Of a stretch of DNA of 64,000 nt, positions 1 to 64,000 are shown one piece after another; positions within the stretch are counted from its first letter, which is position 1; each line of letters begins with the position of its first letter. The stretch is from positions 434,001 to 498,000 of the forward strand of contig NZ_JH600279.1 in the NCBI RefSeq assembly GCF_000245335.1, given 5' to 3'. The notes under the pieces are model-generated. The model had not been told where the DNA came from. It saw nothing but the letters and a program-made list of their open reading frames with translations, and did not search any database. The stretch is from Bacillus mojavensis RO-H-1 = KCTC 3706 (GTDB taxonomy: Bacteria > Bacillota > Bacilli > Bacillales > Bacillaceae). Position numbers and translations under genes: made by a program.

Positions 1-837
1 TGATTCTGTGACAGTAATCGCAATATTTCCATTAAAGCTTTGAACATCAATGGATTCGCTTTTTCCGCGCAGGTCAATCAGCCCGTTAATGGTTTCCGCT
101 TCTATTGTGCCACAATTGTGATTGGCTAGCTTAATTTGGCCGTTTGCCGTTTCTGCTGAAGCTTTTTCAGCCGTCAAATTCGAGAACGACAGCACGCCAT
201 TTGTCGTTTTCGCCGAGAACTCTTTTACATGTAAATGTTCCCCTCTGATCGGTCCGTTAAACAGCTTTACCCGAATCTTATCATACTCCTTCTGAGGAAT
301 ATACAATGTGACATTGGTTTTCATTGTTTTCTTTTCCGTACGGATAAAAAACTTATTTCCTTTAATTTCACATTCAATATGCTGAAGAAAAGCGTCTCTC
401 GCTGCTTCCTGGGTGTCAACGCGATATACCTTTGCCTGGCATTCCGCTCTGATATCCTCGTCTTCCCACGGAACAATATTTACGCTGCCGTTTGCGATCT
501 GAAGCTCTACACTGGAAAAATCATTATCCTTAAATTGAAAAATATGCTGGACGTCAAACGAGTGACCGAAGTTCAAATCAAGATCAACCTCTTTGACCTT
601 TTTCACAGCAGAATCAACCCAATCGAACAGCTTCGCCCCTAAAGACGGCTTGCTGCCCTCTTTTTTGGCCGCTGTAAATGGCTCATCCTCTTCATGAACG
701 TTAACTGACAGAGCCGTGATTTTTTCTTCTTTTTCCTTATAGTCGCTGTCGAGCTTTTCAATCAGCGTTAATGCTTCCTGTGCCGTCAGCTTCCCTTCCT
801 CCACAAGCTTGAGGATTCTTTCCTTTTCCTGCTTCAT
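1..837 (-). CDS. yvlB: YvlB-like DUF4097 protein, C-terminal end cut by window edge
   Basis: An open frame of 279 codons runs from ATG at 837 off the left edge, so the C-terminus is missing. The start follows GGGAGGAG at good spacing. The N-terminus (MKQEKERILKLVEEGKLTAQEAL) is the short helical SHOCT-like or leucine-rich head typical of YvlB. After a charged linker come repeated short beta segments (ANGSVNIVPW, TTNGVLSFSN, TANGQIKLAN, TINGLIDLRG, SFNGNIAIT), the recurring N-G turn of the DUF4097 beta-helix fold. It lies 23 bases after yvlA in the same operon. B. subtilis yvlABCD is known as a sigma-W envelope-stress operon; molecular function is not known. Confidence 0.9.
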   Translation of the reverse strand, partial: MKQEKERILKLVEEGKLTAQEALTLIEKLDSDYKEKEEKITALSVNVHEEDEPFTAAKKEGSKPSLGAKLFDWVDSAVKKVKEVDLDLNFGHSFDVQHIFQFKDNDFSSVELQIANGSVNIVPWEDEDIRAECQAKVYRVDTQEAARDAFLQHIECEIKGNKFFIRTEKKTMKTNVTLYIPQKEYDKIRVKLFNGPIRGEHLHVKEFSAKTTNGVLSFSNLTAEKASAETANGQIKLANHNCGTIEAETINGLIDLRGKSESIDVQSFNGNIAITVTES

Positions 838-860
838 TCGATCTCCTCCCTATGATCTAC

Positions 861-1187
861 TTATGCTGCACGCAGCACCTTAATGCCCTGAATGACGTTC
901 CAAATGATAATACCGAGTACAACTAAGAAATAGACGAGGACTCCGCCAATCATCACAAAGACAGGCAAAACGCTTTCCCCATCAATGGCAATGGCCCCGC
1001 CAAGAAAAGCGATAAATAAGATCAGCCAGCCGACAAAAGGAACAATGTGGGAAATAAGAGAACGCACCGCGTGACGTTTCGTCTCTTTCTCATCAACAAC
1101 AAAGTAAGCGACAATCGGCACAATGACCGGCGCAATAAATACACTGAAATAACAAAGTGATGCAATTATGGCTTGATTACGGTTCAA
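861..1187 (-). CDS. yvlA: YvlA, small membrane protein (DUF4870-like)
   Basis: This 108-residue protein has three hydrophobic segments (about residues 5-30, 48-70 and 77-100) and a charged loop DEKETKRHA between the first two, as in DUF4870 or TM2-like small membrane proteins. I chose the TTG at 1187 because AGGAG sits nine bases upstream; the in-frame TTG at 1196 directly abuts that AGGAG and has no spacing. The length matches B. subtilis YvlA. It is the first gene of the operon and is preceded by a sigma-W promoter. Its function is unknown; membrane localisation and envelope stress are inferred from context. Confidence 0.88.
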   Translation of the reverse strand: MNRNQAIIASLCYFSVFIAPVIVPIVAYFVVDEKETKRHAVRSLISHIVPFVGWLILFIAFLGGAIAIDGESVLPVFVMIGGVLVYFLVVLGIIIWNVIQGIKVLRAA

Positions 1188-1250
1188 TTTATCCAACTCC
1201 TATCGTTAACATTCGTGACTATGAATCAGGACGTTTTACTTAGATAGATA

Positions 1251-1276
1251 TACGTATAGAACCTCCAAAGGTTTCA
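1251..1276 (-). promoter_or_regulatory. Sigma-W promoter of yvlAB
   Basis: On the minus strand, TGAAAC (1276-1271), a 16-base spacer and CGTA (1254-1251) match the sigma-W consensus exactly. It lies about 65 bases upstream of the yvlA start, and the yvl operon is a known sigma-W regulon member. Confidence 0.85.
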
Positions 1277-1403
1277 AAATCATCCTTTAGACATGCTTCC
1301 ATTTACGGAATTGGATTTTGAAAAGTTTTAGAAGTAGAATCTTTCAGCCGTACCCATTACAATATGTAAAAAGCTTACGGCAATTAAGGAGGCTGGACAA
1401 GCA

Positions 1404-1634
1404 ATGGAGAAAGATCCCAGTGACTATACAGTAACACAAGAATCCGTTTTAAAACTGATTCATGAACAAAAAAGGATGAATCGTGAAATGTTAGCCGAGC
1501 TTGAACAGATTCACGGACCTTTTCCCATCTCTCATGATATTCAATATATTAAAGTTCTTCTGGACAGCAGCAGCACTCATATTGTTCAAGATTTAATGAA
1601 TGTGAGCCGGAGGCTGCATAAGAAGACGTTTTAA
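1404..1634 (+). CDS. yvkN: YvkN, small hypothetical protein
   Basis: This is a 76-codon protein with ATG at 1404 preceded by AAGGAGG. It is charged, predicted mostly helical, and lacks a signal peptide or membrane segment. Position between yvlA (divergent) and uvrA (convergent) and length agree with yvkN of B. subtilis. No domain or motif is recognisable and the function is unknown. It ends 22 bases before a terminator shared with uvrA. Confidence 0.75.
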
Positions 1635-1655
1635 TAAATACTGCAAAGAACAGCG

Positions 1656-1679
1656 AAAACCCTCTGAAAAGAGGGTTTT
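1656..1679. terminator. Bidirectional terminator between yvkN and uvrA
   Basis: A 10-bp perfect stem (1656-1665 with 1670-1679) encloses a GAAA loop, with A-run and T-run inside the arms so that it can serve both convergent genes. The uvrA stop codon (1680-1678) lies in the stem. Confidence 0.85.
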
Positions 1680-4551
1680 AAGATGTTGCTGTTTCTTTCG
1701 CTTCCAAGAGTGATTTCATACGTTTTTTGTCTCGCTCCATAACAGGCTTCAAATAACGCCCTGTATACGACTCTTCCACTTCAGTGATTTCCTCCGGCGT
1801 TCCTGACGCGACAATGGTGCCGCCTCCGGCTCCGCCTTCAGGCCCCAGATCAACAATATAATCAGACGTCTTGATGATATCAAGATTATGCTCAATGACA
1901 AGCACTGTATCCCCATTATCAACCAAACGCTGAAGCACGACAAGAAGTCTGGCGATATCGTCGACATGCAAACCTGTTGTCGGTTCATCTAAAATGTACA
2001 GCGTGCGGCCGGTAGAGCGTTTATGCAGTTCAGATGCAAGTTTCACCCGCTGCGCTTCACCGCCTGACAAGGTAGTCGCCGGCTGGCCGAGCGTAATATA
2101 GCCAAGACCAACATCGTAAAGGGTTTGGAGCTTGCGCTTAATTTTCGGGATATTTTCAAAGAAAGAAAGAGCATCTTCGACCGTCATATCAAGCACATCA
2201 GAAATGCTTTTTCCTTTGTATATCACTTCAAGTGTTTCCCGGTTGTAGCGTTTGCCGTGGCACACTTCACATGGCACGTATACGTCAGGAAGGAAGTGCA
2301 TTTCAATTTTTATAATCCCGTCTCCGCGGCAGGCTTCGCATCGTCCGCCCTTTACATTAAAACTGAAACGGCCTTTCTTATAGCCGCGGACTTTCGCTTC
2401 ATTTGTCTGTGCGAATACATCGCGAATATCATCAAAAACACCGGTATATGTCGCAGGATTTGACCGTGGCGTTCTCCCAATCGGCGCCTGATCGATATCA
2501 ATGACTTTGTCTAAATGTTCGAGGCCTTTGATTTCTTTATGGCTGCCGGGCTTCGCTTTTGCTTTATGAAGCTTTTGCGCCAGTGCCTTGTGAAGAATTT
2601 CATTGACGAGGGTGCTTTTCCCTGATCCTGATACACCCGTAACAGCTGTAAACGTTCCTAGCGGAAACTTGGCATTTGCCTTTTTCAAATTGTTTTCTGA
2701 AGCGCCTTTAATCTCAATATAGCGGCCGTCCGGTTTTCTTCTCTCGGGAGGCAGCGGAATAAACTTTTTCCCTGATAAATAGCAGCCTGTTAACGAATTT
2801 TGATCTGCCATGACCTCTTCCGGAGTACCCGCAGAAATAACTTGTCCTCCGTGGATGCCGGCACCCGGGCCGATATCAATTAAATAATCGGCTGCCATCA
2901 TCGTATCCTCATCATGTTCTACGACGATCAGCGTGTTCCCCAGGTCCCTCATATTTTTCAGCGCGCTGATTAAACGGTCGTTATCACGCTGGTGCAGACC
3001 AATTGACGGCTCATCTAAAATATAAAGCACACCGGATAACCGCGAACCGATTTGAGTTGCCAGCCTGATGCGCTGCGCCTCTCCCCCGGACAATGTTCCC
3101 GCTGCCCGGCTCAGTGTCAGATAATCAAGGCCGACTTTATCCAGGAAGCTTAACCGCTCCACAATTTCCCGGAAAATCAGATTGGCAATTTTCATATCCT
3201 TCTCAGATAGCGTAAGGCCTTTGAAGAAATCAAGGGCATTTCCGACAGACAGCTCGGTAATTTTTCCAATGTGATGTCCGTCGACCAGTACGGCAAGCGC
3301 CTCTTTCTTTAACCGATAACCTTTACAAGTCGGACAAGCCTTTTGGGACATATATTGCTCCATCTGCTCACGGATGAAATCCGAGCCTGTCTCCTTGTAG
3401 CGTCTTTCAATGTTGCGCAATACGCCTTCAAATTGGATCTCACCTTCGCGTAATTGGCCGAAATCATTTTCGTAACGGAAATAAATCAGGTCATCTCCGC
3501 TTCCATAAAGCACTTTATCCAGCTGATGCTTCGGAAGGTCCTTTACGGGCACATCCATATCAATGCCGTAATGGGTGCAGACCGCTTCAAGAAGCTGAGG
3601 ATAATATTGTGAGCTGATCGGCGTCCAAGGGGCAATTGCATTCTCCTTCAATGACAAATTTTGATTGGGGATGACAAGATCTGCATCAACTTCGAGCTTC
3701 ATGCCGAGACCGTCACACGTTGGACACGCTCCGAACGGGCTGTTGAATGAAAAAAGCCGCGGCTCAAGTTCACCGATTGAAAATCCGCAATGCGGACAGG
3801 CATGATGCTCACTGAACATCAGCTCCTCCTCACCGATCACATCAATCATGACACGCCCTTCACCTAATCGAAGCGCTGTCTCCAATGAATCCGACAGACG
3901 GGCTGCTACGCCATCTTTGATCACAATCCGGTCAATGACAACCTCGATAGAATGCTTCTTATTCTTTTCTAACTCGATCTCATCAGAAAGCTCGGCCATC
4001 TCGCCGTCAATTCTGACTCTGACATAGCCTTGTTTTCTGATCTGCTCAAGCACTTTTACATGAGCGCCTTTTCTGCCGGACACAATCGGCGCCAGCACCT
4101 GAAGCTTCGTCCGCTCCGGATATTCCAAAATCCTGTCCACCATCTGCTCAATGGTCTGTGACGTGATTTCGATCCCGTGCTCTGGGCAATGGGGCTTTCC
4201 TACTCTCGCATATAAAAGACGCAGATAATCATAAATTTCTGTTACCGTACCGACAGTAGATCTCGGGTTTCGACTCGTTGTTTTTTGATCAATGCTGATG
4301 GCAGGAGAAAGCCCTTCAATCGCATCCACATCAGGCTTATCCATTTGCCCTAGAAACTGGCGGGCATAGGCGGATAACGACTCAACATATCGTCTCTGCC
4401 CTTCTGCATATATGGTGTCAAAGGCAAGGGAGGATTTCCCTGACCCAGACAGTCCCGTGACGACGACAAGCTGATCTCTCGGGATGGTCACATCAATATT
4501 TTTCAGGTTGTGCGCCCTTGCTCCCTTCACCTCAATCCGGTCCATAGCCAT
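1678..4551 (-). CDS. uvrA: UvrA, excinuclease ABC subunit A
   Basis: This 957-residue protein is the damage-sensing ATPase of nucleotide excision repair; it loads UvrB at lesions. It has two ABC modules: Walker [10 protein letters not shown] near residue 32 and GVSGSGKST near 640, and two signature stretches ([12 protein letters not shown] and [12 protein letters not shown]), each followed by a Walker B ILDEP. Zinc-binding cysteines are seen in CPHC...CPTC (first module insertion) and CEAC...CEVC (second). Length equals that of B. subtilis UvrA. It starts 7 bases after the uvrB stop and is cotranscribed from the LexA-controlled promoter upstream of uvrB. Confidence 0.98.
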
Positions 4552-4558
4552 TCTTTCA

Positions 4559-6544
4559 TCATCCTTCCGCTTTTAACTCTAAAAGTAAATCGCGAAGCTC
4601 CGCGGCTCTTTCAAAATCAAGCGCCTTGGCGGCTTCCTTCATTTCATGCTCCATTTGTTCGACGACTTTCTGACGCTCTTTCTTCGTCATTTTCGACAGC
4701 TTCGGCGCAGCTTTTGTTTTATACTCCGCTTTGTCCTCAGCAGCCACTGTCGCACGAATCACGTCACGAATTTCTTTATTAATCGTTTGCGGCGTAATGC
4801 CGTGCTCTTCGTTAAACCGCTCCTGCTGCTCGCGCCGGCGTTTCGTTTCATTAATCGCAATTTCCATAGACTTCGTCATTTTATCGGCGTACATGATGAC
4901 ACGGCCTTCCGCGTTTCTCGCCGCACGTCCGATCGTCTGAATAAGCGAACGCTCCGAACGCAGGAAGCCTTCCTTATCCGCATCCAAAATCGCAACCAAG
5001 GATACTTCCGGAATATCAAGCCCCTCTCTCAGGAGGTTGATGCCAATGAGCACATCATGCTTGCCGAGACGCAAATCACGGATAATTTCGATCCGTTCAA
5101 GCGTCTTAATTTCTGAATGCAGATAATTAACCTTGATGCCGATTTCTTTTAAATAATCGGTTAGGTCCTCTGACATCTTCTTCGTCAAAGTCGTCACAAG
5201 CACCCGTTCATTCCGTTCAACTCTCGCGTGAATTTCACCGATTAAATCATCAATCTGGCCTTCAATCGGCCGCACGTCAATAAGCGGGTCAAGAAGCCCT
5301 GTCGGTCGGATGATCTGCTCTATCATTTCATCTGTATGTTCAATTTCATATGGCCCTGGTGTGGCTGACACATAGACGATATTGTGCATATGCTTTTCAA
5401 ATTCTTCAAACCGGAGCGGGCGGTTATCGAGCGCTGACGGAAGACGGAATCCGTGATCCACCAGCACCTGCTTTCTCGCCTGGTCTCCGTTAAACATGCC
5501 GCGCACCTGAGGAATCGTCACGTGCGACTCATCCACCACAATCATAAAATCGTCAGGAAAATAATCGAGAAGCGTATACGGCGTTGAACCCGGCGGGCGA
5601 AGCGTCAAATGTCTTGAATAGTTCTCAATGCCGGAACAGAATCCCATCTCCCGCATCATTTCAAGATCATATCTCGTCCGCTGCTCTAAGCGCTGCGCTT
5701 CCAGAAGCTTGCCGTTTTCATGCATGACCTTCAGCTGCTCCTCAAGCTCCTTCTCGATATTTTGAATCGCTTTTTCCATTTTTTCGGCCCGCGTCACGAA
5801 GTGGGATGCCGGGAAAATCGCGATATGTTCACGGTCGCCTAAAATTTCTCCGGTCAGGGCGTCCACTTCCCTAATTCGTTCAATTTCATCTCCGAAAAAC
5901 TCGACTCTTACACAGTGTTCATCACGGGATGCCGGGAAAATTTCCACTACATCTCCGCGCACACGAAATGTACCGCGCTGAAAATCAATGTCGTTGCGGG
6001 CATATTGAATGTCAACAAGCTTTCTAAGCAGCTCGTTGCGCTCAATTTCCATTTCAGGACGCAATGACACAACCATTTCACGGTATTCTTCAGGCGAACC
6101 GAGACCGTAAATACAAGACACACTCGCAATGATAATCACGTCTCTGCGTTCAAACAGAGACGATGTAGCGGAGTGTCTAAGTTTATCAATTTCATCATTA
6201 ATGCTTGCATCTTTCTCTATAAATGTATCCGTTTGAGGCACATACGCCTCCGGCTGATAATAATCATAGTAGCTGACAAAATACTCGACAGCGTTGTTCG
6301 GAAAAAATTCCTTAAACTCGCTGTAAAGCTGTCCAGCAAGGGTTTTGTTATGGGCAATGACGAGTGTCGGCTTATTGACCTCTTTAATCAAATTGGACAC
6401 CGTAAATGTTTTGCCCGTTCCTGTTGCACCCAGCAGAGTCTGATGCTTCTTGCCCTCCTGAATGCCTTTGACAAGCTTTTCAATGGCTTTCGGCTGATCT
6501 CCCTGGGGCTGGTATTTTGAGACTAACTCAAAGCGATCTTTCAC
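4559..6544 (-). CDS. uvrB: UvrB, excinuclease ABC subunit B
   Basis: This 661-residue damage-verification helicase of the UvrABC system has Walker [10 protein letters not shown] near residue 40, the beta-hairpin region rich in Tyr ([11 protein letters not shown]), a DESH box, helicase motifs VSATPG and QTIGRAARN, and a C-terminal UVR domain ([19 protein letters not shown]) that contacts UvrC. Translation starts with GTG at 6544, preceded by GGAGG seven bases away. It precedes uvrA by 7 bases, so the two form an operon. A perfect LexA box lies 77 bases upstream. Confidence 0.98.
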
Positions 6545-6620
6545 AAATAAGCCTCCGTTTCTTTAACGAAATCTTCCTATAGATATAGTAACACAATGGA
6601 AAGCAAAATCACCAAAAATA

Positions 6621-6634
6621 CGAACTAAAGTTCG
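6621..6634 (-). promoter_or_regulatory. LexA (DinR) operator of uvrBA
   Basis: CGAACTAAAGTTCG is an exact match to the Bacillus SOS box CGAAC-N4-GTTCG. It sits just upstream of the likely -10 region (TTACTATA near 6590) and so would overlap or flank the -35 of the uvrB promoter, giving DNA-damage induction. Confidence 0.92.
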
Positions 6635-6663
6635 ATGGTTATTTATTTCCAGCTAATTTCATG

Positions 6664-6697
6664 TATAAAAAACCTGCTTTTAAAACGTAAAAGCAGG
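6664..6697 (-). terminator. Terminator downstream of csbA
   Basis: On the minus strand a 9-bp stem (6697-6689 with 6681-6673, CCTGCTTTT/AAAAGCAGG) is followed by a run of T. It separates csbA from the LexA-controlled uvrB promoter, although read-through is possible. Confidence 0.85.
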
Positions 6698-6726
6698 AAT
6701 TCATCTTCTTATTCATTATGTCCGGT

Positions 6727-6957
6727 TTATTCTTCTTTTTTCTCAGCAGCTTTTTTGGCCATATAAAGTCCGCCGGCCACAAGAGAGACAACATCTAATC
6801 CCACAATAAGATACGTTTCTGTATAGCCTTTCAAATAAGAGGCAAACAGCAATGCAGCTGTAAGAGCGATCGCCACATAATGGTTAAAGGTCACTCTCGT
6901 AAAAAGAACGACAAGCATAAAAGGGAAAAATAATGCAAAAACGGCTTTTGTAATCAC
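6727..6957 (-). CDS. csbA: CsbA, sigma-B-controlled small membrane protein
   Basis: This 76-residue protein is almost entirely hydrophobic with two or three membrane helices (residues 3-22, 27-43 and 49-66) and a lysine/glutamate-rich cytoplasmic tail KKAAEKKEE. I placed the start at GTG 6957, preceded by GAGGAGGG at seven bases; the frame remains open to 7020 but has no ribosome site there, and 76 residues is the B. subtilis CsbA length. CsbA is a known general-stress protein of unknown biochemical role. Confidence 0.9.
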   Translation of the reverse strand: MITKAVFALFFPFMLVVLFTRVTFNHYVAIALTAALLFASYLKGYTETYLIVGLDVVSLVAGGLYMAKKAAEKKEE

Positions 6958-7048
6958 AAAAACCCTCCTCAAGGATTCTTCATCTGATTTGATTATAGTA
7001 AAAAATGAAGAATCGGACAATCGTGCAATGGTTCCCTCTTTCTACACC

Positions 7049-7074
7049 ATACCCTTTTTCAGCTCAATTCAATC
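7049..7074 (-). promoter_or_regulatory. Candidate sigma-B promoter of csbA
   Basis: On the minus strand GGGTAT (7054-7049) is a perfect sigma-B -10. GATTGA 14 bases upstream (7074-7069) matches GTTTAA at four of six positions. csbA is a known sigma-B gene, which supports the call; the weak -35 limits it. Confidence 0.5.
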
Positions 7075-7417
7075 ATGGTTTCTGCCGCAAAACTCTTCTC
7101 TTAAACAAGAATGATGATTTTACGTATTCGGTTCAAAAATGAACAAATCATCTTCAGGCAAAAGGGACGGTATCAAATATAAAGAGAAATTGATTTTAGT
7201 GCTGCTGAATGAGAGCTGAATCCGTACTGATTGCCAAATCAACAGAAGGGCAGGTATTAAGTCTCATTTAATGAAGGAAGCTTGACCAACAGTGATCTGA
7301 AAGCTCAATGAAACGAATTTTGAGTATGAAAAAATAGGCATACAGACCCGTTTCGATATTAGGTTTTATGATCATCTAACCAACTTAAATATTCATTTTA
7401 TTTAGGGCTTTTTGCGT
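7075..7417. other. Non-coding stretch between csbA and yvkC
   Basis: No gene with a ribosome site is visible here. A frame on the plus strand stays open for about 35 codons ending at 7408 (KLNETNFEYEKIGIQTRF...), without a start signal. It may be chance or the tail of a decayed gene; I cannot assign it to a family. Confidence 0.4.
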
Positions 7418-7446
7418 TTGACAGCATTTTCCTTTAAACCTACAAT
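7418..7446 (+). promoter_or_regulatory. Sigma-A promoter of yvkCBA
   Basis: TTGACA (7418-7423), a 17-base spacer and TACAAT (7441-7446) form a near-consensus sigma-A promoter. Such a strong promoter is expected to need a repressor, and a palindrome follows directly. Confidence 0.85.
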
Positions 7447-7450
7447 TGAT

Positions 7451-7468
7451 TGATAGTGTTCACTATCA
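7451..7468 (+). promoter_or_regulatory. Perfect palindrome, probable YvkB operator
   Basis: TGATAGTGTTCACTATCA is a perfect 18-bp inverted repeat (8-bp arms) beginning four bases after the -10 hexamer, so it covers the expected transcription start. Size and symmetry fit a TetR-family dimer site, and the cluster encodes such a regulator (YvkB). Assignment to YvkB is inference. Confidence 0.65.
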
Positions 7469-7536
7469 TTTTGAACATTGGCTCCCAAAAAGAAAAATAG
7501 AGAGAAAAAAATGAAAAGGAAAGAGGGGTTTTAAAC

Positions 7537-10032
7537 ATGTACTCTGTGTTATTTCGCCAAGCGGAAGAATCCAGTCAGCTGGCTGGAGCAAAAGGCATGA
7601 ATCTCATTAAACTGACCAAACATGGACTTCCTGTTCCGGATGGGTTTATTATTCAAACGAACGCTCTCGCCCGATTTATGGAGGATAATCAGCTTCATGA
7701 TTCAAGCGAAAATATCGAAAATGCCATTACTGCCGGAACATTTTCAGATGAAATAAAGAACGAGCTGACGAGCTCCTTTTACGAGCTGAGAGAATCATAT
7801 CATTCCGTGGCTGTCCGCTCTTCATCAGCCTCAGAAGATTTAGAGGGCGCTTCATTCGCCGGCCAATACGAAACCTATTTAAATATAAAAACAGAAGAAG
7901 AATTTCTGAACAAGGTGAAAGAATGCTGGGCCTCCTTTTTCTCAGGCAGAGTCAGCCGCTATAAGAAAAAAATGAACAATCAAATCGCAGAGCCGTTAAT
8001 GGGTGTTGTGGTGCAGGGCCTGATCAATTCAGACATATCGGGTGTGATTTTCAGCCAAAATCCCGTTACCCATGATGATAGAGAGTTATTAATCAGCGCC
8101 AGCTACGGCCTGGGGGAAGCTGTTGTATCAGGAAGCGTCACCCCTGACACGTATATCGTTCATAAAGGTTCATTTGAGATTCAGAAAGAAATGGGTTTAA
8201 AAGAGATCTACATGGAGTCCGCTGCAGAAGGCATTGCCGAAAAGGAAACGAGCGAAGACATGCGCAGCCGTTTTTGCCTCACAGATGAACAGGTGATTGA
8301 GCTGACTGAACTCACAAAAAAAACCGAAGCCCTTTACGGATATCCTGTCGATTTAGAATTCGGAATCGCCGATCATAAACTATACCTTCTGCAGGCGCGG
8401 CCAATTACCACCATTGAACAGGATAAAAAAGCGGCTGAGGAAGAACGGAACTTCATGATCACCGACAAGGATATGGATGATTTTTGGCTCAATATGGAGT
8501 CCAACATCGAAGGCCCGGTCAGTCCGTTATTTTCATCTTTTATTGTGCCCGCACTTGAATACGGCTTAAAGAAAAGTATGCGGCAGTTCCCAATCGGTGT
8601 CATCGTCGATGAAGTAAAAGTGTATCGCGGACATATTTATTCAAAAAATCAAGGCGGACAACAATTGCCTGCTGAGGACAGTGCCGAAGAGCTTTTTCCG
8701 GTATTGTCCGAGCGCATGTACGATATCATTCATAACACGTACCTTCCGTTTTACCGGACATTGGACCAACTCGCACAAACGGAACACACTCCGGAAAGTG
8801 CGCTGGATGCCTTTAAAAAACTGAAGTCCTTTTATCTCACGGCCTATGAGGAGCACTTCAATATCGTTTTCCCGCAAATTCTTCTGACGAACAAACTGCA
8901 AGCTATGTATCAAAACATTCAGGGTGAAACTGAAAACTCACATTTCTATGAGATGCTGACAGGAGTCATGAACAAATCTCTGGAAACAGACCGCCGTCTA
9001 TGGCAATTCTCCGTTGAAGTTCGAGAAAACCCGAATTTGACAGCCCTTTTTGAGCATGCCCAGCCAGAACATTTGCAGGAGAGATTGGAACAAACTGATG
9101 AGGGAAGACAATTCCTGCAAAAAGCCAATGAATTTTTACAGGAATACGGGTGGAGATCTGTAAAAAGCCACGACCTGATCGAACAAACATGGGCAGAGAA
9201 TCCATTTTACGCATTGACTCATATTCAAAACTACGTCCGCAATGGCTATCATTTTGACAACGAATTTAAGAAAACCATTAAAAAACGTGAGAAGTTGTAC
9301 AATGAATTCTTCCAAAGCATTGAGGACCCCGCTTTGCAGAAAGAATTTGAACGTTATTATCAATGGACGCTGAATTCGTCCAATATTAAGGATGATCATC
9401 ATTTTTACATTGACGCTATGCTGGATGCCAAGGCGAGAGTCTTTTTGCTGAAGGTAGGAGAATTGCTGGCAGAAAGCGGTGTGATTCAAGATCGAGAAGA
9501 CCTTTGGTTCTTATATGATGACGAGGTGGAAAATGCGCTTCTTCATCCCGTATCCCTTCAAGAGAAGGCTGAAAAACGGAGACAAATGTTTCACGAGTAT
9601 GAGCTGGCACAGGCGCCTGCTTATCTCGGTACACCGACAGAAGCGCAGCTGAAAGCGGCTGAAGAAATTGTCGGTGCAGTCATAGAAGATGAAAAAAACA
9701 CAGAGAATGATATTTTCGGAGTTGCAGCATCAAGCGGTATTGCAACAGGGCCGGTGAAAGTGATTCGGGATGCCAGTGAGTTTTCTCAATTCACGCCTGG
9801 AGACATCCTGGTTTGCAAAATGACGACACCGCTATGGACCAGCCTGTTTCAAGATGCCAAAGCCATTATTACAGACACAGGAGGAATCTTGTCTCACGCA
9901 GCGATTATCGCACGGGAATATGGCATTCCCGCTGTTCTCGGCACACGTGCAGCGACAGAAAGGCTTCGAGATGGAGACATTGTCACTGTAGACGGAAACA
10001 GCGGCAAAATCACAGTTGTCAGCCGATCCTGA
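7537..10032 (+). CDS. yvkC: YvkC, rifampicin phosphotransferase-like PEP-synthase family enzyme
   Basis: This 831-residue protein has the three-part layout of rifampin phosphotransferases: an N-terminal PPDK/PEP-synthase ATP-grasp domain (residues 1 to about 300, with KGMNLIKLTKHGLPVPDGF, VRSSSASEDLEGASFAGQYE and DLEFGIADHKLYLLQARP), a long helical middle domain (about 320-730) that in the family binds the drug, and a C-terminal swivelling His domain (about 750-831). The phospho-His motif reads TDTGGILSHAAIIAREYGIPAV with the catalytic His in SHA. The family transfers the beta-phosphate of ATP to rifampicin. A strong promoter with a palindromic operator precedes it; yvkB and yvkA follow in the same direction, suggesting drug-responsive control. 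Confidence 0.9.
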   Translation: MYSVLFRQAEESSQLAGAKGMNLIKLTKHGLPVPDGFIIQTNALARFMEDNQLHDSSENIENAITAGTFSDEIKNELTSSFYELRESYHSVAVRSSSASEDLEGASFAGQYETYLNIKTEEEFLNKVKECWASFFSGRVSRYKKKMNNQIAEPLMGVVVQGLINSDISGVIFSQNPVTHDDRELLISASYGLGEAVVSGSVTPDTYIVHKGSFEIQKEMGLKEIYMESAAEGIAEKETSEDMRSRFCLTDEQVIELTELTKKTEALYGYPVDLEFGIADHKLYLLQARPITTIEQDKKAAEEERNFMITDKDMDDFWLNMESNIEGPVSPLFSSFIVPALEYGLKKSMRQFPIGVIVDEVKVYRGHIYSKNQGGQQLPAEDSAEELFPVLSERMYDIIHNTYLPFYRTLDQLAQTEHTPESALDAFKKLKSFYLTAYEEHFNIVFPQILLTNKLQAMYQNIQGETENSHFYEMLTGVMNKSLETDRRLWQFSVEVRENPNLTALFEHAQPEHLQERLEQTDEGRQFLQKANEFLQEYGWRSVKSHDLIEQTWAENPFYALTHIQNYVRNGYHFDNEFKKTIKKREKLYNEFFQSIEDPALQKEFERYYQWTLNSSNIKDDHHFYIDAMLDAKARVFLLKVGELLAESGVIQDREDLWFLYDDEVENALLHPVSLQEKAEKRRQMFHEYELAQAPAYLGTPTEAQLKAAEEIVGAVIEDEKNTENDIFGVAASSGIATGPVKVIRDASEFSQFTPGDILVCKMTTPLWTSLFQDAKAIITDTGGILSHAAIIAREYGIPAVLGTRAATERLRDGDIVTVDGNSGKITVVSRS

Positions 10033-10108
10033 TGCGCCCTCCCTCTTTATTATACAAGCGGGGCAGGTGTATACTTGTCCTGCCAGTATATTCGTGAGGT
10101 GAAACGTA

Positions 10109-10678
10109 TTGAGACCGACAAATCGCAGAATCCTTGATGCTGCCATGCAGCTGCTCGTCAAAAAAGGATATCATGCAACGACGACAAAAGAAATTGCAGA
10201 AAAAGCAAACGTAAGTGAAGCGACGATTTTCAGGAATTTTAAAAACAAACAGGGGCTTGTCGAGGCTCTGCTTTCTCAGCATTCAGCAAATAGAAATCGC
10301 ATCTTTGAGCAAACAGAAGGTGATTTATACAAAGACCTGCTCCATATCGGAACCTGTCTGCTGGAGGAGCTTGAACAGAGAAAAGATTTAATTAAAATCA
10401 GCTTTCGTGAACCCGCCATGTTTCAGGATGTCATCAACCATGTGACTGAATATCCCCAATCTATGAAACAGCTTTTGGTTGATTATCTCACAAGCATGGG
10501 TGAGAAAGGGGCTATCCAGACAGGAGATGAAGCTGAACATGCCGATGTATTTATTTCGATGATTTTCGGTTACTTTGTACACCGTCTTCATTTAGGCGAC
10601 AGAGTAATTAGAACGCCCCAGGAAAAAATGCTGGAGCATAGTACAGCTATATTCGTCAAAGGAATTACTGCCCGTTAG
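10109..10678 (+). CDS. yvkB: YvkB, TetR-family transcriptional regulator
   Basis: The 189-residue protein has an N-terminal TetR HTH domain (NRRILDAAMQLLVKKGYHATTTKEIAEKANVSEATIFRNFKNKQGL, residues 4-49) and a helical ligand-binding C-terminal domain. Translation starts with TTG at 10109 behind GTGAGGTG. It lies between the enzyme gene yvkC and the exporter gene yvkA, the usual place for a local repressor. I infer that it binds the palindrome at 7451-7468 and that a drug-like ligand releases it. Confidence 0.9.
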   Translation: MRPTNRRILDAAMQLLVKKGYHATTTKEIAEKANVSEATIFRNFKNKQGLVEALLSQHSANRNRIFEQTEGDLYKDLLHIGTCLLEELEQRKDLIKISFREPAMFQDVINHVTEYPQSMKQLLVDYLTSMGEKGAIQTGDEAEHADVFISMIFGYFVHRLHLGDRVIRTPQEKMLEHSTAIFVKGITAR

Positions 10679-10707
10679 CTCCTTGGCAAAACAAAAGGAG
10701 GATCCCA

Positions 10708-12042
10708 ATGAGCTCAAAAAAAGAATGGGCGCTGATCGTCTCACTTTTATTGGGGGCCATCCTGGTTCCCATTAACTCAACGATGATCGCAGTTGCGCTT
10801 TCATCTATATCACATACGTATAACGAATCCATCGCAAGCATCACTTGGGTGGTTACCGTTTATTTAATCGTCATGGCCGTCACACAGCCGATAGCTGGAA
10901 AACTCGGTGACATGTATGGCAACAAAACCATGTATTTATGGGGCGTCGGCCTATTTCTGATTGCCTCATTAGGCTGCGCTCTATCGCCGAGCCTGTTTTT
11001 ATTAATTGTATTTCGGGCTTTGCAGGCTGTTGGCGGGGCACTGCTCACGCCAAACAGCATTGCCATTATCCGGCACGTTGTATCAGAGAAACGCCTTCCG
11101 AAAGTGTTTGGCTATTTCGGACTCGGCGCAGGGCTCGGCGCCGCTCTCGGGCCGTTTATCGGCTCTCTTTTGATTGACAGCTTCAGCTGGCATTCGATTT
11201 TTTGGGTCAACATCCCGTTTCTAGCCATTGCTTTATTTACAGCATTGACCATGTTTCCCCAATATAAAGAAAACAAATCAGAGGCGCCGCTGGATATCAT
11301 CGGCTCTCTCTTGCTGGCAGGCAGCATCGTTTCGATTATCCTGCTGACGAAAAATGAGTCTTCATGGGGCTATGCATTATACAGCATATTGATACTGCTT
11401 TTTGTCCCGCTTTTTTTCAGACGGGAAAAACGCACACAGCACCCAATCATTGATTTTGCGCTGTTTAAAAGCTCAACCTTTACAAATGCCAATCTATCCG
11501 TCTTGTTAAGCAATCTAATGATGTATGCCGTCTTATTGATTATGCCCTTATTCATGACAAACCAGTTTGGGCTTAATACGTCTAACAGCGGCATGGCGCT
11601 TTCCGTCTTTTCGATATTTATGTCGGCGAGCAATTGGGCAGGCGCTCAGCTCCATCAGAAATGGGGTGCGAAAAAAATCATATTTCTCTCATTTGCGCTG
11701 ATGGCCGGAGCCAATTTGTTATTTTTGCTCTTGAGCAGCTCCCATTCCGTTTCCTTCCTGATGATCTCACTTATTCTCGGAGGGCTTGCATCCGGAGTCG
11801 GACTGACCAGCATGCAGGTATCATCCCTTGCCACAGTGGAGCCCGCGATGTCCGGAGTGGCTTCCGGCATTTTCTCGACCTTCCGTTACTTCGGAAGCAT
11901 TATTTCGTCAGCCTTAATTGGCCTGATTTCTGGTTATCACACATTATTTATTATTCTTTTCGCGGTATCCGTCATTGGTGTTTTTGTCTCGTTAGGCATC
12001 AAATCTGACGAAACGGCACGCATGGAGCAAAATTCAGCGTAA
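10708..12042 (+). CDS. yvkA: YvkA, MFS multidrug-type efflux transporter
   Basis: This 444-residue integral membrane protein has 12-14 predicted helices. The loop between helices 2 and 3 carries the MFS motif A form GKLGDMYGNKTMYLWG, and motif C-like glycine-rich GYFGLGAGLGAALGPFIG marks the antiporter type of drug/H+ exporters (DHA family). The ATG at 10708 follows AAAGGAGG. It is the last gene of the yvkCBA cluster and is followed by a strong terminator. Substrate is unknown; export of an antibiotic also handled by YvkC is a reasonable inference. Confidence 0.88.
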   Translation: MSSKKEWALIVSLLLGAILVPINSTMIAVALSSISHTYNESIASITWVVTVYLIVMAVTQPIAGKLGDMYGNKTMYLWGVGLFLIASLGCALSPSLFLLIVFRALQAVGGALLTPNSIAIIRHVVSEKRLPKVFGYFGLGAGLGAALGPFIGSLLIDSFSWHSIFWVNIPFLAIALFTALTMFPQYKENKSEAPLDIIGSLLLAGSIVSIILLTKNESSWGYALYSILILLFVPLFFRREKRTQHPIIDFALFKSSTFTNANLSVLLSNLMMYAVLLIMPLFMTNQFGLNTSNSGMALSVFSIFMSASNWAGAQLHQKWGAKKIIFLSFALMAGANLLFLLLSSSHSVSFLMISLILGGLASGVGLTSMQVSSLATVEPAMSGVASGIFSTFRYFGSIISSALIGLISGYHTLFIILFAVSVIGVFVSLGIKSDETARMEQNSA

Positions 12043-12045
12043 AAC

Positions 12046-12089
12046 AAAACAGCCCGGCGCCACACAAAAATGTGATGCCGGGCTGTTTT
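12046..12089. terminator. Bidirectional terminator between yvkA and minJ
   Basis: A 13-bp stem (AAAACAGCCCGGC 12046-12058 with 12077-12089) plus a small inner hairpin (CACA...TGTG) and flanking A/T runs serve the two convergent genes. Confidence 0.9.
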
Positions 12090-13286
12090 TTATGATCCAG
12101 GCAAAGCGGCTGCCTCACCTTCACGGTCATCCTTTACGAACAGAATGCCCAATTCATGATGTTCTCCCTCGTAAGACGCACGCTGATCAAAGCGAATCTC
12201 CCCGTTCAGGCCGATAATTTCAAGCTTCACATACGCACGGTTGCGCTGGAGCGCTTCATAAAAATCAGATACGTGCTTCACGGGCACACCGTTGACTTTC
12301 GTAATAATTTCTCCGATCTTTAATTCCAAGTCTTCAGCTGGTGTATTTGGTATAATACCAAGCACCATTAAGCCTTGATCACGCTTGGAGAAATAAAACG
12401 GGGCTGTATTGTCGTTTATCCTTTGCTTCACGGACAGAAAAATACGTCCTAATACAGCCGCACAGACTGCTGCACCCGCAAGCGGCGTCCACAGCAAACT
12501 CGCAGCACCGAGAGCGGAGACGATAAGCCCGAGAATACAGACTCGCTTCGCTGTAATTCTTATACTGGTTTCAGGAAGGGAGCCCTGCACCCTTTGGCCG
12601 AATCCGACAAAGTAAGGTATCCATAGAAAATGGAATGACCCTCCGGGAACGGAAAACACAGGCCACCAGCTAAGGTGTGATTCTATTCCATTGCCAGGTA
12701 CAAGAATAAACAGCGGCAAAAGCCATATACGGTTTGCAAGCTGCTGACCGATCGGCAAACCTCGGCTGCTGACGACCAATCCCGGTGATGTTTTCACATG
12801 GGCGGAACGATATGCAACCGCTCCTTCAGCGATAACCAGTAAGCCCAAAAACACCGCCAGAGCTGGCCACACGACTGCAAAGCCTTGCGGAAACCGATCC
12901 AGAAAAGGTTCAGTCTGATTCACTTGCAGTCCAAAACCTATCAGCATACTCACACTGACGATATATGCAGCAGACATCCAGTTTGCGCGAAGAGTGAGCG
13001 CTGCCGCTGCAGTCATAACAGCAATAATTGCAAGTATACCGAGAGGAATTGAAATTCCGAGTACCCCTAAAACAATAGACAAAAGGATACCAGGGATTAA
13101 CCCTTTTGTATATGTAAATTTCAGTTCATCATAAATATCTGCTATTCTGGTATGAAAGGTTTTTCGTTCACGTTTGATCCTCACATATCCGAAAGCCAGA
13201 CTTACAATGACAAAAAACCAGAATAGCGGGTGCAAAAAGAACAGGCCCGCACTTTTTAACAGTTCAAATCCCCATTGAACAGACAC
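12090..13286 (-). CDS. minJ: MinJ, division-site selection adaptor
   Basis: The 398-residue protein has six to eight membrane helices (first at residues 10-30) followed by a C-terminal PDZ domain (about residues 300-385, with GLMVLGIIPNTPAEDLELKIGEIITKVNGVPV). MinJ bridges DivIVA and MinD at cell poles and division sites in Bacillus and also affects swarming. Translation begins at GTG 13286 behind GGCGGTGA. swrA lies just upstream in the same direction, 78 bases away, so cotranscription is plausible. Confidence 0.93.
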   Translation of the reverse strand: MSVQWGFELLKSAGLFFLHPLFWFFVIVSLAFGYVRIKRERKTFHTRIADIYDELKFTYTKGLIPGILLSIVLGVLGISIPLGILAIIAVMTAAAALTLRANWMSAAYIVSVSMLIGFGLQVNQTEPFLDRFPQGFAVVWPALAVFLGLLVIAEGAVAYRSAHVKTSPGLVVSSRGLPIGQQLANRIWLLPLFILVPGNGIESHLSWWPVFSVPGGSFHFLWIPYFVGFGQRVQGSLPETSIRITAKRVCILGLIVSALGAASLLWTPLAGAAVCAAVLGRIFLSVKQRINDNTAPFYFSKRDQGLMVLGIIPNTPAEDLELKIGEIITKVNGVPVKHVSDFYEALQRNRAYVKLEIIGLNGEIRFDQRASYEGEHHELGILFVKDDREGEAAALPGS

Positions 13287-13364
13287 TATCTTTCACCGCC
13301 TCAAGCCAAACATGTTACTCATATTCTATCAAATATTACATGGCTTGGATATCCTCAGGAGGGT

Positions 13365-13718
13365 TTATCTCTCTTGCGTCATCCACAGCGTGACATTCGA
13401 TAGTGAAAAATCCTTTAAATAATGGTTTACATCCACGTCCAATAACCCGCTGATCAGGTGCATCGACCTCTTTATATCTGTCAGATTAATTCCTAATCGT
13501 TTATGATTTTTCATTAAGTAATTAAAATAATGCTTGGCACATTCTTCATTAATGTCATTGACCGATTCAACATTTGTGTAATTCACTAGATACCTGCTAA
13601 ACAGCATAAGAAGACTTAGTGCTTTTGTAGCTGAAAATGTTACGTCTTGTGTTCTGTCTTTTAATTGTTCCACTAATTCATAATATTTTTTTTCACGCAC
13701 AATACTTGCCCTCTTCAA
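13365..13718 (-). CDS. swrA: SwrA, swarming motility activator, intact allele
   Basis: This 117-residue protein activates the fla/che operon together with DegU-P and promotes swarming. I chose TTG at 13718 behind GGGGG; the frame is open further upstream but without a ribosome site, and 117 residues is the length of functional SwrA. The homopolymer where laboratory 168 strains carry a ninth A is here eight A (plus-strand T run 13686-13693), so the frame is intact (KRASIVREKKYYELVEQ...). minJ follows. Confidence 0.95.
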   Translation of the reverse strand: MKRASIVREKKYYELVEQLKDRTQDVTFSATKALSLLMLFSRYLVNYTNVESVNDINEECAKHYFNYLMKNHKRLGINLTDIKRSMHLISGLLDVDVNHYLKDFSLSNVTLWMTQER

Positions 13719-13869
13719 TTGTGAACCCCCATTTTCTTTGTACAGATAAGCACGGGCCAGTATAAGCAGCAGTACTGGAGTGCTAACAAGCATTCTCGCT
13801 AACGTTCTTTAAATACCTGTAGTTCAGCTGCCATAAACCTGATTACTGTTCTTTTTAGAACCTTCTTAT

Positions 13870-13898
13870 ATTGTATGAAGTAAACAAAGACTAGGCAA
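13870..13898 (-). promoter_or_regulatory. Sigma-A promoter of swrA
   Basis: On the minus strand TTGCCT (13898-13893), a 17-base spacer and TACAAT (13875-13870) lie about 150 bases upstream of the swrA start. Confidence 0.65.
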
Positions 13899-13958
13899 CT
13901 TGCAAAAGTTTCATTTTAAATGCATATTTTCTCGTTAGAAAGTCTCTCTCATATATTG

Positions 13959-13985
13959 ATATCGGGTAATCCCGGTCCTTTATAA
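13959..13985 (-). promoter_or_regulatory. Possible sigma-D promoter of swrA
   Basis: On the minus strand CCCGATAT (13966-13959) closely resembles the sigma-D -10 GCCGATAT. The best TAAA-like -35 lies 12 bases upstream, shorter than the usual 14-15, so it is uncertain. A sigma-D promoter for swrA is known in B. subtilis. The rest of 13719-14076 shows nothing else recognisable. Confidence 0.45.
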
Positions 13986-14076
13986 ATGTTTATTTGTGAA
14001 AAATTTTTTAATATCTTGTCAAAAACTCAATTTTTATGTGACTTTTAGATTATTTATTCATTAAGCATAAAGAAAC

Positions 14077-14098
14077 AGGAGATGGAACACCATCTCCT
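14077..14098 (-). terminator. Terminator downstream of ctpB
   Basis: A 9-bp stem (AGGAGATGG with CCATCTCCT) directly abuts the ctpB stop codon and is followed on the minus strand by TGTTTCTTT. Confidence 0.8.
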
Positions 14099-15541
14099 TT
14101 AATTAACAAATAATGATTTAAGCGCTGTTTGAAGCTGCAAATCATTTTCTTCATCTGATTTTTTCATTTCAATTAAATGATTTATTTTCTTCGCCGTGCG
14201 ATTGTCAATCACACCTGTTTTAGCGAGCTTGTTTTGATCCTGAAAGGCCAAAACCGCTTTTTTCATTTCTTTGCTGAAATAGCCGTCTTCCCGACTTGGA
14301 TCAAAACCGAGTCCTTTCAGTAAAACCTGTGCATGTTTCACATCTTCATTGTTCATATCTGCTTTAAGAGGCTCCTTGAGCTGCAATGGACCTGCGGAGA
14401 AATAATCAGGCTGCTTAATCGCAATGGTCGGCTTAACGCCCTTTTTATGAATCCAGTTCCCATTCGGCGTCAGCCACTTGTAAAGCGTCAACTTAATATT
14501 GCTGCCGTCTCCCATCGGTACAGCTTGTTGAACAGTTCCCTTTCCGAAAGACGTGTCACCTACAACATCATAATGCCCTGCTTCTTTTAATGCGCCTGCA
14601 AGAATTTCAGATGCAGAGGCACTCCCCTTATCTGTGATGACATTGACGGGGTATGTTTTTTTATGGGTCAATGTTGAAAAATAACGTTTTCTATCTCCAT
14701 TGCGTTCAGCAATCTGAATGTAAGGCTGATCCTTTGTAATGAAATGCTTAAGAATCTCTTCAACACTTTGAAGATATCCGCCCGGGTTTCCTCGAACATC
14801 CAGCACGAGGCCTTCAATTCCTTTTTTCTCGAGCTTGCCCAACGCTTTTGCAAAATCCTCCGCAGTATGCTCAGAAAAAGTAGAAATGGCGATATACCCG
14901 ACAGAATGCCCCTGCACTTTTTTCTCTGAAGCAAACACTGTTTCAAGGGGAATTTCAGCTCTCTTAATGCGGAATGACAATTGCTTCTTCGTCCCTGGCC
15001 GCTGAATCTTTATTGACACGCTGGAACCTTTCTTTCCTCTTATTTTTAAGACAGCGTCATTTAAATCCTTGCCCGCCATCGATTCTCCATCAATACTGAT
15101 GATTTCATCATTCGGCTTCAGCCCGGCTTTTTCCGCAGGAGATTGTTTAAATGGCGACACAATAATGATTTTGCCTTCTTCCACTCCAACCTCAGCCCCG
15201 ATGCCTTCGAAAGAGGAATCAAGAGAATCAGAAAATTGCTTTGCTGTCTGCTTGTCCATATAGACGGAATAAGGATCGTTTAATGTAGATAGCATCCCTT
15301 GAATGGCTCCTTCAAGCAACTTTTCTCTATCAACCTTTTCGACATATTCATTCGAAATCAAATCATATGCTTTTTCAATTTTATCCATAGCTGCAGCCCG
15401 ATCAGAGTCAGCTTGAGCCGTTGCTGCAACAGCTGCGGCTTCGGGCTTTTCGGCTTCAAGCAGGTTCATTCCCGCATAAACGCCGGCGCCTCCGAACAGC
15501 ATGCTACCAGCCGCTATCACAGCGATTATTTTTTGATTCAT
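14099..15541 (-). CDS. ctpB: CtpB, PDZ carboxy-terminal processing protease
   Basis: The 480-residue S41 peptidase has an N-terminal signal anchor (residues 4-30), a PDZ domain (about 95-180, with GIGAEVGVEEGKIIIVSPF and GLKPNDEIISIDG), the protease core with catalytic Ser in DKGSASASEILAG (near 309) and Lys in SFGKGTVQQ (near 334), and a C-terminal peptidoglycan-binding repeat (KHAQVLLKGLGFD...GYFSKEMKKAVLAFQ). In B. subtilis the protein is secreted by the forespore and cleaves SpoIVFA to trigger sigma-K activation. It is set apart from ftsX by a terminator, so it has its own promoter. Confidence 0.95.
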   Translation of the reverse strand: MNQKIIAVIAAGSMLFGGAGVYAGMNLLEAEKPEAAAVAATAQADSDRAAAMDKIEKAYDLISNEYVEKVDREKLLEGAIQGMLSTLNDPYSVYMDKQTAKQFSDSLDSSFEGIGAEVGVEEGKIIIVSPFKQSPAEKAGLKPNDEIISIDGESMAGKDLNDAVLKIRGKKGSSVSIKIQRPGTKKQLSFRIKRAEIPLETVFASEKKVQGHSVGYIAISTFSEHTAEDFAKALGKLEKKGIEGLVLDVRGNPGGYLQSVEEILKHFITKDQPYIQIAERNGDRKRYFSTLTHKKTYPVNVITDKGSASASEILAGALKEAGHYDVVGDTSFGKGTVQQAVPMGDGSNIKLTLYKWLTPNGNWIHKKGVKPTIAIKQPDYFSAGPLQLKEPLKADMNNEDVKHAQVLLKGLGFDPSREDGYFSKEMKKAVLAFQDQNKLAKTGVIDNRTAKKINHLIEMKKSDEENDLQLQTALKSLFVN

Positions 15542-15587
15542 CCTTTACTCCTCCTGTATGCCAGACTGTCTTTGCAAAACCTAGAGA

Positions 15588-15617
15588 TAGTATATGTAAA
15601 GGATGGGGATTTCATGT
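15588..15617 (-). promoter_or_regulatory. Candidate forespore (sigma-F/G) promoter of ctpB
   Basis: On the minus strand ACATG (15617-15613), an 18-base spacer and TATACTA (15594-15588) resemble the forespore consensus GNATR...CATNNTA. ctpB is known to be forespore-expressed. The match is imperfect. Confidence 0.35.
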
Positions 15618-15644
15618 AATCATAGAAGAAAAAGAAGGCAAAAG

Positions 15645-15677
15645 AAAAAGCCGTCCCGCAACCGGGATGGCTTTTTT
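15645..15677 (-). terminator. Terminator downstream of ftsX
   Basis: A stem of GCCGTCCCG with CGGGATGGC around a CAAC loop, A-rich on one side and T-rich on the other, lies 5 bases beyond the ftsX stop. Confidence 0.88.
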
Positions 15678-15681
15678 GTGT

Positions 15682-16572
15682 TTATACTCGCAAAAACTTG
15701 CGGATGGAAGTCAGGCTTCCCCATACTCCAATCACTGCGCCGATTGCAATCAATACAAGCGAGACTTGGAATACAAACGGATTATATGGAAGAAGAGAGA
15801 CAAATGAGCCTTGAACCTTCGGAACGACCCATCCGATAACATATTGATAAGTGCTCAATACAAGCGCGATCGGAATGACTGAACCGAATACACCCAGCAG
15901 CAATCCTTCAAGGAAAAACGGCCAGCGGATAAACCAGTTCGTCGCACCAACAAGCTTCATGATTTCAATTTCTTTTCTTCTTGCAAAAATCGTAATTTTG
16001 ATGGTGTTGGAAATTAAGAACATCGCCGTAAACAATAGGCCGATAATTAACGCGATTCCGATGTTGCGGGAAACGCCGACTACTTTAAACAAACGGCTGA
16101 CCTCTTCTTTTCCGTAAGTAACTTTATAAACATGATCCATTTTTTCAATCTTTTTCGCGACACTTGGCGTATCATGCGGATCGGTCGTTTTCACGACAAA
16201 CGCGTCATTCAGCGGGTTTTCCTGATCCTGCATTGTCAGGGATTTTCCGCTGTCCCCAAAACTGTCAACTAACTGGTCAAGCTCTTTTTCTTTAGATGAA
16301 AAAGTGACACTTTGAATGCCGTTCAGGTCTTTTATCTCATCCTGCAGCTTGTCCTGTGCCTTCTTATCTGCAGTCAGATCAACCAATACCTTGATTTCGA
16401 CTTCTTTTTCAGCATTCGTAGCCATGTTATTTAAATTCAGCATAATTACTAAAAACACGCCGACTAAAATCAGCGTAACGGTTACTGCACTAATGGATGC
16501 GAACGTCATCCATGTGTTTCTCCCGAGAGATTTAAAACTCTCACGCAAATGGCGCCCGAGAATTTTAATCAT
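15682..16572 (-). CDS. ftsX: FtsX, FtsEX complex membrane subunit
   Basis: The 296-residue ABC permease-like protein has one N-terminal helix (about residues 22-45), an extracellular domain of about 120 residues, and three C-terminal helices (near 170-195, 220-250 and 265-285). I start at ATG 16572 because it overlaps the ftsE stop by eight bases and gives the B. subtilis length; the frame is open further upstream inside ftsE. With FtsE it activates the cell-wall hydrolase CwlO and, in B. subtilis, affects entry into sporulation. Confidence 0.95.
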   Translation of the reverse strand: MIKILGRHLRESFKSLGRNTWMTFASISAVTVTLILVGVFLVIMLNLNNMATNAEKEVEIKVLVDLTADKKAQDKLQDEIKDLNGIQSVTFSSKEKELDQLVDSFGDSGKSLTMQDQENPLNDAFVVKTTDPHDTPSVAKKIEKMDHVYKVTYGKEEVSRLFKVVGVSRNIGIALIIGLLFTAMFLISNTIKITIFARRKEIEIMKLVGATNWFIRWPFFLEGLLLGVFGSVIPIALVLSTYQYVIGWVVPKVQGSFVSLLPYNPFVFQVSLVLIAIGAVIGVWGSLTSIRKFLRV

Positions 16573-17251
16573 AAGAACCATACTCCCCTCTTGACTCATC
16601 ACGCACAATGATACCATCTTCGATTGCAATGACACGTTTCTTAATGGTGTTTACGATTTCTTTATTATGTGTCGCCATTACGACTGTTGTTCCGCGGTTA
16701 TTAATCTCCTCCAGCGTCTTCATGACTTCCCAAGACGTATCAGGATCAAGGTTTCCCGTAGGTTCATCAGCAATGACAACATCAGGGCTGTTCACAATTG
16801 ATCTGGCTATAGAGACACGCTGCTGCTCCCCGCCTGAAAGCTGGTCAGGGAATTGTCTCGCTTTATGCTTCAGCTGCACCAAATCAAGCACTTCAAGCAC
16901 CCGTTTTTTTATGACAGACGGCTGTTCTCCAATCACTTCAAGGGCAAAAGCCACATTCTCAAACACAGTCAGTTTCGGGAGAAGCTTGAAGTCCTGGAAG
17001 ACAACACCTATTTTACGCCGCACGAAAGGAATCTCTTTTTCTTTAACCGAAGCGAGATCTTTATGATTGAGTAAAATTTGCCCTTTTGTCGGCTTTTCTT
17101 CTCTGTATATCATTTTAATAAAAGTAGATTTACCCGCTCCGCTCGGTCCGACAACATAAACAAACTCTCCGGGATGAATAGTAACTGAAATCCCGTTTAG
17201 CGCCTTTACACCGTTCGGATAGGCTTTGTATACTTCTTTCATTTCTATCAT
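16565..17251 (-). CDS. ftsE: FtsE, FtsEX complex ATPase
   Basis: The 228-residue ABC ATPase shows Walker A GPSGAGKST (near residue 37), Q-loop VFQDFKLL, signature LSGGEQQRVSIARS and Walker B VVIADEPTGNLD, and the H-loop MATHNKE. It starts at ATG 17251 preceded by TTAGGTGATTTC. It couples ATP hydrolysis to FtsX conformational change in control of cell-wall hydrolysis. It overlaps ftsX and forms a two-gene operon. Confidence 0.96.
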   Translation of the reverse strand: MIEMKEVYKAYPNGVKALNGISVTIHPGEFVYVVGPSGAGKSTFIKMIYREEKPTKGQILLNHKDLASVKEKEIPFVRRKIGVVFQDFKLLPKLTVFENVAFALEVIGEQPSVIKKRVLEVLDLVQLKHKARQFPDQLSGGEQQRVSIARSIVNSPDVVIADEPTGNLDPDTSWEVMKTLEEINNRGTTVVMATHNKEIVNTIKKRVIAIEDGIIVRDESRGEYGSYD

Positions 17252-17441
17252 GAAATCACCTAATCTTTTATATCATTTTATGTCGCACGGTCATACTCTT
17301 CGAAAGCATTCGACAGTTTATGACCCATTCATTTGTAAAAAGATGAAAAATCTGAAAGTTTGATTTTCAACACACTTCATTATACGTCAAATTTAGACAT
17401 AATACTATTACAGTTTCTTTTCATTCATCTTAATTCGGCAT

Positions 17442-17476
17442 AAAAAAATCCTTGCCCAAGTCGCGGCAAAGATTTT
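17442..17476 (-). terminator. Terminator downstream of cccB
   Basis: AATCTTTGCC pairs with GGCAAGGATT around a nine-base loop and is followed on the minus strand by seven T. It ends 7 bases beyond the cccB stop. Confidence 0.88.
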
Positions 17477-17482
17477 CTGATA

Positions 17483-17821
17483 TTACTTTTTCTCTGAGAG
17501 CCATTTTGCAATAGAAGCGGCTTCCTTATCATCTACAAGCCCCTTCGGCATATTGCCCCGTCCGTTTTTAATAATGCTTTCAATTTTTTCTTCGTCGTAT
17601 TTGCCCCCAACCTCCTGGAGATTAGGTCCTGACACACCTTCTAAATCCTTGCCGTGGCAGCCTACACAGCTCTGTTGATATAATTCTTCCCCTTCAGAAG
17701 CAGTGGCTTCTGTTTTGCTGCTGTTGTCTGTCTTCTCTTCTTTTGCATCGTTAGAACCGCAGGCAGCCAGCAGGGCTGAAATTGCAAATACAAGCATTAG
17801 TATCGATAGTTTTGATTTCAT
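17483..17821 (-). CDS. cccB: Cytochrome c551, lipoprotein CccB
   Basis: The 112-residue protein begins with a lipoprotein signal peptide ending in LLAAC (Cys near residue 21), so it is membrane-anchored outside the cell. The c-type haem motif CVGCH and a distal Met in NMPKG are present. It carries electrons in the respiratory chain. I used ATG 17821 as in B. subtilis; an in-frame GTG at 17833 exists, but AAAGGAG sits only two bases before that GTG and 14 bases before the ATG, so the start is not settled. It follows yvjA by 48 bases. Confidence 0.93.
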   Translation of the reverse strand: MKSKLSILMLVFAISALLAACGSNDAKEEKTDNSSKTEATASEGEELYQQSCVGCHGKDLEGVSGPNLQEVGGKYDEEKIESIIKNGRGNMPKGLVDDKEAASIAKWLSEKK

Positions 17822-17869
17822 GTTGAGAAGCACAACTCCTTTACGATCTCTTCCATATTATAACCTCGT

Positions 17870-18718
17870 TTAAGCGCGTTTGAAACCCTCGCCCAGCACC
17901 TCGCTTGCATCTGCTACAATCACAAAAGCAGTCTCATCAATCTGTTTGACGATTTGTTTCAATTTCGTGAATTCAGTTTGGCCAACCACGCACATTAAAA
18001 TTGGTCGTTCGTCGTCAGTATATCCGCCGACTGCAGAAATTTTTGTAACGCCTCTGTCAATTTTTTTAAAAACAGCTTCCTTTACGGCCTGTTCTTGTTT
18101 TGTAATGATAAGCGCCATTTTAGAGCGGTTGAAGCCGACTTGGACGACATCAATGGTTTTACTTGATACATACACCCCAAGCATGGCATACAGTCCCTGC
18201 TCTATATTAAATACGATCATCGCCGTAACAACAATCAAACCGTCAATGATCGCGAGACACGTCCCTAATGAGAGACCCGTGTATTTATGAATGATTTGAG
18301 CGGCTAATGCCGTTCCTCCCGTCGATCCTTTGCCTAAGTACACAATGCCGATTCCAATCCCGATGCCGACGCCGCCAAAAATCGCCGCCAGAAGCTCATG
18401 ATGTGTAGCCGGCTGAATATCTCTCGTCAAAAACACGACAAGCGGCAAGAAGACAGAACCCGCAAGTGTCTTGAGTCCAAATTTACCGCCAAGCAAAATG
18501 ATACCGGCAATAAATAAGGGAATATTAATGATCCACTGCACATAGGCCGCTTCAAAACCATATGACTGTAAAATGGTACTAATCCCGCTGACACCGCCTG
18601 CGGCTATTTTGTTTGGAAGCAGAAATACATTAAAGGACACTGCTGTAATTGCTGCCCCTATCAGTATGTATACATAATCCCGTATAATCCGAAGACTTTT
18701 ATTCCGTACATCCATCAT
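17870..18718 (-). CDS. yvjA: YvjA, YitT-family membrane protein with DUF2179
   Basis: This 282-residue protein has five or six membrane helices in its first 180 residues (YVYILIGAAITAVSFNVFLLPNKIAAGGVSGI is the family hallmark) and a C-terminal cytoplasmic DUF2179 domain (residues 195-280, with RSKMALIITKQ and ISAVGGYTDDERPILMCVV). The family (COG1284) is of unknown function, possibly transport. ATG 18718 follows GGAGGAAGG. The last bases leave only a short gap before cccB. Confidence 0.9.
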   Translation of the reverse strand: MMDVRNKSLRIIRDYVYILIGAAITAVSFNVFLLPNKIAAGGVSGISTILQSYGFEAAYVQWIINIPLFIAGIILLGGKFGLKTLAGSVFLPLVVFLTRDIQPATHHELLAAIFGGVGIGIGIGIVYLGKGSTGGTALAAQIIHKYTGLSLGTCLAIIDGLIVVTAMIVFNIEQGLYAMLGVYVSSKTIDVVQVGFNRSKMALIITKQEQAVKEAVFKKIDRGVTKISAVGGYTDDERPILMCVVGQTEFTKLKQIVKQIDETAFVIVADASEVLGEGFKRA

Positions 18719-18846
18719 TACAACCTTCCTCCGTTTCTTCCTATGCTCTCCGATAGCATTTTAATCCTTCCCCGATCAGATGTAAATAACACCCAAATAC
18801 AGTGGTAATATGCTAAAGCAGCAGCGAAAGCAAGGATATGCAGGCA

Positions 18847-18880
18847 ATAAAAAAACACACCTGCAGACACCAGGTGTGTT
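18847..18880 (-). terminator. Terminator downstream of prfB
   Basis: A 10-bp stem AACACACCTG with CAGGTGTGTT is followed on the minus strand by a run of seven T. Confidence 0.9.
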
Positions 18881-18886
18881 TCCCGC

Positions 18887-22582
<3,696 letters not shown>

Positions 22583-22710
22583 TTATAACGCTCCTCTATC
22601 ATCACATGCCTGTTTGACAAGCATGTATAAATAATTTACTAGTCCATGTATACCTCTCATTATCATATCATACCTTCTCTAATTTCCAAAGAATTTGCAA
22701 ATAAGAAAAA

Positions 22711-22740
22711 ACAAAAACCTTCCGTGAAAATCACGGAAGG
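22711..22740 (-). terminator. Terminator downstream of hpf
   Basis: A 10-bp stem CCTTCCGTGA with TCACGGAAGG around a short loop is followed on the minus strand by TTTTTGTTTTTT. Confidence 0.9.
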
Positions 22741-22750
22741 CTGCTCTTCA

Positions 22751-23320
22751 TTATTCAGTCGGTTCAATCAGGCCATATTTCCCGTCATTTCTGCGATACA
22801 CGACGTTTGTAAGGTTTGTTTCCGCATTTGTGAAAACAAAGAAATTATGGCCGAGCATATTCATTTGTAGGATTGCTTCTTCATTATCCATCGGCTTTAA
22901 ATTAAAGCGCTTCTGACGGACGATTTCTAAGCTTTCATCTTCTTCTATTTCGTCCTGAACCGCTATATCTGTATCAGAGCCGAGGCCGTTTGCCAATGCA
23001 GATTTCGGAAGACCCTGCTCACGGAATTTGCGGTTTACTTTTGTTTTATGCTTACGGATTTGACGTTCCAGCTTGTTTGTAGCGAGATCAATTGCATTGT
23101 ACATATCCTCGTTATGCACTTCAGACCGAAGCGCCAGATCTGTCATTGGAATCGTAACCTCAACCTTAGACTCCTTGTCATTGTAAAACTTCAAGTTGAC
23201 GTTCACATCGGCATTTACACTTTGCTCAAAATAACGCTCCAGCTTGCCGATCTTCTTCTCGACATGATCCTTTAACGCGGATGTCACCTCAATATTTTCT
23301 CCTCTGATGTTATAGTTCAT
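22751..23320 (-). CDS. hpf: Hpf (YvyD), long-form ribosome hibernation factor
   Basis: The 189-residue protein has an N-terminal S30AE domain (residues 1-100, MNYNIRGENIEVTSALKDHVEKKIGKLERYF) that binds the decoding region, a linker, and a C-terminal dimerisation domain (about 130-189, VRQKRFNLKPMDNEEAILQMNMLGHNFFVF) that makes 100S ribosome dimers. ATG 23320 is used; a TTG one codon upstream is also possible behind GGGAGG. Sigma-B and sigma-H type promoter sequences precede it, agreeing with known stress and stationary-phase control. Confidence 0.96.
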   Translation of the reverse strand: MNYNIRGENIEVTSALKDHVEKKIGKLERYFEQSVNADVNVNLKFYNDKESKVEVTIPMTDLALRSEVHNEDMYNAIDLATNKLERQIRKHKTKVNRKFREQGLPKSALANGLGSDTDIAVQDEIEEDESLEIVRQKRFNLKPMDNEEAILQMNMLGHNFFVFTNAETNLTNVVYRRNDGKYGLIEPTE

Positions 23321-23365
23321 CAAAGAACGCCTCCCTTTTATTAAGGATATGTATCTATTTCTCCT

Positions 23366-23391
23366 TTACCCTTTACAATTCCTTCTGAAAC
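23366..23391 (-). promoter_or_regulatory. Sigma-B (overlapping sigma-H) promoter of hpf
   Basis: On the minus strand GTTTCA (23391-23386), 14 bases, GGGTAA (23371-23366) match sigma-B. An overlapping AAAAGGTTT...GGAATTG resembles sigma-H with an 11-base spacer. Both are reported to drive yvyD in B. subtilis. Confidence 0.75.
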
Positions 23392-23511
23392 GTAAACCTT
23401 TTGTGAAAATTCAGTGAACTCTGTCGAATTGTGCCGATTTATGCTGATGCTCCTATGGTGACGGGAGGTATATGTATATGCTGGTAATAAGAAAAAATAC
23501 CTTACACAAAG

Positions 23512-23898
23512 TCAATTGATCACAAAGGGCTCCATACATCGATGAATGGACAGCATCCATTTCCTATAATGATTCAGAAAATGTCCTTTTAAATACTCGC
23601 AAAATTCATGAGAGGGGAATGAGAAAGAAACCAATTGATCAAATTCTGCAAAAATCTCGTCAAAAGCCTTAACGCATACTTCTGCGCACCGCGTGTTCAT
23701 CACGAAAAGAAGAGTTGAATGGGTGGAATCCAAATAAAAAAAGGCTTGGATCAGATCTTGGTAGATCCGATCCCCTTCTGTTTTTGATAAATTCTGTTCC
23801 GCCTCTATCAAATAGCACAGCCCTTCCTCAATTGTAAAAAGAAGATGATAATAAGCTGATAAAAGCGTATAATCTTCAATGCTCTTCAAGGCACTCAC
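23512..23898 (-). CDS. Small protein of unknown function at end of fliDST operon
   Basis: A frame of 128 codons starts at GTG 23898, immediately after the fliT stop TAG. An alternative TTG three codons in (23889) has AGGTGA at five bases, which the GTG lacks, so the real start may be TTG. The protein is helical, rich in aromatic and Cys residues (CYL, TRCAEVCVK, EFCEYL, HRCME), with no signal peptide or membrane helix. Position suggests it is translated together with fliT; it may be yvzG of B. subtilis, but I am not sure of that name. A FliT/FliS-like helical chaperone is possible; function unknown. Confidence 0.7.
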   Translation of the reverse strand: MSALKSIEDYTLLSAYYHLLFTIEEGLCYLIEAEQNLSKTEGDRIYQDLIQAFFYLDSTHSTLLFVMNTRCAEVCVKAFDEIFAEFDQLVSFSFPSHEFCEYLKGHFLNHYRKWMLSIHRCMEPFVIN

Positions 23899-24240
23899 CT
23901 ATTTACGCTTGTCATAATATCTGCCGTCAATTGTGATGTTGTTATAAGGGTTTAAATACGTCGTATGCATCGCGCGTTTTCTTTTCACCTGCTGAAGTTC
24001 TGCTGCGATTGACTGCTTCAGTCTTTCCATTTCCTTCACAATAAGCTGATCCCATGTCAGCACAAGTTTCATTTGCTTCTTTTCTTCTTCCGAGAGCGGC
24101 AAAGAGATGTCCTCGATGAGTTTATTCCGTTTTGCCACAAAGTCCTCAATTTGCTTTAAAAGTTCATCGCTCTCTGGTGTGTTCTGTATATGTGACAGCA
24201 TACTTTTCGTTTCAATTGATAATTGATCTATTTGTTTCAT
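23899..24240 (-). CDS. fliT: FliT, flagellar export chaperone
   Basis: The 113-residue helical protein begins at ATG 24240, whose bases overlap the fliS stop as ATGA; the frame open further upstream lies within fliS. It ends in a basic stretch (QVKRKRAMHTTYLNPYNN...YYDKRK). By position and size it is FliT, the chaperone of the filament cap protein FliD. Translation is likely coupled to fliS. Confidence 0.88.
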   Translation of the reverse strand: MKQIDQLSIETKSMLSHIQNTPESDELLKQIEDFVAKRNKLIEDISLPLSEEEKKQMKLVLTWDQLIVKEMERLKQSIAAELQQVKRKRAMHTTYLNPYNNITIDGRYYDKRK

Positions 24241-24638
24241 GCAATTCCGCCTGACCCATGCCGGTCCTTTCGTTCGATTTGAATGGCCTGCTTCCATGCA
24301 TCTCGAAAATCTGTCACATACCCCTCAACTTCTTCCAGTATGCTCTTGTCACTTTTTATATTTGCCTCTACCAGTCTTCGGTAAATATAATCGTACATCG
24401 CACCCATTGAACCGGAAAGCTCTATGTTACGGTTCAGCGTGCCATTTAATTCCTGAATGATATTTTGCGCTTTAATCAGATTTTCATTTTTACGTTCTAT
24501 ATCATTATTCTCAATGGCCTGGCATGCAAGTTTTATAAATTTCAGACAGCCATTATACAGCATAAGCGTCAGTTCACCGGGCGTAGCGGTATTCACTGAA
24601 CTTTGCTGATAAGCTGCATAAGGATTTTGGATCGCCAT
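24237..24638 (-). CDS. fliS: FliS, flagellin chaperone
   Basis: The 133-residue protein shows the FliS start MAIQNPYAAYQQSSVNTATPGELTLMLYNGCLKFI and conserved helical pattern. FliS binds the C-terminal end of flagellin in the cytoplasm, and in B. subtilis helps FliW-controlled hag translation by titrating Hag. It lies 21 bases after fliD and overlaps fliT by 4. Confidence 0.97.
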   Translation of the reverse strand: MAIQNPYAAYQQSSVNTATPGELTLMLYNGCLKFIKLACQAIENNDIERKNENLIKAQNIIQELNGTLNRNIELSGSMGAMYDYIYRRLVEANIKSDKSILEEVEGYVTDFRDAWKQAIQIERKDRHGSGGIA

Positions 24639-24659
24639 GTGTCATCCTCCAAATTACAT

Positions 24660-26156
24660 TTATTGTACAAGAAGCTGTGATAAATAGGACGCTTGTTCGT
24701 TCATTTTTTGAATTGCTGAATCCATTGCACTGAATTTTTTATAATAACGGTTTTCTACTGTGTTCAATCGGTCCTGCATATCGCTGATTTCAGTACTGAT
24801 GGAACGCAAATTCTTCCCAATTAAATAATCGCTTGCCCCCATTGTTGAATTGCCGGCTTTTGCTTCAATGCTTTTCACTGTACTTCTCAGTGTGTCGCCG
24901 ATACGTTTCATAATCCCTTTATCACTATAGGCACTGCTGTTCGTTCCGTTTGTAAATAAGGCGGCAACACTTTGCGGATCTTCTTGTATTTTTGCTTTCA
25001 GTTTGTCTTCATTAATCTCTAAATGGCCCCGCAATTGATAAGCACTTGAGGTTGTGATGCCAAATTCAGTTAATTGATAGGTTTTCCCATCTGCATTAAC
25101 TTGAGTATAAAAGTCAGTCCGCATTTGGTTCGTGCCGGTGCTGATGCTGGAATCATTTCTCAACAAACCGCTTTTTGCCTTCTTCTCCCAGAGTTCTACC
25201 TCTTTATCAGACATTGCTTCTTTTTGTTCACTCGTCAGCGGAGTATAGTCTCTGAATTTTTCTTCCTTGAGCTTTTCATTCAGGCTGTCAACCAATTCAT
25301 TGTATTTATCTACAAACTCTTTAATTTGGTTATAAATCCCGTCAACGTCAGTAGAAACAGATGTGGTAACAGGGCCTGTGGCTGCAGTTGTATTTTTGAT
25401 CGAGTAGGTAACGCCATTAACCGTAAAGTTGTTTGTCAGCTTCTCCATTTCAAAGCCATTAATTGTGACCTTTGCATTTGTTCCTTCTTTGTAAGCAGTG
25501 AGCTTATTATCAGCGTCTAACGAAAAACCAAGCTGACCGGACATAAAGTCGGATGTAGCAGAGTCTGCTGCCTGTATGCTGCCTCCTGCACCTGTTGCTT
25601 TAGAAGAAAACGCAATCGTTTCTACATACTCTGTACCATTCCATATTTTATCTTTAAATGCTGATACTCCTAGATCTGAGCTGTTAAGTTTAGAAATCAC
25701 ATTATCAATCGTATCGGCGCTCGTCACACTGATGTTCACTGTTTTTGCCGTTGTCTCGCCAGGCGCCACAACGTTAAATGCCAAATTATAATCGCCTTGT
25801 GTGTATCCCGTATAATTATTTGCCTTATACGTTGCTGCAGTTGCCAAACTCGCTACTTCAACAGTAGAAGAAGAGTTTGGCGCACTTGCGCTTCCTGTAG
25901 CAGTTAACACAGACTCATTGGAGCTGGTCACAGTTTTGCTCTGATACGTGCTCGGATATGTCAACGTATTTTTAGACATATAATCTTGTAGTTCTTTTAT
26001 TTTTGAGTTGACTTCACGATAGCTATCACGCTGCCATTCAAGCGTCTGCTTTTTTTGTGTCAGCTTATCAAGCGGCGCTCTTTCTGTCTGCATCAGCTTT
26101 GATACGATATCATCTATATCCATTCCTGACGCCAAACCTGTTATTCTCGTGACCAT
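24660..26156 (-). CDS. fliD: FliD, flagellar filament cap
   Basis: The 498-residue protein has the N-terminal FliD domain ([41 protein letters not shown]), a variable central surface region rich in Thr/Ser/Ala, and the C-terminal FliD domain ending in coiled coil ([43 protein letters not shown]). It caps the filament and folds exported flagellin. ATG 26156 follows AGGAG. No cysteines are seen, as usual for exported flagellar proteins. Confidence 0.97.
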
Positions 26157-26173
26157 TCCAAACCACTCCTAAT

Positions 26174-26503
26174 CTACTTTTTTTCATCTACAAATAACCC
26201 AAGAAATTCAGTCATAGCCGCATAAAAATCAAGCCACCGTTTCGGCGGAATTTCGCGGATGACTTCATTTGTAGAGTCCTCTATTACTTTTACATAGTAT
26301 TCATTTAACTTCTCATGGAGCTCAAACTTCAGGTGGACTTGCGACGGTTCCAAAAGGTTGTTCATCTCCCCTACCATTTCAGCAAGATTGGTATATGAAA
26401 CTTGATGAACAGGAACCTCACTCTCATGATCTTTCTGATTATGTATCTGAGTATCATAACGATCCCAAACGGGTTGTAACGTAGTGAGCCTTTCAATATT
26501 CAA
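26174..26503 (-). CDS. yvyC: YvyC, FlaG-family flagellar protein
   Basis: The 109-residue protein has a variable N-terminus and the conserved FlaG region (LLEPSQVHLKFELHEKLNEYYVKVIEDSTNEVIREIPPKRWLDFYAAMTEFLGL). FlaG proteins affect filament length; the exact role in Bacillus is unclear. It leads the yvyC-fliD-fliS-fliT operon, 18 bases before fliD, downstream of a sigma-D type promoter. Confidence 0.93.
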   Translation of the reverse strand: MNIERLTTLQPVWDRYDTQIHNQKDHESEVPVHQVSYTNLAEMVGEMNNLLEPSQVHLKFELHEKLNEYYVKVIEDSTNEVIREIPPKRWLDFYAAMTEFLGLFVDEKK

Positions 26504-26535
26504 TTGATCATCCCCTATGTCCCAATCTATCGTTT

Positions 26536-26561
26536 ATATCGACTAAGTCGAGATAAGATTA
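26536..26561 (-). promoter_or_regulatory. Sigma-D promoter of yvyC-fliDST
   Basis: On the minus strand TAAT (26561-26558), 14 bases, GTCGATAT (26543-26536) resemble TAAA-N14/15-GCCGATAT. The inverted repeat TCGACTAAGTCGA (26539-26551) overlaps the -10 and spacer. Confidence 0.6.
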
Positions 26562-26693
26562 CACATATTTATGGAAAAAAACTCATCTGTTTTAGATTTC
26601 TTGCTTGAGAATACTTTTATAGGTTAGTGGAGAATCCATTATTATATCATGGGTTATAGACAGCAAGGGGGAAAGATTTGGAGTTAGGAATAT

Positions 26694-26727
26694 AAAAAAA
26701 GACCCCGGCAAACGCCAAGGTCTTTTT
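26694..26727 (-). terminator. Terminator downstream of hag
   Basis: On the minus strand AAAGACCTTGGCG pairs with GCCGGGGTCTTT and a run of seven T follows. It begins 5 bases after the hag stop. Confidence 0.9.
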
Positions 26728-26732
26728 CCAAA

Positions 26733-27587
26733 TTAACGTAACAATTGAAGAACGTTTTGTGGCTGTTGGTTTGCTTGAGCAAGCATCGCTTGAGAAGCTT
26801 GAGAAAGAATGTTGTTCTTTGTGAACTCGCTCATCTCTTTAGCCATGTCAACGTCACGGATACGAGACTCAGCAGCTGTCAGGTTTTCACCAGAAGCGCC
26901 TAAGTTGTTGATTGTATGCTCAAGACGGTTTTGTACCGCACCTAGTTTTGAACGTTGAGTTGAAACATTGTTAATAGCAGTATCAATTAAACCAAGTTGT
27001 GTATCAAATGCAGTTGCATCAGTTTCGAATGCAGTAACATCGATACCGTCAATTCCTAGTCCAGTTGCACTCATATCTCCGATATTAACTGAAAGCTGTT
27101 GCCCTGCGTTTGCACCAATTTGGAATGTTAATTTGTTAGTTGCAAAGTCGCCATTAAGAAGCTTCTTACCGTTAAATTCAGTTCTGTCAGAGATACCTTT
27201 ACTTCCACCTGTCATACCACCAACTTCTTCAAGTAGAGATTTGATCTCTTCTTGGATAGCACCTAAGTCTGTACCATCTTGAGTACCAGTATTGTTTGCT
27301 TGTACTGCAAGCTCACGAACACGTTGAAGGATAGAGTGAGTTTCAGTCAATGCACCCTCAGCTGTTTGGATAAGGGAGATTCCGTCTTGAGAGTTTTTAG
27401 AAGCCATTTCAAGACCTCTGATTTGTCCTCTCATTTTTTCAGAGATCGCAAGACCTGCTGCGTCATCTCCTGCACGGTTGATACGAAGACCAGAAGAAAG
27501 CTTCTCCATGTTCTTTTGGCTAGCACCGTTGTTTGAAGACAAACGGTTTAGTGTGTTAAGTGCTGCGATATTGTGGTTAATTCTCAT
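26733..27587 (-). CDS. hag: Hag, flagellin
   Basis: This 284-residue flagellin has the conserved N-terminal D0/D1 (MRINHNIAALNTLNRLSSNN, SSGLRINRAGDDAAGLAISEKMRGQIRGL) and C-terminal D1/D0 (TINNLGASGENLTAAESRIRDVDMAKEMSEFTKNNILSQASQAMLAQANQQPQNVLQLLR). The central variable region (about residues 130-210) is compact; B. subtilis 168 flagellin is 304 residues by memory, so the surface domain is shorter here. The protein is secreted by the flagellar type III system without cleavage. Sigma-D drives transcription and CsrA blocks translation through the leader. Confidence 0.98.
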   Translation of the reverse strand: MRINHNIAALNTLNRLSSNNGASQKNMEKLSSGLRINRAGDDAAGLAISEKMRGQIRGLEMASKNSQDGISLIQTAEGALTETHSILQRVRELAVQANNTGTQDGTDLGAIQEEIKSLLEEVGGMTGGSKGISDRTEFNGKKLLNGDFATNKLTFQIGANAGQQLSVNIGDMSATGLGIDGIDVTAFETDATAFDTQLGLIDTAINNVSTQRSKLGAVQNRLEHTINNLGASGENLTAAESRIRDVDMAKEMSEFTKNNILSQASQAMLAQANQQPQNVLQLLR

Positions 27588-27594
27588 TGTTTTG

Positions 27595-27675
27595 TTCCTC
27601 CCTGAATATGTTGTTAAGGCACGTCCTTGTGCCTTGTTTTTTTGTAACTGGCGGAGTGTTTGCGTCTCCTCCCGG
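27595..27675 (-). promoter_or_regulatory. CsrA-binding leader of hag mRNA
   Basis: Three AGGA motifs stand in the 5' leader: GGGAGGAG near the transcript start (27675-27665), AAGGAC in the loop of a 7-bp hairpin AAGGCAC/GTGCCTT (27616-27635), and CAGGGAGGAA (27604-27595), which is also the ribosome site of hag. A GGA in a hairpin loop plus one on the Shine-Dalgarno is the known arrangement by which a CsrA dimer represses hag translation. Confidence 0.85.
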
Positions 27676-27686
27676 CTACATCATTA

Positions 27687-27712
27687 ATATCGGATTGTCT
27701 ATGATTTTGTTA
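27687..27712 (-). promoter_or_regulatory. Sigma-D promoter of hag
   Basis: On the minus strand TAAC (27712-27709), 14 bases and TCCGATAT (27694-27687) match the sigma-D consensus closely. Confidence 0.88.
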
Positions 27713-27722
27713 ATACAAAAAT

Positions 27723-27752
27723 AAAAAAAATCCTCACTTTTTTTGTGAGGAT
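27723..27752 (-). terminator. Terminator of the csrA-containing operon
   Basis: On the minus strand ATCCTCAC pairs with GTGAGGAT around a seven-A loop, followed by eight T. The csrA stop codon (27736-27734) lies inside the structure, and the hag promoter starts about 10 bases beyond. Confidence 0.9.
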
Positions 27753-27958
27753 AATGCGGAGATCACATCGCTGGATAACGCTGCCGCACGGTTATTTTCT
27801 TCCTGAATGGTCAAGTAAATTTCTTTCCTGTGAATATCAATATGCTTTGGGGCTTCAATTCCAATTTTCACTTGGTCACCCTCAACCGCAATCACTTTTA
27901 CTTCAATATCAGCACCTATTTGAATCGCTTCGTTTATTTTCCGCGATAAAACTAGCAT
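27734..27958 (-). CDS. csrA: CsrA, RNA-binding translational repressor
   Basis: The 74-residue protein has the CsrA fold signature [55 protein letters not shown]. It binds GGA motifs in the hag leader and blocks ribosome access. It overlaps the fliW stop by 7 bases, so the antagonist FliW and CsrA are translated together. The C-terminal extension beyond residue 55 is where FliW binds in Gram-positive CsrA. Confidence 0.98.
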
Positions 27959-28383
27959 GATTCTCCTCCAATCGGATGCTTTGTCGTATATGGGGAGTCG
28001 TGTAAGACGACTTGCTTAGCCAGCATGTTCTTGCGATTCACAATAATAGGAGCCAATAAATTAGCAGTAGTTTTTTCGAACGGGTCTGCCATAGTCAATA
28101 ATGTCATGACTTCTACGTCTTCAATATTATCGATATCCAATAGTTCAGCAGTTGCTTCATCAAGGTCAAATTCATAATTCTTAAAAAAGATAAACGGACT
28201 TACAACAATGAACGCAAGATTCTCTGAAGTGACGGACTGCAGCGCCACGAATGGAGAGTCTTCTGAAAGCGGAAGAATGACGAACTGTTTTTCTTCTAAA
28301 AAGCCCGGAATCCCGTTTTCAAAAAGAATGATTTGTTCTTCTTTTACATTCATTTGGCCATGGTATTTAGTATGAATGATCAT
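27952..28383 (-). CDS. fliW: FliW, CsrA antagonist and flagellar assembly factor
   Basis: The 143-residue beta-barrel protein has the family pattern [35 protein letters not shown] and [34 protein letters not shown]. FliW binds either flagellin or CsrA; when Hag is exported, FliW is freed and releases CsrA from hag mRNA. It is followed by csrA with a 7-base overlap and preceded by yviE. Confidence 0.97.
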
Positions 28384-28403
28384 TGTTCACGATCCTTTTC
28401 TTT

Positions 28404-28982
28404 TTACTTTTCGAGTGATTCTTTTAGGTTTTCTACCTCTATATTTAAATCAGGGTATTGGAGCATGTCAACCTTAACATTTCCCGGCGTATATTCAACA
28501 ATCGGCTTATGCGGTTCAGCCTGAATAACAGGCTTTCGCGGCGTAATCTGAACATTAAGCTGTGACGGAGTATATTGTATTTTCACCCTTGAAAGAGAAG
28601 GAGCATAATGTTCGCCTAATTGAATTTGGTGCATCTCAGAGTTCCTCTTTGCTTGTGAAGCGATGGGGTTCCCCTTATTTTCAATTCTCATAAGCTCGTC
28701 TCCTTCTTCTGCGGTACGGGCTATACCTTCCATTACATCTTCATGCCCTTGTTGGGCAGCTTCTTCGATTCTTTTGGATATATGCTTTCTGTCTAATTCT
28801 TCCCATGCTTGCGTCTGGTCAATCGTGAGTTTTCCCGGGGTCACCGATATTTCCATTTCCGCGCTTGGCTGTTCAATTTCCAAGTCGGCTTGCGGCTGCT
28901 CCATTTTTAAGCTGGCAGGCGTCGTTGTTAAACCAATTTTCCCTTGAACACTATGCATAATCAATCTGGGAATTTGCATCAC
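28404..28982 (-). CDS. yviE: YviE, DUF6470 protein of the flagellar operon
   Basis: The 192-residue protein is composed of short repeating beta-type segments with Pro and charged residues (PQADLEIEQPSAEMEISVTPGKLTIDQTQAW, RVKIQYTPSQLNVQITPRKPVIQAEPHKPIVEYTPGNVKVDM). It matches YviE in length and place, between flgL and fliW. No signal peptide. Function unknown, though conserved linkage with flagellar genes points to a role in filament or hook assembly. Confidence 0.9.
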   Translation of the reverse strand: MMQIPRLIMHSVQGKIGLTTTPASLKMEQPQADLEIEQPSAEMEISVTPGKLTIDQTQAWEELDRKHISKRIEEAAQQGHEDVMEGIARTAEEGDELMRIENKGNPIASQAKRNSEMHQIQLGEHYAPSLSRVKIQYTPSQLNVQITPRKPVIQAEPHKPIVEYTPGNVKVDMLQYPDLNIEVENLKESLEK

Positions 28983-28999
28983 TCTACCTCCTAAACTAT

Positions 29000-29026
29000 A
29001 AAAAAAGCGAACTCCTGAGAGCCGCT
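29000..29026 (-). terminator. Weak terminator between flgL and yviE
   Basis: On the minus strand AAGCG...CGCTT with inner CTC/GAG pairing is followed by seven T. It may reduce expression of yviE-fliW-csrA relative to upstream genes. Confidence 0.6.
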
Positions 29027-29922
29027 TACTTTAAAAAGTCGATCAATGTAGGCTGAACAATTTGCGCATTTACAGCCAGAGTAGCCCTGTGCACGCTTTG
29101 CTGCGCAATAAATTCAGTTATTATTTCTTCCAGTTCTACATCTTCATTGTCTGACAACACTTTTGTAGCTGTTTCTTCTTGAGCTGAAAGTCTTGTATTA
29201 ATCAGTTCAAGACGATTATATCTCGCTCCAATATCAGATCGTTCTGCACTCATACCGTCAGAAAATTGATCAATATCATCTAAAACGCTGTCCACATCGT
29301 CCAAAGAGCCTGAATTAAGTGCTGTCTCAAATGAATTAAGCATTTCAAACACATTTTGTCCGCTTCCAGAAGTACCGCCAAAGGCTGCCTTCGGATCTGA
29401 GTTCACCTTTAATGACATATTATCCGATATATTGACAATAACGTCAGCGGTATCAGAAATCGTATAAGTTCCGTCGCCGTTGTCTTTAACTGGGGGTGTA
29501 TCTGAATTAGTGCCATTGAAGATATATCTGCCGTTCACTTGTGTATTAGCAATATTTAAAAGCTGCTCTTTTAATTGTTTTACTTCTACACCAATTGCTT
29601 GCAATTCTGCTTCACCATTTGTGTCATTCTGAGCTTGAACAGCTAACTCTCTGACCTTTGACATAATGTCAATTCCTTCAGTAATGTTTGTTTCTGTGTT
29701 TTCAAGCCAAGTAAAGGCTTGAGAAGCATTACTTTGGTATTGCTGAACTTGAGATAATTGCGTATTGTACTTTAAACTTTTCATAGCTACTACTGGATCA
29801 TCGGAAGCTTTTGAGATTTTTTTTCCGGAAGAAATCTGTGATTGAAGTTTATCCAGCTTTGAGTAGCTTGAACCGATATATCTCAATGAGTTTTGCTGAA
29901 TCATCCCTTGTGTTACTCTCAT
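29026..29922 (-). CDS. flgL: FlgL, hook-filament junction protein 3
   Basis: The 298-residue flagellin-like protein has the N-terminal helix set [42 protein letters not shown] and C-terminal set [51 protein letters not shown]. It joins hook to filament together with FlgK. It lies 9 bases after flgK. Confidence 0.96.
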
Positions 29923-29931
29923 TTGATCTAC

Positions 29932-31455
29932 CTACCTTCCTCCGACACCCATGCCATTGATCACTTTGTCGAGTATTTCGTCTTGTAACGTTACCATTCT
30001 TGCAGCAGCATTGTATGCGTGTTGGAATTGAATCATATTGGTCATTTCTTCATCTAAAGAAACAGCGCTCATCTGCTGACGGTTTATGTCTGCATCATTC
30101 AGCTGTGTTTCTGTATTAGATGCCAGCCGATTCGCCTCTTGAGCTTTGATCCCCAACTCGCCAATGAGACCAGCATAATAATCTAGCACACTCGTTTCTT
30201 TTCCGTTAATAGTGATGTCCCCGGTTAACACATTTGCTAAATTCGTTGCATTTGAATTATCGTTTGCTGCTCCAGTAAGTGAGAAAGCGATATTCGCGCC
30301 TTTTGAATTTATTATGCTGTCAGTGACTTTAATCTTACCTGCTGCGCCTTTTGCCGGCTCAGTTTCACCTCCGGTAAAATCAAAAAAGTCCCCGCCTTTT
30401 TCACCGCTCTCTGTCAGACCATTTCGGTGTACTTTATTGAAAGCTTTTGCAAATTCGAGCGCCATATGATCAAGATCAGAAAGCATCTCCGGATATATGC
30501 CCTTTTCTTTGCCGTCTGCCGTGACATATCCATAAGACTGTATAAATCCTAACAGTGATCCATTGCTGCTGAACGACTCAGCTTGAACAGCAGTGTCTCC
30601 AATTGAAATACTTGTCACTAAGCCCGTTTCATTATCATAGTTAGCTTTCAGCTCTGAAACCTCATAATTTTTTCCGTCCAGAACAGTTCCCAGCGATTGT
30701 TTATTTTTATCCAGGATTTCGATCGATACAGTTCCTTCCGAAGAAGCAAGCGCATTCCCGCCTGATTTGTTGTAGCTCACTTTGACATCAACAATTGAAG
30801 ATAATTTATCAATCAGCAAATCACGTTGATCGTATAAACCATTCGGAAGTAGACCGACTGGTTCTACCTGTGCAATTTGCTTATTGAGACTGTTTAATTG
30901 AGATAGCAGTGAATTAACATCTAGTACACTAGTATCTAGTTCTGCTTTTAAATTCGATTGAACTTTTGTAAGGGACTCAGAAATATGATTAAACGTATCA
31001 GCAACAGCCTGTCCTTTTTGAGAGACAACAGAACGCGCACTGTCCTCATTTGCATTATTGGATAGTTCTTGCAGAGAATTCCAAAATGAATTTAGCACAC
31101 TGTTTAATCCGCTGCCACCAGTCTCATTCATAATCCCTTCCATTTGGGACAGGGCTTTAGCCTTCGTGTCATAATATCCAGAACTGCTGTTTTGGAGACG
31201 GTATTGGTAGTCAAGAAAAATATCTCTTATTCTCTCAACTGACTTCCCTTGAACGCCTGTTCCCATTTGTCCCGCAGTTTTTTCTGCATTTTTTGATACA
31301 GCAGGGAAATAATCGGTTGCCTCTAATGACACCCGCTGTCTTGTGTAACCATCGGTGTTTGCATTTGCCACGTTATTTGCAGTAGTGCTTAACGCTGCCT
31401 GCTGAGCGCTTAACGCCCTCCTTGCAGTTTCAAGCCCCATAAAGGTAGATGTCAT
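29932..31455 (-). CDS. flgK: FlgK, hook-filament junction protein 1
   Basis: The 507-residue protein begins MTSTFMGLETARRALSAQQAALSTTANNVANANTDGYTRQRV, the typical rod/hook-type N-terminus with the ANANTDGYTRQ motif, and ends with the D0 helix DEEMTNMIQFQHAYNAAARMVTLQDEILDKVINGMG. The middle is a variable domain. It is the first junction protein on the hook, preceding flgL. Confidence 0.97.
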   Translation of the reverse strand: MTSTFMGLETARRALSAQQAALSTTANNVANANTDGYTRQRVSLEATDYFPAVSKNAEKTAGQMGTGVQGKSVERIRDIFLDYQYRLQNSSSGYYDTKAKALSQMEGIMNETGGSGLNSVLNSFWNSLQELSNNANEDSARSVVSQKGQAVADTFNHISESLTKVQSNLKAELDTSVLDVNSLLSQLNSLNKQIAQVEPVGLLPNGLYDQRDLLIDKLSSIVDVKVSYNKSGGNALASSEGTVSIEILDKNKQSLGTVLDGKNYEVSELKANYDNETGLVTSISIGDTAVQAESFSSNGSLLGFIQSYGYVTADGKEKGIYPEMLSDLDHMALEFAKAFNKVHRNGLTESGEKGGDFFDFTGGETEPAKGAAGKIKVTDSIINSKGANIAFSLTGAANDNSNATNLANVLTGDITINGKETSVLDYYAGLIGELGIKAQEANRLASNTETQLNDADINRQQMSAVSLDEEMTNMIQFQHAYNAAARMVTLQDEILDKVINGMGVGGR

Positions 31456-31473
31456 ATTCTGAATTCCTTTCCG

Positions 31474-31956
31474 CTAAGCTTTTGAATCGAACAGTTTCAG
31501 CCGGCTGCTCTTCGGAAGCTCAGCTTTAATCTGTTTGCTGTAATTAAAGTTATTATCCTTAGGAACCAGCATATCGTACGAAATAGAGATGAATTGCAGC
31601 GCATCTCTTGTCAGCTGCCTATTCAGCTTATTCACTTCTTTTAGACGCCCGAGAACTTTAGTAAGAGATTCGAACAAAAGTTCAAGCTCTTCCTTTTCAC
31701 TGCCTGACGTTTTGGCGATACAAGCAGAAATAGTGTTATTTTCGCTGTATCCAAGAAAAGCGGAAGCCGCTTTAATCCGGTCATCTTCTGTCTGTTCGAT
31801 TGCTTGAATGTATTTTTGTTCTTTTGTCAAAATGTTAGAAAGCTCTTTTGTTTTGCCGGCTTTGAGCGCTTCCGTCTTTTCCTCAGACAGCGTGAGCAGA
31901 TGCTCATGCAGAACGCAAAGTCGCTTCAATTGTTCAATAATTGGCTTTGCTGACAT
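31474..31956 (-). CDS. flgN: FlgN (YvyG), FlgK/FlgL export chaperone
   Basis: The 160-residue protein is almost wholly alpha-helical with heptad-like coiled coil (LKRLCVLHEHLLTLSEEKTEALKAGKTKELSNILTKEQKYIQAIEQ) and Asn-rich end region. It occupies the slot of yvyG, between flgM and flgK, and is the FlgN chaperone. Confidence 0.92.
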   Translation of the reverse strand: MSAKPIIEQLKRLCVLHEHLLTLSEEKTEALKAGKTKELSNILTKEQKYIQAIEQTEDDRIKAASAFLGYSENNTISACIAKTSGSEKEELELLFESLTKVLGRLKEVNKLNRQLTRDALQFISISYDMLVPKDNNFNYSKQIKAELPKSSRLKLFDSKA

Positions 31957-31971
31957 GGGCTTTCTCCTTTT

Positions 31972-32238
31972 TTACTGCTTTTTATAAAAATTAATCATGT
32001 TTTTTGCTATATGATTTGCGTCTATTTTGTATGACCCGTTTTCAATTTGCGCTTTTAGCTGCGCGATTTTTTCCTGGCGTGAACCAGTGACTGCGTCGGA
32101 TGCATTTTGCAGCTCTTTAGCCTGCGATGAAATTTCGATTTTATCTTTAGGCTGTGCAGCATTTTTTTGCACTGCTTGCTTTTCGTAATTTTTTTGGTAT
32201 GGATTAACGGATTGTGTTCCAAATTGATTGATTTTCAT
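31972..32238 (-). CDS. flgM: FlgM, anti-sigma-D factor
   Basis: The 88-residue protein has a disordered N-terminus and the sigma-binding C-terminal helices ([50 protein letters not shown]). FlgM holds sigma-D inactive until the hook-basal body is complete. It has its own sigma-D promoter upstream in addition to read-through from comF. Confidence 0.96.
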
Positions 32239-32286
32239 AGGATTCCTCTCGCTTTCCGTTGCAGTCTTTAAACAATCTTAACCCTT

Positions 32287-32313
32287 TTATCGACTGCGGT
32301 TTCAGTTAGTTTA
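32287..32313 (-). promoter_or_regulatory. Sigma-D promoter of flgM
   Basis: On the minus strand TAAA (32313-32310), a 15-base spacer and GTCGATAA (32294-32287) fit sigma-D very well. It makes a negative feedback loop through FlgM. Confidence 0.85.
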
Positions 32314-32318
32314 GGGAA

Positions 32319-32738
32319 TCAGCTGTTTTTGGTATTATAGGCATAGTATGTGTCTTTTTTACTATTTTCTCGCTCTGTTTCCAATGCGGATTCTTGGTTC
32401 AGATGATCTATTTGTCCCTTTATATCGGACTGGCAAGCCTTGCAGAACTTACCTTCCCTAATCGATGTCCCGCACCTTTCGCAAGGGTATGCCAAATTCG
32501 GCAGATGAGTGATTTGAATTCGTTTTTGCCTGATGAATTTTAAAATCAGCTCTTCCTCCACACCAGTTTCCTCAGTTATACGGCTCAGTGTTGATTGCCT
32601 GTTTTCCTGTTTCCTTAAAAATTTATATACAGTCTCAAATGATTTTTCTTCTTCCTTAATACACGCCTGACACACGGTTTGCAGCTTTGTTTTTAAAAAT
32701 AGAGCATTGCATTTCGGACAATTCGCCAGTTCACCCAT
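32319..32738 (-). CDS. yvyF: YvyF, zinc-ribbon protein
   Basis: The 139-residue protein has four CxxC pairs: CPKC and CQAC near the N-terminus (residues 8-37) and CERC and CKAC near 85-105, suggesting two zinc sites. Between them a helical winged-helix-like stretch (KFLRKQENRQSTLSRITEETGVEEELILKFIRQKRIQI) is visible. It resembles FliZ/TIGR03826-type flagellar operon proteins; role unproven. It lies between comFC and flgM. Confidence 0.88.
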   Translation of the reverse strand: MGELANCPKCNALFLKTKLQTVCQACIKEEEKSFETVYKFLRKQENRQSTLSRITEETGVEEELILKFIRQKRIQITHLPNLAYPCERCGTSIREGKFCKACQSDIKGQIDHLNQESALETERENSKKDTYYAYNTKNS

Positions 32739-32811
32739 TATTTTTACTCCTTATTCATTAATATGCCTGCAGTAATTTCTAGACATTATATCGGCACAAA
32801 AATTGAATCAT

Positions 32812-33534
32812 TTAGCTTCTCACTAAGGTAAAAGATGACACAGAACCAGCTTTGCCTTGCTCCAATAAACAGCGGGCAGCATAGTATAAAGTGGCGCCCG
32901 TAGTATAAAGATCGTCGATTAAAACGATATCCATACCCTCAACCGAGCTGTTTTTTGTTACAAAAACATGCTCTGAAAGCAGGCGTTCCGTTTTCTTTTT
33001 CTTAGACTGCTTTTCATTGTTCAGGCGGATGAGAGGATTGAGGATGGGCCGGTTTAAGCATTCAGCAAGCATTTGTGACTGGTTAAAGCCGCGTTCTGCT
33101 TTCCGTTCTTCACTTAACGGAATGGGAACGAGCACAAGGCGTTTATCTGGATAGACAGCAGAGAATTCAGAGGAAAAGTCATTCTTAAAAGCGCTTATTA
33201 TCTCTGCATCTCCCCTAAATTTCATACGGGCAAGCGTTTCTTTCATCATGTCATTATATAAGTAAACAGAACGGTTCTGGCTGAGCCTTAAGCCGTCATC
33301 TATTCTTGATTTCCATGCCTCACAATCCGCGCACACTTCATGAACGGTTTGAGGTCTTCCGCAGAGCGGACAGATGGCCCCTTTGATGATCTGTAATTTA
33401 TTTCTGCAGGACGGACAGACCCTATCGTCAGGTTGTAATAAAAATAGTGAGCACCATGAAACAGCTTGAGAAAATTGTGAATCGCACAATAGACAGATCA
33501 GTTTTTTATAGCCTCCTCCTGTCTCATTTCGCAT
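32812..33534 (-). CDS. comFC: ComFC, late competence phosphoribosyltransferase-like protein
   Basis: The 240-codon frame shows zinc-binding cysteines (CLLC, CPSC, CPLC and CADC, residues 14-72) and a PRTase domain with the PRPP-binding loop IVLIDDLYTTGATL (near 205). ComFC acts in DNA transformation. The start is uncertain: ATG 33534 overlaps comFB by 37 bases with no clear ribosome site, whereas AGGAGGAGG lies further in but is followed by CTG-ATC rather than ATG before TGTCTATTGTGC. Preceded by comFB, followed by yvyF. Confidence 0.92.
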   Translation of the reverse strand: MRNETGGGYKKLICLLCDSQFSQAVSWCSLFLLQPDDRVCPSCRNKLQIIKGAICPLCGRPQTVHEVCADCEAWKSRIDDGLRLSQNRSVYLYNDMMKETLARMKFRGDAEIISAFKNDFSSEFSAVYPDKRLVLVPIPLSEERKAERGFNQSQMLAECLNRPILNPLIRLNNEKQSKKKKTERLLSEHVFVTKNSSVEGMDIVLIDDLYTTGATLYYAARCLLEQGKAGSVSSFTLVRS

Positions 33535-33794
33535 TGATCACTCGGATTCTCCGATACCACAGCAGCTGATTCAGCCAAAATCACAAGCATCGCCGTGTTT
33601 TTTTGTTTATCTACCAGCTCAGCTTTCGTATATGCAATCTTTTTTACATCAGTGACGTAAGCTGGTCTTACTTGGTTTAAAGAAAGTGCCAGTACATCAT
33701 TTTTGCATACTTGGCAAGTGCAGGTCATATGAAGCTGATCCATATATCGGTCAAAAAGTTCTTGCATCATAATCTCTTTTGAATTGACAAGCAT
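33498..33794 (-). CDS. comFB: ComFB, late competence development protein
   Basis: The 98-residue protein matches ComFB in length and motif: a helical N-terminus (MLVNSKEIMMQELFDRYMDQLHMTC) and a Cys cluster CTCQVCKNDVLALSLNQVRPAYV that can bind zinc. ComFB-domain proteins elsewhere bind cyclic dinucleotides. It lies 56 bases after comFA. Confidence 0.95.
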   Translation of the reverse strand: MLVNSKEIMMQELFDRYMDQLHMTCTCQVCKNDVLALSLNQVRPAYVTDVKKIAYTKAELVDKQKNTAMLVILAESAAVVSENPSDQCEMRQEEAIKN

Positions 33795-33850
33795 TTTTAC
33801 AGCTCCTCATTAGTTATATGAGTATACTGTATCATGTTTTTAAATATTAA

Positions 33851-35245
33851 CTAGTCTATCAACTTATTTTTCAAAGCCAATTCATTCATTATTTTGATAT
33901 GTTTTCTTGCCTCTATCATACTCTTTGTTTTTCCGAAGTGAAAATAAATGACATCACCGTCTGCATGTTCTTTATGCCGGCCTGTCCTTCCCGCGATTTG
34001 CACAAGCGCGCTTTCCGTAAAGATGGGCGATTCTGCCCCTAAGATGCCTGTTTGGACCATAGGAACTGTGACACCTCTTTCTAATATTGTTGTTGTGATT
34101 AACAGATCAAACTGACCGTCTCGAAATTGCTGCACTTTTTCTTTTCTGAGCTTGTCTTCCGCATGTACAGACGCTGTTCGATAATTCATATTTTTAAAAC
34201 AAGAAGCAGCCTTTTCCAGTATAGAAATGGAAGGAACAAATAAAAAAACGGGTCTTCCTTCTTTTACATGCTGCTCTATCCATCTTTTTACCGCATTTGG
34301 GATCTTATTTCGGATTAATTTCTTTTTCCAGTTTCCGCACCATTGAAAGCGCGGTTCAGGCAACGGCTTCCGATGGTATCTGGCCGGTATGCGAACGGAC
34401 TTCAACTCACCTTTATACGTTTTTCTTTTTAATTCTTTAGGAGGTGTGGCACTTAGATAAACAAGAGTGCTGTTTTTCTTTCTCGCTTTTTGGACAGCGA
34501 ATTGAAGGGTTTGATCAGCGGAATATGGAAAAGCATCCACTTCATCAACGATCATGACGTCGAATGCGTCTTTATAACGCAAAAGCTGATGGGTTGTGGA
34601 AATTATAAGCGGAGATAAACGCCCTTTGTCCTCACTTCCTCCGTATAAAGCTGAAATATCAGCACCTCGAAATGCAGCCTTCAGCCTCGGAGCAAGCTCT
34701 AATACAACATCGGTGCGCGGGGTCGCAATACAAACACGCTGTTTTAGATTTAATGCCAATTCTATACCCGGGAATAATAATTCAGTTTTACCTGCGCCGC
34801 AAACAGCCCAAATAAGGAGCTCTTCTTGCTTCGAGATTGCTTCAATTAAGACGTCAGCTGCCTTTTGCTGTCCGCTTGAAAGCTTTCCATCCCAAGTCAG
34901 TTTTATAGGCTTCCAGTTTGCCTCCGCCTCCTTACTCCAAGAATATAAAGAAACATCCTCACTCACCCTGCCCATCATGACACAAGAGCGGCAGTAAACC
35001 TTATCTTTTCCAAATGAATGATACGATGAAAAATACTGTTGATCATTTTGACCGCATCTATTGCATTTATATCCCCGTTTATTTTTTGATAATGACTCCT
35101 CGGCAGATATATAACCATGCTCAGTATGCCAATCAATGATCTCGTCAGAAAATGAGATTTCTGTTCTAAGCAGATGACGGCTCTGGAGCTGCTGCTGCAG
35201 TTCTTTAGAGAATAGACTGTTCGATTCTGATGTCTTAGTCTGCAT
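33851..35245 (-). CDS. comFA: ComFA, DNA uptake helicase
   Basis: The 464-residue DEAD-box type ATPase drives transforming DNA through the ComEC channel. An N-terminal four-cysteine zinc finger (CNRC...CRSC, residues 55-86), Walker A AVCGAGKTE, DEVD box in IVDEVDAFPY, SATPP, and helicase motif VI QIAGRTGRH are present. ATG 35245 is preceded by AAGGAGGCC at eight bases. It heads the comF operon. Several positions differ from the 168 sequence. Confidence 0.96.
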   Translation of the reverse strand: MQTKTSESNSLFSKELQQQLQSRHLLRTEISFSDEIIDWHTEHGYISAEESLSKNKRGYKCNRCGQNDQQYFSSYHSFGKDKVYCRSCVMMGRVSEDVSLYSWSKEAEANWKPIKLTWDGKLSSGQQKAADVLIEAISKQEELLIWAVCGAGKTELLFPGIELALNLKQRVCIATPRTDVVLELAPRLKAAFRGADISALYGGSEDKGRLSPLIISTTHQLLRYKDAFDVMIVDEVDAFPYSADQTLQFAVQKARKKNSTLVYLSATPPKELKRKTYKGELKSVRIPARYHRKPLPEPRFQWCGNWKKKLIRNKIPNAVKRWIEQHVKEGRPVFLFVPSISILEKAASCFKNMNYRTASVHAEDKLRKEKVQQFRDGQFDLLITTTILERGVTVPMVQTGILGAESPIFTESALVQIAGRTGRHKEHADGDVIYFHFGKTKSMIEARKHIKIMNELALKNKLID

Positions 35246-35308
35246 AGTACGGCCTCCTTGCGAGACATTATGCCGGAATGAAAATATGCTGTCTAACAGC
35301 TAAAAAAA

Positions 35309-35346
35309 GAATTTAAAAAAATCTCCGCTACTAAAACGGAGATTTC
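35309..35346 (-). terminator. Terminator downstream of the DegV-family gene
   Basis: On the minus strand GAAATCTCCG pairs with CGGAGATTT around a nine-base loop and T residues follow. It insulates the comF promoter. Confidence 0.88.
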
Positions 35347-35351
35347 ATCAT

Positions 35352-36197
35352 TTATTTAAAACACCAGCAGATTCCTATTGCACCTTCACCAAGATGAGTG
35401 CCTATAACAGCACCAAAGTAGCTGTTGTAAAATTCCACATGCGGATATTTTGCACAGAGCTCTTCAATAATCTTCGATGCTTCTTCTTCTCGATTAGCGT
35501 GAATAACGGCAGCTTGCATCGGCATACCCTTATTCGCGTCTTCATTTAAAAGCTCGTAAATCCGTGAAATTGCTTTTTTGCGTGTACGGATCTTCTCAAA
35601 AGGCACAATTACCTTATTGTCAAAATGCAGAATAGGCTTTACCTTTAAAAGACTCCCAATAAAGGCTTGAGCACTGCTTAATCGTCCGCCTCGCTGAAGA
35701 TGAGTTAAATCATCCACCATAAAATATGCACGAACGGTTTTTTTCATTTCCTCCAGTTCTTTTATAATATCTTCCGGAGATGACGCTCCATTTCTGATCA
35801 AGTCGGCTGCTTTCAGAGCATAAAACCCTTGAGCCAGACAGCTGATCTCTGAGTCAAACGGGTATACTTCAATATTATCGACCATTGTATTCGCTGCAGC
35901 TGCACTGCTGAACGTTCCGCTAATTCCGCTAGAAAGATGAATACTGATCACCGCATCATATGACTTGCCGAGCTCTTCATACAAAGCAACCAGCTCGCCG
36001 ATCGCAGGCTGAGAAGTGGACGGAAGCTCTGTATGTTTTTTCACTTCTTGATAAAAGCTTTCCCAGTCCATTTCTGTTTCTTCATGATACGTTTCATCTC
36101 CAAAAACAACCTGGAGAGGAATCATGTGTATATGATTTTGTTCACGCATTTCTTTTGGAATATATGCCGTGCTGTCTGTTACTACTGCAATATTCAT
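35352..36197 (-). CDS. yviA: DegV-family fatty-acid-binding protein (YviA)
   Basis: The 281-residue protein has the DegV fold: N-terminal VVTDSTAYIPKEM, fatty-acid pocket segments STSQPAIGEL and ISIHLSSGISGTFSSA, RGGRLSSAQAFIGSLLKVKPIL, and the C-terminal GAVIGTHLGEGAIGICW. Family members (FakB) carry acyl chains for the fatty-acid kinase FakA. It lies downstream of degU and is separated by a terminator. Known in the older literature simply as degV. Confidence 0.93.
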   Translation of the reverse strand: MNIAVVTDSTAYIPKEMREQNHIHMIPLQVVFGDETYHEETEMDWESFYQEVKKHTELPSTSQPAIGELVALYEELGKSYDAVISIHLSSGISGTFSSAAAANTMVDNIEVYPFDSEISCLAQGFYALKAADLIRNGASSPEDIIKELEEMKKTVRAYFMVDDLTHLQRGGRLSSAQAFIGSLLKVKPILHFDNKVIVPFEKIRTRKKAISRIYELLNEDANKGMPMQAAVIHANREEEASKIIEELCAKYPHVEFYNSYFGAVIGTHLGEGAIGICWCFK

Positions 36198-36253
36198 AGC
36201 TTCGTTACCTGCCTTATCACTTTATGACTCTATTGTAAGGGAAACAGAAGCCT

Positions 36254-36284
36254 AAAAAAAGACCTGCCTCAAAAAGGCAAGTCC
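36254..36284 (-). terminator. Terminator downstream of degU
   Basis: On the minus strand GGACTTGCC pairs with GGCAGGTC around a TTTTTGA loop and seven T follow. Confidence 0.88.
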
Positions 36285-36293
36285 AGTTTCATG

Positions 36294-36983
36294 CTATCTC
36301 ATTTCTACCCAACCATTTTTAATGGCGACCACCACGGCCTGCGTCCGGTCGTTTACATTCATTTTTTGTAAGATATTGCTGACATGGTTTTTAACAGTTT
36401 TTTCACTGATAAACAATGATTCACCGATTCCGCGGTTGCTTTTTCCGTCTGCAAGCATTTGCAGCACTTCACATTCCCGCCTTGTTAAAATATGTAATGG
36501 TCTGCGAATCTCTGGATAGACCTCATGCTGAGGATGAGCAGAAACTCCGCTTGTTGCAAGACGGCGGAATTCGTTTACGAGGTTGTGAGTAACCTTCGGG
36601 TGAAGGTAAGAACCGCCCTCGGCAACTACTTTAACTGCTTCAATCAGTGTATCAGCATCCATCTCTTTCAGCAGATAACCTCTTGCGCCTGTTTTCAGGG
36701 CATGTGTTACATAATTCTCGTCATCGTGAATCGATAGAATAATTACTTTAGATTCAGGATACAGCTCTACAAGCTGCTTTGTAGCTTCCACGCCATTTAC
36801 GTTCGGCATATTGATATCCATGATCACGACATCAGGATGATAGTGCTCAACGATACGAGCCGCTTCATCTCCGTCGTCTCCTTCCGCTACCACTTCAAAG
36901 GTAGGTTCGAAATCCAATATCCGATTCACACCTTCACGAAATAACTGATGGTCGTCGATAATAACAATGTTTACTTTAGTCAC
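36294..36983 (-). CDS. degU: DegU, response regulator
   Basis: The 229-residue regulator has a receiver domain with Asp-10/11, phospho-acceptor Asp-56 in VIMDINMPN and Lys near 104, and a LuxR-type HTH C-terminal domain ([40 protein letters not shown]). Position 12 is His, the wild-type residue (degU32 hyperactive alleles have Leu). It controls degradative enzymes, competence, motility and, with SwrA, the fla/che operon. It follows degS by 82 bases. Confidence 0.98.
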
Positions 36984-37065
36984 AAGCCACGCCTCCTTGT
37001 ATTATTGTTCTATATACTCTGGTATTCGGTCAATATGCCTTTTGGCTCTATTTTACAAATCATAG

Positions 37066-38223
37066 TCAAAGAGATAACGGAACCTTAATCATGATAAATG
37101 TCCCAAGACCTATTTTTGAATCTATCGTTATGGTTCCTTCCAATAAATCTACTCTTTCTTTCATCCCAAGCAAGCCGAATGATTTGTTTTTCTTCTCTTT
37201 CGCTTCCTTCAGGTCAAATCCTTTGCCGTTATCTTTTATCATTAAAATCACAAAATCCTTTGTAATCTCAACTTTGACTGTAATTTCTTCAGATCCAGAA
37301 TGCTTTAACGCATTGGACACAGCTTCCTGTGCGAGTCTGAAGAGCGCAACTTCAAACTGAGGCGCGAGTCGTTTTTCCTCTGTATCGCCGATGCACTGAA
37401 AGTGTATTTTCACCTTACCGTTATATTCTTCGGTTGTATATAGATATTTCCGCAAAGTTGGGATCAGGCCTAGGTCATCAAGGGCCATCGGTCTTAAATC
37501 ATATATAATCCGTCTCACTTCGTAAAGGGCATTCCGCACATTTTGGCGGAGATTTTTGATTTCCTGGAATCCGTCCTCAGCGCCTCGGTCTCGGAATATC
37601 CGTTCAATTAATTCCGATCTCATCATAACATTTGCCAGCATTTGTGCAGGACCGTCATGAATTTCTCTTGAGACTCTTTTTCTCTCTTCTTCCTGCGCTT
37701 CAATAATTCTCAGGCCAAAATCCTGTTTTGCCTGCGCATCGGCAAGAAGCAGCCCAACCTCGCGAAGATCCTGATTCAGATAGTTCAGCACAACCGTAAT
37801 CTGGCTCACTAGTGATTCTGAGCGTTCAATGATTTCCTGAAGGCCTAACAGTCTGCGTTCCAAATCATCCCGGCGTTCGCGCAATTGCTTTTCACGCTGC
37901 TGGATCATCGTCAGTTCTACTTGCAGCTTATGGGCTTTTTCATAAGCATTGCGGATTTCTTCTTCACTGAATCTATGAAAATTGCGGCTGACCTCGGATA
38001 AACGGTTTCGTGCATGGCGGGTTTGCACTTCAAGTTTATCACCAAGCTCGATGACTTCATAAACCTGCTGTTTAATTTGTTTCAGTTCTTCGACCAGCTG
38101 TTCATACTGCTGGCGCGACTGCTCCCCGATTTGAAAAACCTCATCCTTGCTCCCGTCAACGGTTTTCAGCATCTTCATCAAAATAGAATCCAGAACTTTG
38201 GAATCCATCTTTATTTTATTCAT
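37066..38223 (-). CDS. degS: DegS, cytoplasmic sensor histidine kinase
   Basis: The 385-residue kinase has no membrane segments. A long N-terminal coiled-coil sensor (residues 20-175) precedes the HisKA_3 dimerisation domain with phospho-His in SREIHDGPAQMLANVMM (near residue 189) and the HATPase with EAVSNALKHSG, DNGKGFDL and FGLLGMKERV. It phosphorylates DegU. Length equals the B. subtilis protein. Confidence 0.98.
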   Translation of the reverse strand: MNKIKMDSKVLDSILMKMLKTVDGSKDEVFQIGEQSRQQYEQLVEELKQIKQQVYEVIELGDKLEVQTRHARNRLSEVSRNFHRFSEEEIRNAYEKAHKLQVELTMIQQREKQLRERRDDLERRLLGLQEIIERSESLVSQITVVLNYLNQDLREVGLLLADAQAKQDFGLRIIEAQEEERKRVSREIHDGPAQMLANVMMRSELIERIFRDRGAEDGFQEIKNLRQNVRNALYEVRRIIYDLRPMALDDLGLIPTLRKYLYTTEEYNGKVKIHFQCIGDTEEKRLAPQFEVALFRLAQEAVSNALKHSGSEEITVKVEITKDFVILMIKDNGKGFDLKEAKEKKNKSFGLLGMKERVDLLEGTITIDSKIGLGTFIMIKVPLSL

Positions 38224-38382
38224 AATTTCCCTCCGTCACGGTGTTGTCATATATTTTTATTATAAATGTAATTGATCTGCAAATTGTGTCGAATTATAAT
38301 GAAAGAATGCGTATATTCTAGAAAAAAACAATTTTATGTACCTTCTTACTCTTTATGATAACAAAATACGCACAAAAATTCT

Positions 38383-38414
38383 AAAGACTGTACGAATTTG
38401 TATAGGCAGTCTTT
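38383..38414 (+). other. Hairpin in the yvyE leader
   Basis: AAAGACTG pairs with CAGTCTTT, with inner TAC/GTA, just 26 bases before the yvyE start, followed by TTA. It could be a leader structure or a weak terminator for upstream transcription; only four T follow. Confidence 0.4.
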
Positions 38415-38439
38415 TATGCTTAGCGGGGGGTCAGCTAGC

Positions 38440-39093
38440 ATGCTGCACAGCTATTTCACTGTGAAAGAAGCAGGAGAACACGAGATTGTTATAGAAAAAT
38501 CGCGTTTTATCTGTCATTTAAGCCGTGTTTCTTCCGAACAAGAAGCACAGGAATTTATACAGAAAATAAAGAAACAGCACTGGAATGCAACTCATAATTG
38601 CTCAGCTTACGTTATTGGCGAAAACGATCATATCCAAAAAGCCAATGATGACGGAGAGCCGAGTGGCACAGCAGGAGTCCCTATGCTCGAGGTGTTAAAA
38701 AAACGCAGACTTAAGGATACTTGTGCAGTCGTCACGCGTTACTTCGGCGGCATAAAGCTGGGAGCAGGCGGTTTAATCCGCGCTTATGGGAAGTCAGTGT
38801 CTGAAGGATTAAACCATATAGGTGTCGTAGAACGGAAGCTTATGAGGGTTATGCATACTTCCGCAGATTATACTTGGCTTGGCAAGATTGAAAATGAATT
38901 AAGGGAATCGCCTTTTCTATTAAAAGAAATCCATTATGCAGAAAACGTAGAATTCGAAGCATATGTAGAAGAAAAAGAAACACAATCGTTTTCTGAGTGG
39001 ATGACAGAGTTAACAAATGGAAAAAGTGATATTACAGAGGGAGAGTTGACGTACCTTGAAAAAGCCGTCAATCACATAAAGGAGACTGAATAA
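38440..39093 (+). CDS. yvyE: YvyE, IMPACT/YigZ family protein
   Basis: The 217-residue protein starts at ATG 38440, behind a G-rich ribosome site (GCGGGGGG); earlier in-frame starts lack one. The UPF0029/Impact domain fills the N-terminal two thirds (KSRFICHLSRVSSEQEAQEFI, NATHNCSAYVIG, DDGEPSGTAGVPMLEVL, VVTRYFGGIKLGAGGLIRAYG) and a DUF1949 domain the rest. Function is unclear; related proteins bind GCN1-like translation factors or RNA. Its stop overlaps the tagV start by one base (TAATG). Confidence 0.94.
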   Translation: MLHSYFTVKEAGEHEIVIEKSRFICHLSRVSSEQEAQEFIQKIKKQHWNATHNCSAYVIGENDHIQKANDDGEPSGTAGVPMLEVLKKRRLKDTCAVVTRYFGGIKLGAGGLIRAYGKSVSEGLNHIGVVERKLMRVMHTSADYTWLGKIENELRESPFLLKEIHYAENVEFEAYVEEKETQSFSEWMTELTNGKSDITEGELTYLEKAVNHIKETE

Positions 39094-40259
39094 TGACTGA
39101 ACGCGTTAGAGTGCGTGTGCGCAAAAAGAAAAAGAGCAAACGCAGAAAAATTTTAAAAAGAATTATGTTGTTGTTCGTCCTTGCATTATTGGTAGTTGTA
39201 GGGCTCGGAGGATATAAACTATATAAAACCATTAACGCTGCGGATGATTCATACGATGCACTTTCCCGCGGAGATAAATCAAATCTACGCAATGAAGTTG
39301 TAGATATGAAGAAAAAACCATTTTCTATTTTATTTATGGGAATTGAAGATTACGCGACAAAAGGGCAAAAAGGGAGATCGGACTCTCTTATTGTAGTTAC
39401 CCTTGACCCGAAAAATAAAACCATGAAAATGCTTAGCATTCCGCGCGATACACGAGTGCAATTAGCTAATGACACAACCGGCACCAAAACAAAGATCAAT
39501 TCCGCTTACAGCAAAGGCGGAAAAGATGAGACTGTTGAAACTGTTGAACAATTCTTGCAAATACCAATCGATAAATATGTAACAGTCGATTTTGACGGAT
39601 TTAAAGATGTTATTAATGAGGTTGGCGGTATTGATGTAGATGTACCTTTCGACTTTGATGAGAAAAGTGATGTGGACGAAAGCAAACGGATTTATTTCAA
39701 AAAAGGCGAGATGCATTTAAATGGTGAAGAAGCCTTGGCGTATGCCCGCATGAGAAAACAGGATAAACGCGGCGACTTCGGCCGTAACGACAGACAGAAA
39801 CAAATTTTAAACGCGTTAATCGATCGGATGTCCAGCGCAAGCAATATTGCAAAAATTGATAAAATCGCAGAGACAGCCAGTGAAAACGTTGAAACCAATA
39901 TTCGCATTACTGAAGGTCTAGCCCTACAGCAGATTTACAGCGGCTTTACCAGCAAGAAAATCGATACACTGTCAATTACTGGTTCTGACTTGTATTTAGG
40001 GCCCAACAAAACATATTATTTTGAACCGGATGCTGCGAATCTGGAAAACGTCAGAAAAACCCTTCAAGAGCATTTAGATTATGATCCTGATACGAGCAGT
40101 TCAAGCATTGGCAGCTCCAGTACCGATAGCTCAACATCTGACAGCTCTGACAGTTCTAGCACGGCAACAGACGGCAATACGAGCGGAAGCGGCTACACAA
40201 ATGACAGCAGCACAAGCTCAAATGGCACAACAAATTCAACAACTGATTCATCATATTAA
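39093..40259 (+). CDS. tagV: TagV (YvhJ), LCP-family wall teichoic acid ligase
   Basis: The 388-residue protein has a basic cytoplasmic N-terminus, one membrane helix (about residues 23-44) and an extracellular LytR-CpsA-Psr domain with the phospho-binding residues in FMGIEDYATKGQKGRSDSLIVVTL, SIPRDTRV, and ALAYARMRKQDKRGDFGRNDRQKQIL. LCP proteins move wall teichoic acid from undecaprenyl carrier to peptidoglycan. The last 55 residues are a low-complexity Ser/Thr/Gly tail. It is coupled to yvyE; tagO lies convergent next door. Confidence 0.95.
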   Translation: MTERVRVRVRKKKKSKRRKILKRIMLLFVLALLVVVGLGGYKLYKTINAADDSYDALSRGDKSNLRNEVVDMKKKPFSILFMGIEDYATKGQKGRSDSLIVVTLDPKNKTMKMLSIPRDTRVQLANDTTGTKTKINSAYSKGGKDETVETVEQFLQIPIDKYVTVDFDGFKDVINEVGGIDVDVPFDFDEKSDVDESKRIYFKKGEMHLNGEEALAYARMRKQDKRGDFGRNDRQKQILNALIDRMSSASNIAKIDKIAETASENVETNIRITEGLALQQIYSGFTSKKIDTLSITGSDLYLGPNKTYYFEPDAANLENVRKTLQEHLDYDPDTSSSSIGSSSTDSSTSDSSDSSSTATDGNTSGSGYTNDSSTSSNGTTNSTTDSSY

Positions 40260-40262
40260 ATT

Positions 40263-40299
40263 TAAAAAAGCCCGTCCTTTAACGGATCGGGCTTTTTTG
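40263..40299 (+). terminator. Terminator downstream of tagV
   Basis: AAAAAAGCCCGtcc pairs with gga-CGGGCTTTTTT; long A and T runs allow bidirectional use. Confidence 0.9.
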
Positions 40300-40304
40300 C
40301 GCAG

Positions 40305-40336
40305 AAAAAACTCCGGCTCATCGAACCGGAGTTTTT
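40305..40336 (-). terminator. Terminator downstream of tagO
   Basis: On the minus strand AAAACTCCGG pairs with CCGGAGTTTT around a nine-base loop, with T run after. It overlaps the tagO stop codon. Confidence 0.9.
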
Positions 40337-41411
40337 AATTTCTTTTCACAAGACGTTTATAGAATTTTGTAAATGGCTTAAAACGTTCATTCACGAGTCC
40401 CGTAACTTCTGCTATTATTTGCATAAATATAATTAAGATAAAGATAATAAACAGGGAAAGCCAAATTGTAGCGCTTTTCAGCACAATTGCACTGATGCTG
40501 AAAATAAATCCAATCAGGTAAATGACAATGACCGACATCCGATGTGAAAGGCCAAAGGCCATCAGCCTGTGGTGGATATGTGATTTATCGGGCGCCGAAA
40601 TCGGCTGTTTGTTTAGTATCCGTCTTATGATTGCAAATGTTGTGTCAAAAATCGGCACGCCTAATATAATAATTGGAATGACAATACTGAACAATGTTAC
40701 GCTTTTATACAGCCCTAACAATGAGAGAATAGAAATCACATACCCTAGAAACAATGATCCCGTATCCCCCATAAAGATTTTTGCCGGATGAAAATTGTAG
40801 AACAAAAATCCGAGCGTACTTGCGATAACCACCAATGAAAGTGACAGAATGAGTACTTTGCCGCCGGATAGCGCCATAACTGCGATCGTGGACAGGCCAA
40901 TAACAGAAAGACCTGCTGCAAGGCCGTCTAATCCGTCAATCAGGTTCATCGCGTTTGTGATGCCGACAATCCATAATACAGTCAGCGGATATGCCATCCA
41001 GCCCAATTCAAACCGTTCAGCTAAAAAAGGTACTGAGAAAAAGTCCATTTTTAAACCCGTGCTTACAATCATAATAGCCACGGCTAATTGAATAATAAAT
41101 TTAACTTTTGCGCTTAATTGATATTTATCGTCTAAGATTCCCAACACAATAATGATAAAGGCCCCAACTGTGATAGCCGTCATTCTTGTTTCTGTGTATA
41201 TACCGGATACAAGCACGCCTGTAACCACCCCGATAAATATGGCCAGCCCGCCCATTCGGGGCATGATTTTATCATGTACTTTTCGATTGCCGGGCTGATC
41301 AACTGCACCTATTTTAATCGCAATCCTTTTTACGATTGGGGTTATGATTAAAACCGTTAGCAGCGAGACAATAAACGCAACAACAATGCGAATCATGCGT
41401 TCGTCAAGCAT
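40335..41411 (-). CDS. tagO: TagO, undecaprenyl-phosphate GlcNAc-1-phosphate transferase
   Basis: The 358-residue polytopic enzyme (about 11 helices) starts wall teichoic acid and teichuronic acid synthesis by making undecaprenyl-PP-GlcNAc. Conserved cytoplasmic motifs are seen: DQPGNRKVHDKIMPRMGGLAIF, ILDDKYQLSAKVKF (DD Mg-binding pair), TNAMNLIDGLDGLAAG, FMGDTGSLFLGY and the HIHHRL loop. It stands alone, upstream of tagV in convergent orientation and after the tua operon. Confidence 0.97.
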   Translation of the reverse strand: MLDERMIRIVVAFIVSLLTVLIITPIVKRIAIKIGAVDQPGNRKVHDKIMPRMGGLAIFIGVVTGVLVSGIYTETRMTAITVGAFIIIVLGILDDKYQLSAKVKFIIQLAVAIMIVSTGLKMDFFSVPFLAERFELGWMAYPLTVLWIVGITNAMNLIDGLDGLAAGLSVIGLSTIAVMALSGGKVLILSLSLVVIASTLGFLFYNFHPAKIFMGDTGSLFLGYVISILSLLGLYKSVTLFSIVIPIIILGVPIFDTTFAIIRRILNKQPISAPDKSHIHHRLMAFGLSHRMSVIVIYLIGFIFSISAIVLKSATIWLSLFIIFILIIFMQIIAEVTGLVNERFKPFTKFYKRLVKRN

Positions 41412-41551
41412 AAAGAAGTCTCCTTTGGAATTATATGAAGTCTTTATTTTAGAGAACCGTTCCTTCCATTATACCTTCTCCTTAGTTATTATAACAAGCT
41501 TCATCAAAAAGAAACACGTATAATCAAAAAACGCGCATCCCAATTAAAGGA

Positions 41552-42748
41552 CTACGCATGTTTTTGAATCCCTGTATATTTCATGATTTGTTTAAATAAA
41601 ACATTCCAATCTTGGGTGCGGGCAATGTTTCGCCGCATCTCTTTGTATGCCTCATCTCCGCTTTTTTCAAGCACTTTCTCGCACGCAGCTATAAAATCAT
41701 TATGGTCATTGCCTTCCATATATTCGTAAATATACGGCTTTTGCATTTTAGAAGTTGACGGAAGGTTAGAGCCGACGACCGGCTTTCCCGCTGCCAAAAA
41801 TTCAAATAACTTAAGAGGGAAAACCGCCTGGTTATAGGATGACTTTTTATACGGCATAATCCCGATATCAATCAATTCCATAAAATGCGGAACTTCTTTC
41901 GGGTCTGCCGGCCCTGTCCATATCACATTGGAAAGCTTCAGAAGCTCTTGAAACGCTGTATCACCATTGGTGGCGTCCGGGCCGACCCATAAAAAGGTCC
42001 AGTCAGGTTTTCTCAGAGCCGCTTCTTCAATCAATTTAAAATCCAGCTTTGGTTTAATTCCGCCGATAAATCCCAGTACGGCCCCTTCTCTTCCCTGCAA
42101 GATGCTTCGGTCAGGTGCCGCTTTATGTTCTGAAAACAGGTCATATTCAACACCGTTTTCAACGGTATGAACCTTTTCTCGTCCCGCTGTCAGTTTTTTA
42201 TCAACTTCATGGCGCAGAAATTCAGATGAACAAGTAATGGAATCAGCACGCTCAATAATTCGCAGCTCCGCTGTTTTGATGACTTTCCGCCTGAACTCGG
42301 ACAGCATATTTGAACGTCCGCTGATCGGCGCCGCCCACAAGTCACTGCAATCATAAATCACCTGATCCCAGGGATATAGTGAAGACAGCAGCGGAAATCC
42401 GGGAAACGTGTACCATAAGCAGCAGCGTTCACCTCTGGCTGAAGCGGGTTTCAGCTCTTCTAATAAAGGTGAGAGCTTATGCTTATAAAACACATCGGTA
42501 TATCGTCCGAAGCGAAACATTTTCTTTTGCAGCAAGTCCTTTACGGCGTATTGACGGATGCGGGATTGCACTTGCTGAAATTCGATCCTTTGGGTGCGCG
42601 GAGCCGGACAGACCCAGATGACTTCCTTTGTTTCTTCCTGAGCAGCTAAAAATTCAGCCAATCGGTGCCGTCTGTACCTCAATTGATCTTTTCCCCATTC
42701 AGCAGTAGCCACGATGACGTGAATCATTGCTTTTGTTTCCACCTTCAT
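41552..42748 (-). CDS. tuaH: TuaH, teichuronic acid glycosyltransferase
   Basis: About 398 residues of GT4-type fold: an N-terminal domain (MIHVIVATAEWGKDQLRYRRHRLAEFL) and C-terminal donor domain with GVLG/FIGGIKPKLDFKLIEEAALRKPDWTFLWVGP and the sugar-binding EFLAAGKPVVGSNLPS. It is the last gene of the tua operon. The start is not settled between ATG 42748, GTG 42751 and ATG 42727 (the last has AAGGTGG 11 bases upstream). Likely transfers glucuronic acid or GalNAc in the repeating disaccharide. Confidence 0.9.
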   Translation of the reverse strand: MKVETKAMIHVIVATAEWGKDQLRYRRHRLAEFLAAQEETKEVIWVCPAPRTQRIEFQQVQSRIRQYAVKDLLQKKMFRFGRYTDVFYKHKLSPLLEELKPASARGERCCLWYTFPGFPLLSSLYPWDQVIYDCSDLWAAPISGRSNMLSEFRRKVIKTAELRIIERADSITCSSEFLRHEVDKKLTAGREKVHTVENGVEYDLFSEHKAAPDRSILQGREGAVLGFIGGIKPKLDFKLIEEAALRKPDWTFLWVGPDATNGDTAFQELLKLSNVIWTGPADPKEVPHFMELIDIGIMPYKKSSYNQAVFPLKLFEFLAAGKPVVGSNLPSTSKMQKPYIYEYMEGNDHNDFIAACEKVLEKSGDEAYKEMRRNIARTQDWNVLFKQIMKYTGIQKHA

Positions 42749-42770
42749 CACCTTTTCTCTCTGTTTGCGG

Positions 42771-43529
42771 TTACAGCCTTTTTTTCACCGCGTTTTTTGC
42801 ATATTGAACAAAACACCATGTCGCTTTCATTAAATGGAGCCGTTCGATCTCCCTGTAAACAAACCATGTTTTTTTGGCAGCCTTCCATTTGTTGCTTGAA
42901 ATCGAATTATTGACAAGCCGGTATTCAGCTAAGCACTCATTCATTCCATAAGCTGTAAAACCCTTTTTTAAAAGGGCCAGCCATGTTGCCAAGTCTTGCC
43001 TCGTTCTAATATTCGGCATTTGGATCTGTCCCGTCTGTTCCCTGTCAATCATCACCGTTAGACAGCCAATAATGGTATTTTTAAGTGCGTCATCATATGT
43101 CAGGCTTTCGGGTGCATGAATGAATTTATCCATTGGCACCCCGTCCTGTGACATTAAGCTGTAGCCTGTGAAGGTAAACGCACAGGACCGCTCCATCATA
43201 AAATCAAGCTGCTTTTTCAGTTTGTCTTTTTTCCATTTGTCATCACTGTCCAAAAATGCCACGTAGCGCCCTTGGGCATGTTCCAGCGCTTTATTTCTTG
43301 CTATCGCGGCTCCGCTGTTTTCTTCCAGATATATCACATGAATTCTTTCATCTATCTTCTCATACTGCATTAAAATGTCGCGTGTGCCGTCCGTTGAGCA
43401 ATCATCCACGATAATCATTTCCCAATGAGGGTGGCTCTGATCTAACACTGATTGAATCGTGTCTTCAATATAGTCACGCGCATTATAAGAAGGTGTAATG
43501 ACAGATACGAGAGGTTTCCAGTTGGTCAT
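42771..43529 (-). CDS. tuaG: TuaG, GT2 glycosyltransferase
   Basis: The 252-residue GT-A enzyme shows VSVITPSYNARDYIEDTIQSVL, the nucleotide-sugar DDCSTDGT and metal-binding FLDSDDKW. I start at ATG 43529 because GGAG lies eight bases upstream; GTG 43535 has too little spacing. It makes part of the teichuronic acid repeat. It is one of the sugar transferases of the operon. Confidence 0.94.
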   Translation of the reverse strand: MTNWKPLVSVITPSYNARDYIEDTIQSVLDQSHPHWEMIIVDDCSTDGTRDILMQYEKIDERIHVIYLEENSGAAIARNKALEHAQGRYVAFLDSDDKWKKDKLKKQLDFMMERSCAFTFTGYSLMSQDGVPMDKFIHAPESLTYDDALKNTIIGCLTVMIDREQTGQIQMPNIRTRQDLATWLALLKKGFTAYGMNECLAEYRLVNNSISSNKWKAAKKTWFVYREIERLHLMKATWCFVQYAKNAVKKRL

Positions 43530-43552
43530 GATCACATCTCCATCGTATGATT

Positions 43553-44233
43553 TTAAAAGGACTCTCTGAAAAATTCAGGAATGACAACGAACATAAAGGC
43601 AATCGTTATGCCGATCAGAACACCCAGAACCGCTTTCTTTTTCGGGGACATTCCTCCGCCTGATGCCTCACTTACGGTTTCAGAATCAACGGCACTTGCC
43701 GCTTTCAGATTAAGCTGTGTGTTTTTCAGCTCATATAAAAATCTTTCTTTATCCACTTTGGAATCCTCGCTCACCGTTTCACCTTCCAGCGCGTCAATAC
43801 TGCGGCGAATGACGGCTTCTCTTTCTTCAAACAGCTTTTGGTCGTTTTTGAGAAAGGTGGAGGAAATAGCGTTCAAAACTGATTCGGTTCTTTCCTGATC
43901 CTGATCGGCATAGCTCAAAGACAGTAAAGACTTAGATTCCGATTTTACGGTAAGCTTCTCTTTGATCTCTGCAAGATCTTCATCTTTTTCGTCAGGAAGC
44001 GCCTCCTTCAAAAAAGCATCACTCCTCAGCAGGAGCGGAATCTCTTCTGTACTGTTATAAATCGGATGATCATAGCTCCCCACAGCTAAAGTAACCTCAG
44101 CTGTGTAACTCTTTTTATCCGCAATTTGAGAGGGCAGTATATATCCCGCCGCACCTAAAATAAGCGGCACTAATATAATCCAGATGATATTTTTCTTTAT
44201 GCGCCGGGCTAATCTTATCACTATATCCTTCAT
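43553..44233 (-). CDS. tuaF: TuaF, chain-length-type membrane protein
   Basis: The 226-residue protein has two membrane helices (about 17-34 and 203-221) flanking an external region with coiled-coil character, the layout of Wzz/Wzc-type chain-length regulators. Basic residues RLARRIKKN precede the first helix. It probably controls teichuronic acid length together with TuaE. ATG 44233 follows GGGAGAC. Confidence 0.92.
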   Translation of the reverse strand: MKDIVIRLARRIKKNIIWIILVPLILGAAGYILPSQIADKKSYTAEVTLAVGSYDHPIYNSTEEIPLLLRSDAFLKEALPDEKDEDLAEIKEKLTVKSESKSLLSLSYADQDQERTESVLNAISSTFLKNDQKLFEEREAVIRRSIDALEGETVSEDSKVDKERFLYELKNTQLNLKAASAVDSETVSEASGGGMSPKKKAVLGVLIGITIAFMFVVIPEFFRESF

Positions 44234-44262
44234 ATAAGTCTCCCTGCTTTTTTGTAGTCTGT

Positions 44263-45729
44263 TTACCGGTATATGGGCTCAAGCTGCTGTCTGGATCTCC
44301 TTAAGACGTTCACAGCGGCGATGACGAGCGCCAGAAATACCCAATGGAAAAATAAATTTGAGACAGAGCTTGGGCTGATGCTGGATACCAGAAAACTGAC
44401 CATAGCCGTGATGAGCCCTTCTGTGATCAGTTTTGACTGATTTTCCATTTTTCTTTCATAAAACTTGTAAAGCACCCACATGAGGTATAAATAAATGGCC
44501 AGATAGCCGAGCATGATAAGCAAGCCGAAGTTTGCCAGAATCTCTACCAGCCAATTGTGCACCTCTGTCACATTGTCAGTATCATATAAAGCATGATGCT
44601 CTAGATAATAAGACACATTTCCTGCGCCCACTCCGAATCCGTATGAGTCAAGGAAGAAGTGCCATGCGTTTTTTAATAGATTGGCCCTGGCCACGTTGGA
44701 CGGAAGTGTTTCTTGGAATGAATGAGACGTCTGAGGAGCCAGAAACAGCTTCCAAAACACTGCGAATATTCGGCTGGCAAAAAGAACTGCAAAGACCGCA
44801 ATTCCAGCTGCCGACAGCCAAAGGGCGATTTTTTTCAGAACAGGCGGCAAGACAATAAAAATGTAGACGGCTATTCCCGCAAAAACGCCCAGCAGACTGG
44901 CTCTAGAACCCGTCGCAAAAATTAAATACAATGCACCGAACGAGAGCAAAAGGCCAATTCCCTTTAAGTATCCGTTCGTTATGTTTTTCACCATGGCAAT
45001 GTAAAAAAAGAAACTGATAGACAAAAATGTCGCAAAATCATTTTGATTAAAAAAGACTGAGGTCGGATAATGCTGCTTATATTCCGGTCCGCTGTACAAA
45101 GTCGAACTCGCGAGATGATGATGCGTGATATGATTGTAAAAACCGATGATCATCAGAAATACCGTCATCACCAGCCAGATGGAATAAATAATCATCAGGC
45201 GTTCCATTTTTTGCACATACATCACAATGAGATAAATAAAAAATATCCCCATCGCCAGCAGTGCTAAATATTTCAGACCGTCTGTAACTGATTTGGCCCA
45301 TAGCAAGGAAACAAGGCCATATAAAAACCAAAAGGCGAAAAAGAGCAAAATTCCTTTTACTTGCAGCCCATTCCACCTTTCAATATGTGTTCGGCTCCGC
45401 AGTACCCCAACAAGATGGAGGCAGCCTGCTGTAATGAGTAAAAGCCGATACAGAAACAAACTAAAGAATCCAAGATGAATCGCGAAAAAAGCATTATTTA
45501 AAAAAGTGCAGGCAATCAAAATATAGATGACGGCCATAAAAAGCTGTTCTTGTGTTGTAAATGATGCTGCAAGCGTCAGTGCAAACAGGCCGATTGCCAA
45601 TACAGCGAGAACGGCAGCCATCTGCATAAGACCTGTATCTGTGCGGATGGCTCCCAGCAATAGGACGATCCCCAATATGACAGCGGCCAGTAACGCAAGC
45701 GTATGAACCGCTGAACGTTTGATACTCAC
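44263..45729 (-). CDS. tuaE: TuaE, teichuronic acid polymerase (Wzy-like)
   Basis: The 488-residue protein has about 11-12 membrane helices and the large periplasmic loop and motif of O-antigen polymerase/ligase proteins (FFNQNDFATFLSISFFFYIAM, ATGSRASLLG, GVGAGNVSYYLE, VHNWLVEILANFGLL). It starts with GTG 45729 behind AAGGGG. It probably polymerises lipid-linked repeats outside the membrane. Confidence 0.94.
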   Translation of the reverse strand: MSIKRSAVHTLALLAAVILGIVLLLGAIRTDTGLMQMAAVLAVLAIGLFALTLAASFTTQEQLFMAVIYILIACTFLNNAFFAIHLGFFSLFLYRLLLITAGCLHLVGVLRSRTHIERWNGLQVKGILLFFAFWFLYGLVSLLWAKSVTDGLKYLALLAMGIFFIYLIVMYVQKMERLMIIYSIWLVMTVFLMIIGFYNHITHHHLASSTLYSGPEYKQHYPTSVFFNQNDFATFLSISFFFYIAMVKNITNGYLKGIGLLLSFGALYLIFATGSRASLLGVFAGIAVYIFIVLPPVLKKIALWLSAAGIAVFAVLFASRIFAVFWKLFLAPQTSHSFQETLPSNVARANLLKNAWHFFLDSYGFGVGAGNVSYYLEHHALYDTDNVTEVHNWLVEILANFGLLIMLGYLAIYLYLMWVLYKFYERKMENQSKLITEGLITAMVSFLVSSISPSSVSNLFFHWVFLALVIAAVNVLRRSRQQLEPIYR

Positions 45730-45813
45730 ATGCTTAACCCCTTTCCTGATGTTTCAGGAGCCGGCGGCCGAGCCTAAGCAGCCGGCACTTCAAACAAGTA
45801 ACCCTTTTTCTTT

Positions 45814-47199
45814 TTATAAATTGACGCTTCCCAAATCCTTAGCCAATTCTTCCATTGGCAAAGCCGGAAAGTAGCGGTCGGAAGGTTCTGTTCCCCGAAC
45901 CGCAGGACGGCCGATAGAGTGATAAATGTATCCCGCAGCCTGCATTTCTTCGAGTGAAAATATATTTCTGCCATCGATGATGATTGGCTGTTTTAAAAGC
46001 ATTTTCGCTTTTACAAGCTCCATTTCTTTTACTTCCGGCCAATCGGTCAAAATAAGGCACGCGTCGGTTCCCTCCATCGCAGCATACACATCTGTGCAAT
46101 ACTCGGTCTGATCGCCAAGGACTGCTGATGCCTCCGGAATGGCAATCGGATCATATGCTTTCACCTGTGCGCCCAGCTGCTGCAGCATTGGAATGATATC
46201 GAGAGCTGGAGCGGACCTCACATCGTTTGTATTCGGTTTGAAGGCCAATCCGAGCACGGAAATGGTTCTCCCTTTTATGCTTCCCATCACAGTTAAGAGC
46301 TTATCTACAATGTGAACACGCTGCTTTTCATTCGTCTCAATGACGGCTTCTATGAGCTTGAATGGATATCCGGCCGTTTTGGCAATTTGAAGCAGTGCGG
46401 TTGTATCCTTAGGAAAGCAGGAGCCGCCAAACCCAATACCCGCTTTCAAGAACTTTCTGCCGATCCGGCTGTCGAGCCCGACGCCGTCAGCAACTTTTGA
46501 AACGTCCGCGCCGACTCGCTCGCAAATGTTCGCGATATCGTTAATAAACGAAATCTTTGTTGCCAAAAATGCATTTGCAGCATATTTAATCATCTCTGCA
46601 CTTTCTAAATTCGTTTTAATAACAGGGGCATGAAAAGGTTGATGCAGTTCCTCTATGATGGAAGCGGCTTTATGACTGGTTGACCCGATGACGGCACGCT
46701 CCATATTCATCGTGTCATGAATCGCTGAGCCCTCCCGAAGAAATTCAGGGTTGGATACAACATCAAAGGAGCATCTTCCCTTCGAAGCTTTTTGGACGAT
46801 AGATTGAACCAGTTTTCCGGTACCGACTGGGACTGTGCTTTTATTGACAATGATTTTGTAGCCGTTGAGATGTTCACCGATCGTTTTCGCAGCCGCTTTG
46901 ACGTATGTTAAATCAGCTTCGCCTGTTTTAGACATCGGGGTTCCGACTGCAATATAAATAATGTCTGAAGTCCGAATGGCAGACGGAATATCGTTAGTAA
47001 AAGACAGACGCTGTTCTAACACATTTTTTTCAACTAAATCTGCAAGCCCTGGTTCATAGATTGGGATTACTCCGTTTTTCAGACTTCTGATTTTTGATTC
47101 GTTGATATCACAGCAAATCACTTTATTTCCGATTTCCGCAAAGCAGGTGCCAGATACGAGTCCTACATATCCTGTTCCAATGACAGCAATTTTTTTCAC
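45814..47199 (-). CDS. tuaD: TuaD, UDP-glucose 6-dehydrogenase
   Basis: The 461-residue enzyme oxidises UDP-glucose to UDP-glucuronate, the acid sugar of teichuronic acid. N-terminal Rossmann motif GTGYVGLVSGTCFAEIG, catalytic Cys in GFGGSCFPKDTTAL (near 260), and UDP-binding C-terminal domain FKPNTNDVRSAPALDI. The GTG at 47199 matches the B. subtilis length; ATG 47208 and earlier codons are also open, so the start is a homology choice. GtaB further right makes its UDP-glucose. Confidence 0.96.
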   Translation of the reverse strand: MKKIAVIGTGYVGLVSGTCFAEIGNKVICCDINESKIRSLKNGVIPIYEPGLADLVEKNVLEQRLSFTNDIPSAIRTSDIIYIAVGTPMSKTGEADLTYVKAAAKTIGEHLNGYKIIVNKSTVPVGTGKLVQSIVQKASKGRCSFDVVSNPEFLREGSAIHDTMNMERAVIGSTSHKAASIIEELHQPFHAPVIKTNLESAEMIKYAANAFLATKISFINDIANICERVGADVSKVADGVGLDSRIGRKFLKAGIGFGGSCFPKDTTALLQIAKTAGYPFKLIEAVIETNEKQRVHIVDKLLTVMGSIKGRTISVLGLAFKPNTNDVRSAPALDIIPMLQQLGAQVKAYDPIAIPEASAVLGDQTEYCTDVYAAMEGTDACLILTDWPEVKEMELVKAKMLLKQPIIIDGRNIFSLEEMQAAGYIYHSIGRPAVRGTEPSDRYFPALPMEELAKDLGSVNL

Positions 47200-47262
47200 A
47201 GCCCTCATCCCTCTCCTGTAAAAATTCATGTTCCTATTTATATTGGTCGCAGTTACTTACGA

Positions 47263-48432
47263 TTAAACAGGTGTTTTCAAAACCATCTGATACTGATCGT
47301 GCAGCGCCCTGGCATTTTTCCCGGCGTCATATTGAGTGTGAATGATTTGATATAATTCATCCGCCACTTCCGGCTTCCATATTTGATCCTGTGCGTATAA
47401 AGAGATCGTGTTTGCTAAGGCTTGAGCTGATTTCGGTTCAATCAGCAAATGGCGGTGTTTGCCGAATAATGATGCCACTCCTCCGACATCTGTACAGATG
47501 ACAGGAACCCGCAGTGCCAGTGCCTCGATTACAACTGTCGGCATTCCTTCGCTATAAGAAGGGAGCACGAACATATCTGAGGCGAGCAAATAATCTCTCA
47601 CCCTGTGATTCGGCACTTGGCCTGTCACAATATGCCCCTTTTGCCTCAGCAAAGATTTTGCGGGGCCGTCTCCGACATAAACGGCTCGAGGCGCTTCCTC
47701 CATCATCTCAATGGCTTCTGACAATTCAAAAATGCCTTTTTCCTTAACAAGCCTGCCCACATAGACAGCAAGGCGCTCGTCAAGCGGGAGTCCAAGGTTT
47801 TTTCTGATGTCTTCTTTTGTCTGCTCATTCTCCTGAAAACGGCTGAGCTGTATACCGATCGGTAAAACCGTACTGTCAAAACCGGAAAGTTTTTTGGTTT
47901 CTTCCTGAAGCTTTTCGCTGACTGCAAGAACTGCGGATGCGGAACCAACCGCAGTTTTGAAGGCTTTAAACGCACCTTTGCTGTAGTGCGGATAGACATT
48001 CACATCACTGCCATGCAAAGTCAAAATATACGGTATCCCGATTGTCTTTGCCACGACTGCCGCAGCCCCGCCCGACGGCATAGCAAAGTGCGCATGGATC
48101 AGATCAGGGGTTAAGTCATGCTGTTTAATGGTTTTTACCACAGCTGCCCCGATGCGCCGGTGTGGCTGGGCCCATTTCAGCTGGCCGGGAACAGCGGGAT
48201 AGAAAGGCCTGTAAACCGGTATTCCTTTCCGTATCTCATATTCTGGTCTGGCATCCTTTTTTCGATATGCCTTTTTCAGCATACGGACAGGCGCAGGGTG
48301 AAAAGGTCTTGGGCATATCACGGTGATATCCAGCCCGAGCTTCAGCAGCTCTTGCACCTGTGTTTCATGAAACACACCCTCTCCGGGTTTCAGACTGCTT
48401 GGATATACGCTTGTGATCCACAAAATCTTCAT
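47263..48432 (-). CDS. tuaC: TuaC, GT4 glycosyltransferase
   Basis: The 389-residue enzyme has an N-terminal KILWITSVYPSSLKPGEGVFHETQVQELLKLGLDI and acceptor motif ILTLHGSDVNVYPHY, and a C-terminal GT4 domain with YVGRLVKEKGI and EX7E in PSYSEGMPTVVIEALA. It starts with ATG 48432, overlapping tuaB by 4 bases. Confidence 0.94.
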   Translation of the reverse strand: MKILWITSVYPSSLKPGEGVFHETQVQELLKLGLDITVICPRPFHPAPVRMLKKAYRKKDARPEYEIRKGIPVYRPFYPAVPGQLKWAQPHRRIGAAVVKTIKQHDLTPDLIHAHFAMPSGGAAAVVAKTIGIPYILTLHGSDVNVYPHYSKGAFKAFKTAVGSASAVLAVSEKLQEETKKLSGFDSTVLPIGIQLSRFQENEQTKEDIRKNLGLPLDERLAVYVGRLVKEKGIFELSEAIEMMEEAPRAVYVGDGPAKSLLRQKGHIVTGQVPNHRVRDYLLASDMFVLPSYSEGMPTVVIEALALRVPVICTDVGGVASLFGKHRHLLIEPKSAQALANTISLYAQDQIWKPEVADELYQIIHTQYDAGKNARALHDQYQMVLKTPV

Positions 48433-49883
48433 GACAAACGTCCTTTTCTTAGTAGTTTGCTTTTCATCTGAGGGTACGCTTTTCCTAAAAGAAAGAGATA
48501 GCAGAGCGCCCCAGCCGCCACTGAAATTGCCAGCCTCATCTCCGCCTGCATGCTGAAGCGTTCTGTTCCTAAACTCGTGCCGAACGCGATAACGGCCATA
48601 CCCGCTGTGATCAGAAACGGCTTCATAACGGCTTTAAAATAAGCTGAAAGATTGAGATTAATGACATATGCCAGCAGCCAGCGACCGATTAGAAAATTGA
48701 AAACGCTGATGACGGCATATACCCAAGCGACAGTCAGAAGATTACCCGTCTGAACAGCTGCAAACAGCGACAAACCATACAGCAGCATAACGCCGGAGTC
48801 CCAATAAAAAGCCAAATCTGCTCTTCCTTTGGCAAGGAGCACAGAACCATTCGGATTCATCAGCACCCTGAGTATCCCGACGATGGCAAGAACATTCAGA
48901 ACAGGGACAGCCGCAAGCCATTTTTCTCCGAAAACAGCTGCGATAAAGGCGTCTGACACGGATACGAGCCCGATTAACAGCGGGAACGATACAAGCGCAA
49001 GCATTTTTGTCATATTCAGAAAGCCTTCTCTGATCACGCTGTTTTCGTATTTGTTTTTGGCAAAAATAGGAAACGCGACCCGCGTCACAATCGGATTAAT
49101 CTTCAAAACCGGAATGGTGACAATCTGATAGGCAAGATTATAAATGCCCAGCGCTTCAGCACCGATAAACCTGCCGATTAAGATCATATCGATGTTCGCT
49201 CCCAGCCTGTTCACAAGGCGGGATGAAAGCTGAAAGGCTCCAAAGGAGAAGAACTCTTTCATTCCCCTTAGATCAAAAACAAAGGATGGGCGCCATTTTT
49301 TTTGGTATACAGCCCAGAATAAAATCCCTTTGCTGGACTGCAGCAGCACCTGAGAGATCACGTATGCCAAAATCGCATCCATCATAAAAACCGCTATCGC
49401 TAAATATCCAAAGGACAATGCATTTGAAAAAATCTCTATTTTGCTTAACGTATTAAATTGCAGCTCCTTCTGCAGCATATACTGGTACTGCTGTCCAATC
49501 GGAGCAACCAAAAACATAATCCCCAAAATCCTGATGAGAAACACAAGCTCTTCTCTTTGATAAAATCCCGCAATGACGGGACTGCTCACATATAAAAGCA
49601 CAAACAGCAAAATGCCGGTCATAATGTTCAGCCAATACAATGTTGACAGCTGGCGCTCCGTAGCGTCATCTCTTTGAATTAACGCAGCGCCAAACCCCAT
49701 ATCAAGCACGATCTGGGCAAATATTGTAACCGTTGTGATCATGCCGACGAGTCCAAATTCCGTTAAGGTCATCATATTTCCAAGCAAGGCAAACTGAACG
49801 ATTTGAATGATTGTAATACAGATTGTTGAAACACTTGTCCACTTTGCGCCGCTCATGATTTGTTTTGTAATACTTGGCATCAT
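48429..49883 (-). CDS. tuaB: TuaB, Wzx-type flippase
   Basis: The 484-residue protein has 12-14 membrane helices and the polysaccharide-biosynthesis (MATE/Wzx) signature near the N-terminus (GAKWTSVSTICITIIQIVQFALLGNMMTLTEFGLVGMI). It would move lipid-linked teichuronic acid repeats across the membrane. Second gene of the operon. Confidence 0.94.
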   Translation of the reverse strand: MMPSITKQIMSGAKWTSVSTICITIIQIVQFALLGNMMTLTEFGLVGMITTVTIFAQIVLDMGFGAALIQRDDATERQLSTLYWLNIMTGILLFVLLYVSSPVIAGFYQREELVFLIRILGIMFLVAPIGQQYQYMLQKELQFNTLSKIEIFSNALSFGYLAIAVFMMDAILAYVISQVLLQSSKGILFWAVYQKKWRPSFVFDLRGMKEFFSFGAFQLSSRLVNRLGANIDMILIGRFIGAEALGIYNLAYQIVTIPVLKINPIVTRVAFPIFAKNKYENSVIREGFLNMTKMLALVSFPLLIGLVSVSDAFIAAVFGEKWLAAVPVLNVLAIVGILRVLMNPNGSVLLAKGRADLAFYWDSGVMLLYGLSLFAAVQTGNLLTVAWVYAVISVFNFLIGRWLLAYVINLNLSAYFKAVMKPFLITAGMAVIAFGTSLGTERFSMQAEMRLAISVAAGALCYLFLLGKAYPQMKSKLLRKGRLS

Positions 49884-49929
49884 ATTCCCTACTTCTTTTT
49901 AAGCTCAGTTTGATGGCGAATGCAGACGT

Positions 49930-50586
49930 TTATCTTGCACCATCACCTGTCAAGACTACTTTACATGTTTTTAACATAATCTTTAATTCCAACATGAAAG
50001 TCAGATTGCGAATGTAATATAAATCAAATATAAGCTTTTCCTTCGGCGTCATGTCATAACCGCCGTTCACCTGCGCCCAGCCGCTCAATCCCGGTTTGAC
50101 AGCCAGACGCTGTGTAAACCCCGGAATCTCATTCTGGAACTTTTCCGTAAACACTGGACGTTCCGGGCGAGGGCCAATCATACTCATATCGCCTTTCAGC
50201 ACATTAAACAGCTGAGGGAGCTCGTCAATTCGCATTCTTCTGATAAATGCTCCAATTCGTGTCACCCGCGGATCCTGCTTCTGCGCCCAAACCGCCCCAG
50301 ACTTCTCGGCATCTATTTTCATGGAACGAAGCTTATAAAGCTTAAAAGGTTTCCCGCCTTTTCCTACACGCTCCTGCGTATAGATGGCAGGCCCCGGTGT
50401 CTCCAAACAAATCAATATTGAAAATACCGCAATTATTGGCAGCGCAACCACCAATCCAATCAGCGCAAACCAAATATCCATCACGCGCTTTACTGCCAAA
50501 TAACGAGCCGTTTTTTCAGATAATGCAAATGATGCTTGCTGCACTGATAATTCGCGACTCACATTCATGCTTTTTTCTGCACCCAC
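49930..50586 (-). CDS. tuaA: TuaA, undecaprenyl-phosphate sugar-phosphotransferase
   Basis: About 218 residues, one N-terminal membrane helix (YLAVKRVMDIWFALIGLVVALPIIAVFSILI) and the bacterial sugar-transferase domain with ERVGKGGKPFKLYKLRSMK, RIGAFIRRMRIDELPQLFNVLKGDMSMIGPRPERP and GLSGWAQVNGG. It initiates the teichuronic acid unit. GTG 50586 has GAGG nine bases upstream; ATG 50568 and GTG 50592 are alternatives. First gene after the PhoP boxes. Confidence 0.94.
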   Translation of the reverse strand: MGAEKSMNVSRELSVQQASFALSEKTARYLAVKRVMDIWFALIGLVVALPIIAVFSILICLETPGPAIYTQERVGKGGKPFKLYKLRSMKIDAEKSGAVWAQKQDPRVTRIGAFIRRMRIDELPQLFNVLKGDMSMIGPRPERPVFTEKFQNEIPGFTQRLAVKPGLSGWAQVNGGYDMTPKEKLIFDLYYIRNLTFMLELKIMLKTCKVVLTGDGAR

Positions 50587-50652
50587 TGACACACACCTCA
50601 CGATTTGTTTGGGATGTTATGATGACCTATGCCAGTCAGTTTAGCAGACGGA

Positions 50653-50690
50653 TGTTAATTGGTTGTAAATGGATTGTTAAGAAGTGTGAA
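50653..50690 (-). promoter_or_regulatory. PhoP box array of the tua operon
   Basis: On the minus strand four hexamers TTCACA, TTAACA, TTTACA and TTAACA (50690-50685, 50680-50675, 50669-50664, 50658-50653) are separated by 4, 5 and 5 bases, the pattern recognised by PhoP-P dimers (TT[ACT]A[CT]A). This makes teichuronic acid synthesis phosphate-starvation inducible. Confidence 0.9.
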
Positions 50691-50770
50691 TTAGGTGTTT
50701 TTTCTGATAAATTATATTAATGTTCTTTATCATTTTATGTACATGCCTATGTTTTAATCATTTTACCAAT

Positions 50771-50806
50771 AAAAAAAGAGACAAACCTGTAATTTAGATT
50801 TGTCTC
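50771..50806 (-). terminator. Terminator downstream of lytC
   Basis: On the minus strand GAGACAAA pairs with TTTGTCTC around a loop of about 13 bases, followed by seven T. Confidence 0.85.
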
Positions 50807-50813
50807 TTCATTT

Positions 50814-52304
50814 TTATCTATAATATGAAACTGTACCATCATGAATAGCTTGGGCGGCTTTATCTTTATAAACTGCTTGTTTCAGTTTACTTGCGTCGCC
50901 TGCATTGGTGATGAAAGCAGTCTCAACTAAAACACTTGGCATTTTAGAATATTTGATAACATAGAATCCGGCTTGCTTGACTCCACGGTCTCTTGTCCCC
51001 AGATTAGCTGCAAGTTTCGGCTGAATTTGATCTGCTAATCGTTTGCTTTTTGTTGCTTGATATGTTGTATCGTAATAGGTCTCACTACCATTTGGAGATG
51101 AGCTATCGTTGGCATTCGCATGAATACTGATGAACAAATCGGCTTGGACAGAGGCTGCCTTACTTACTCTTTCCTGTAAAGAATAAAACGTATCATTAGA
51201 TCTCGACATTACTGGAAGAGCACCAGAAGCATTTAGCTTCGTATTGACTCTTTTCGCTATATCAAGGTTTACCTCTTTCTCAAGCAGTCCATTTCCTACT
51301 GCTCCCGAGTCTTGATCTCCATGGCCTGGATCAATAAAAATTGTTTCACCTACAACAGGATTCTTTAGCTGATTAGCTACTTTAGTGCTTATAGCTGGAG
51401 TATTTCCGATAATCGTAAAGTTTGACATGTTTTTGCTGCCGATAATTTTTCGTGCGCCGCCAGATAAATTTTCGCCATTAGTCAAAATAAGAGATTGTTT
51501 GTTCTTTGCTGCCAGAGTAGCTCCTGCGATTGAATCAGGATAACTAAAACCATTACTTACATATACTGTGCTCGTTGACAAGTTTAGTTTTTGTACAATA
51601 TTAGCAGCAAGCTCGTACCTGTTTGAACCGCTAATTCTTGTAGGAGAAGGCAACTTGTTATATACCGTATTGTTAATACTTCCGGTACCTCCTGCAACCA
51701 CAGTACTTGTAATTCTCTTATCTTTAATTACTGCTGTTGTCGCACTATTTATAGAGGTTTTGTTTGTAAACAGAATAGGATAGCCATTTTTTGCTGCATA
51801 AGGGATGATCCCTGGAGCATCAGCATATAAAAAACCATTTAAAATTACGGCTTTTGAAGTTGCGTTCATTGCTCTTGCGACCCGTGCAGCTGTATCATAG
51901 CGATTGCTTCCTGCAATTCGTTTAATACTAATGCCTAAGCTTTTGATCTGATTGGCAGTATTAGAAGAAACAGCTGGCGTACCACCTACAATAATCACAT
52001 TTTTTGTTCGCATTTCTTTTAGCCTTGTTTTCGTCTCAGAAGAGAGCTTATCAGCATTTGTGTAAAGCAACGGTGCATTCTTCTGATAAGCAAGAGGTGC
52101 CGCTGAAATGGCATCTGCGTATGAACTTCCGCCAACAATAACCGCTGTACTCGCTGTTGAGTACATCTGCTTTGATATTTGAACTGCAGTCCCGTACCTA
52201 TTACTTCCTCCGACTCTTTTAACCGAATTATCGGCCAATGCTGTTGGTACAAAAAGAATGAGTCCCAGAAAACACATTGTTAGGACTTTTATATAAGAAC
52301 GCAA
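50814..52304 (-). CDS. lytC: LytC, N-acetylmuramoyl-L-alanine amidase
   Basis: The 496-residue major autolysin has a Sec signal peptide cut after ALA (residues 22-24), three CWB2 wall-binding repeats (about 28-315, each starting KRVGGSNRYGTA, KRIAGSNRYDTA, TRISGSNRYELA) and a C-terminal zinc amidase domain with DPGHGDQDSGAVG, LLEKEVNLDIA, SIHANANDSS and VETAFITN carrying the His/Glu/His/Glu ligands. Translation starts at TTG 52304 behind GGAGG. Third gene of the sigma-D-controlled lytABC operon. Confidence 0.97.
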   Translation of the reverse strand: MRSYIKVLTMCFLGLILFVPTALADNSVKRVGGSNRYGTAVQISKQMYSTASTAVIVGGSSYADAISAAPLAYQKNAPLLYTNADKLSSETKTRLKEMRTKNVIIVGGTPAVSSNTANQIKSLGISIKRIAGSNRYDTAARVARAMNATSKAVILNGFLYADAPGIIPYAAKNGYPILFTNKTSINSATTAVIKDKRITSTVVAGGTGSINNTVYNKLPSPTRISGSNRYELAANIVQKLNLSTSTVYVSNGFSYPDSIAGATLAAKNKQSLILTNGENLSGGARKIIGSKNMSNFTIIGNTPAISTKVANQLKNPVVGETIFIDPGHGDQDSGAVGNGLLEKEVNLDIAKRVNTKLNASGALPVMSRSNDTFYSLQERVSKAASVQADLFISIHANANDSSSPNGSETYYDTTYQATKSKRLADQIQPKLAANLGTRDRGVKQAGFYVIKYSKMPSVLVETAFITNAGDASKLKQAVYKDKAAQAIHDGTVSYYR

Positions 52305-52345
52305 TTACTTTTCCTCCTTAAATGGCCTTTAGCACCTTAAAATAA

Positions 52346-54463
52346 TTAATAACTTGTCAGAGTTGTCCCAGGATAGTAAAATTTCAAAATTGAACTATAT
52401 GAATCTCCTGCTTCTGCTCTTGCCTTAGCTCCATATTGACTCATTCCGATGCCGTGCCCGTAACCTTTGCCGCTGATTGTGTACTTTGAAGTGTCTTTTT
52501 TTACAGTCACATAAGTACTTTTAAAAACAGTTGCACCAATCATCGTTCTTAGTTGAGTTGTCGGAACAGTAATGGTTGTAATTTTACTTAAGTTGTAGGA
52601 GCCAGTATTGCTTTTAACAAAATACTTAACTTTCATAGATGCTGTTTTTGCACGTTGTCCCTGTGTTGTACCACTAAAGCTCAAATCTTCTATACTCGCA
52701 ATTTTTACAGAAGCTGCTCCTGTTTCTTTATTTTTCAAGATCCAATTTTTAACCCCAGATAACCTCGCAGCATCAGTTTCAGTTGCTGAAGACCACCAAG
52801 AAGACGGCTTATTTAAGTCAAGCGAATTCGTGTCAAGCTGTTGTTTTGAGAGAGTAAGCGTCCAGCCTATTTGAGGATCCTTTGAATCTTTCTTCGCAAT
52901 TAAGTAAGGTACACTTGATGACCAGACTTCGTTGCTCGCTTCTGTATAACCGCCATTGCTTGAAGAATAAGTTGCTGTTATAAGAGATCCGTTATATTTC
53001 AGAACTTTTCCTTTTGTCTGCTCAACCGCTTTATTGGTGTTTGAATTCCAACTATATCCTCCATAAACTTGAAAAGCTGTTGTATCAGGTACAGTAGTTC
53101 CCGCTTTTGTTATGGAGTAGGTTCTCGCAGCCACAGTCTGTGCTTTTAGAGCTTCAAGTGACCAGCTGGCAGGCATTTCATTTGGTATAACCCCTTTTAA
53201 ATAATCCTCAAATGGAATATTTTCATTAACCGGTCTGATATATTTAGTAGATTCAATAGAGAAATTAACCGTTCCAAGATACTGATTTCCGTTAAGACTC
53301 ATTCTGTTAGAGGTCGAGTACTTTTCAGGTTTAATCCTCAGAGAGTTACCATATGTTTTTATATTTTCGAGATTTAATTTCCCATTGTTGATTTTCAGAG
53401 TATAGTTGCTTCCGCCGGCTAAATAAAATTCATCGGCAAGTGAATTCTCGACTTCTGCAGAAATTGAACTGGTGCTTCCAATAAAGTCGTATGCATATGT
53501 GGCTTTTTCTTTTGTTATGCTTTTAGCTGCCGCAGGAACACTATCTTGTTTAATAAACAAAATTTGGCTGTTTTTCTTCGCAGCAAGCGAAGCACCTACT
53601 AATACGTCTGCGTACTTTGTTCCGTTCGTCATTACGACTTTATCAGCCTTCAACTTTAATTGTTTAATTATATTTGCAGTGAGTTCATATCTGGTTGATC
53701 CAGGTATCCTCTGTACAGTTGAAGTTTTTTTTATTTCATTTTCTACACTGTCACTGACACTAAATGAACTGCCGATTATAATCACTTGTTTTGGCAAATC
53801 ATAATCTGGAAGTTTATCCTTCTCAGTAAGTAAAATAGGATATCCCTGTGCCGCGGCATAAGGAGCTATGGCTAACGCATCTTGAAATACCTTCCCGGTT
53901 ACAACGATAGCTTTATCATAGCTGCCCATCTGTTTAGCGATATTCTCAGATAATACATATCTATTTTTTCCACTTATCCTTTTAACTGAGCCATATGATT
54001 TCAGCTTGTTTTCTACATCTTTTGAAATGCTGCGTGCTCCCCCAATGACTAAAATATTGTCCGGGTTAAACTTAGCGATTTGTTTTTCAGTAGTTTTCGT
54101 TAATGTATCAGGTTGAGTAAATAAGATTGGTGCATCTAGTTTTTTTGCTAATGGGATAACAGGCAATGCATCAATAAATATATCCCGATTTACCAAAATA
54201 ACTGTATTAGGATTTTTCCATTGACTGCTGGATGCAAGAGTAGCAGTTTCGTATCGTGAAGCGCCTGCAAAACGATCTGTTACAGCAACATTATCTCCAG
54301 TTACTTTATAAAATCCTGTTGGGGTTAGACTGATACTTGATTTATTACCGATATAGTTTGACAATTTGACTGAAATGTTTGAGTCTGCTGCAAAAGTAAT
54401 TGAAGGGATAAATAGTAAAATTGCAGCAAGTGAACATACGATCAAGCGTTTGCAAGAATTCAA
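52346..54463 (-). CDS. lytB: LytB, amidase modifier (SpoIID/CWB2)
   Basis: The 705-residue protein has a signal peptide ending ITFAAD, three CWB2 repeats (about 60-330, DRFAGASRYETA, KRISGKNRYVLS, QRIPGSTRYELT) and a C-terminal SpoIID domain (about 390-700, with YLKGVIPNEMPASWSLEALKAQTVAARTY, SSNGGYTEASNEVW, GYGHGIGMSQYGAKARAEAG). It enhances LytC activity. It starts at TTG 54463, with GGAGG 11 bases away. Confidence 0.96.
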   Translation of the reverse strand: MNSCKRLIVCSLAAILLFIPSITFAADSNISVKLSNYIGNKSSISLTPTGFYKVTGDNVAVTDRFAGASRYETATLASSSQWKNPNTVILVNRDIFIDALPVIPLAKKLDAPILFTQPDTLTKTTEKQIAKFNPDNILVIGGARSISKDVENKLKSYGSVKRISGKNRYVLSENIAKQMGSYDKAIVVTGKVFQDALAIAPYAAAQGYPILLTEKDKLPDYDLPKQVIIIGSSFSVSDSVENEIKKTSTVQRIPGSTRYELTANIIKQLKLKADKVVMTNGTKYADVLVGASLAAKKNSQILFIKQDSVPAAAKSITKEKATYAYDFIGSTSSISAEVENSLADEFYLAGGSNYTLKINNGKLNLENIKTYGNSLRIKPEKYSTSNRMSLNGNQYLGTVNFSIESTKYIRPVNENIPFEDYLKGVIPNEMPASWSLEALKAQTVAARTYSITKAGTTVPDTTAFQVYGGYSWNSNTNKAVEQTKGKVLKYNGSLITATYSSSNGGYTEASNEVWSSSVPYLIAKKDSKDPQIGWTLTLSKQQLDTNSLDLNKPSSWWSSATETDAARLSGVKNWILKNKETGAASVKIASIEDLSFSGTTQGQRAKTASMKVKYFVKSNTGSYNLSKITTITVPTTQLRTMIGATVFKSTYVTVKKDTSKYTISGKGYGHGIGMSQYGAKARAEAGDSYSSILKFYYPGTTLTSY

Positions 54464-54486
54464 GATTTCAGGTTCCTCCTCATATC

Positions 54487-54795
54487 CTAGTTGGTACGTT
54501 CAATATCTTTTAATAGAAGTTGACCCTCGCCATTTTCTTTATATTTCACCGTAACTTTATCGCCATTATTGAATTTTTCAAGCTCACTTGTTGATTCTTC
54601 AGTAATGTCAAGAACAACTGGCTCGTTATCTACAGTTACTTCAATTGTGTGGGTATCTGCTAGACCTACATATACGCCTTCTTTCGTTTTGATGTTACTG
54701 TCTGTTGACACATTTTCACCTTGGCTCTTTTGATTATCAGCCCCGCAACCTGCAAGGAGCAGTATAAAGAACATTAAACCAATCAATTTTTTCAT
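54487..54795 (-). CDS. lytA: LytA, small membrane-bound lipoprotein
   Basis: The 102-residue protein starts at ATG 54795 behind GAGGTGAG and has a lipobox signal peptide (MKKLIGLMFFILLLAGCGAD, Cys-17). The rest is a small beta-rich acidic domain. It heads the lytABC operon; role in autolysin export or attachment is unclear. Confidence 0.93.
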   Translation of the reverse strand: MKKLIGLMFFILLLAGCGADNQKSQGENVSTDSNIKTKEGVYVGLADTHTIEVTVDNEPVVLDITEESTSELEKFNNGDKVTVKYKENGEGQLLLKDIERTN

Positions 54796-54815
54796 TTTTC
54801 TCACCTCATTATGTT

Positions 54816-54840
54816 TTATCGTCAATCATTTAATATTTTA
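54816..54840 (-). promoter_or_regulatory. Sigma-D-like promoter of lytABC
   Basis: On the minus strand GACGATAA (54823-54816) resembles the sigma-D -10; TAAA (54840-54837) stands 13 bases upstream, slightly short of the usual 14-15. lytABC is known to be sigma-D dependent. Confidence 0.5.
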
Positions 54841-54978
54841 AAGAAAAATTAAGAAACAGTGAAACTTTTTTTTATAAAAATCGACTATTAGAGGATTTTA
54901 TTTCTTCTATTAAAAAGAGTTGTATTTACTGGAAATTTCAATCATAATCAAATTAACTGAACAGATGGGGTGCAAAGA

Positions 54979-55899
54979 ATGAGAAGTAAACGCAGAAAAA
55001 AGAAAAAAACCTTATTGCTGACGATATTAACTATTATTGGAATCCTTTTGTTAGGGACAGGCGGTTATGCATACTACTTATGGCATAAAGCCGCTTCAAC
55101 CGTTGCAAGTATTCATGAAAGTATTGATAAATCCAAAAAGAGGGATACAGAGGTCAATATCAATAAAAAGGACCCGTTTTCCGTTTTAATCATGGGTGTG
55201 GATGAACGTGACGGCGATAAAGGCCGTGCCGACACGCTCATTTATATGACTGTTAACCCCAAAACGAATACAACCGACATGGTCAGCATACCGCGTGACA
55301 CATATACAAAAATTATCGGAAAAGGCACGATGGATAAAATCAACCATTCATACGCATATGGCGGTACACAAATGACAGTTGACACGGTTGAAAACTTCCT
55401 CGATGTTCCGGTCGATTATTTTGTAAAAGTCAACATGGAAAGCTTTAGAGACGTTGTTGATACACTCGGCGGCATCACAGTTAACAGCACATTTGCGTTC
55501 AGCTATGACGGTTACTCATTCGGCAAAGGAGAAATCACACTGAACGGAAAAGAAGCATTGGCGTATACACGAATGAGAAAAGAAGATCCAAGAGGAGATT
55601 TCGGACGTCAGGACCGTCAGCGCCAAGTGATCGAAGGCATTATTAACAAAGGGGCAAATATCTCTTCCGTTACAAAGTTTGGAGATATGTTTAAGGTCGT
55701 TGAAGATAATGTGAAAACCAATTTGACGTTTGATAATATGTGGGATATCCAGTCTGATTACAAAGGCGCTCGAAAACATATCAAGCAGCACGAACTGAAA
55801 GGTGAAGGCACAAGAATCAATGACGTCTATTACTATAAAGCAGATGAGAGCCAGCTAGCTGACATCTCAAATGAACTGAAAGAAAGCTTAGAAAGCTAA
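54979..55899 (+). CDS. lytR: LytR (TagU), LCP-family wall-polymer ligase
   Basis: The 306-residue protein has a very basic N-terminus (MRSKRRKKKK), one membrane helix (about 12-32) and an LCP domain with MGVDERDGDKGRADTLIYMTVNP, SIPRDTYTKI and ALAYTRMRKEDPRGDFGRQDRQRQ. It attaches wall teichoic acid to peptidoglycan, and older work saw it as an attenuator of lytABC and its own gene. ATG 54979 follows GGGG at eight bases; GTG 54970 is less likely. Divergent from lytABC. Confidence 0.95.
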   Translation: MRSKRRKKKKTLLLTILTIIGILLLGTGGYAYYLWHKAASTVASIHESIDKSKKRDTEVNINKKDPFSVLIMGVDERDGDKGRADTLIYMTVNPKTNTTDMVSIPRDTYTKIIGKGTMDKINHSYAYGGTQMTVDTVENFLDVPVDYFVKVNMESFRDVVDTLGGITVNSTFAFSYDGYSFGKGEITLNGKEALAYTRMRKEDPRGDFGRQDRQRQVIEGIINKGANISSVTKFGDMFKVVEDNVKTNLTFDNMWDIQSDYKGARKHIKQHELKGEGTRINDVYYYKADESQLADISNELKESLES

Positions 55900-55902
55900 A
55901 AT

Positions 55903-55941
55903 AAAAAGAAGCTTCGCACCTATGTGCAAAGCTTCTTTTTT
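55903..55941. terminator. Bidirectional terminator between lytR and mnaA
   Basis: AAAAAGAAGCTTcGCAC pairs with GTGCaAAGCTTCTTTTTT around a short loop; A and T runs on both sides serve the convergent genes. Confidence 0.9.
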
Positions 55942-57082
55942 ATTTACCCGTAAAAGAGTCCGGATGTGCATTCCGATATCCGTAATGAAACAGCAATTCC
56001 TCTACAATCCGGCGGGAGGCCTGTCCATCACCATACGGATTTGAAGCATAGGACATTTTCTGATACTCATCGGCGTCAGTTAAGAGCCCTTTTGCAAGCT
56101 GATAAATGTTCTCCTCATTTGTCCCCGCAAGTTTAAGCGTCCCTGCTTCCACTCCTTCAGGGCGCTCCGTCGTATCACGAAGCACAAGCACCGGTTTCCC
56201 GAGCGATGGTGCTTCCTCCTGCACTCCGCCGGAATCAGTTAAAATGAAATGGGATTTTGCCGCAAAATTATGAAAATCAATCACTTCTAAAGGCTCAATC
56301 AGATGCACTCTGTCAGAGTCGCCAAAATGCTTTTGAGCCGCTTCCCGGACAACAGGGTTAAGGTGCACAGGGTAAACAACCTGTACATCATTATATTCCT
56401 CTACAATTCTGCGGATGGCCTTAAACATGTTTTCCATCGGCTCACCTAAGTTTTCACGGCGATGAGCGGTCAGCAAAATCATCTTATCCTCCCCCACCTG
56501 GTCAAGGACAGGGTGTGAATAACCTTCCCTAACTGTTGTGCGGAGCGCGTCAATAGCTGTATTGCCCGTTACAAAAATAGAATCGGCCTTTTTGTTTTCT
56601 TTTAACAAGTTGTCTCTTGCCTGTCCTGTCGGCGCAAAATGCAAATCAGCAATGGCACCGGTCATCTGGCGGTTGAGTTCTTCCGGAAACGGAGAATATT
56701 TATTGCCTGTGCGAAGACCGGCCTCAACATGCCCGACAGCAATTTGATGATAAAACGCGGCGAGGCTTCCGGCAAATGTCGTCGTGGTATCACCGTGGAC
56801 AAGCACAATATCAGGCTTGGTGTCTTTAAACAGCTCATCCAATTTCACAAGCGCATTGGACGTAATTTCTGCCAGCGTCTGCCGCTCCTTCATAATGTTC
56901 AAATCGAAATCAGGCTTAATCCGAAACGCTTCAAGCACCTGATCCAGCATTTGTCTGTGCTGGGCAGTCACCGTTACATAGGACTCTATTTCAGGATATT
57001 TTTTTAATTCAAGCACAAGCGGCGCCATCTTTATCGCTTCCGGCCTGGTTCCGAAGACGGTCATGACTTTTAGTTTTTTCAT
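55940..57082 (-). CDS. mnaA: MnaA (YvyH), UDP-GlcNAc 2-epimerase
   Basis: The 380-residue enzyme converts UDP-GlcNAc to UDP-ManNAc for the linkage unit of wall teichoic acid. Family motifs VMTVFGTRPEAIKMAPLV, VHGDTTTTFAGSLAAFY, VGHVEAGLRTGNKYSPFPEELNR, TAHRRENLGEP and TDSGGVQEEAPSLGKPVLVLRDTTERPE. Start ATG 57082 has AGGTGA at seven bases. Length equals the B. subtilis protein. Confidence 0.97.
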   Translation of the reverse strand: MKKLKVMTVFGTRPEAIKMAPLVLELKKYPEIESYVTVTAQHRQMLDQVLEAFRIKPDFDLNIMKERQTLAEITSNALVKLDELFKDTKPDIVLVHGDTTTTFAGSLAAFYHQIAVGHVEAGLRTGNKYSPFPEELNRQMTGAIADLHFAPTGQARDNLLKENKKADSIFVTGNTAIDALRTTVREGYSHPVLDQVGEDKMILLTAHRRENLGEPMENMFKAIRRIVEEYNDVQVVYPVHLNPVVREAAQKHFGDSDRVHLIEPLEVIDFHNFAAKSHFILTDSGGVQEEAPSLGKPVLVLRDTTERPEGVEAGTLKLAGTNEENIYQLAKGLLTDADEYQKMSYASNPYGDGQASRRIVEELLFHYGYRNAHPDSFTGK

Positions 57083-57204
57083 AATTGTCACCTGGTTTCT
57101 GCAAAAATAAAATCATATCCTTATTCTACATGAATTTGTGTCATTTTAAATCATTTCCTATTGGTTAAGTGATCTTTATCGCTTTAGAAACTTAAGGATA
57201 AAAC

Positions 57205-57233
57205 TTGTTTAAAAATGGTTTATCCTATATCAT
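57205..57233 (+). promoter_or_regulatory. Sigma-A promoter of gtaB
   Basis: TTGTTT (57205-57210), 17 bases, TATCAT (57228-57233). Confidence 0.55.
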
Positions 57234-57240
57234 AAAAAAT

Positions 57241-57266
57241 GTGTCAAAACACAATGAACAGGGTAA
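57241..57266 (+). promoter_or_regulatory. Sigma-B promoter of gtaB
   Basis: GTGTCA (57241-57246), 14 bases and GGGTAA (57261-57266). gtaB is a known sigma-B gene with a second sigma-A start. Confidence 0.75.
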
Positions 57267-57320
57267 ATAGAAAATAGTTTTAGCCATAAATATTTTCGTT
57301 AATAAGGAAGGTGCCTTTAA

Positions 57321-58199
57321 ATGAAAAAAGTACGTAAAGCGATAATTCCAGCAGCAGGACTAGGAACGCGTTTTCTCCCGGCTACGAAAGCAATGCCGAA
57401 AGAAATGCTTCCTATCGTAGATAAACCAACCATTCAATACATAATTGAAGAAGCTGTTGAGTCCGGTATTGAGGACATTATTATTGTAACAGGCAAAAGC
57501 AAGCGTGCGATTGAGGATCATTTTGATTACTCTCCTGAGCTTGAAAGAAACCTTGAAGAAAAAGGAAAGATTGAACTCCTCGAAAAAGTGAAAAAATCTT
57601 CTAATCTGGCTGACATCCACTACATCCGCCAAAAAGAGCCTAAAGGACTTGGACATGCTGTATGGTGCGCTCGTAACTTTATCGGCGATGAACCTTTTGC
57701 GGTTCTGCTTGGAGACGATATCGTTCAGGCGGAAAAACCAGGATTGCGCCAGTTAATGGATGAATATGAAAGAACACTTTCTTCTATTATAGGTGTTCAG
57801 CAAGTGCCTGAAGAAGAAACTCACCGCTACGGTATTATTGATCCGCTGACAAGTGAAGGCCGCCGTTATCAGGTGAAAAACTTTGTTGAGAAGCCGTCTA
57901 AAGGCACAGCACCTTCTAACCTTGCTATCTTAGGCCGTTACGTATTTACGCCTGAGATCTTTATGTACTTAGAAGAGCAGCAAGTTGGCGCAGGCGGAGA
58001 AATCCAGCTGACAGACGCCATTCAAAAGCTGAATGAAATTCAAAGAGTGTTTGCTTACGATTTTGAAGGCAAGCGCTATGATGTCGGCGAAAAGCTCGGC
58101 TTTATCACAACCACTCTTGAGTTTGCGATGCAGGATAAAGAACTCCGCGGACAGCTCATTCCATTCATGGAAAACTTATTAAACAAAGAAGAAATCTAA
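57321..58199 (+). CDS. gtaB: GtaB, UTP-glucose-1-phosphate uridylyltransferase
   Basis: The 292-residue enzyme makes UDP-glucose for teichoic acid glucosylation, glycolipids and (via TuaD) UDP-glucuronate. Motifs [27 protein letters not shown] and [17 protein letters not shown], and [28 protein letters not shown] are typical. ATG 57321 is preceded by AAGGAAGGTG. A strong terminator follows, so the next genes (opposite strand) are separate. Confidence 0.98.
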
Positions 58200-58203
58200 A
58201 CAT

Positions 58204-58240
58204 AAAAAAGGCTATTGGACATTCATCCAATAGCCTTTTA
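58204..58240 (+). terminator. Terminator downstream of gtaB
   Basis: AAAAGGCTATTGGA pairs with TCCAATAGCCTTTT around a six-base loop. Confidence 0.92.
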
Positions 58241-58840
58241 TTATTTCAACATCAAGGTCAGAGTATGCTCTTCATTATCAACCGCAAAAACCTGATCAGC
58301 GATATTCCAAAAATCAGAAGTAGAAGTAAAATAATCTGGTTACGGCCTGCAGCAGAAATTGATAATCTCTGACTAGCACACTGATTGTAGAGTTAAACAA
58401 ACTAGAAGAAAACAATCATGCAGACTCAAATAGTAAATATATTGTATCCAATGCAAGCTAGGGTAATACCGCTTGCTAAAAGGACAATGACATAAACACC
58501 AATCATTACAAAATAACTAAATAATTTTGCAGTGAACGGATCGGAAAATTCATTTCGCAACCATATTGATCCGCTTAAACACTCTGTTTGATCCATCAAG
58601 AATCGTTGGGCTAATAAAAAAAAACGGCATCAAACCCGCCAGCATCCAAACGATAAAAGGCACTTGTCCGATACCTGTTATGACCGGCTTACTGTTGCGA
58701 ATCCTCGTACCAAATAGAAACCAGTACGCCAGCATTTGAATAAGAGGATTTTTTTTAAAAATATATAATACACCAATACAACTTAAATGATCTTTTGAAA
58801 GCACCGAATATTGTAACAGAGATGAAAGATTTTTTTATTT
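58241..58840 (-). pseudogene. tagG: Degraded relic of a TagG-type teichoic acid ABC permease
   Basis: On the minus strand fragments of one protein follow each other in the right order but in different frames. About 58837-58550 reads [18 protein letters not shown]... with [37 protein letters not shown] and [14 protein letters not shown]; then a TGA, overlapping ATG and a shift into [15 protein letters not shown]; then FVMIGVYVIVLLASGI; then 58397-58314 [22 protein letters not shown]; and DFWNIADQ down to 58241. This is the order of TagG/TarG, the permease that exports wall teichoic acid. There is no start codon or ribosome site, at least three frame breaks and no C-terminal half. It cannot work. 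Confidence 0.72.
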
Positions 58841-58932
58841 TTGATTAGTAATTAGCCTATTATTCAAATATAAACACACCTGCCGTTTTAGTAAGTCATT
58901 AAGTTTTATCTTATTTAGAATGAAAGAAAGGC

Positions 58933-58953
58933 CCGAAACTAAAGTAGTTTCGG
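58933..58953 (-). terminator. Terminator downstream of the glycosyltransferase operon
   Basis: A 9-bp stem CCGAAACTA with TAGTTTCGG around AAG, followed on the minus strand by GCCTTTCTTTC. Confidence 0.8.
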
Positions 58954-58981
58954 ACCGATTAATTTAAAAATTTTCTTGTTC

Positions 58982-60511
58982 CTAATTCAATACTTCTTCA
59001 AAGAGTTTTTTCCAATCATCTACTAATTTATTTTCACTAAATTTATCTGTAATCTTCATTGCTTCAATTGACATACTATTTCGCTTCTGAGAGTTATTCA
59101 ATAAATCAATGATAGCATTGGCTAACTCATTGATATCACCTTTTTGTACAATCATGCCATCAGTATTATGAGTGATAATATCTTTAGGTCCGTATTTGAA
59201 ATTATATGAAATAGGAACACAACCGGCTGACATACTTTCCATTAATGAGAGACATATCCCCTCATATTCAGAAGGGACAATAGATAAAGCTGAATTAAAA
59301 AATACCGAATATACATCGTCAGAAAATCCCTTTAATTCAACATTTTTCTCCAATTCTAAATCGGTAATTAACTTTCTTAAATTTAGTTCCTCAGAACCTC
59401 TACCATATAACTCCAATTTAGCTTCTGGAATTTGTTCCACTACTTTTTTAAATGCTTTAATGGCATGATCTTGGTTTTTAATTTTTTCATATCTTCCAAC
59501 TAAAACAACTTTCATTGCATCTCGTTTTACATTCTCTCTAACAACTTTCGGAGCATGGTGAGGTATGGCATAATACTTATCACTGTTTCCATATTGTGTA
59601 CCCACATCAGCTCTTTGTTCTTCCGTTAAAAATACAACGGCACTATACTCAGATATATGATTAAAAAAGTCTTTTTGATCATTTCTTATTGGGCTGCCAA
59701 GTAAATATGGTGCTGCAAAATGATTGCTATGAAAGGTATATATTACATTTAAATTTTTTATTTGACTTTCTAGTTTTTGAAGTTGAAGACGATTGAAACC
59801 ATATTCTGAAATTAACGCCATTTTCTTATCTTTTTCAACCAAAATATAATGTGCTAGCCAATAGTAGAGCATTTCCTTCTCATTCTTAAACTCAGCTTTA
59901 AAATGTCCATTTTCGTCAAAGTAAATAATTTGATTTGTAGCATTGCTTTTAGGATTTCTAGAAACTGTTAAAAAGCATTTCCCCTGCTTATTTAAATATA
60001 AAACTCTTACAGGTGAATTCGTGTTAAAATCCATATACTCCACTTTTCTAATATATCCTTTAGAATCAAACCATTCACGCTTTTCACGTGTGAAATTAGG
60101 TAACAAATGATCTATAAATAAAAGATCTCCTTCATCATTATACCATTTGAACTGTAAATAAAGACCTTCTTTATAACATCTATATACGTTTTTTCTTGTT
60201 TTATCCTGTATAGCAACCCATCCTTCTTCTTGTGGTTTGCGATCTATTTTTTTTCTATCATCTCTTTGCATATCATTACCCAATTCATTGTATAAATAAC
60301 GAACCGTTGTATTAGAGTTTAACTGGTTTGTATCTTGTAAGTAATTAATACTCTCATCATAATTGATATACCAATCGTGAACTAATATTTCATTTTCAAT
60401 ATTAGCTGCTGAAAAAGCGTTACTTCTTCTAATTACTGATGTTGCTAATCCTGTTGGTTTAGCTGGTATCCCACCAAACATAAGCATATATGTTTTAAAG
60501 CTTGACTTCAT
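58982..60511 (-). CDS. TarM/TagE-like teichoic acid glycosyltransferase
   Basis: This 509-residue protein has the build of the wall-teichoic-acid alpha-glycosyltransferases: an N-terminal Rossmann strand with MFGGIPAKPTGLATSVIRRSNAFS, an inserted beta-sheet domain (about residues 90-220, like DUF1975), an acceptor-side segment IYTFHSNHFAAPYLLGSP, and a GT4 donor domain with VVLVGRYEKIKNQDHAIKAF and the EX7E catalytic pair in PSEYEGICLSLMESMSAG (near 425). It is soluble, no signal peptide. Start ATG 60511 overlaps the previous stop as ATGA. Sugar (glucose or GlcNAc) and polymer are not decidable from sequence. The gene is visibly AT-rich compared with gtaB. Confidence 0.85.
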   Translation of the reverse strand: MKSSFKTYMLMFGGIPAKPTGLATSVIRRSNAFSAANIENEILVHDWYINYDESINYLQDTNQLNSNTTVRYLYNELGNDMQRDDRKKIDRKPQEEGWVAIQDKTRKNVYRCYKEGLYLQFKWYNDEGDLLFIDHLLPNFTREKREWFDSKGYIRKVEYMDFNTNSPVRVLYLNKQGKCFLTVSRNPKSNATNQIIYFDENGHFKAEFKNEKEMLYYWLAHYILVEKDKKMALISEYGFNRLQLQKLESQIKNLNVIYTFHSNHFAAPYLLGSPIRNDQKDFFNHISEYSAVVFLTEEQRADVGTQYGNSDKYYAIPHHAPKVVRENVKRDAMKVVLVGRYEKIKNQDHAIKAFKKVVEQIPEAKLELYGRGSEELNLRKLITDLELEKNVELKGFSDDVYSVFFNSALSIVPSEYEGICLSLMESMSAGCVPISYNFKYGPKDIITHNTDGMIVQKGDINELANAIIDLLNNSQKRNSMSIEAMKITDKFSENKLVDDWKKLFEEVLN

Positions 60512-61710
60512 TTAGTTGCACTCCATTCAGTTAAGTTATCTTTCTTATAATCTCTTTCTATATCTGCAAAAAGTTCTTCCCATTTTTTACCTATATTTCT
60601 AGTGGAATAGCGATCAACATTTAGAAAAGCCTGTTCTCCCATCTGTATGCGAATATTAGGATTCTCAATTAAATAGTTTATTGATTTTGCAAGTTTATCA
60701 ATATTCCCATTCTCAACTAATATTCCATCTACTCCTGATTTAATAATTTCAGATGGACCTTTCGGACAATCGAAACTCACAACAGGAACACCACATTGCA
60801 TTGCCTCAACTATAACCATTCCAAAACCTTCAAATCTTGAGCTTAATACATATATAGATGATTTAGCCAACTCTTTTTGTACGTTATTGGTAGCCCCCAT
60901 TAAAAACACATTATTATAAAGGCCTTCTTTATGAATTATATCTAGTAAATTATTTTTCTCACTACCGATACCGTAAATCTTTAATTTCCAATCTGGATGT
61001 TTTTCTACGACTTTACTAAATGATTTAATTAGTAAATCAAAACCTTTCTGTTCTGCTAAACGCCCGGCTGCAATAATAGTCTTGTCTTTTAGCGGTGATT
61101 TTATTGGTTCAATATCAGGAATAGAATTAGTAATTTTTTTAACTGTTAAATTGGAGTTTTTAAAAATATTCTTATAATCCTCAGTATCATCGTCAGTTAA
61201 AGTTAATAAATAGTCCAATTTAGGGTAATGTTTCATTATTGAATTTTGCATCCCCTTTGGATAAATAGAAAAATTCAAATGTTCCTGCCCTACTAAAACC
61301 ACCCTTTTATTAGCATATTTTGATGCAAATAAATTAAAACTTGGTCTGGTAGTAATTAATATCCCATTTTTAATTGTTTTTATAAAAGTATATAACTTTA
61401 TATCTGACATTAGTGAAAAAAAGTGAATTGCTTCTTCGTCTCTATGAATTAATTTTGTTTTTTTAGAAAGTAAGAAGTTTCCCAAACGGGCTTTTAAACT
61501 CCTTCCTTTTTTATTCCATGTAGTAACATCATGTAAGACAGTTATTTTTATACGAGGGTCAATAAAGAAGAACTCTTTTCTTTGTCTTTTAAATAAAGAT
61601 ATGATCTCTATCTTGTAACCTTTATCTACTAAATGATTGGCAGTATTAAGAACAGTCCTTACAGTCCCTCCCATACCATATATGTTCATTGTCAAGAAAT
61701 ATATTTTCAT
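60508..61710 (-). CDS. GT4 family glycosyltransferase
   Basis: The 400-residue GT-B enzyme has KIYFLTMNIYGMGGTVRTVLNTANHLVDKGYKIEIIS at the N-terminus (acceptor domain), and IIAAGRLAEQKGFDLLIKSFSKV, LKIYGIGSEKNNL and EX7E in SRFEGFGMVIVEAMQCGVPVVSFDCPKGPSEII in the donor domain. I start at ATG 61710 because GGGTGA lies six to seven bases upstream; a GTG at 61719 overlaps the previous stop. It lies between a TarM-like and a TagF-like gene with overlaps on both sides, so it belongs to the same polymer pathway. Substrate unknown. Confidence 0.85.
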   Translation of the reverse strand: MKIYFLTMNIYGMGGTVRTVLNTANHLVDKGYKIEIISLFKRQRKEFFFIDPRIKITVLHDVTTWNKKGRSLKARLGNFLLSKKTKLIHRDEEAIHFFSLMSDIKLYTFIKTIKNGILITTRPSFNLFASKYANKRVVLVGQEHLNFSIYPKGMQNSIMKHYPKLDYLLTLTDDDTEDYKNIFKNSNLTVKKITNSIPDIEPIKSPLKDKTIIAAGRLAEQKGFDLLIKSFSKVVEKHPDWKLKIYGIGSEKNNLLDIIHKEGLYNNVFLMGATNNVQKELAKSSIYVLSSRFEGFGMVIVEAMQCGVPVVSFDCPKGPSEIIKSGVDGILVENGNIDKLAKSINYLIENPNIRIQMGEQAFLNVDRYSTRNIGKKWEELFADIERDYKKDNLTEWSATK

Positions 61711-61715
61711 GATTA

Positions 61716-64000
61716 TCACCCAATTTCAAATATGCGTTTAATTACTTCTTCAGATGCTTGTCCACTATCATACTCACAGTATTTCTCAACAAAATAATTA
61801 TAATTACTTTTATACAGATGGTTAAACTGATTAATATTCCCAATCACTTTAAACAGGTCATTTTCTCTAGTTACAATAGGGCCCGGAGCTTCTTGATTAA
61901 AATCAAAATAAAACCCTCTCAACGCCGAAGAATATTTATTAATATCGTAAGCAAAAAAGATCATTGGCTTTTTAGAGTTAGCAAAATCAAACATAACAGA
62001 AGAATAATCTGTTATTAAAATATCACTGATTATATATAAGTACTTAATATCATCATAATTAGAAACATTATAAATGATACCTTTATAATTACTTACTTGT
62101 GCACGAATAGCATCTCGATAATGAAGTCTTACTAACAAAACATATTCATCACTAAATTGCTCCACAAAATGGTCTAAACTAAATTTAAACTCATAAGGTT
62201 CGTTTTGTTTTTTATTATGAAAGTCATCATCTCTCCATGTAGGAGCGTACAAAATTACTTTTTTATCAACAGGTATATTTAACTCTTCTTTTATGTTTCT
62301 AATAACATTGTCTTTATTTGTTTGATAAAAAATATCATTTCTTGGATATCCACTTTTAATAATCTCTTTATCAAACTGAAAAGCACTTCTATAGACCGAT
62401 GAAGTAAAACTGTTTGGTGATACAGCAAAGTCCCATCGTTTATTCCTCCTAATCAACTCTGGTGAAGTATTTTCTTTATAAGAAGGAGATTCTTGACTAA
62501 TATCAAAACCTAACTTTTTTAAAGGTGTTCCATGCCATGTTTGAACATGAACAGCCTTTTTTCTTTTTTTATAAAAATCAGGGAAATTCCCATTGTTTAT
62601 AAAGTATTTAGACCTTGCCATATAATAGTAATACTTTAGCGAGTAGGGCTTAACAATTATGGTATTTCCCTCCATAGGTTTATAAATATTGTTGAGTACC
62701 CAAATATTTTTATAGCCACTACCATGCATGTCTACTACTTTTTCGTAAATTGCCCTTGGATTACAAGAATAACTTTTGCCATGAAAACTTTGATAAATTA
62801 TCATCTTGTTATTAATCGGTAGAAATTTATTGAATAAATTATATATAATATTTTTGTTCTTAATTAATACTCTTTCAAGGAAAGAATTAGCTTTATTTTC
62901 TTTACCAATAAATGAGAATACTCCCTTTTCTGGATCAATATTAAGTTGGATCTTAATATATTGATCATTAGACAATTGAATTTGGAGGATAGATAAATCA
63001 AAATTAATATTCACCAAAATCGCCTTTAACTCTTTGTTAGTTCTTGAATCACTTGTAAATTCAAATGAATATTCTAAGGGTGTTTTCAGAGTTTTATTAA
63101 TAACAATGTTTCCCGGTAAATTGACTTCCTTACCTTTTGGTAGTGAAAAATGCATATTCGCCCTATACTCTCCTGAGAGATCATTGTAATTTAAACTTTG
63201 AATATTAATAAAACCTTCCAAACTAAAAGTATCATTAATTATTTTGAAATTGTTGATTTTCTTTTGTGTTGCTGCTTTACGAATTAATAAGGATAAATTA
63301 TTGTGTATCGTATAGTATGGTTTAACAGCGTATAATTCCTTAGAATTGGTTTTTATAAAGTGTTGTGGAAAATTAAAAACTTCTTGTTTATTTTTAATCT
63401 CATCTAAAACTTTAGAAAGTGGATATATATTGAATTCGGACTCAATAAATATATCCCATATTCCTAAATCTAATTTATTGTTAGATATTAATTCATCTAA
63501 GTTTAATAACAGATTTGATTGTTTATTAATTGAAATAGACACAATTTCATTGGAAGACCGTTTCCTTAAAATGATATTTTCTATCCTCTCACCTTTTTTT
63601 TGTGAGAATAACTCCCCGCTAATTTCTAATTGTCTTGTATCATCAAATTTAAGTTTATCTACTTCGAAATGATTACTAATTTTTCGAATACTTATTTGTA
63701 TCATTCGCTGGTTTTTTTGCCTATAATTCTCTAGAAAAACTTTGTGGCTATTTAAAGATATAACTTCATTAGTTGCAATTTGATCATCTATTGTCAATTG
63801 TGATATGAACTGTGTTCCTTCAAAGAATCTTGTGCGTATATACATATTTAATTTTGATGAATCAAATTCATTAATTATTGTATTTAAATCTATCTCTATT
63901 TTAAAATATGATTCATTATTCTTTTCAAAGATTAAAATATCTTGTTCATAGGACTGATTTTCATCATTCTCCAAAATAATTTTTGATTCTTCAGGTAACC
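61716..64000 (-). CDS. TagF-like teichoic acid polymerase, N-terminus beyond window
   Basis: At least 760 codons, open to the right edge, with no stop before 64000; TTG 63974 has no ribosome site, so the true start is outside. Residues from about 375 to the C-terminus form a CDP-glycerol glycerophosphotransferase domain: HVQTWHGTPLKKLGFDI, RWDFAVSPNSFTSSVYRSAF, SGYPRNDIFY, VILYAPTWRDD, RLHYRD and DILITDYSSVMFDFANSKKP with the active-site His residues of TagF. The first 370 visible residues are a beta-rich charged region (KIEIDLNTIINEF..., YRANMHFSLPKG), not a GT2 domain. GgaB and other poly(sugar-phosphate) polymerases share this C-terminal domain; substrate unknown. Confidence 0.85.
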   Translation of the reverse strand, partial: LPEESKIILENDENQSYEQDILIFEKNNESYFKIEIDLNTIINEFDSSKLNMYIRTRFFEGTQFISQLTIDDQIATNEVISLNSHKVFLENYRQKNQRMIQISIRKISNHFEVDKLKFDDTRQLEISGELFSQKKGERIENIILRKRSSNEIVSISINKQSNLLLNLDELISNNKLDLGIWDIFIESEFNIYPLSKVLDEIKNKQEVFNFPQHFIKTNSKELYAVKPYYTIHNNLSLLIRKAATQKKINNFKIINDTFSLEGFINIQSLNYNDLSGEYRANMHFSLPKGKEVNLPGNIVINKTLKTPLEYSFEFTSDSRTNKELKAILVNINFDLSILQIQLSNDQYIKIQLNIDPEKGVFSFIGKENKANSFLERVLIKNKNIIYNLFNKFLPINNKMIIYQSFHGKSYSCNPRAIYEKVVDMHGSGYKNIWVLNNIYKPMEGNTIIVKPYSLKYYYYMARSKYFINNGNFPDFYKKRKKAVHVQTWHGTPLKKLGFDISQESPSYKENTSPELIRRNKRWDFAVSPNSFTSSVYRSAFQFDKEIIKSGYPRNDIFYQTNKDNVIRNIKEELNIPVDKKVILYAPTWRDDDFHNKKQNEPYEFKFSLDHFVEQFSDEYVLLVRLHYRDAIRAQVSNYKGIIYNVSNYDDIKYLYIISDILITDYSSVMFDFANSKKPMIFFAYDINKYSSALRGFYFDFNQEAPGPIVTRENDLFKVIGNINQFNHLYKSNYNYFVEKYCEYDSGQASEEVIKRIFEIG

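What the first reader, a model, noticed from the sequence alone, without database searches (positions are those of the whole stretch)
58982..64000. AT-rich three-gene teichoic acid cassette in the slot where 168 carries ggaB-ggaA
Seen: three genes overlapping by a few bases (TagF-like polymerase, GT4, TarM/TagE-like GT4) lie beyond gtaB in the opposite direction, and are far poorer in G+C than their neighbours (62041-62100 has 11 G/C of 60, while 48061-48120 in tuaC has 36). Known: B. subtilis 168 has ggaB-ggaA for the minor poly(glucosyl GalNAc phosphate) here, and W23 strains have tar genes. Inference: a horizontally exchanged polymer locus giving a different wall polymer or decoration, which would alter phage reception.
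Basis: partly seen in the sequence, partly recalled or inferred. Interest (0 to 1): 0.75.

Follow-up and report, generated by a model that had tools for sequence, protein, structure and literature searches.

The report
Teichoic acid cassette in fossil locus
Next to its working cell-wall teichoic acid genes, this Bacillus carries an unusual four-gene set, probably for a second wall polymer, inside the decayed remains of a different teichoic acid gene locus, which helps explain how these bacteria swap surface polymers.

Summary
The cassette has four genes, not three, and the window end cuts the polymerase (935 aa; the fourth gene, 397 aa, lies at 64520-65713). All four are AT-rich (28% G+C), overlapping and open. 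The polymerase is not GgaB: its catalytic domain groups with TagF/TarF, away from the GgaB group. Low G+C is, however, usual for this slot, ggaAB of the presumed 168 genome included.

The cassette is flanked by decayed tarG/tarH on one side and by decayed tarF, tarD, the tarD-tarA promoter region and a truncated gtaB on the other. These are relics of a W23-type ribitol locus beside the intact glycerol (tag) locus. A scar with one tarA'::gtaB' junction is in the presumed 168 genome and three others of the genus, holding ggaBA or a third cassette; here the junction itself is deleted. So the slot is the old tarG-tarF slot.

Most likely function: a second wall polymer. The GroP-type polymerase plus a TarM-like GT4 resemble a split form of Gram-negative TagF-like/GT-B polymerases, which make poly(glycosylglycerol phosphate). 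That is "type II" teichoic acid, whose pathway a 2024 paper calls uncharacterised. The chemistry is inferred. Cassette swapping in B. subtilis was already published (PMC8753576).

The parts
57321..58199 (+). intact gtaB (UDP-glucose supply), left border of the slot
   Evidence: 91.5% DNA identity to gtaB of G035 (presumed 168)
58241..58307 (-). relic of tarH/tagH 3' end
   Evidence: last 66-67 bp: 86.6% to G033 tarH, 89.4% to own tagH, 91.0% to G035 tagH, so this short piece does not itself point to tar
58289..58819 (-). relic of tarG (tar-type)
   Evidence: 77.2-85.7% to seven tar-type tarG genes; 74.4% to G035 tagG, 72.0% to own tagG; 4-12 stops per frame
58930..58956 (-). terminator-like hairpin just after the last cassette gene
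   Evidence: 12 pairs, 6 G-C, then a T-rich tail
58982..60511 (-). 509-aa GT4, similar to TarM and to SdgA/SdgB-type enzymes, predicted retaining glycosyltransferase
60508..61719 (-). 403-aa GT4, TarM-like; close relatives lay next to Glyphos_transf polymerases in all 10 genomes examined (own included)
61716..64000 (-). 935-aa TagF-like polymerase; it starts beyond the window end, at window-scale position 64523: beta-rich N-terminal part with TarS_C1 matches, Glyphos_transf 563-933. Further parts beyond the window, on the same scale: 397-aa fourth cassette gene 64520-65713(-); relics of tarF 65846-66468(-), tarD 66584-66960(-), tarD-tarA promoter region 66979-67376, gtaB 3' part 67375-67897(+); intact tagH-tagG-tagF-tagE-tagD(-) and tagA-tagB(+) 67922-77703
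   Evidence: Polymerase. 397-aa gene. tarF relic 68.1% to G033 tarF over 611 columns, own tagF 67.3% over a shorter 300 columns and lower score, 15-25 stops per frame. tarD relic 85.6% to G033 tarD, 68-69% to six other tar-type tarD genes, 76% to tagD, 7-15 stops per frame. Promoter region 79.8% to G033 over 411 columns. gtaB remnant: stops per frame. tag locus 75-98% protein identity to G035

Best explanation
This is an alternative minor wall-teichoic-acid cassette lying in the tarG-tarF slot of a decayed W23-type (ribitol) tar locus, beside the intact 168-type (glycerol) tag locus that makes the main polymer. Proposed mechanism: TagO/TagA/TagB (and perhaps a few units from TagF) build the usual lipid-linked linkage unit. 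The 935-aa enzyme adds glycerol phosphate from CDP-glycerol (TagD), alternating with an alpha-hexose from UDP-glucose (GtaB) or a related donor added by the 403-aa GT4. The result would be a poly(glycosylglycerol phosphate), i.e. type II, chain. The 509-aa GT4 decorates it, the 397-aa protein holds chain or enzymes through a TarS/TarK-type beta domain, and TagGH export it. SHOWN: gene anatomy, fold families, conserved catalytic histidines, relic identity, a junction shared by four other genomes, pairing of the GT4 family with polymerases. INFERRED: that the scar here has the same founding event, donors, backbone chemistry, expression, export, effect on phages.
For: Locus history: the tarG, tarD and tarF relics score higher against tar than against tag genes, and the tarD-tarA promoter region is tar-type. 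Tar-type genomes G011, G014, G032, G033, G036, G038 and G039 hold their cassette between tarG and tarF. One tarA(1-~50)::gtaB(237/241-) junction is spanned in 4 of 44 genomes of the genus (G005, G009, G035, G016), and G000 shows the same stretch with a deletion across it. Function: all four cassette genes are open among relics with 4-25 stops per frame. Polymerase: Glyphos_transf 387 bits over 4-367/367; best solved relatives are TagF 3L7I/J (Foldseek rank 1); H664 and H801 align with TagF H444 and H584; it groups with TagF/TarF/W1166, not GgaB, TarK/TarL or TagB. In G383 and G344 its 957-aa homologue sits between tagD and a 60-61%-identical GT4, with gtaB at the other end. Relatives of the 403-aa GT4 lie next to a Glyphos polymerase in 6 of 6 genomes with a match (of 397 searched, own included) and in G013, G036, G038, G039. 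The Cps3D structure 8QOY fuses a TagF-like domain (matched by the polymerase, residues 375-734) to a GT-B domain (matched by the 403-aa GT4, residues 942-1115). PMC5974469 ties that architecture to alpha-linked poly(glycosylpolyol phosphate).
Against: No expression or chemistry was available. Promoter-like sites are no more frequent than in shuffles (46 against 57.6). In 7 of 10 genomes with a close relative of the 403-aa GT4 the adjacent polymerase is of the GgaB-like group (G013, G036, G038, G230, G274, G414 in the tree; G039 by BLAST best hit), so this GT4 family is not specific to glycerol phosphate. The fork joining the 935-aa domain to TagF/TarF is only 88/84 (92/89). The short tarH/tagH relic is nearer to tagH of G035 (91.0%) than to G033 tarH (86.6%), and the tarF relic is hardly more identical to tarF than to tagF. 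The 397-aa model has mean pLDDT 46 and the 935-aa model 62, with much of its N-terminal part low. A mobile carrier was not shown (no DNA match in plasmids).
Confidence: 0.55

Rival explanations
1. The cassette does not make a new backbone: the two GT4 enzymes only decorate the poly(glycerol phosphate) made by TagF, and the 935-aa enzyme is an auxiliary primase/extender.
For: Both GT4 proteins are closest among solved structures to TarM and to 7EC1/7EC7 (SdgB by recall; NCBIfam SdgA/SdgB are the best families), which decorate chains or proteins; TagE-like enzymes (26.5% and 31.0% identical to the two) decorate poly(GroP) (identities; function: established knowledge).
Against: In the 10 genomes examined a close relative of the 403-aa GT4 lies beside a polymerase, and in G230 and G274 that polymerase is the only long Glyphos frame found. 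Own TagE is open and 80% identical to that of G035, so decoration is already served.
Confidence: 0.2
2. The polymerase transfers a sugar-1-phosphate, as GgaB does, and the product is a poly(glycosyl sugar-1-phosphate).
For: The 168 enzymes of the same slot make poly(GlcGalNAc 1-P) (PMC11841062, passage), and most partners of the 403-aa GT4 family are GgaB-like.
Against: The domain is split from the GgaB group with 100/100 support in both trees, has 41-42% identity to TagF against 26.5% to GgaB, and its homologue in G383/G344 is adjacent to tagD.
Confidence: 0.12
3. A silent or decaying leftover of the old tar operon: its promoter region went with tarD and the cassette is no longer expressed.
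For: Upstream tarD/tarF and downstream tarG/tarH are all broken; no clear own promoter; in G009 even ggaA is split into two frames.
Against: Four open frames totalling 2244 codons at about 28% G+C, kept overlaps, a GGAGG stretch before the first gene seen by eye and a terminator-like hairpin after the last.
Confidence: 0.13

Closest known systems
B. subtilis 168 ggaB-ggaA locus (minor poly(glucosyl GalNAc 1-phosphate))
   Same: Same slot between gtaB and tagH, same strand, same low G+C (28-29%), same kinds of flanking tar relics and gtaB remnant.
   Different: Other genes: GgaB is a GT2-Glyphos protein and GgaA is taken as GT2 from PMC8753576 Table 1; here a Glyphos protein without GT2, two GT4 and a beta-domain protein.
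W447/W1166 cassette of a tar-type genome (G033) and of G016
   Same: Same slot; in G016 the tarA'::gtaB' scar; G033-like tarD/tarF alleles also flank the window's cassette.
   Different: W447 is a DUF6270 protein and W1166 a GT2-Glyphos fusion.
Cassette of G383/G344 (another family of the order): gtaB, one or two DUF6270-type genes, GT4, 957-aa polymerase, tagD
   Same: 957-aa polymerase 36% over full length (G383), GT4 60-61%, weak match to the 397-aa protein.
   Different: No 509-aa GT4 in the cassette; DUF6270-like parts present (by BLAST to W447); G+C 35-36%.
TagF-like/GT-B capsule polymerases (Cps3D, Cps7D, C. jejuni HS1.09)
   Same: TagF-like domain plus TarM-like or retaining GT.
   Different: Fused in one protein and Gram-negative; here two separate genes in a Gram-positive wall locus, and no reaction has been tested.
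WTA cassette swapping in B. subtilis (PMC8753576)
   Same: Already reports exchange of whole WTA cassettes, variable gga-type genes between gtaB and tagH, and a devolved tarF-like region in 24 of 35 168-type strains.
   Different: That paper calls the gga position in tar and tag strains non-orthologous and, in the parts I read (1-4 of 6), does not mention the tarG/tarD/tarA relics or this cassette.

Membership tests
ggaAB minor teichoic acid locus | GgaB (GT2 + Glyphos) and GgaA (GT2) proteins | tested here: not met
   No GT2 domain reported in any of the four proteins; GgaB 26.5% over 200 aa only
ggaAB minor teichoic acid locus | position between gtaB and tagH within tar relics | tested here: met
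PF04464 CDP-glycerol glycerophosphotransferase (TagF-like) | domain score above cut-off and active-site histidines | tested here: met
   387 bits against cut-off 22.1; H664 and H801 align with H444 and H584 of 3L7I and are invariant in an 8-protein alignment
TagF proper (WTA type I poly(GroP) polymerase) | groups inside TagF clade | tested here: not met
   Separate clade with 957-aa homologues (100/99), outside TagF and TarF
TarM/TagE-type GT4 | GT4 domain and similarity over the full length including the N-terminal half | tested here: met
   509-aa protein aligns 7-505 with TarM 4WAC and 20-505 with 7EC7; the 403-aa protein aligns with TarM from residue 44 on
TagF-like/GT-B polymerase (type II-like chain) | TagF-like and GT-B domains working together | tested here: inconclusive
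   Both domains present as adjacent genes, also in relatives; reaction not testable here
W23-type tar locus (relic) | tarG, tarF, tarD and tarD-tarA region in order, tar-type alleles | tested here: met
   clear for tarG, tarD and the promoter region, weaker for tarF, not for the tarH end

The most novel reading that the evidence does not exclude
The cassette encodes a Gram-positive pathway for type II wall teichoic acid, a poly(glycosylglycerol phosphate): a GroP polymerase and a TarM-like GT4 acting as a two-gene version of the fused Gram-negative TagF-like/GT-B polymerases, with a stand-alone WTA-binding beta-domain protein. It sits in a fossil tar locus whose relics act as homology arms for swapping minor polymers between species.
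Probability: 0.33. Interest if true: 0.72.

Novelty: new variant of a known kind. Interest (0 to 1): 0.5.

Why it matters
PMC11666461 (2024, passages seen) states that pathways for WTA types II-IV are uncharacterised, and PMC5974469 (passages seen) says it remains to be studied whether TagF-like homologues play a role in type II. This cassette and its relatives give clonable gene pairs to test that. The scar would explain why 168 carries ggaAB between gtaB and tagH: the genes sit in the remains of a ribitol locus. It also turns the W23/168 difference into a traceable recombination event, with surface-polymer cassettes swapped inside it.

Tried and rejected
Rejected: (1) tandem duplication of the own tag locus as the source of the relics: the tarG and tarD relics are clearly nearer to tar-type than to own tag genes. 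(2) GgaB identity. (3) Low G+C as proof of separate origin. (4) A plasmid source: no DNA match; 66 plasmid records matched the protein, none over 80% of it; the 15 listed all cover the C-terminal part. (5) A promoter of its own: no excess over shuffles. (6) An RNA element: none at gathering score. The direction of the founding event could not be decided: a tar strain that gained a tag locus, or a tag strain that gained a tar piece by a homologous crossover in gtaB and an illegitimate one in tarA, both give the same map. In the first tree the domain cuts were uneven and one row (1205 aa) was a long branch; it was rebuilt with C-terminal cuts (at most 395 aa, TarL 410), that row dropped and five rows added; the grouping of the 935-aa protein did not change.
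Full report
OBSERVATION. The two quoted G/C counts are exact. The window is G000:C3:434001-498000 of a 3.96-Mb genome in 29 contigs, so I read on past 64000. The polymerase is longer than seen (935 aa, 61716-64523) and a fourth overlapping gene of 397 aa lies upstream of it (64520-65713). G+C over the four genes is 28.1%, against a median of 41.6% in 183 sliding windows of the 98 kb held and 34.2% in the lowest window not touching the cassette. The drop is real, but cassettes in this slot are generally AT-rich: ggaB/ggaA of G035 28.8/28.1%, of G005, G011 and G014 27-29%, W447/W1166 28-29%, 1104-1107-aa polymerases 28-29%, and the cassettes of G006, G013, G022 and G029 26-36%.

SURROUNDINGS. 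Beyond the cassette comes a 168-type tag locus, tagH-tagG-tagF-tagE-tagD and divergent tagA-tagB, 75-98% identical at protein level to G035. G035 is presumably B. subtilis 168: contig length 4,215,606 and gene order, by recall. Between cassette and tag locus, and between cassette and gtaB, there is decayed DNA. BLAST identifies it as relics of tarH (3' end) and tarG on the gtaB side, and of tarF, tarD, the tarD-tarA region and the 3' part of gtaB on the tagH side. The tarG relic is 81.6% identical to G033 tarG (77.2-85.7% to seven tar-type genes) but 74.4% to G035 tagG and 72.0% to the genome's own tagG. The tarD relic is 85.6% identical to G033 tarD but about 76% to tagD. Two pieces are less telling: the tarF relic is 67-75% identical to G033 tarF and 67% to own tagF over a shorter stretch, and the 66-67-bp tarH end is nearer to G035 tagH (91.0%) than to G033 tarH (86.6%). 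Stops per frame are 4-12 (tarG), 15-25 (tarF), 7-15 (tarD) and 6-10 (gtaB).

THE SLOT. I fetched the corresponding region from 20 other genomes of the genus and assigned genes by BLAST to G035, G033 and own proteins (G035 itself). In seven tar-type genomes the order is gtaB, tarH, tarG, [cassette], tarF, tarD, then tarA-B-I-J-K-L. The cassette varies: W447+W1166 (G033), ggaB+ggaA (G011, G014), a GT4 plus a 1104-1107-aa polymerase (G036, G038, G039), or four other genes (G032). G008 is tar-type without a cassette or tarF there. Tag-type genomes G015 and G002 have no cassette: gtaB, tagH, tagG, tagF in a row. In G006, G012, G013, G022 and G029 a cassette lies between the tagG-like gene and tagF, with no scar seen; in G027 the order differs. 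G005, G009 and G035 are tag-type, carry ggaB/ggaA, and have the tar relics (G009 lacks the tarG relic and its ggaA is split). G016 has W447+W1166 (open), a tarG of nearly full length but with 10-19 stops per frame, relics of tarF/tarD and the gtaB remnant. Its contig ends there, and tagF- and tagD-like matches lie on another contig.

ONE SCAR. In G005, G009, G035 and G016 the first ~50 bases of tarA are fused to gtaB at about base 237-241, at the same point of the alignment. A junction query matched across the junction in those 4 of 44 genomes of the genus. In G000 two pieces of that query (6-159 and 308-370) lie side by side, i.e. the junction itself is deleted there. The gtaB remnant of G016 is 87-89.5% identical to gtaB of G005, G011, G033, G035 and G038 but only 81% and 69% (two pieces) to its own gtaB, which suggests that the scar itself moved between species. 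The remnants of G005, G009 and G035 are nearest to their own gtaB, apart from one short piece of the G009 remnant, while that of G000 is nearest to G011 (87.1%) and only 81.7% to its own. In G000 the inner relics (tarD, tarF) resemble G033 while the outer ones (tarG, gtaB, tarA side of the promoter region) resemble G011, so the exchanged unit seems to have included tarD-tarF with the cassette. For G000 a shared founding event is inferred, not shown, because its junction is gone.

WHAT THE GENES ARE. Polymerase: Glyphos_transf 563-933, 387 bits, and two TarS_C1 stretches. The best solved relatives are TagF entries 3L7I/J/M, also by fold; H664 and H801 align with H444 and H584, named as catalytic in PMC11666461. 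In trees of Glyphos domains (32 rows; 36 rows) it forms a 100/99 clade with 957-aa proteins of G383 and G344. It lies among TagF/TarF/W1166 (fork 92/89 and 88/84) and is separated 100/100 from GgaB and the 1105-aa type. GT4 of 509 aa: closest to 7EC1/7EC7 (SdgB by recall) and TarM structures over nearly full length. GT4 of 403 aa: closest to TarM. 397 aa: no Pfam family above its cut-off, found in 1 of 80 genomes of the family, its own. Its low-confidence model (pLDDT 46) matches TarK and TarL N-terminal domains, the TarS C-terminal part and RmlT as best hits, and it shows weak similarity to the polymerase N-terminus (21.6% over 305 columns by BLAST without composition correction; hhalign gave no significant match).

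RELATIVES. The N-terminal 560 residues of the polymerase match in 4 of 397 genomes sampled from the order: own, G383, G344 and weakly G014. In G383 the neighbourhood reads gtaB, two DUF6270-type genes (the second also aligned in part with the 397-aa protein), a GT4 60% identical to the 403-aa one, the 957-aa polymerase, tagD; G344 is alike, but its second gene (438 aa) lacks the DUF6270-like part. The 403-aa GT4 has matches at E<=1e-60 in 6 of 397 genomes. All 6 are beside a Glyphos polymerase, as are those of G013, G036, G038 and G039. That makes 10 genomes, own included. In 7 of them the partner is GgaB-like: G013, G036, G038, G230, G274 and G414 by the tree, G039 by its best BLAST hit. In G230 and G274 the only long Glyphos frame found is this partner; both are draft genomes.

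MECHANISM. PMC5974469 (passages) describes Gram-negative polymerases in which a TagF-like domain plus a TarM-like GT-B domain goes with alpha-linked poly(glycosylpolyol phosphate), and says little is known of type II WTA biosynthesis. PMC11924219 (abstract and outline) shows the two activities in adjacent domains of one protein. PMC11666461 (passages) says pathways for types II-IV are uncharacterised. The cassette's polymerase and 403-aa GT4 match the two domains of Cps3D separately. I therefore propose a glycerol-phosphate/hexose chain built on the tag linkage unit and exported by TagGH. The donors and linkages are inference. The GgaB-like partners of the same GT4 family, the modest tree support and the absence of expression data count against certainty.

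NOVELTY. PMC8753576 (parts 1-4 of 6 read; term search) already shows swapping of WTA cassettes in B. subtilis, variable gga genes between gtaB and tagH, and a devolved tarF-like remnant in 24 of 35 168-type strains. It calls the gga positions non-orthologous in tar and tag strains. What I did not find there is the full tar relic set, the tarA'::gtaB' junction shared across species, or this cassette. Literature searches: all in an open-licence library and seen as listings except for the papers named above and PMC11841062 (passages). The 2002 paper on W23 tar genes is recalled only and was not read, so an earlier notice cannot be excluded.

VERDICT. A real, open-reading, rare minor-polymer cassette of a known kind, in an informative setting. 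Interest is moderate as it stands and higher if the type II reading is proved.

Noticed in passing
L121 6112-7448 and 2170-3099 (G009): ggaA is split into two frames (254 and 115 aa), and a 309-aa frame without a match in my local set lies where the tarG relic is expected.
   Followed up: no
L122 4804-6147, L124 11049-13142, L146 2744-6965, L147 3800-5881: DUF6270 (PF19786) proteins, of unknown function, recur in minor teichoic acid cassettes of the slot (Pfam match in L122 and L124) and in the G383/G344 cassettes (by BLAST to the L122 protein).
   Followed up: partly
L174 5819-18001 (G274) and L172 (G230): Teichoic acid loci whose only long Glyphos polymerase found is paired with a relative of the 403-aa GT4, suggesting this pair makes the main wall polymer there.
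   Followed up: partly
L173 928-12157 (G414): Locus with gtaB, two different long Glyphos proteins, a GT4, a TarF-like gene, tagG-, tagH- and tagA-like genes in one row.
   Followed up: no
L129 10613-11210 (G016): gtaB remnant much nearer to subtilis-clade gtaB (87-89.5%) than to the genome's own gtaB (81% and 69%), pointing to transfer of the scar between species.
   Followed up: partly
L124 9665-16426 (G032): A tar-type slot with a four-gene cassette (GgaA-like, DUF6270, GT2, GgaB-like Glyphos) unlike the others.
   Followed up: no
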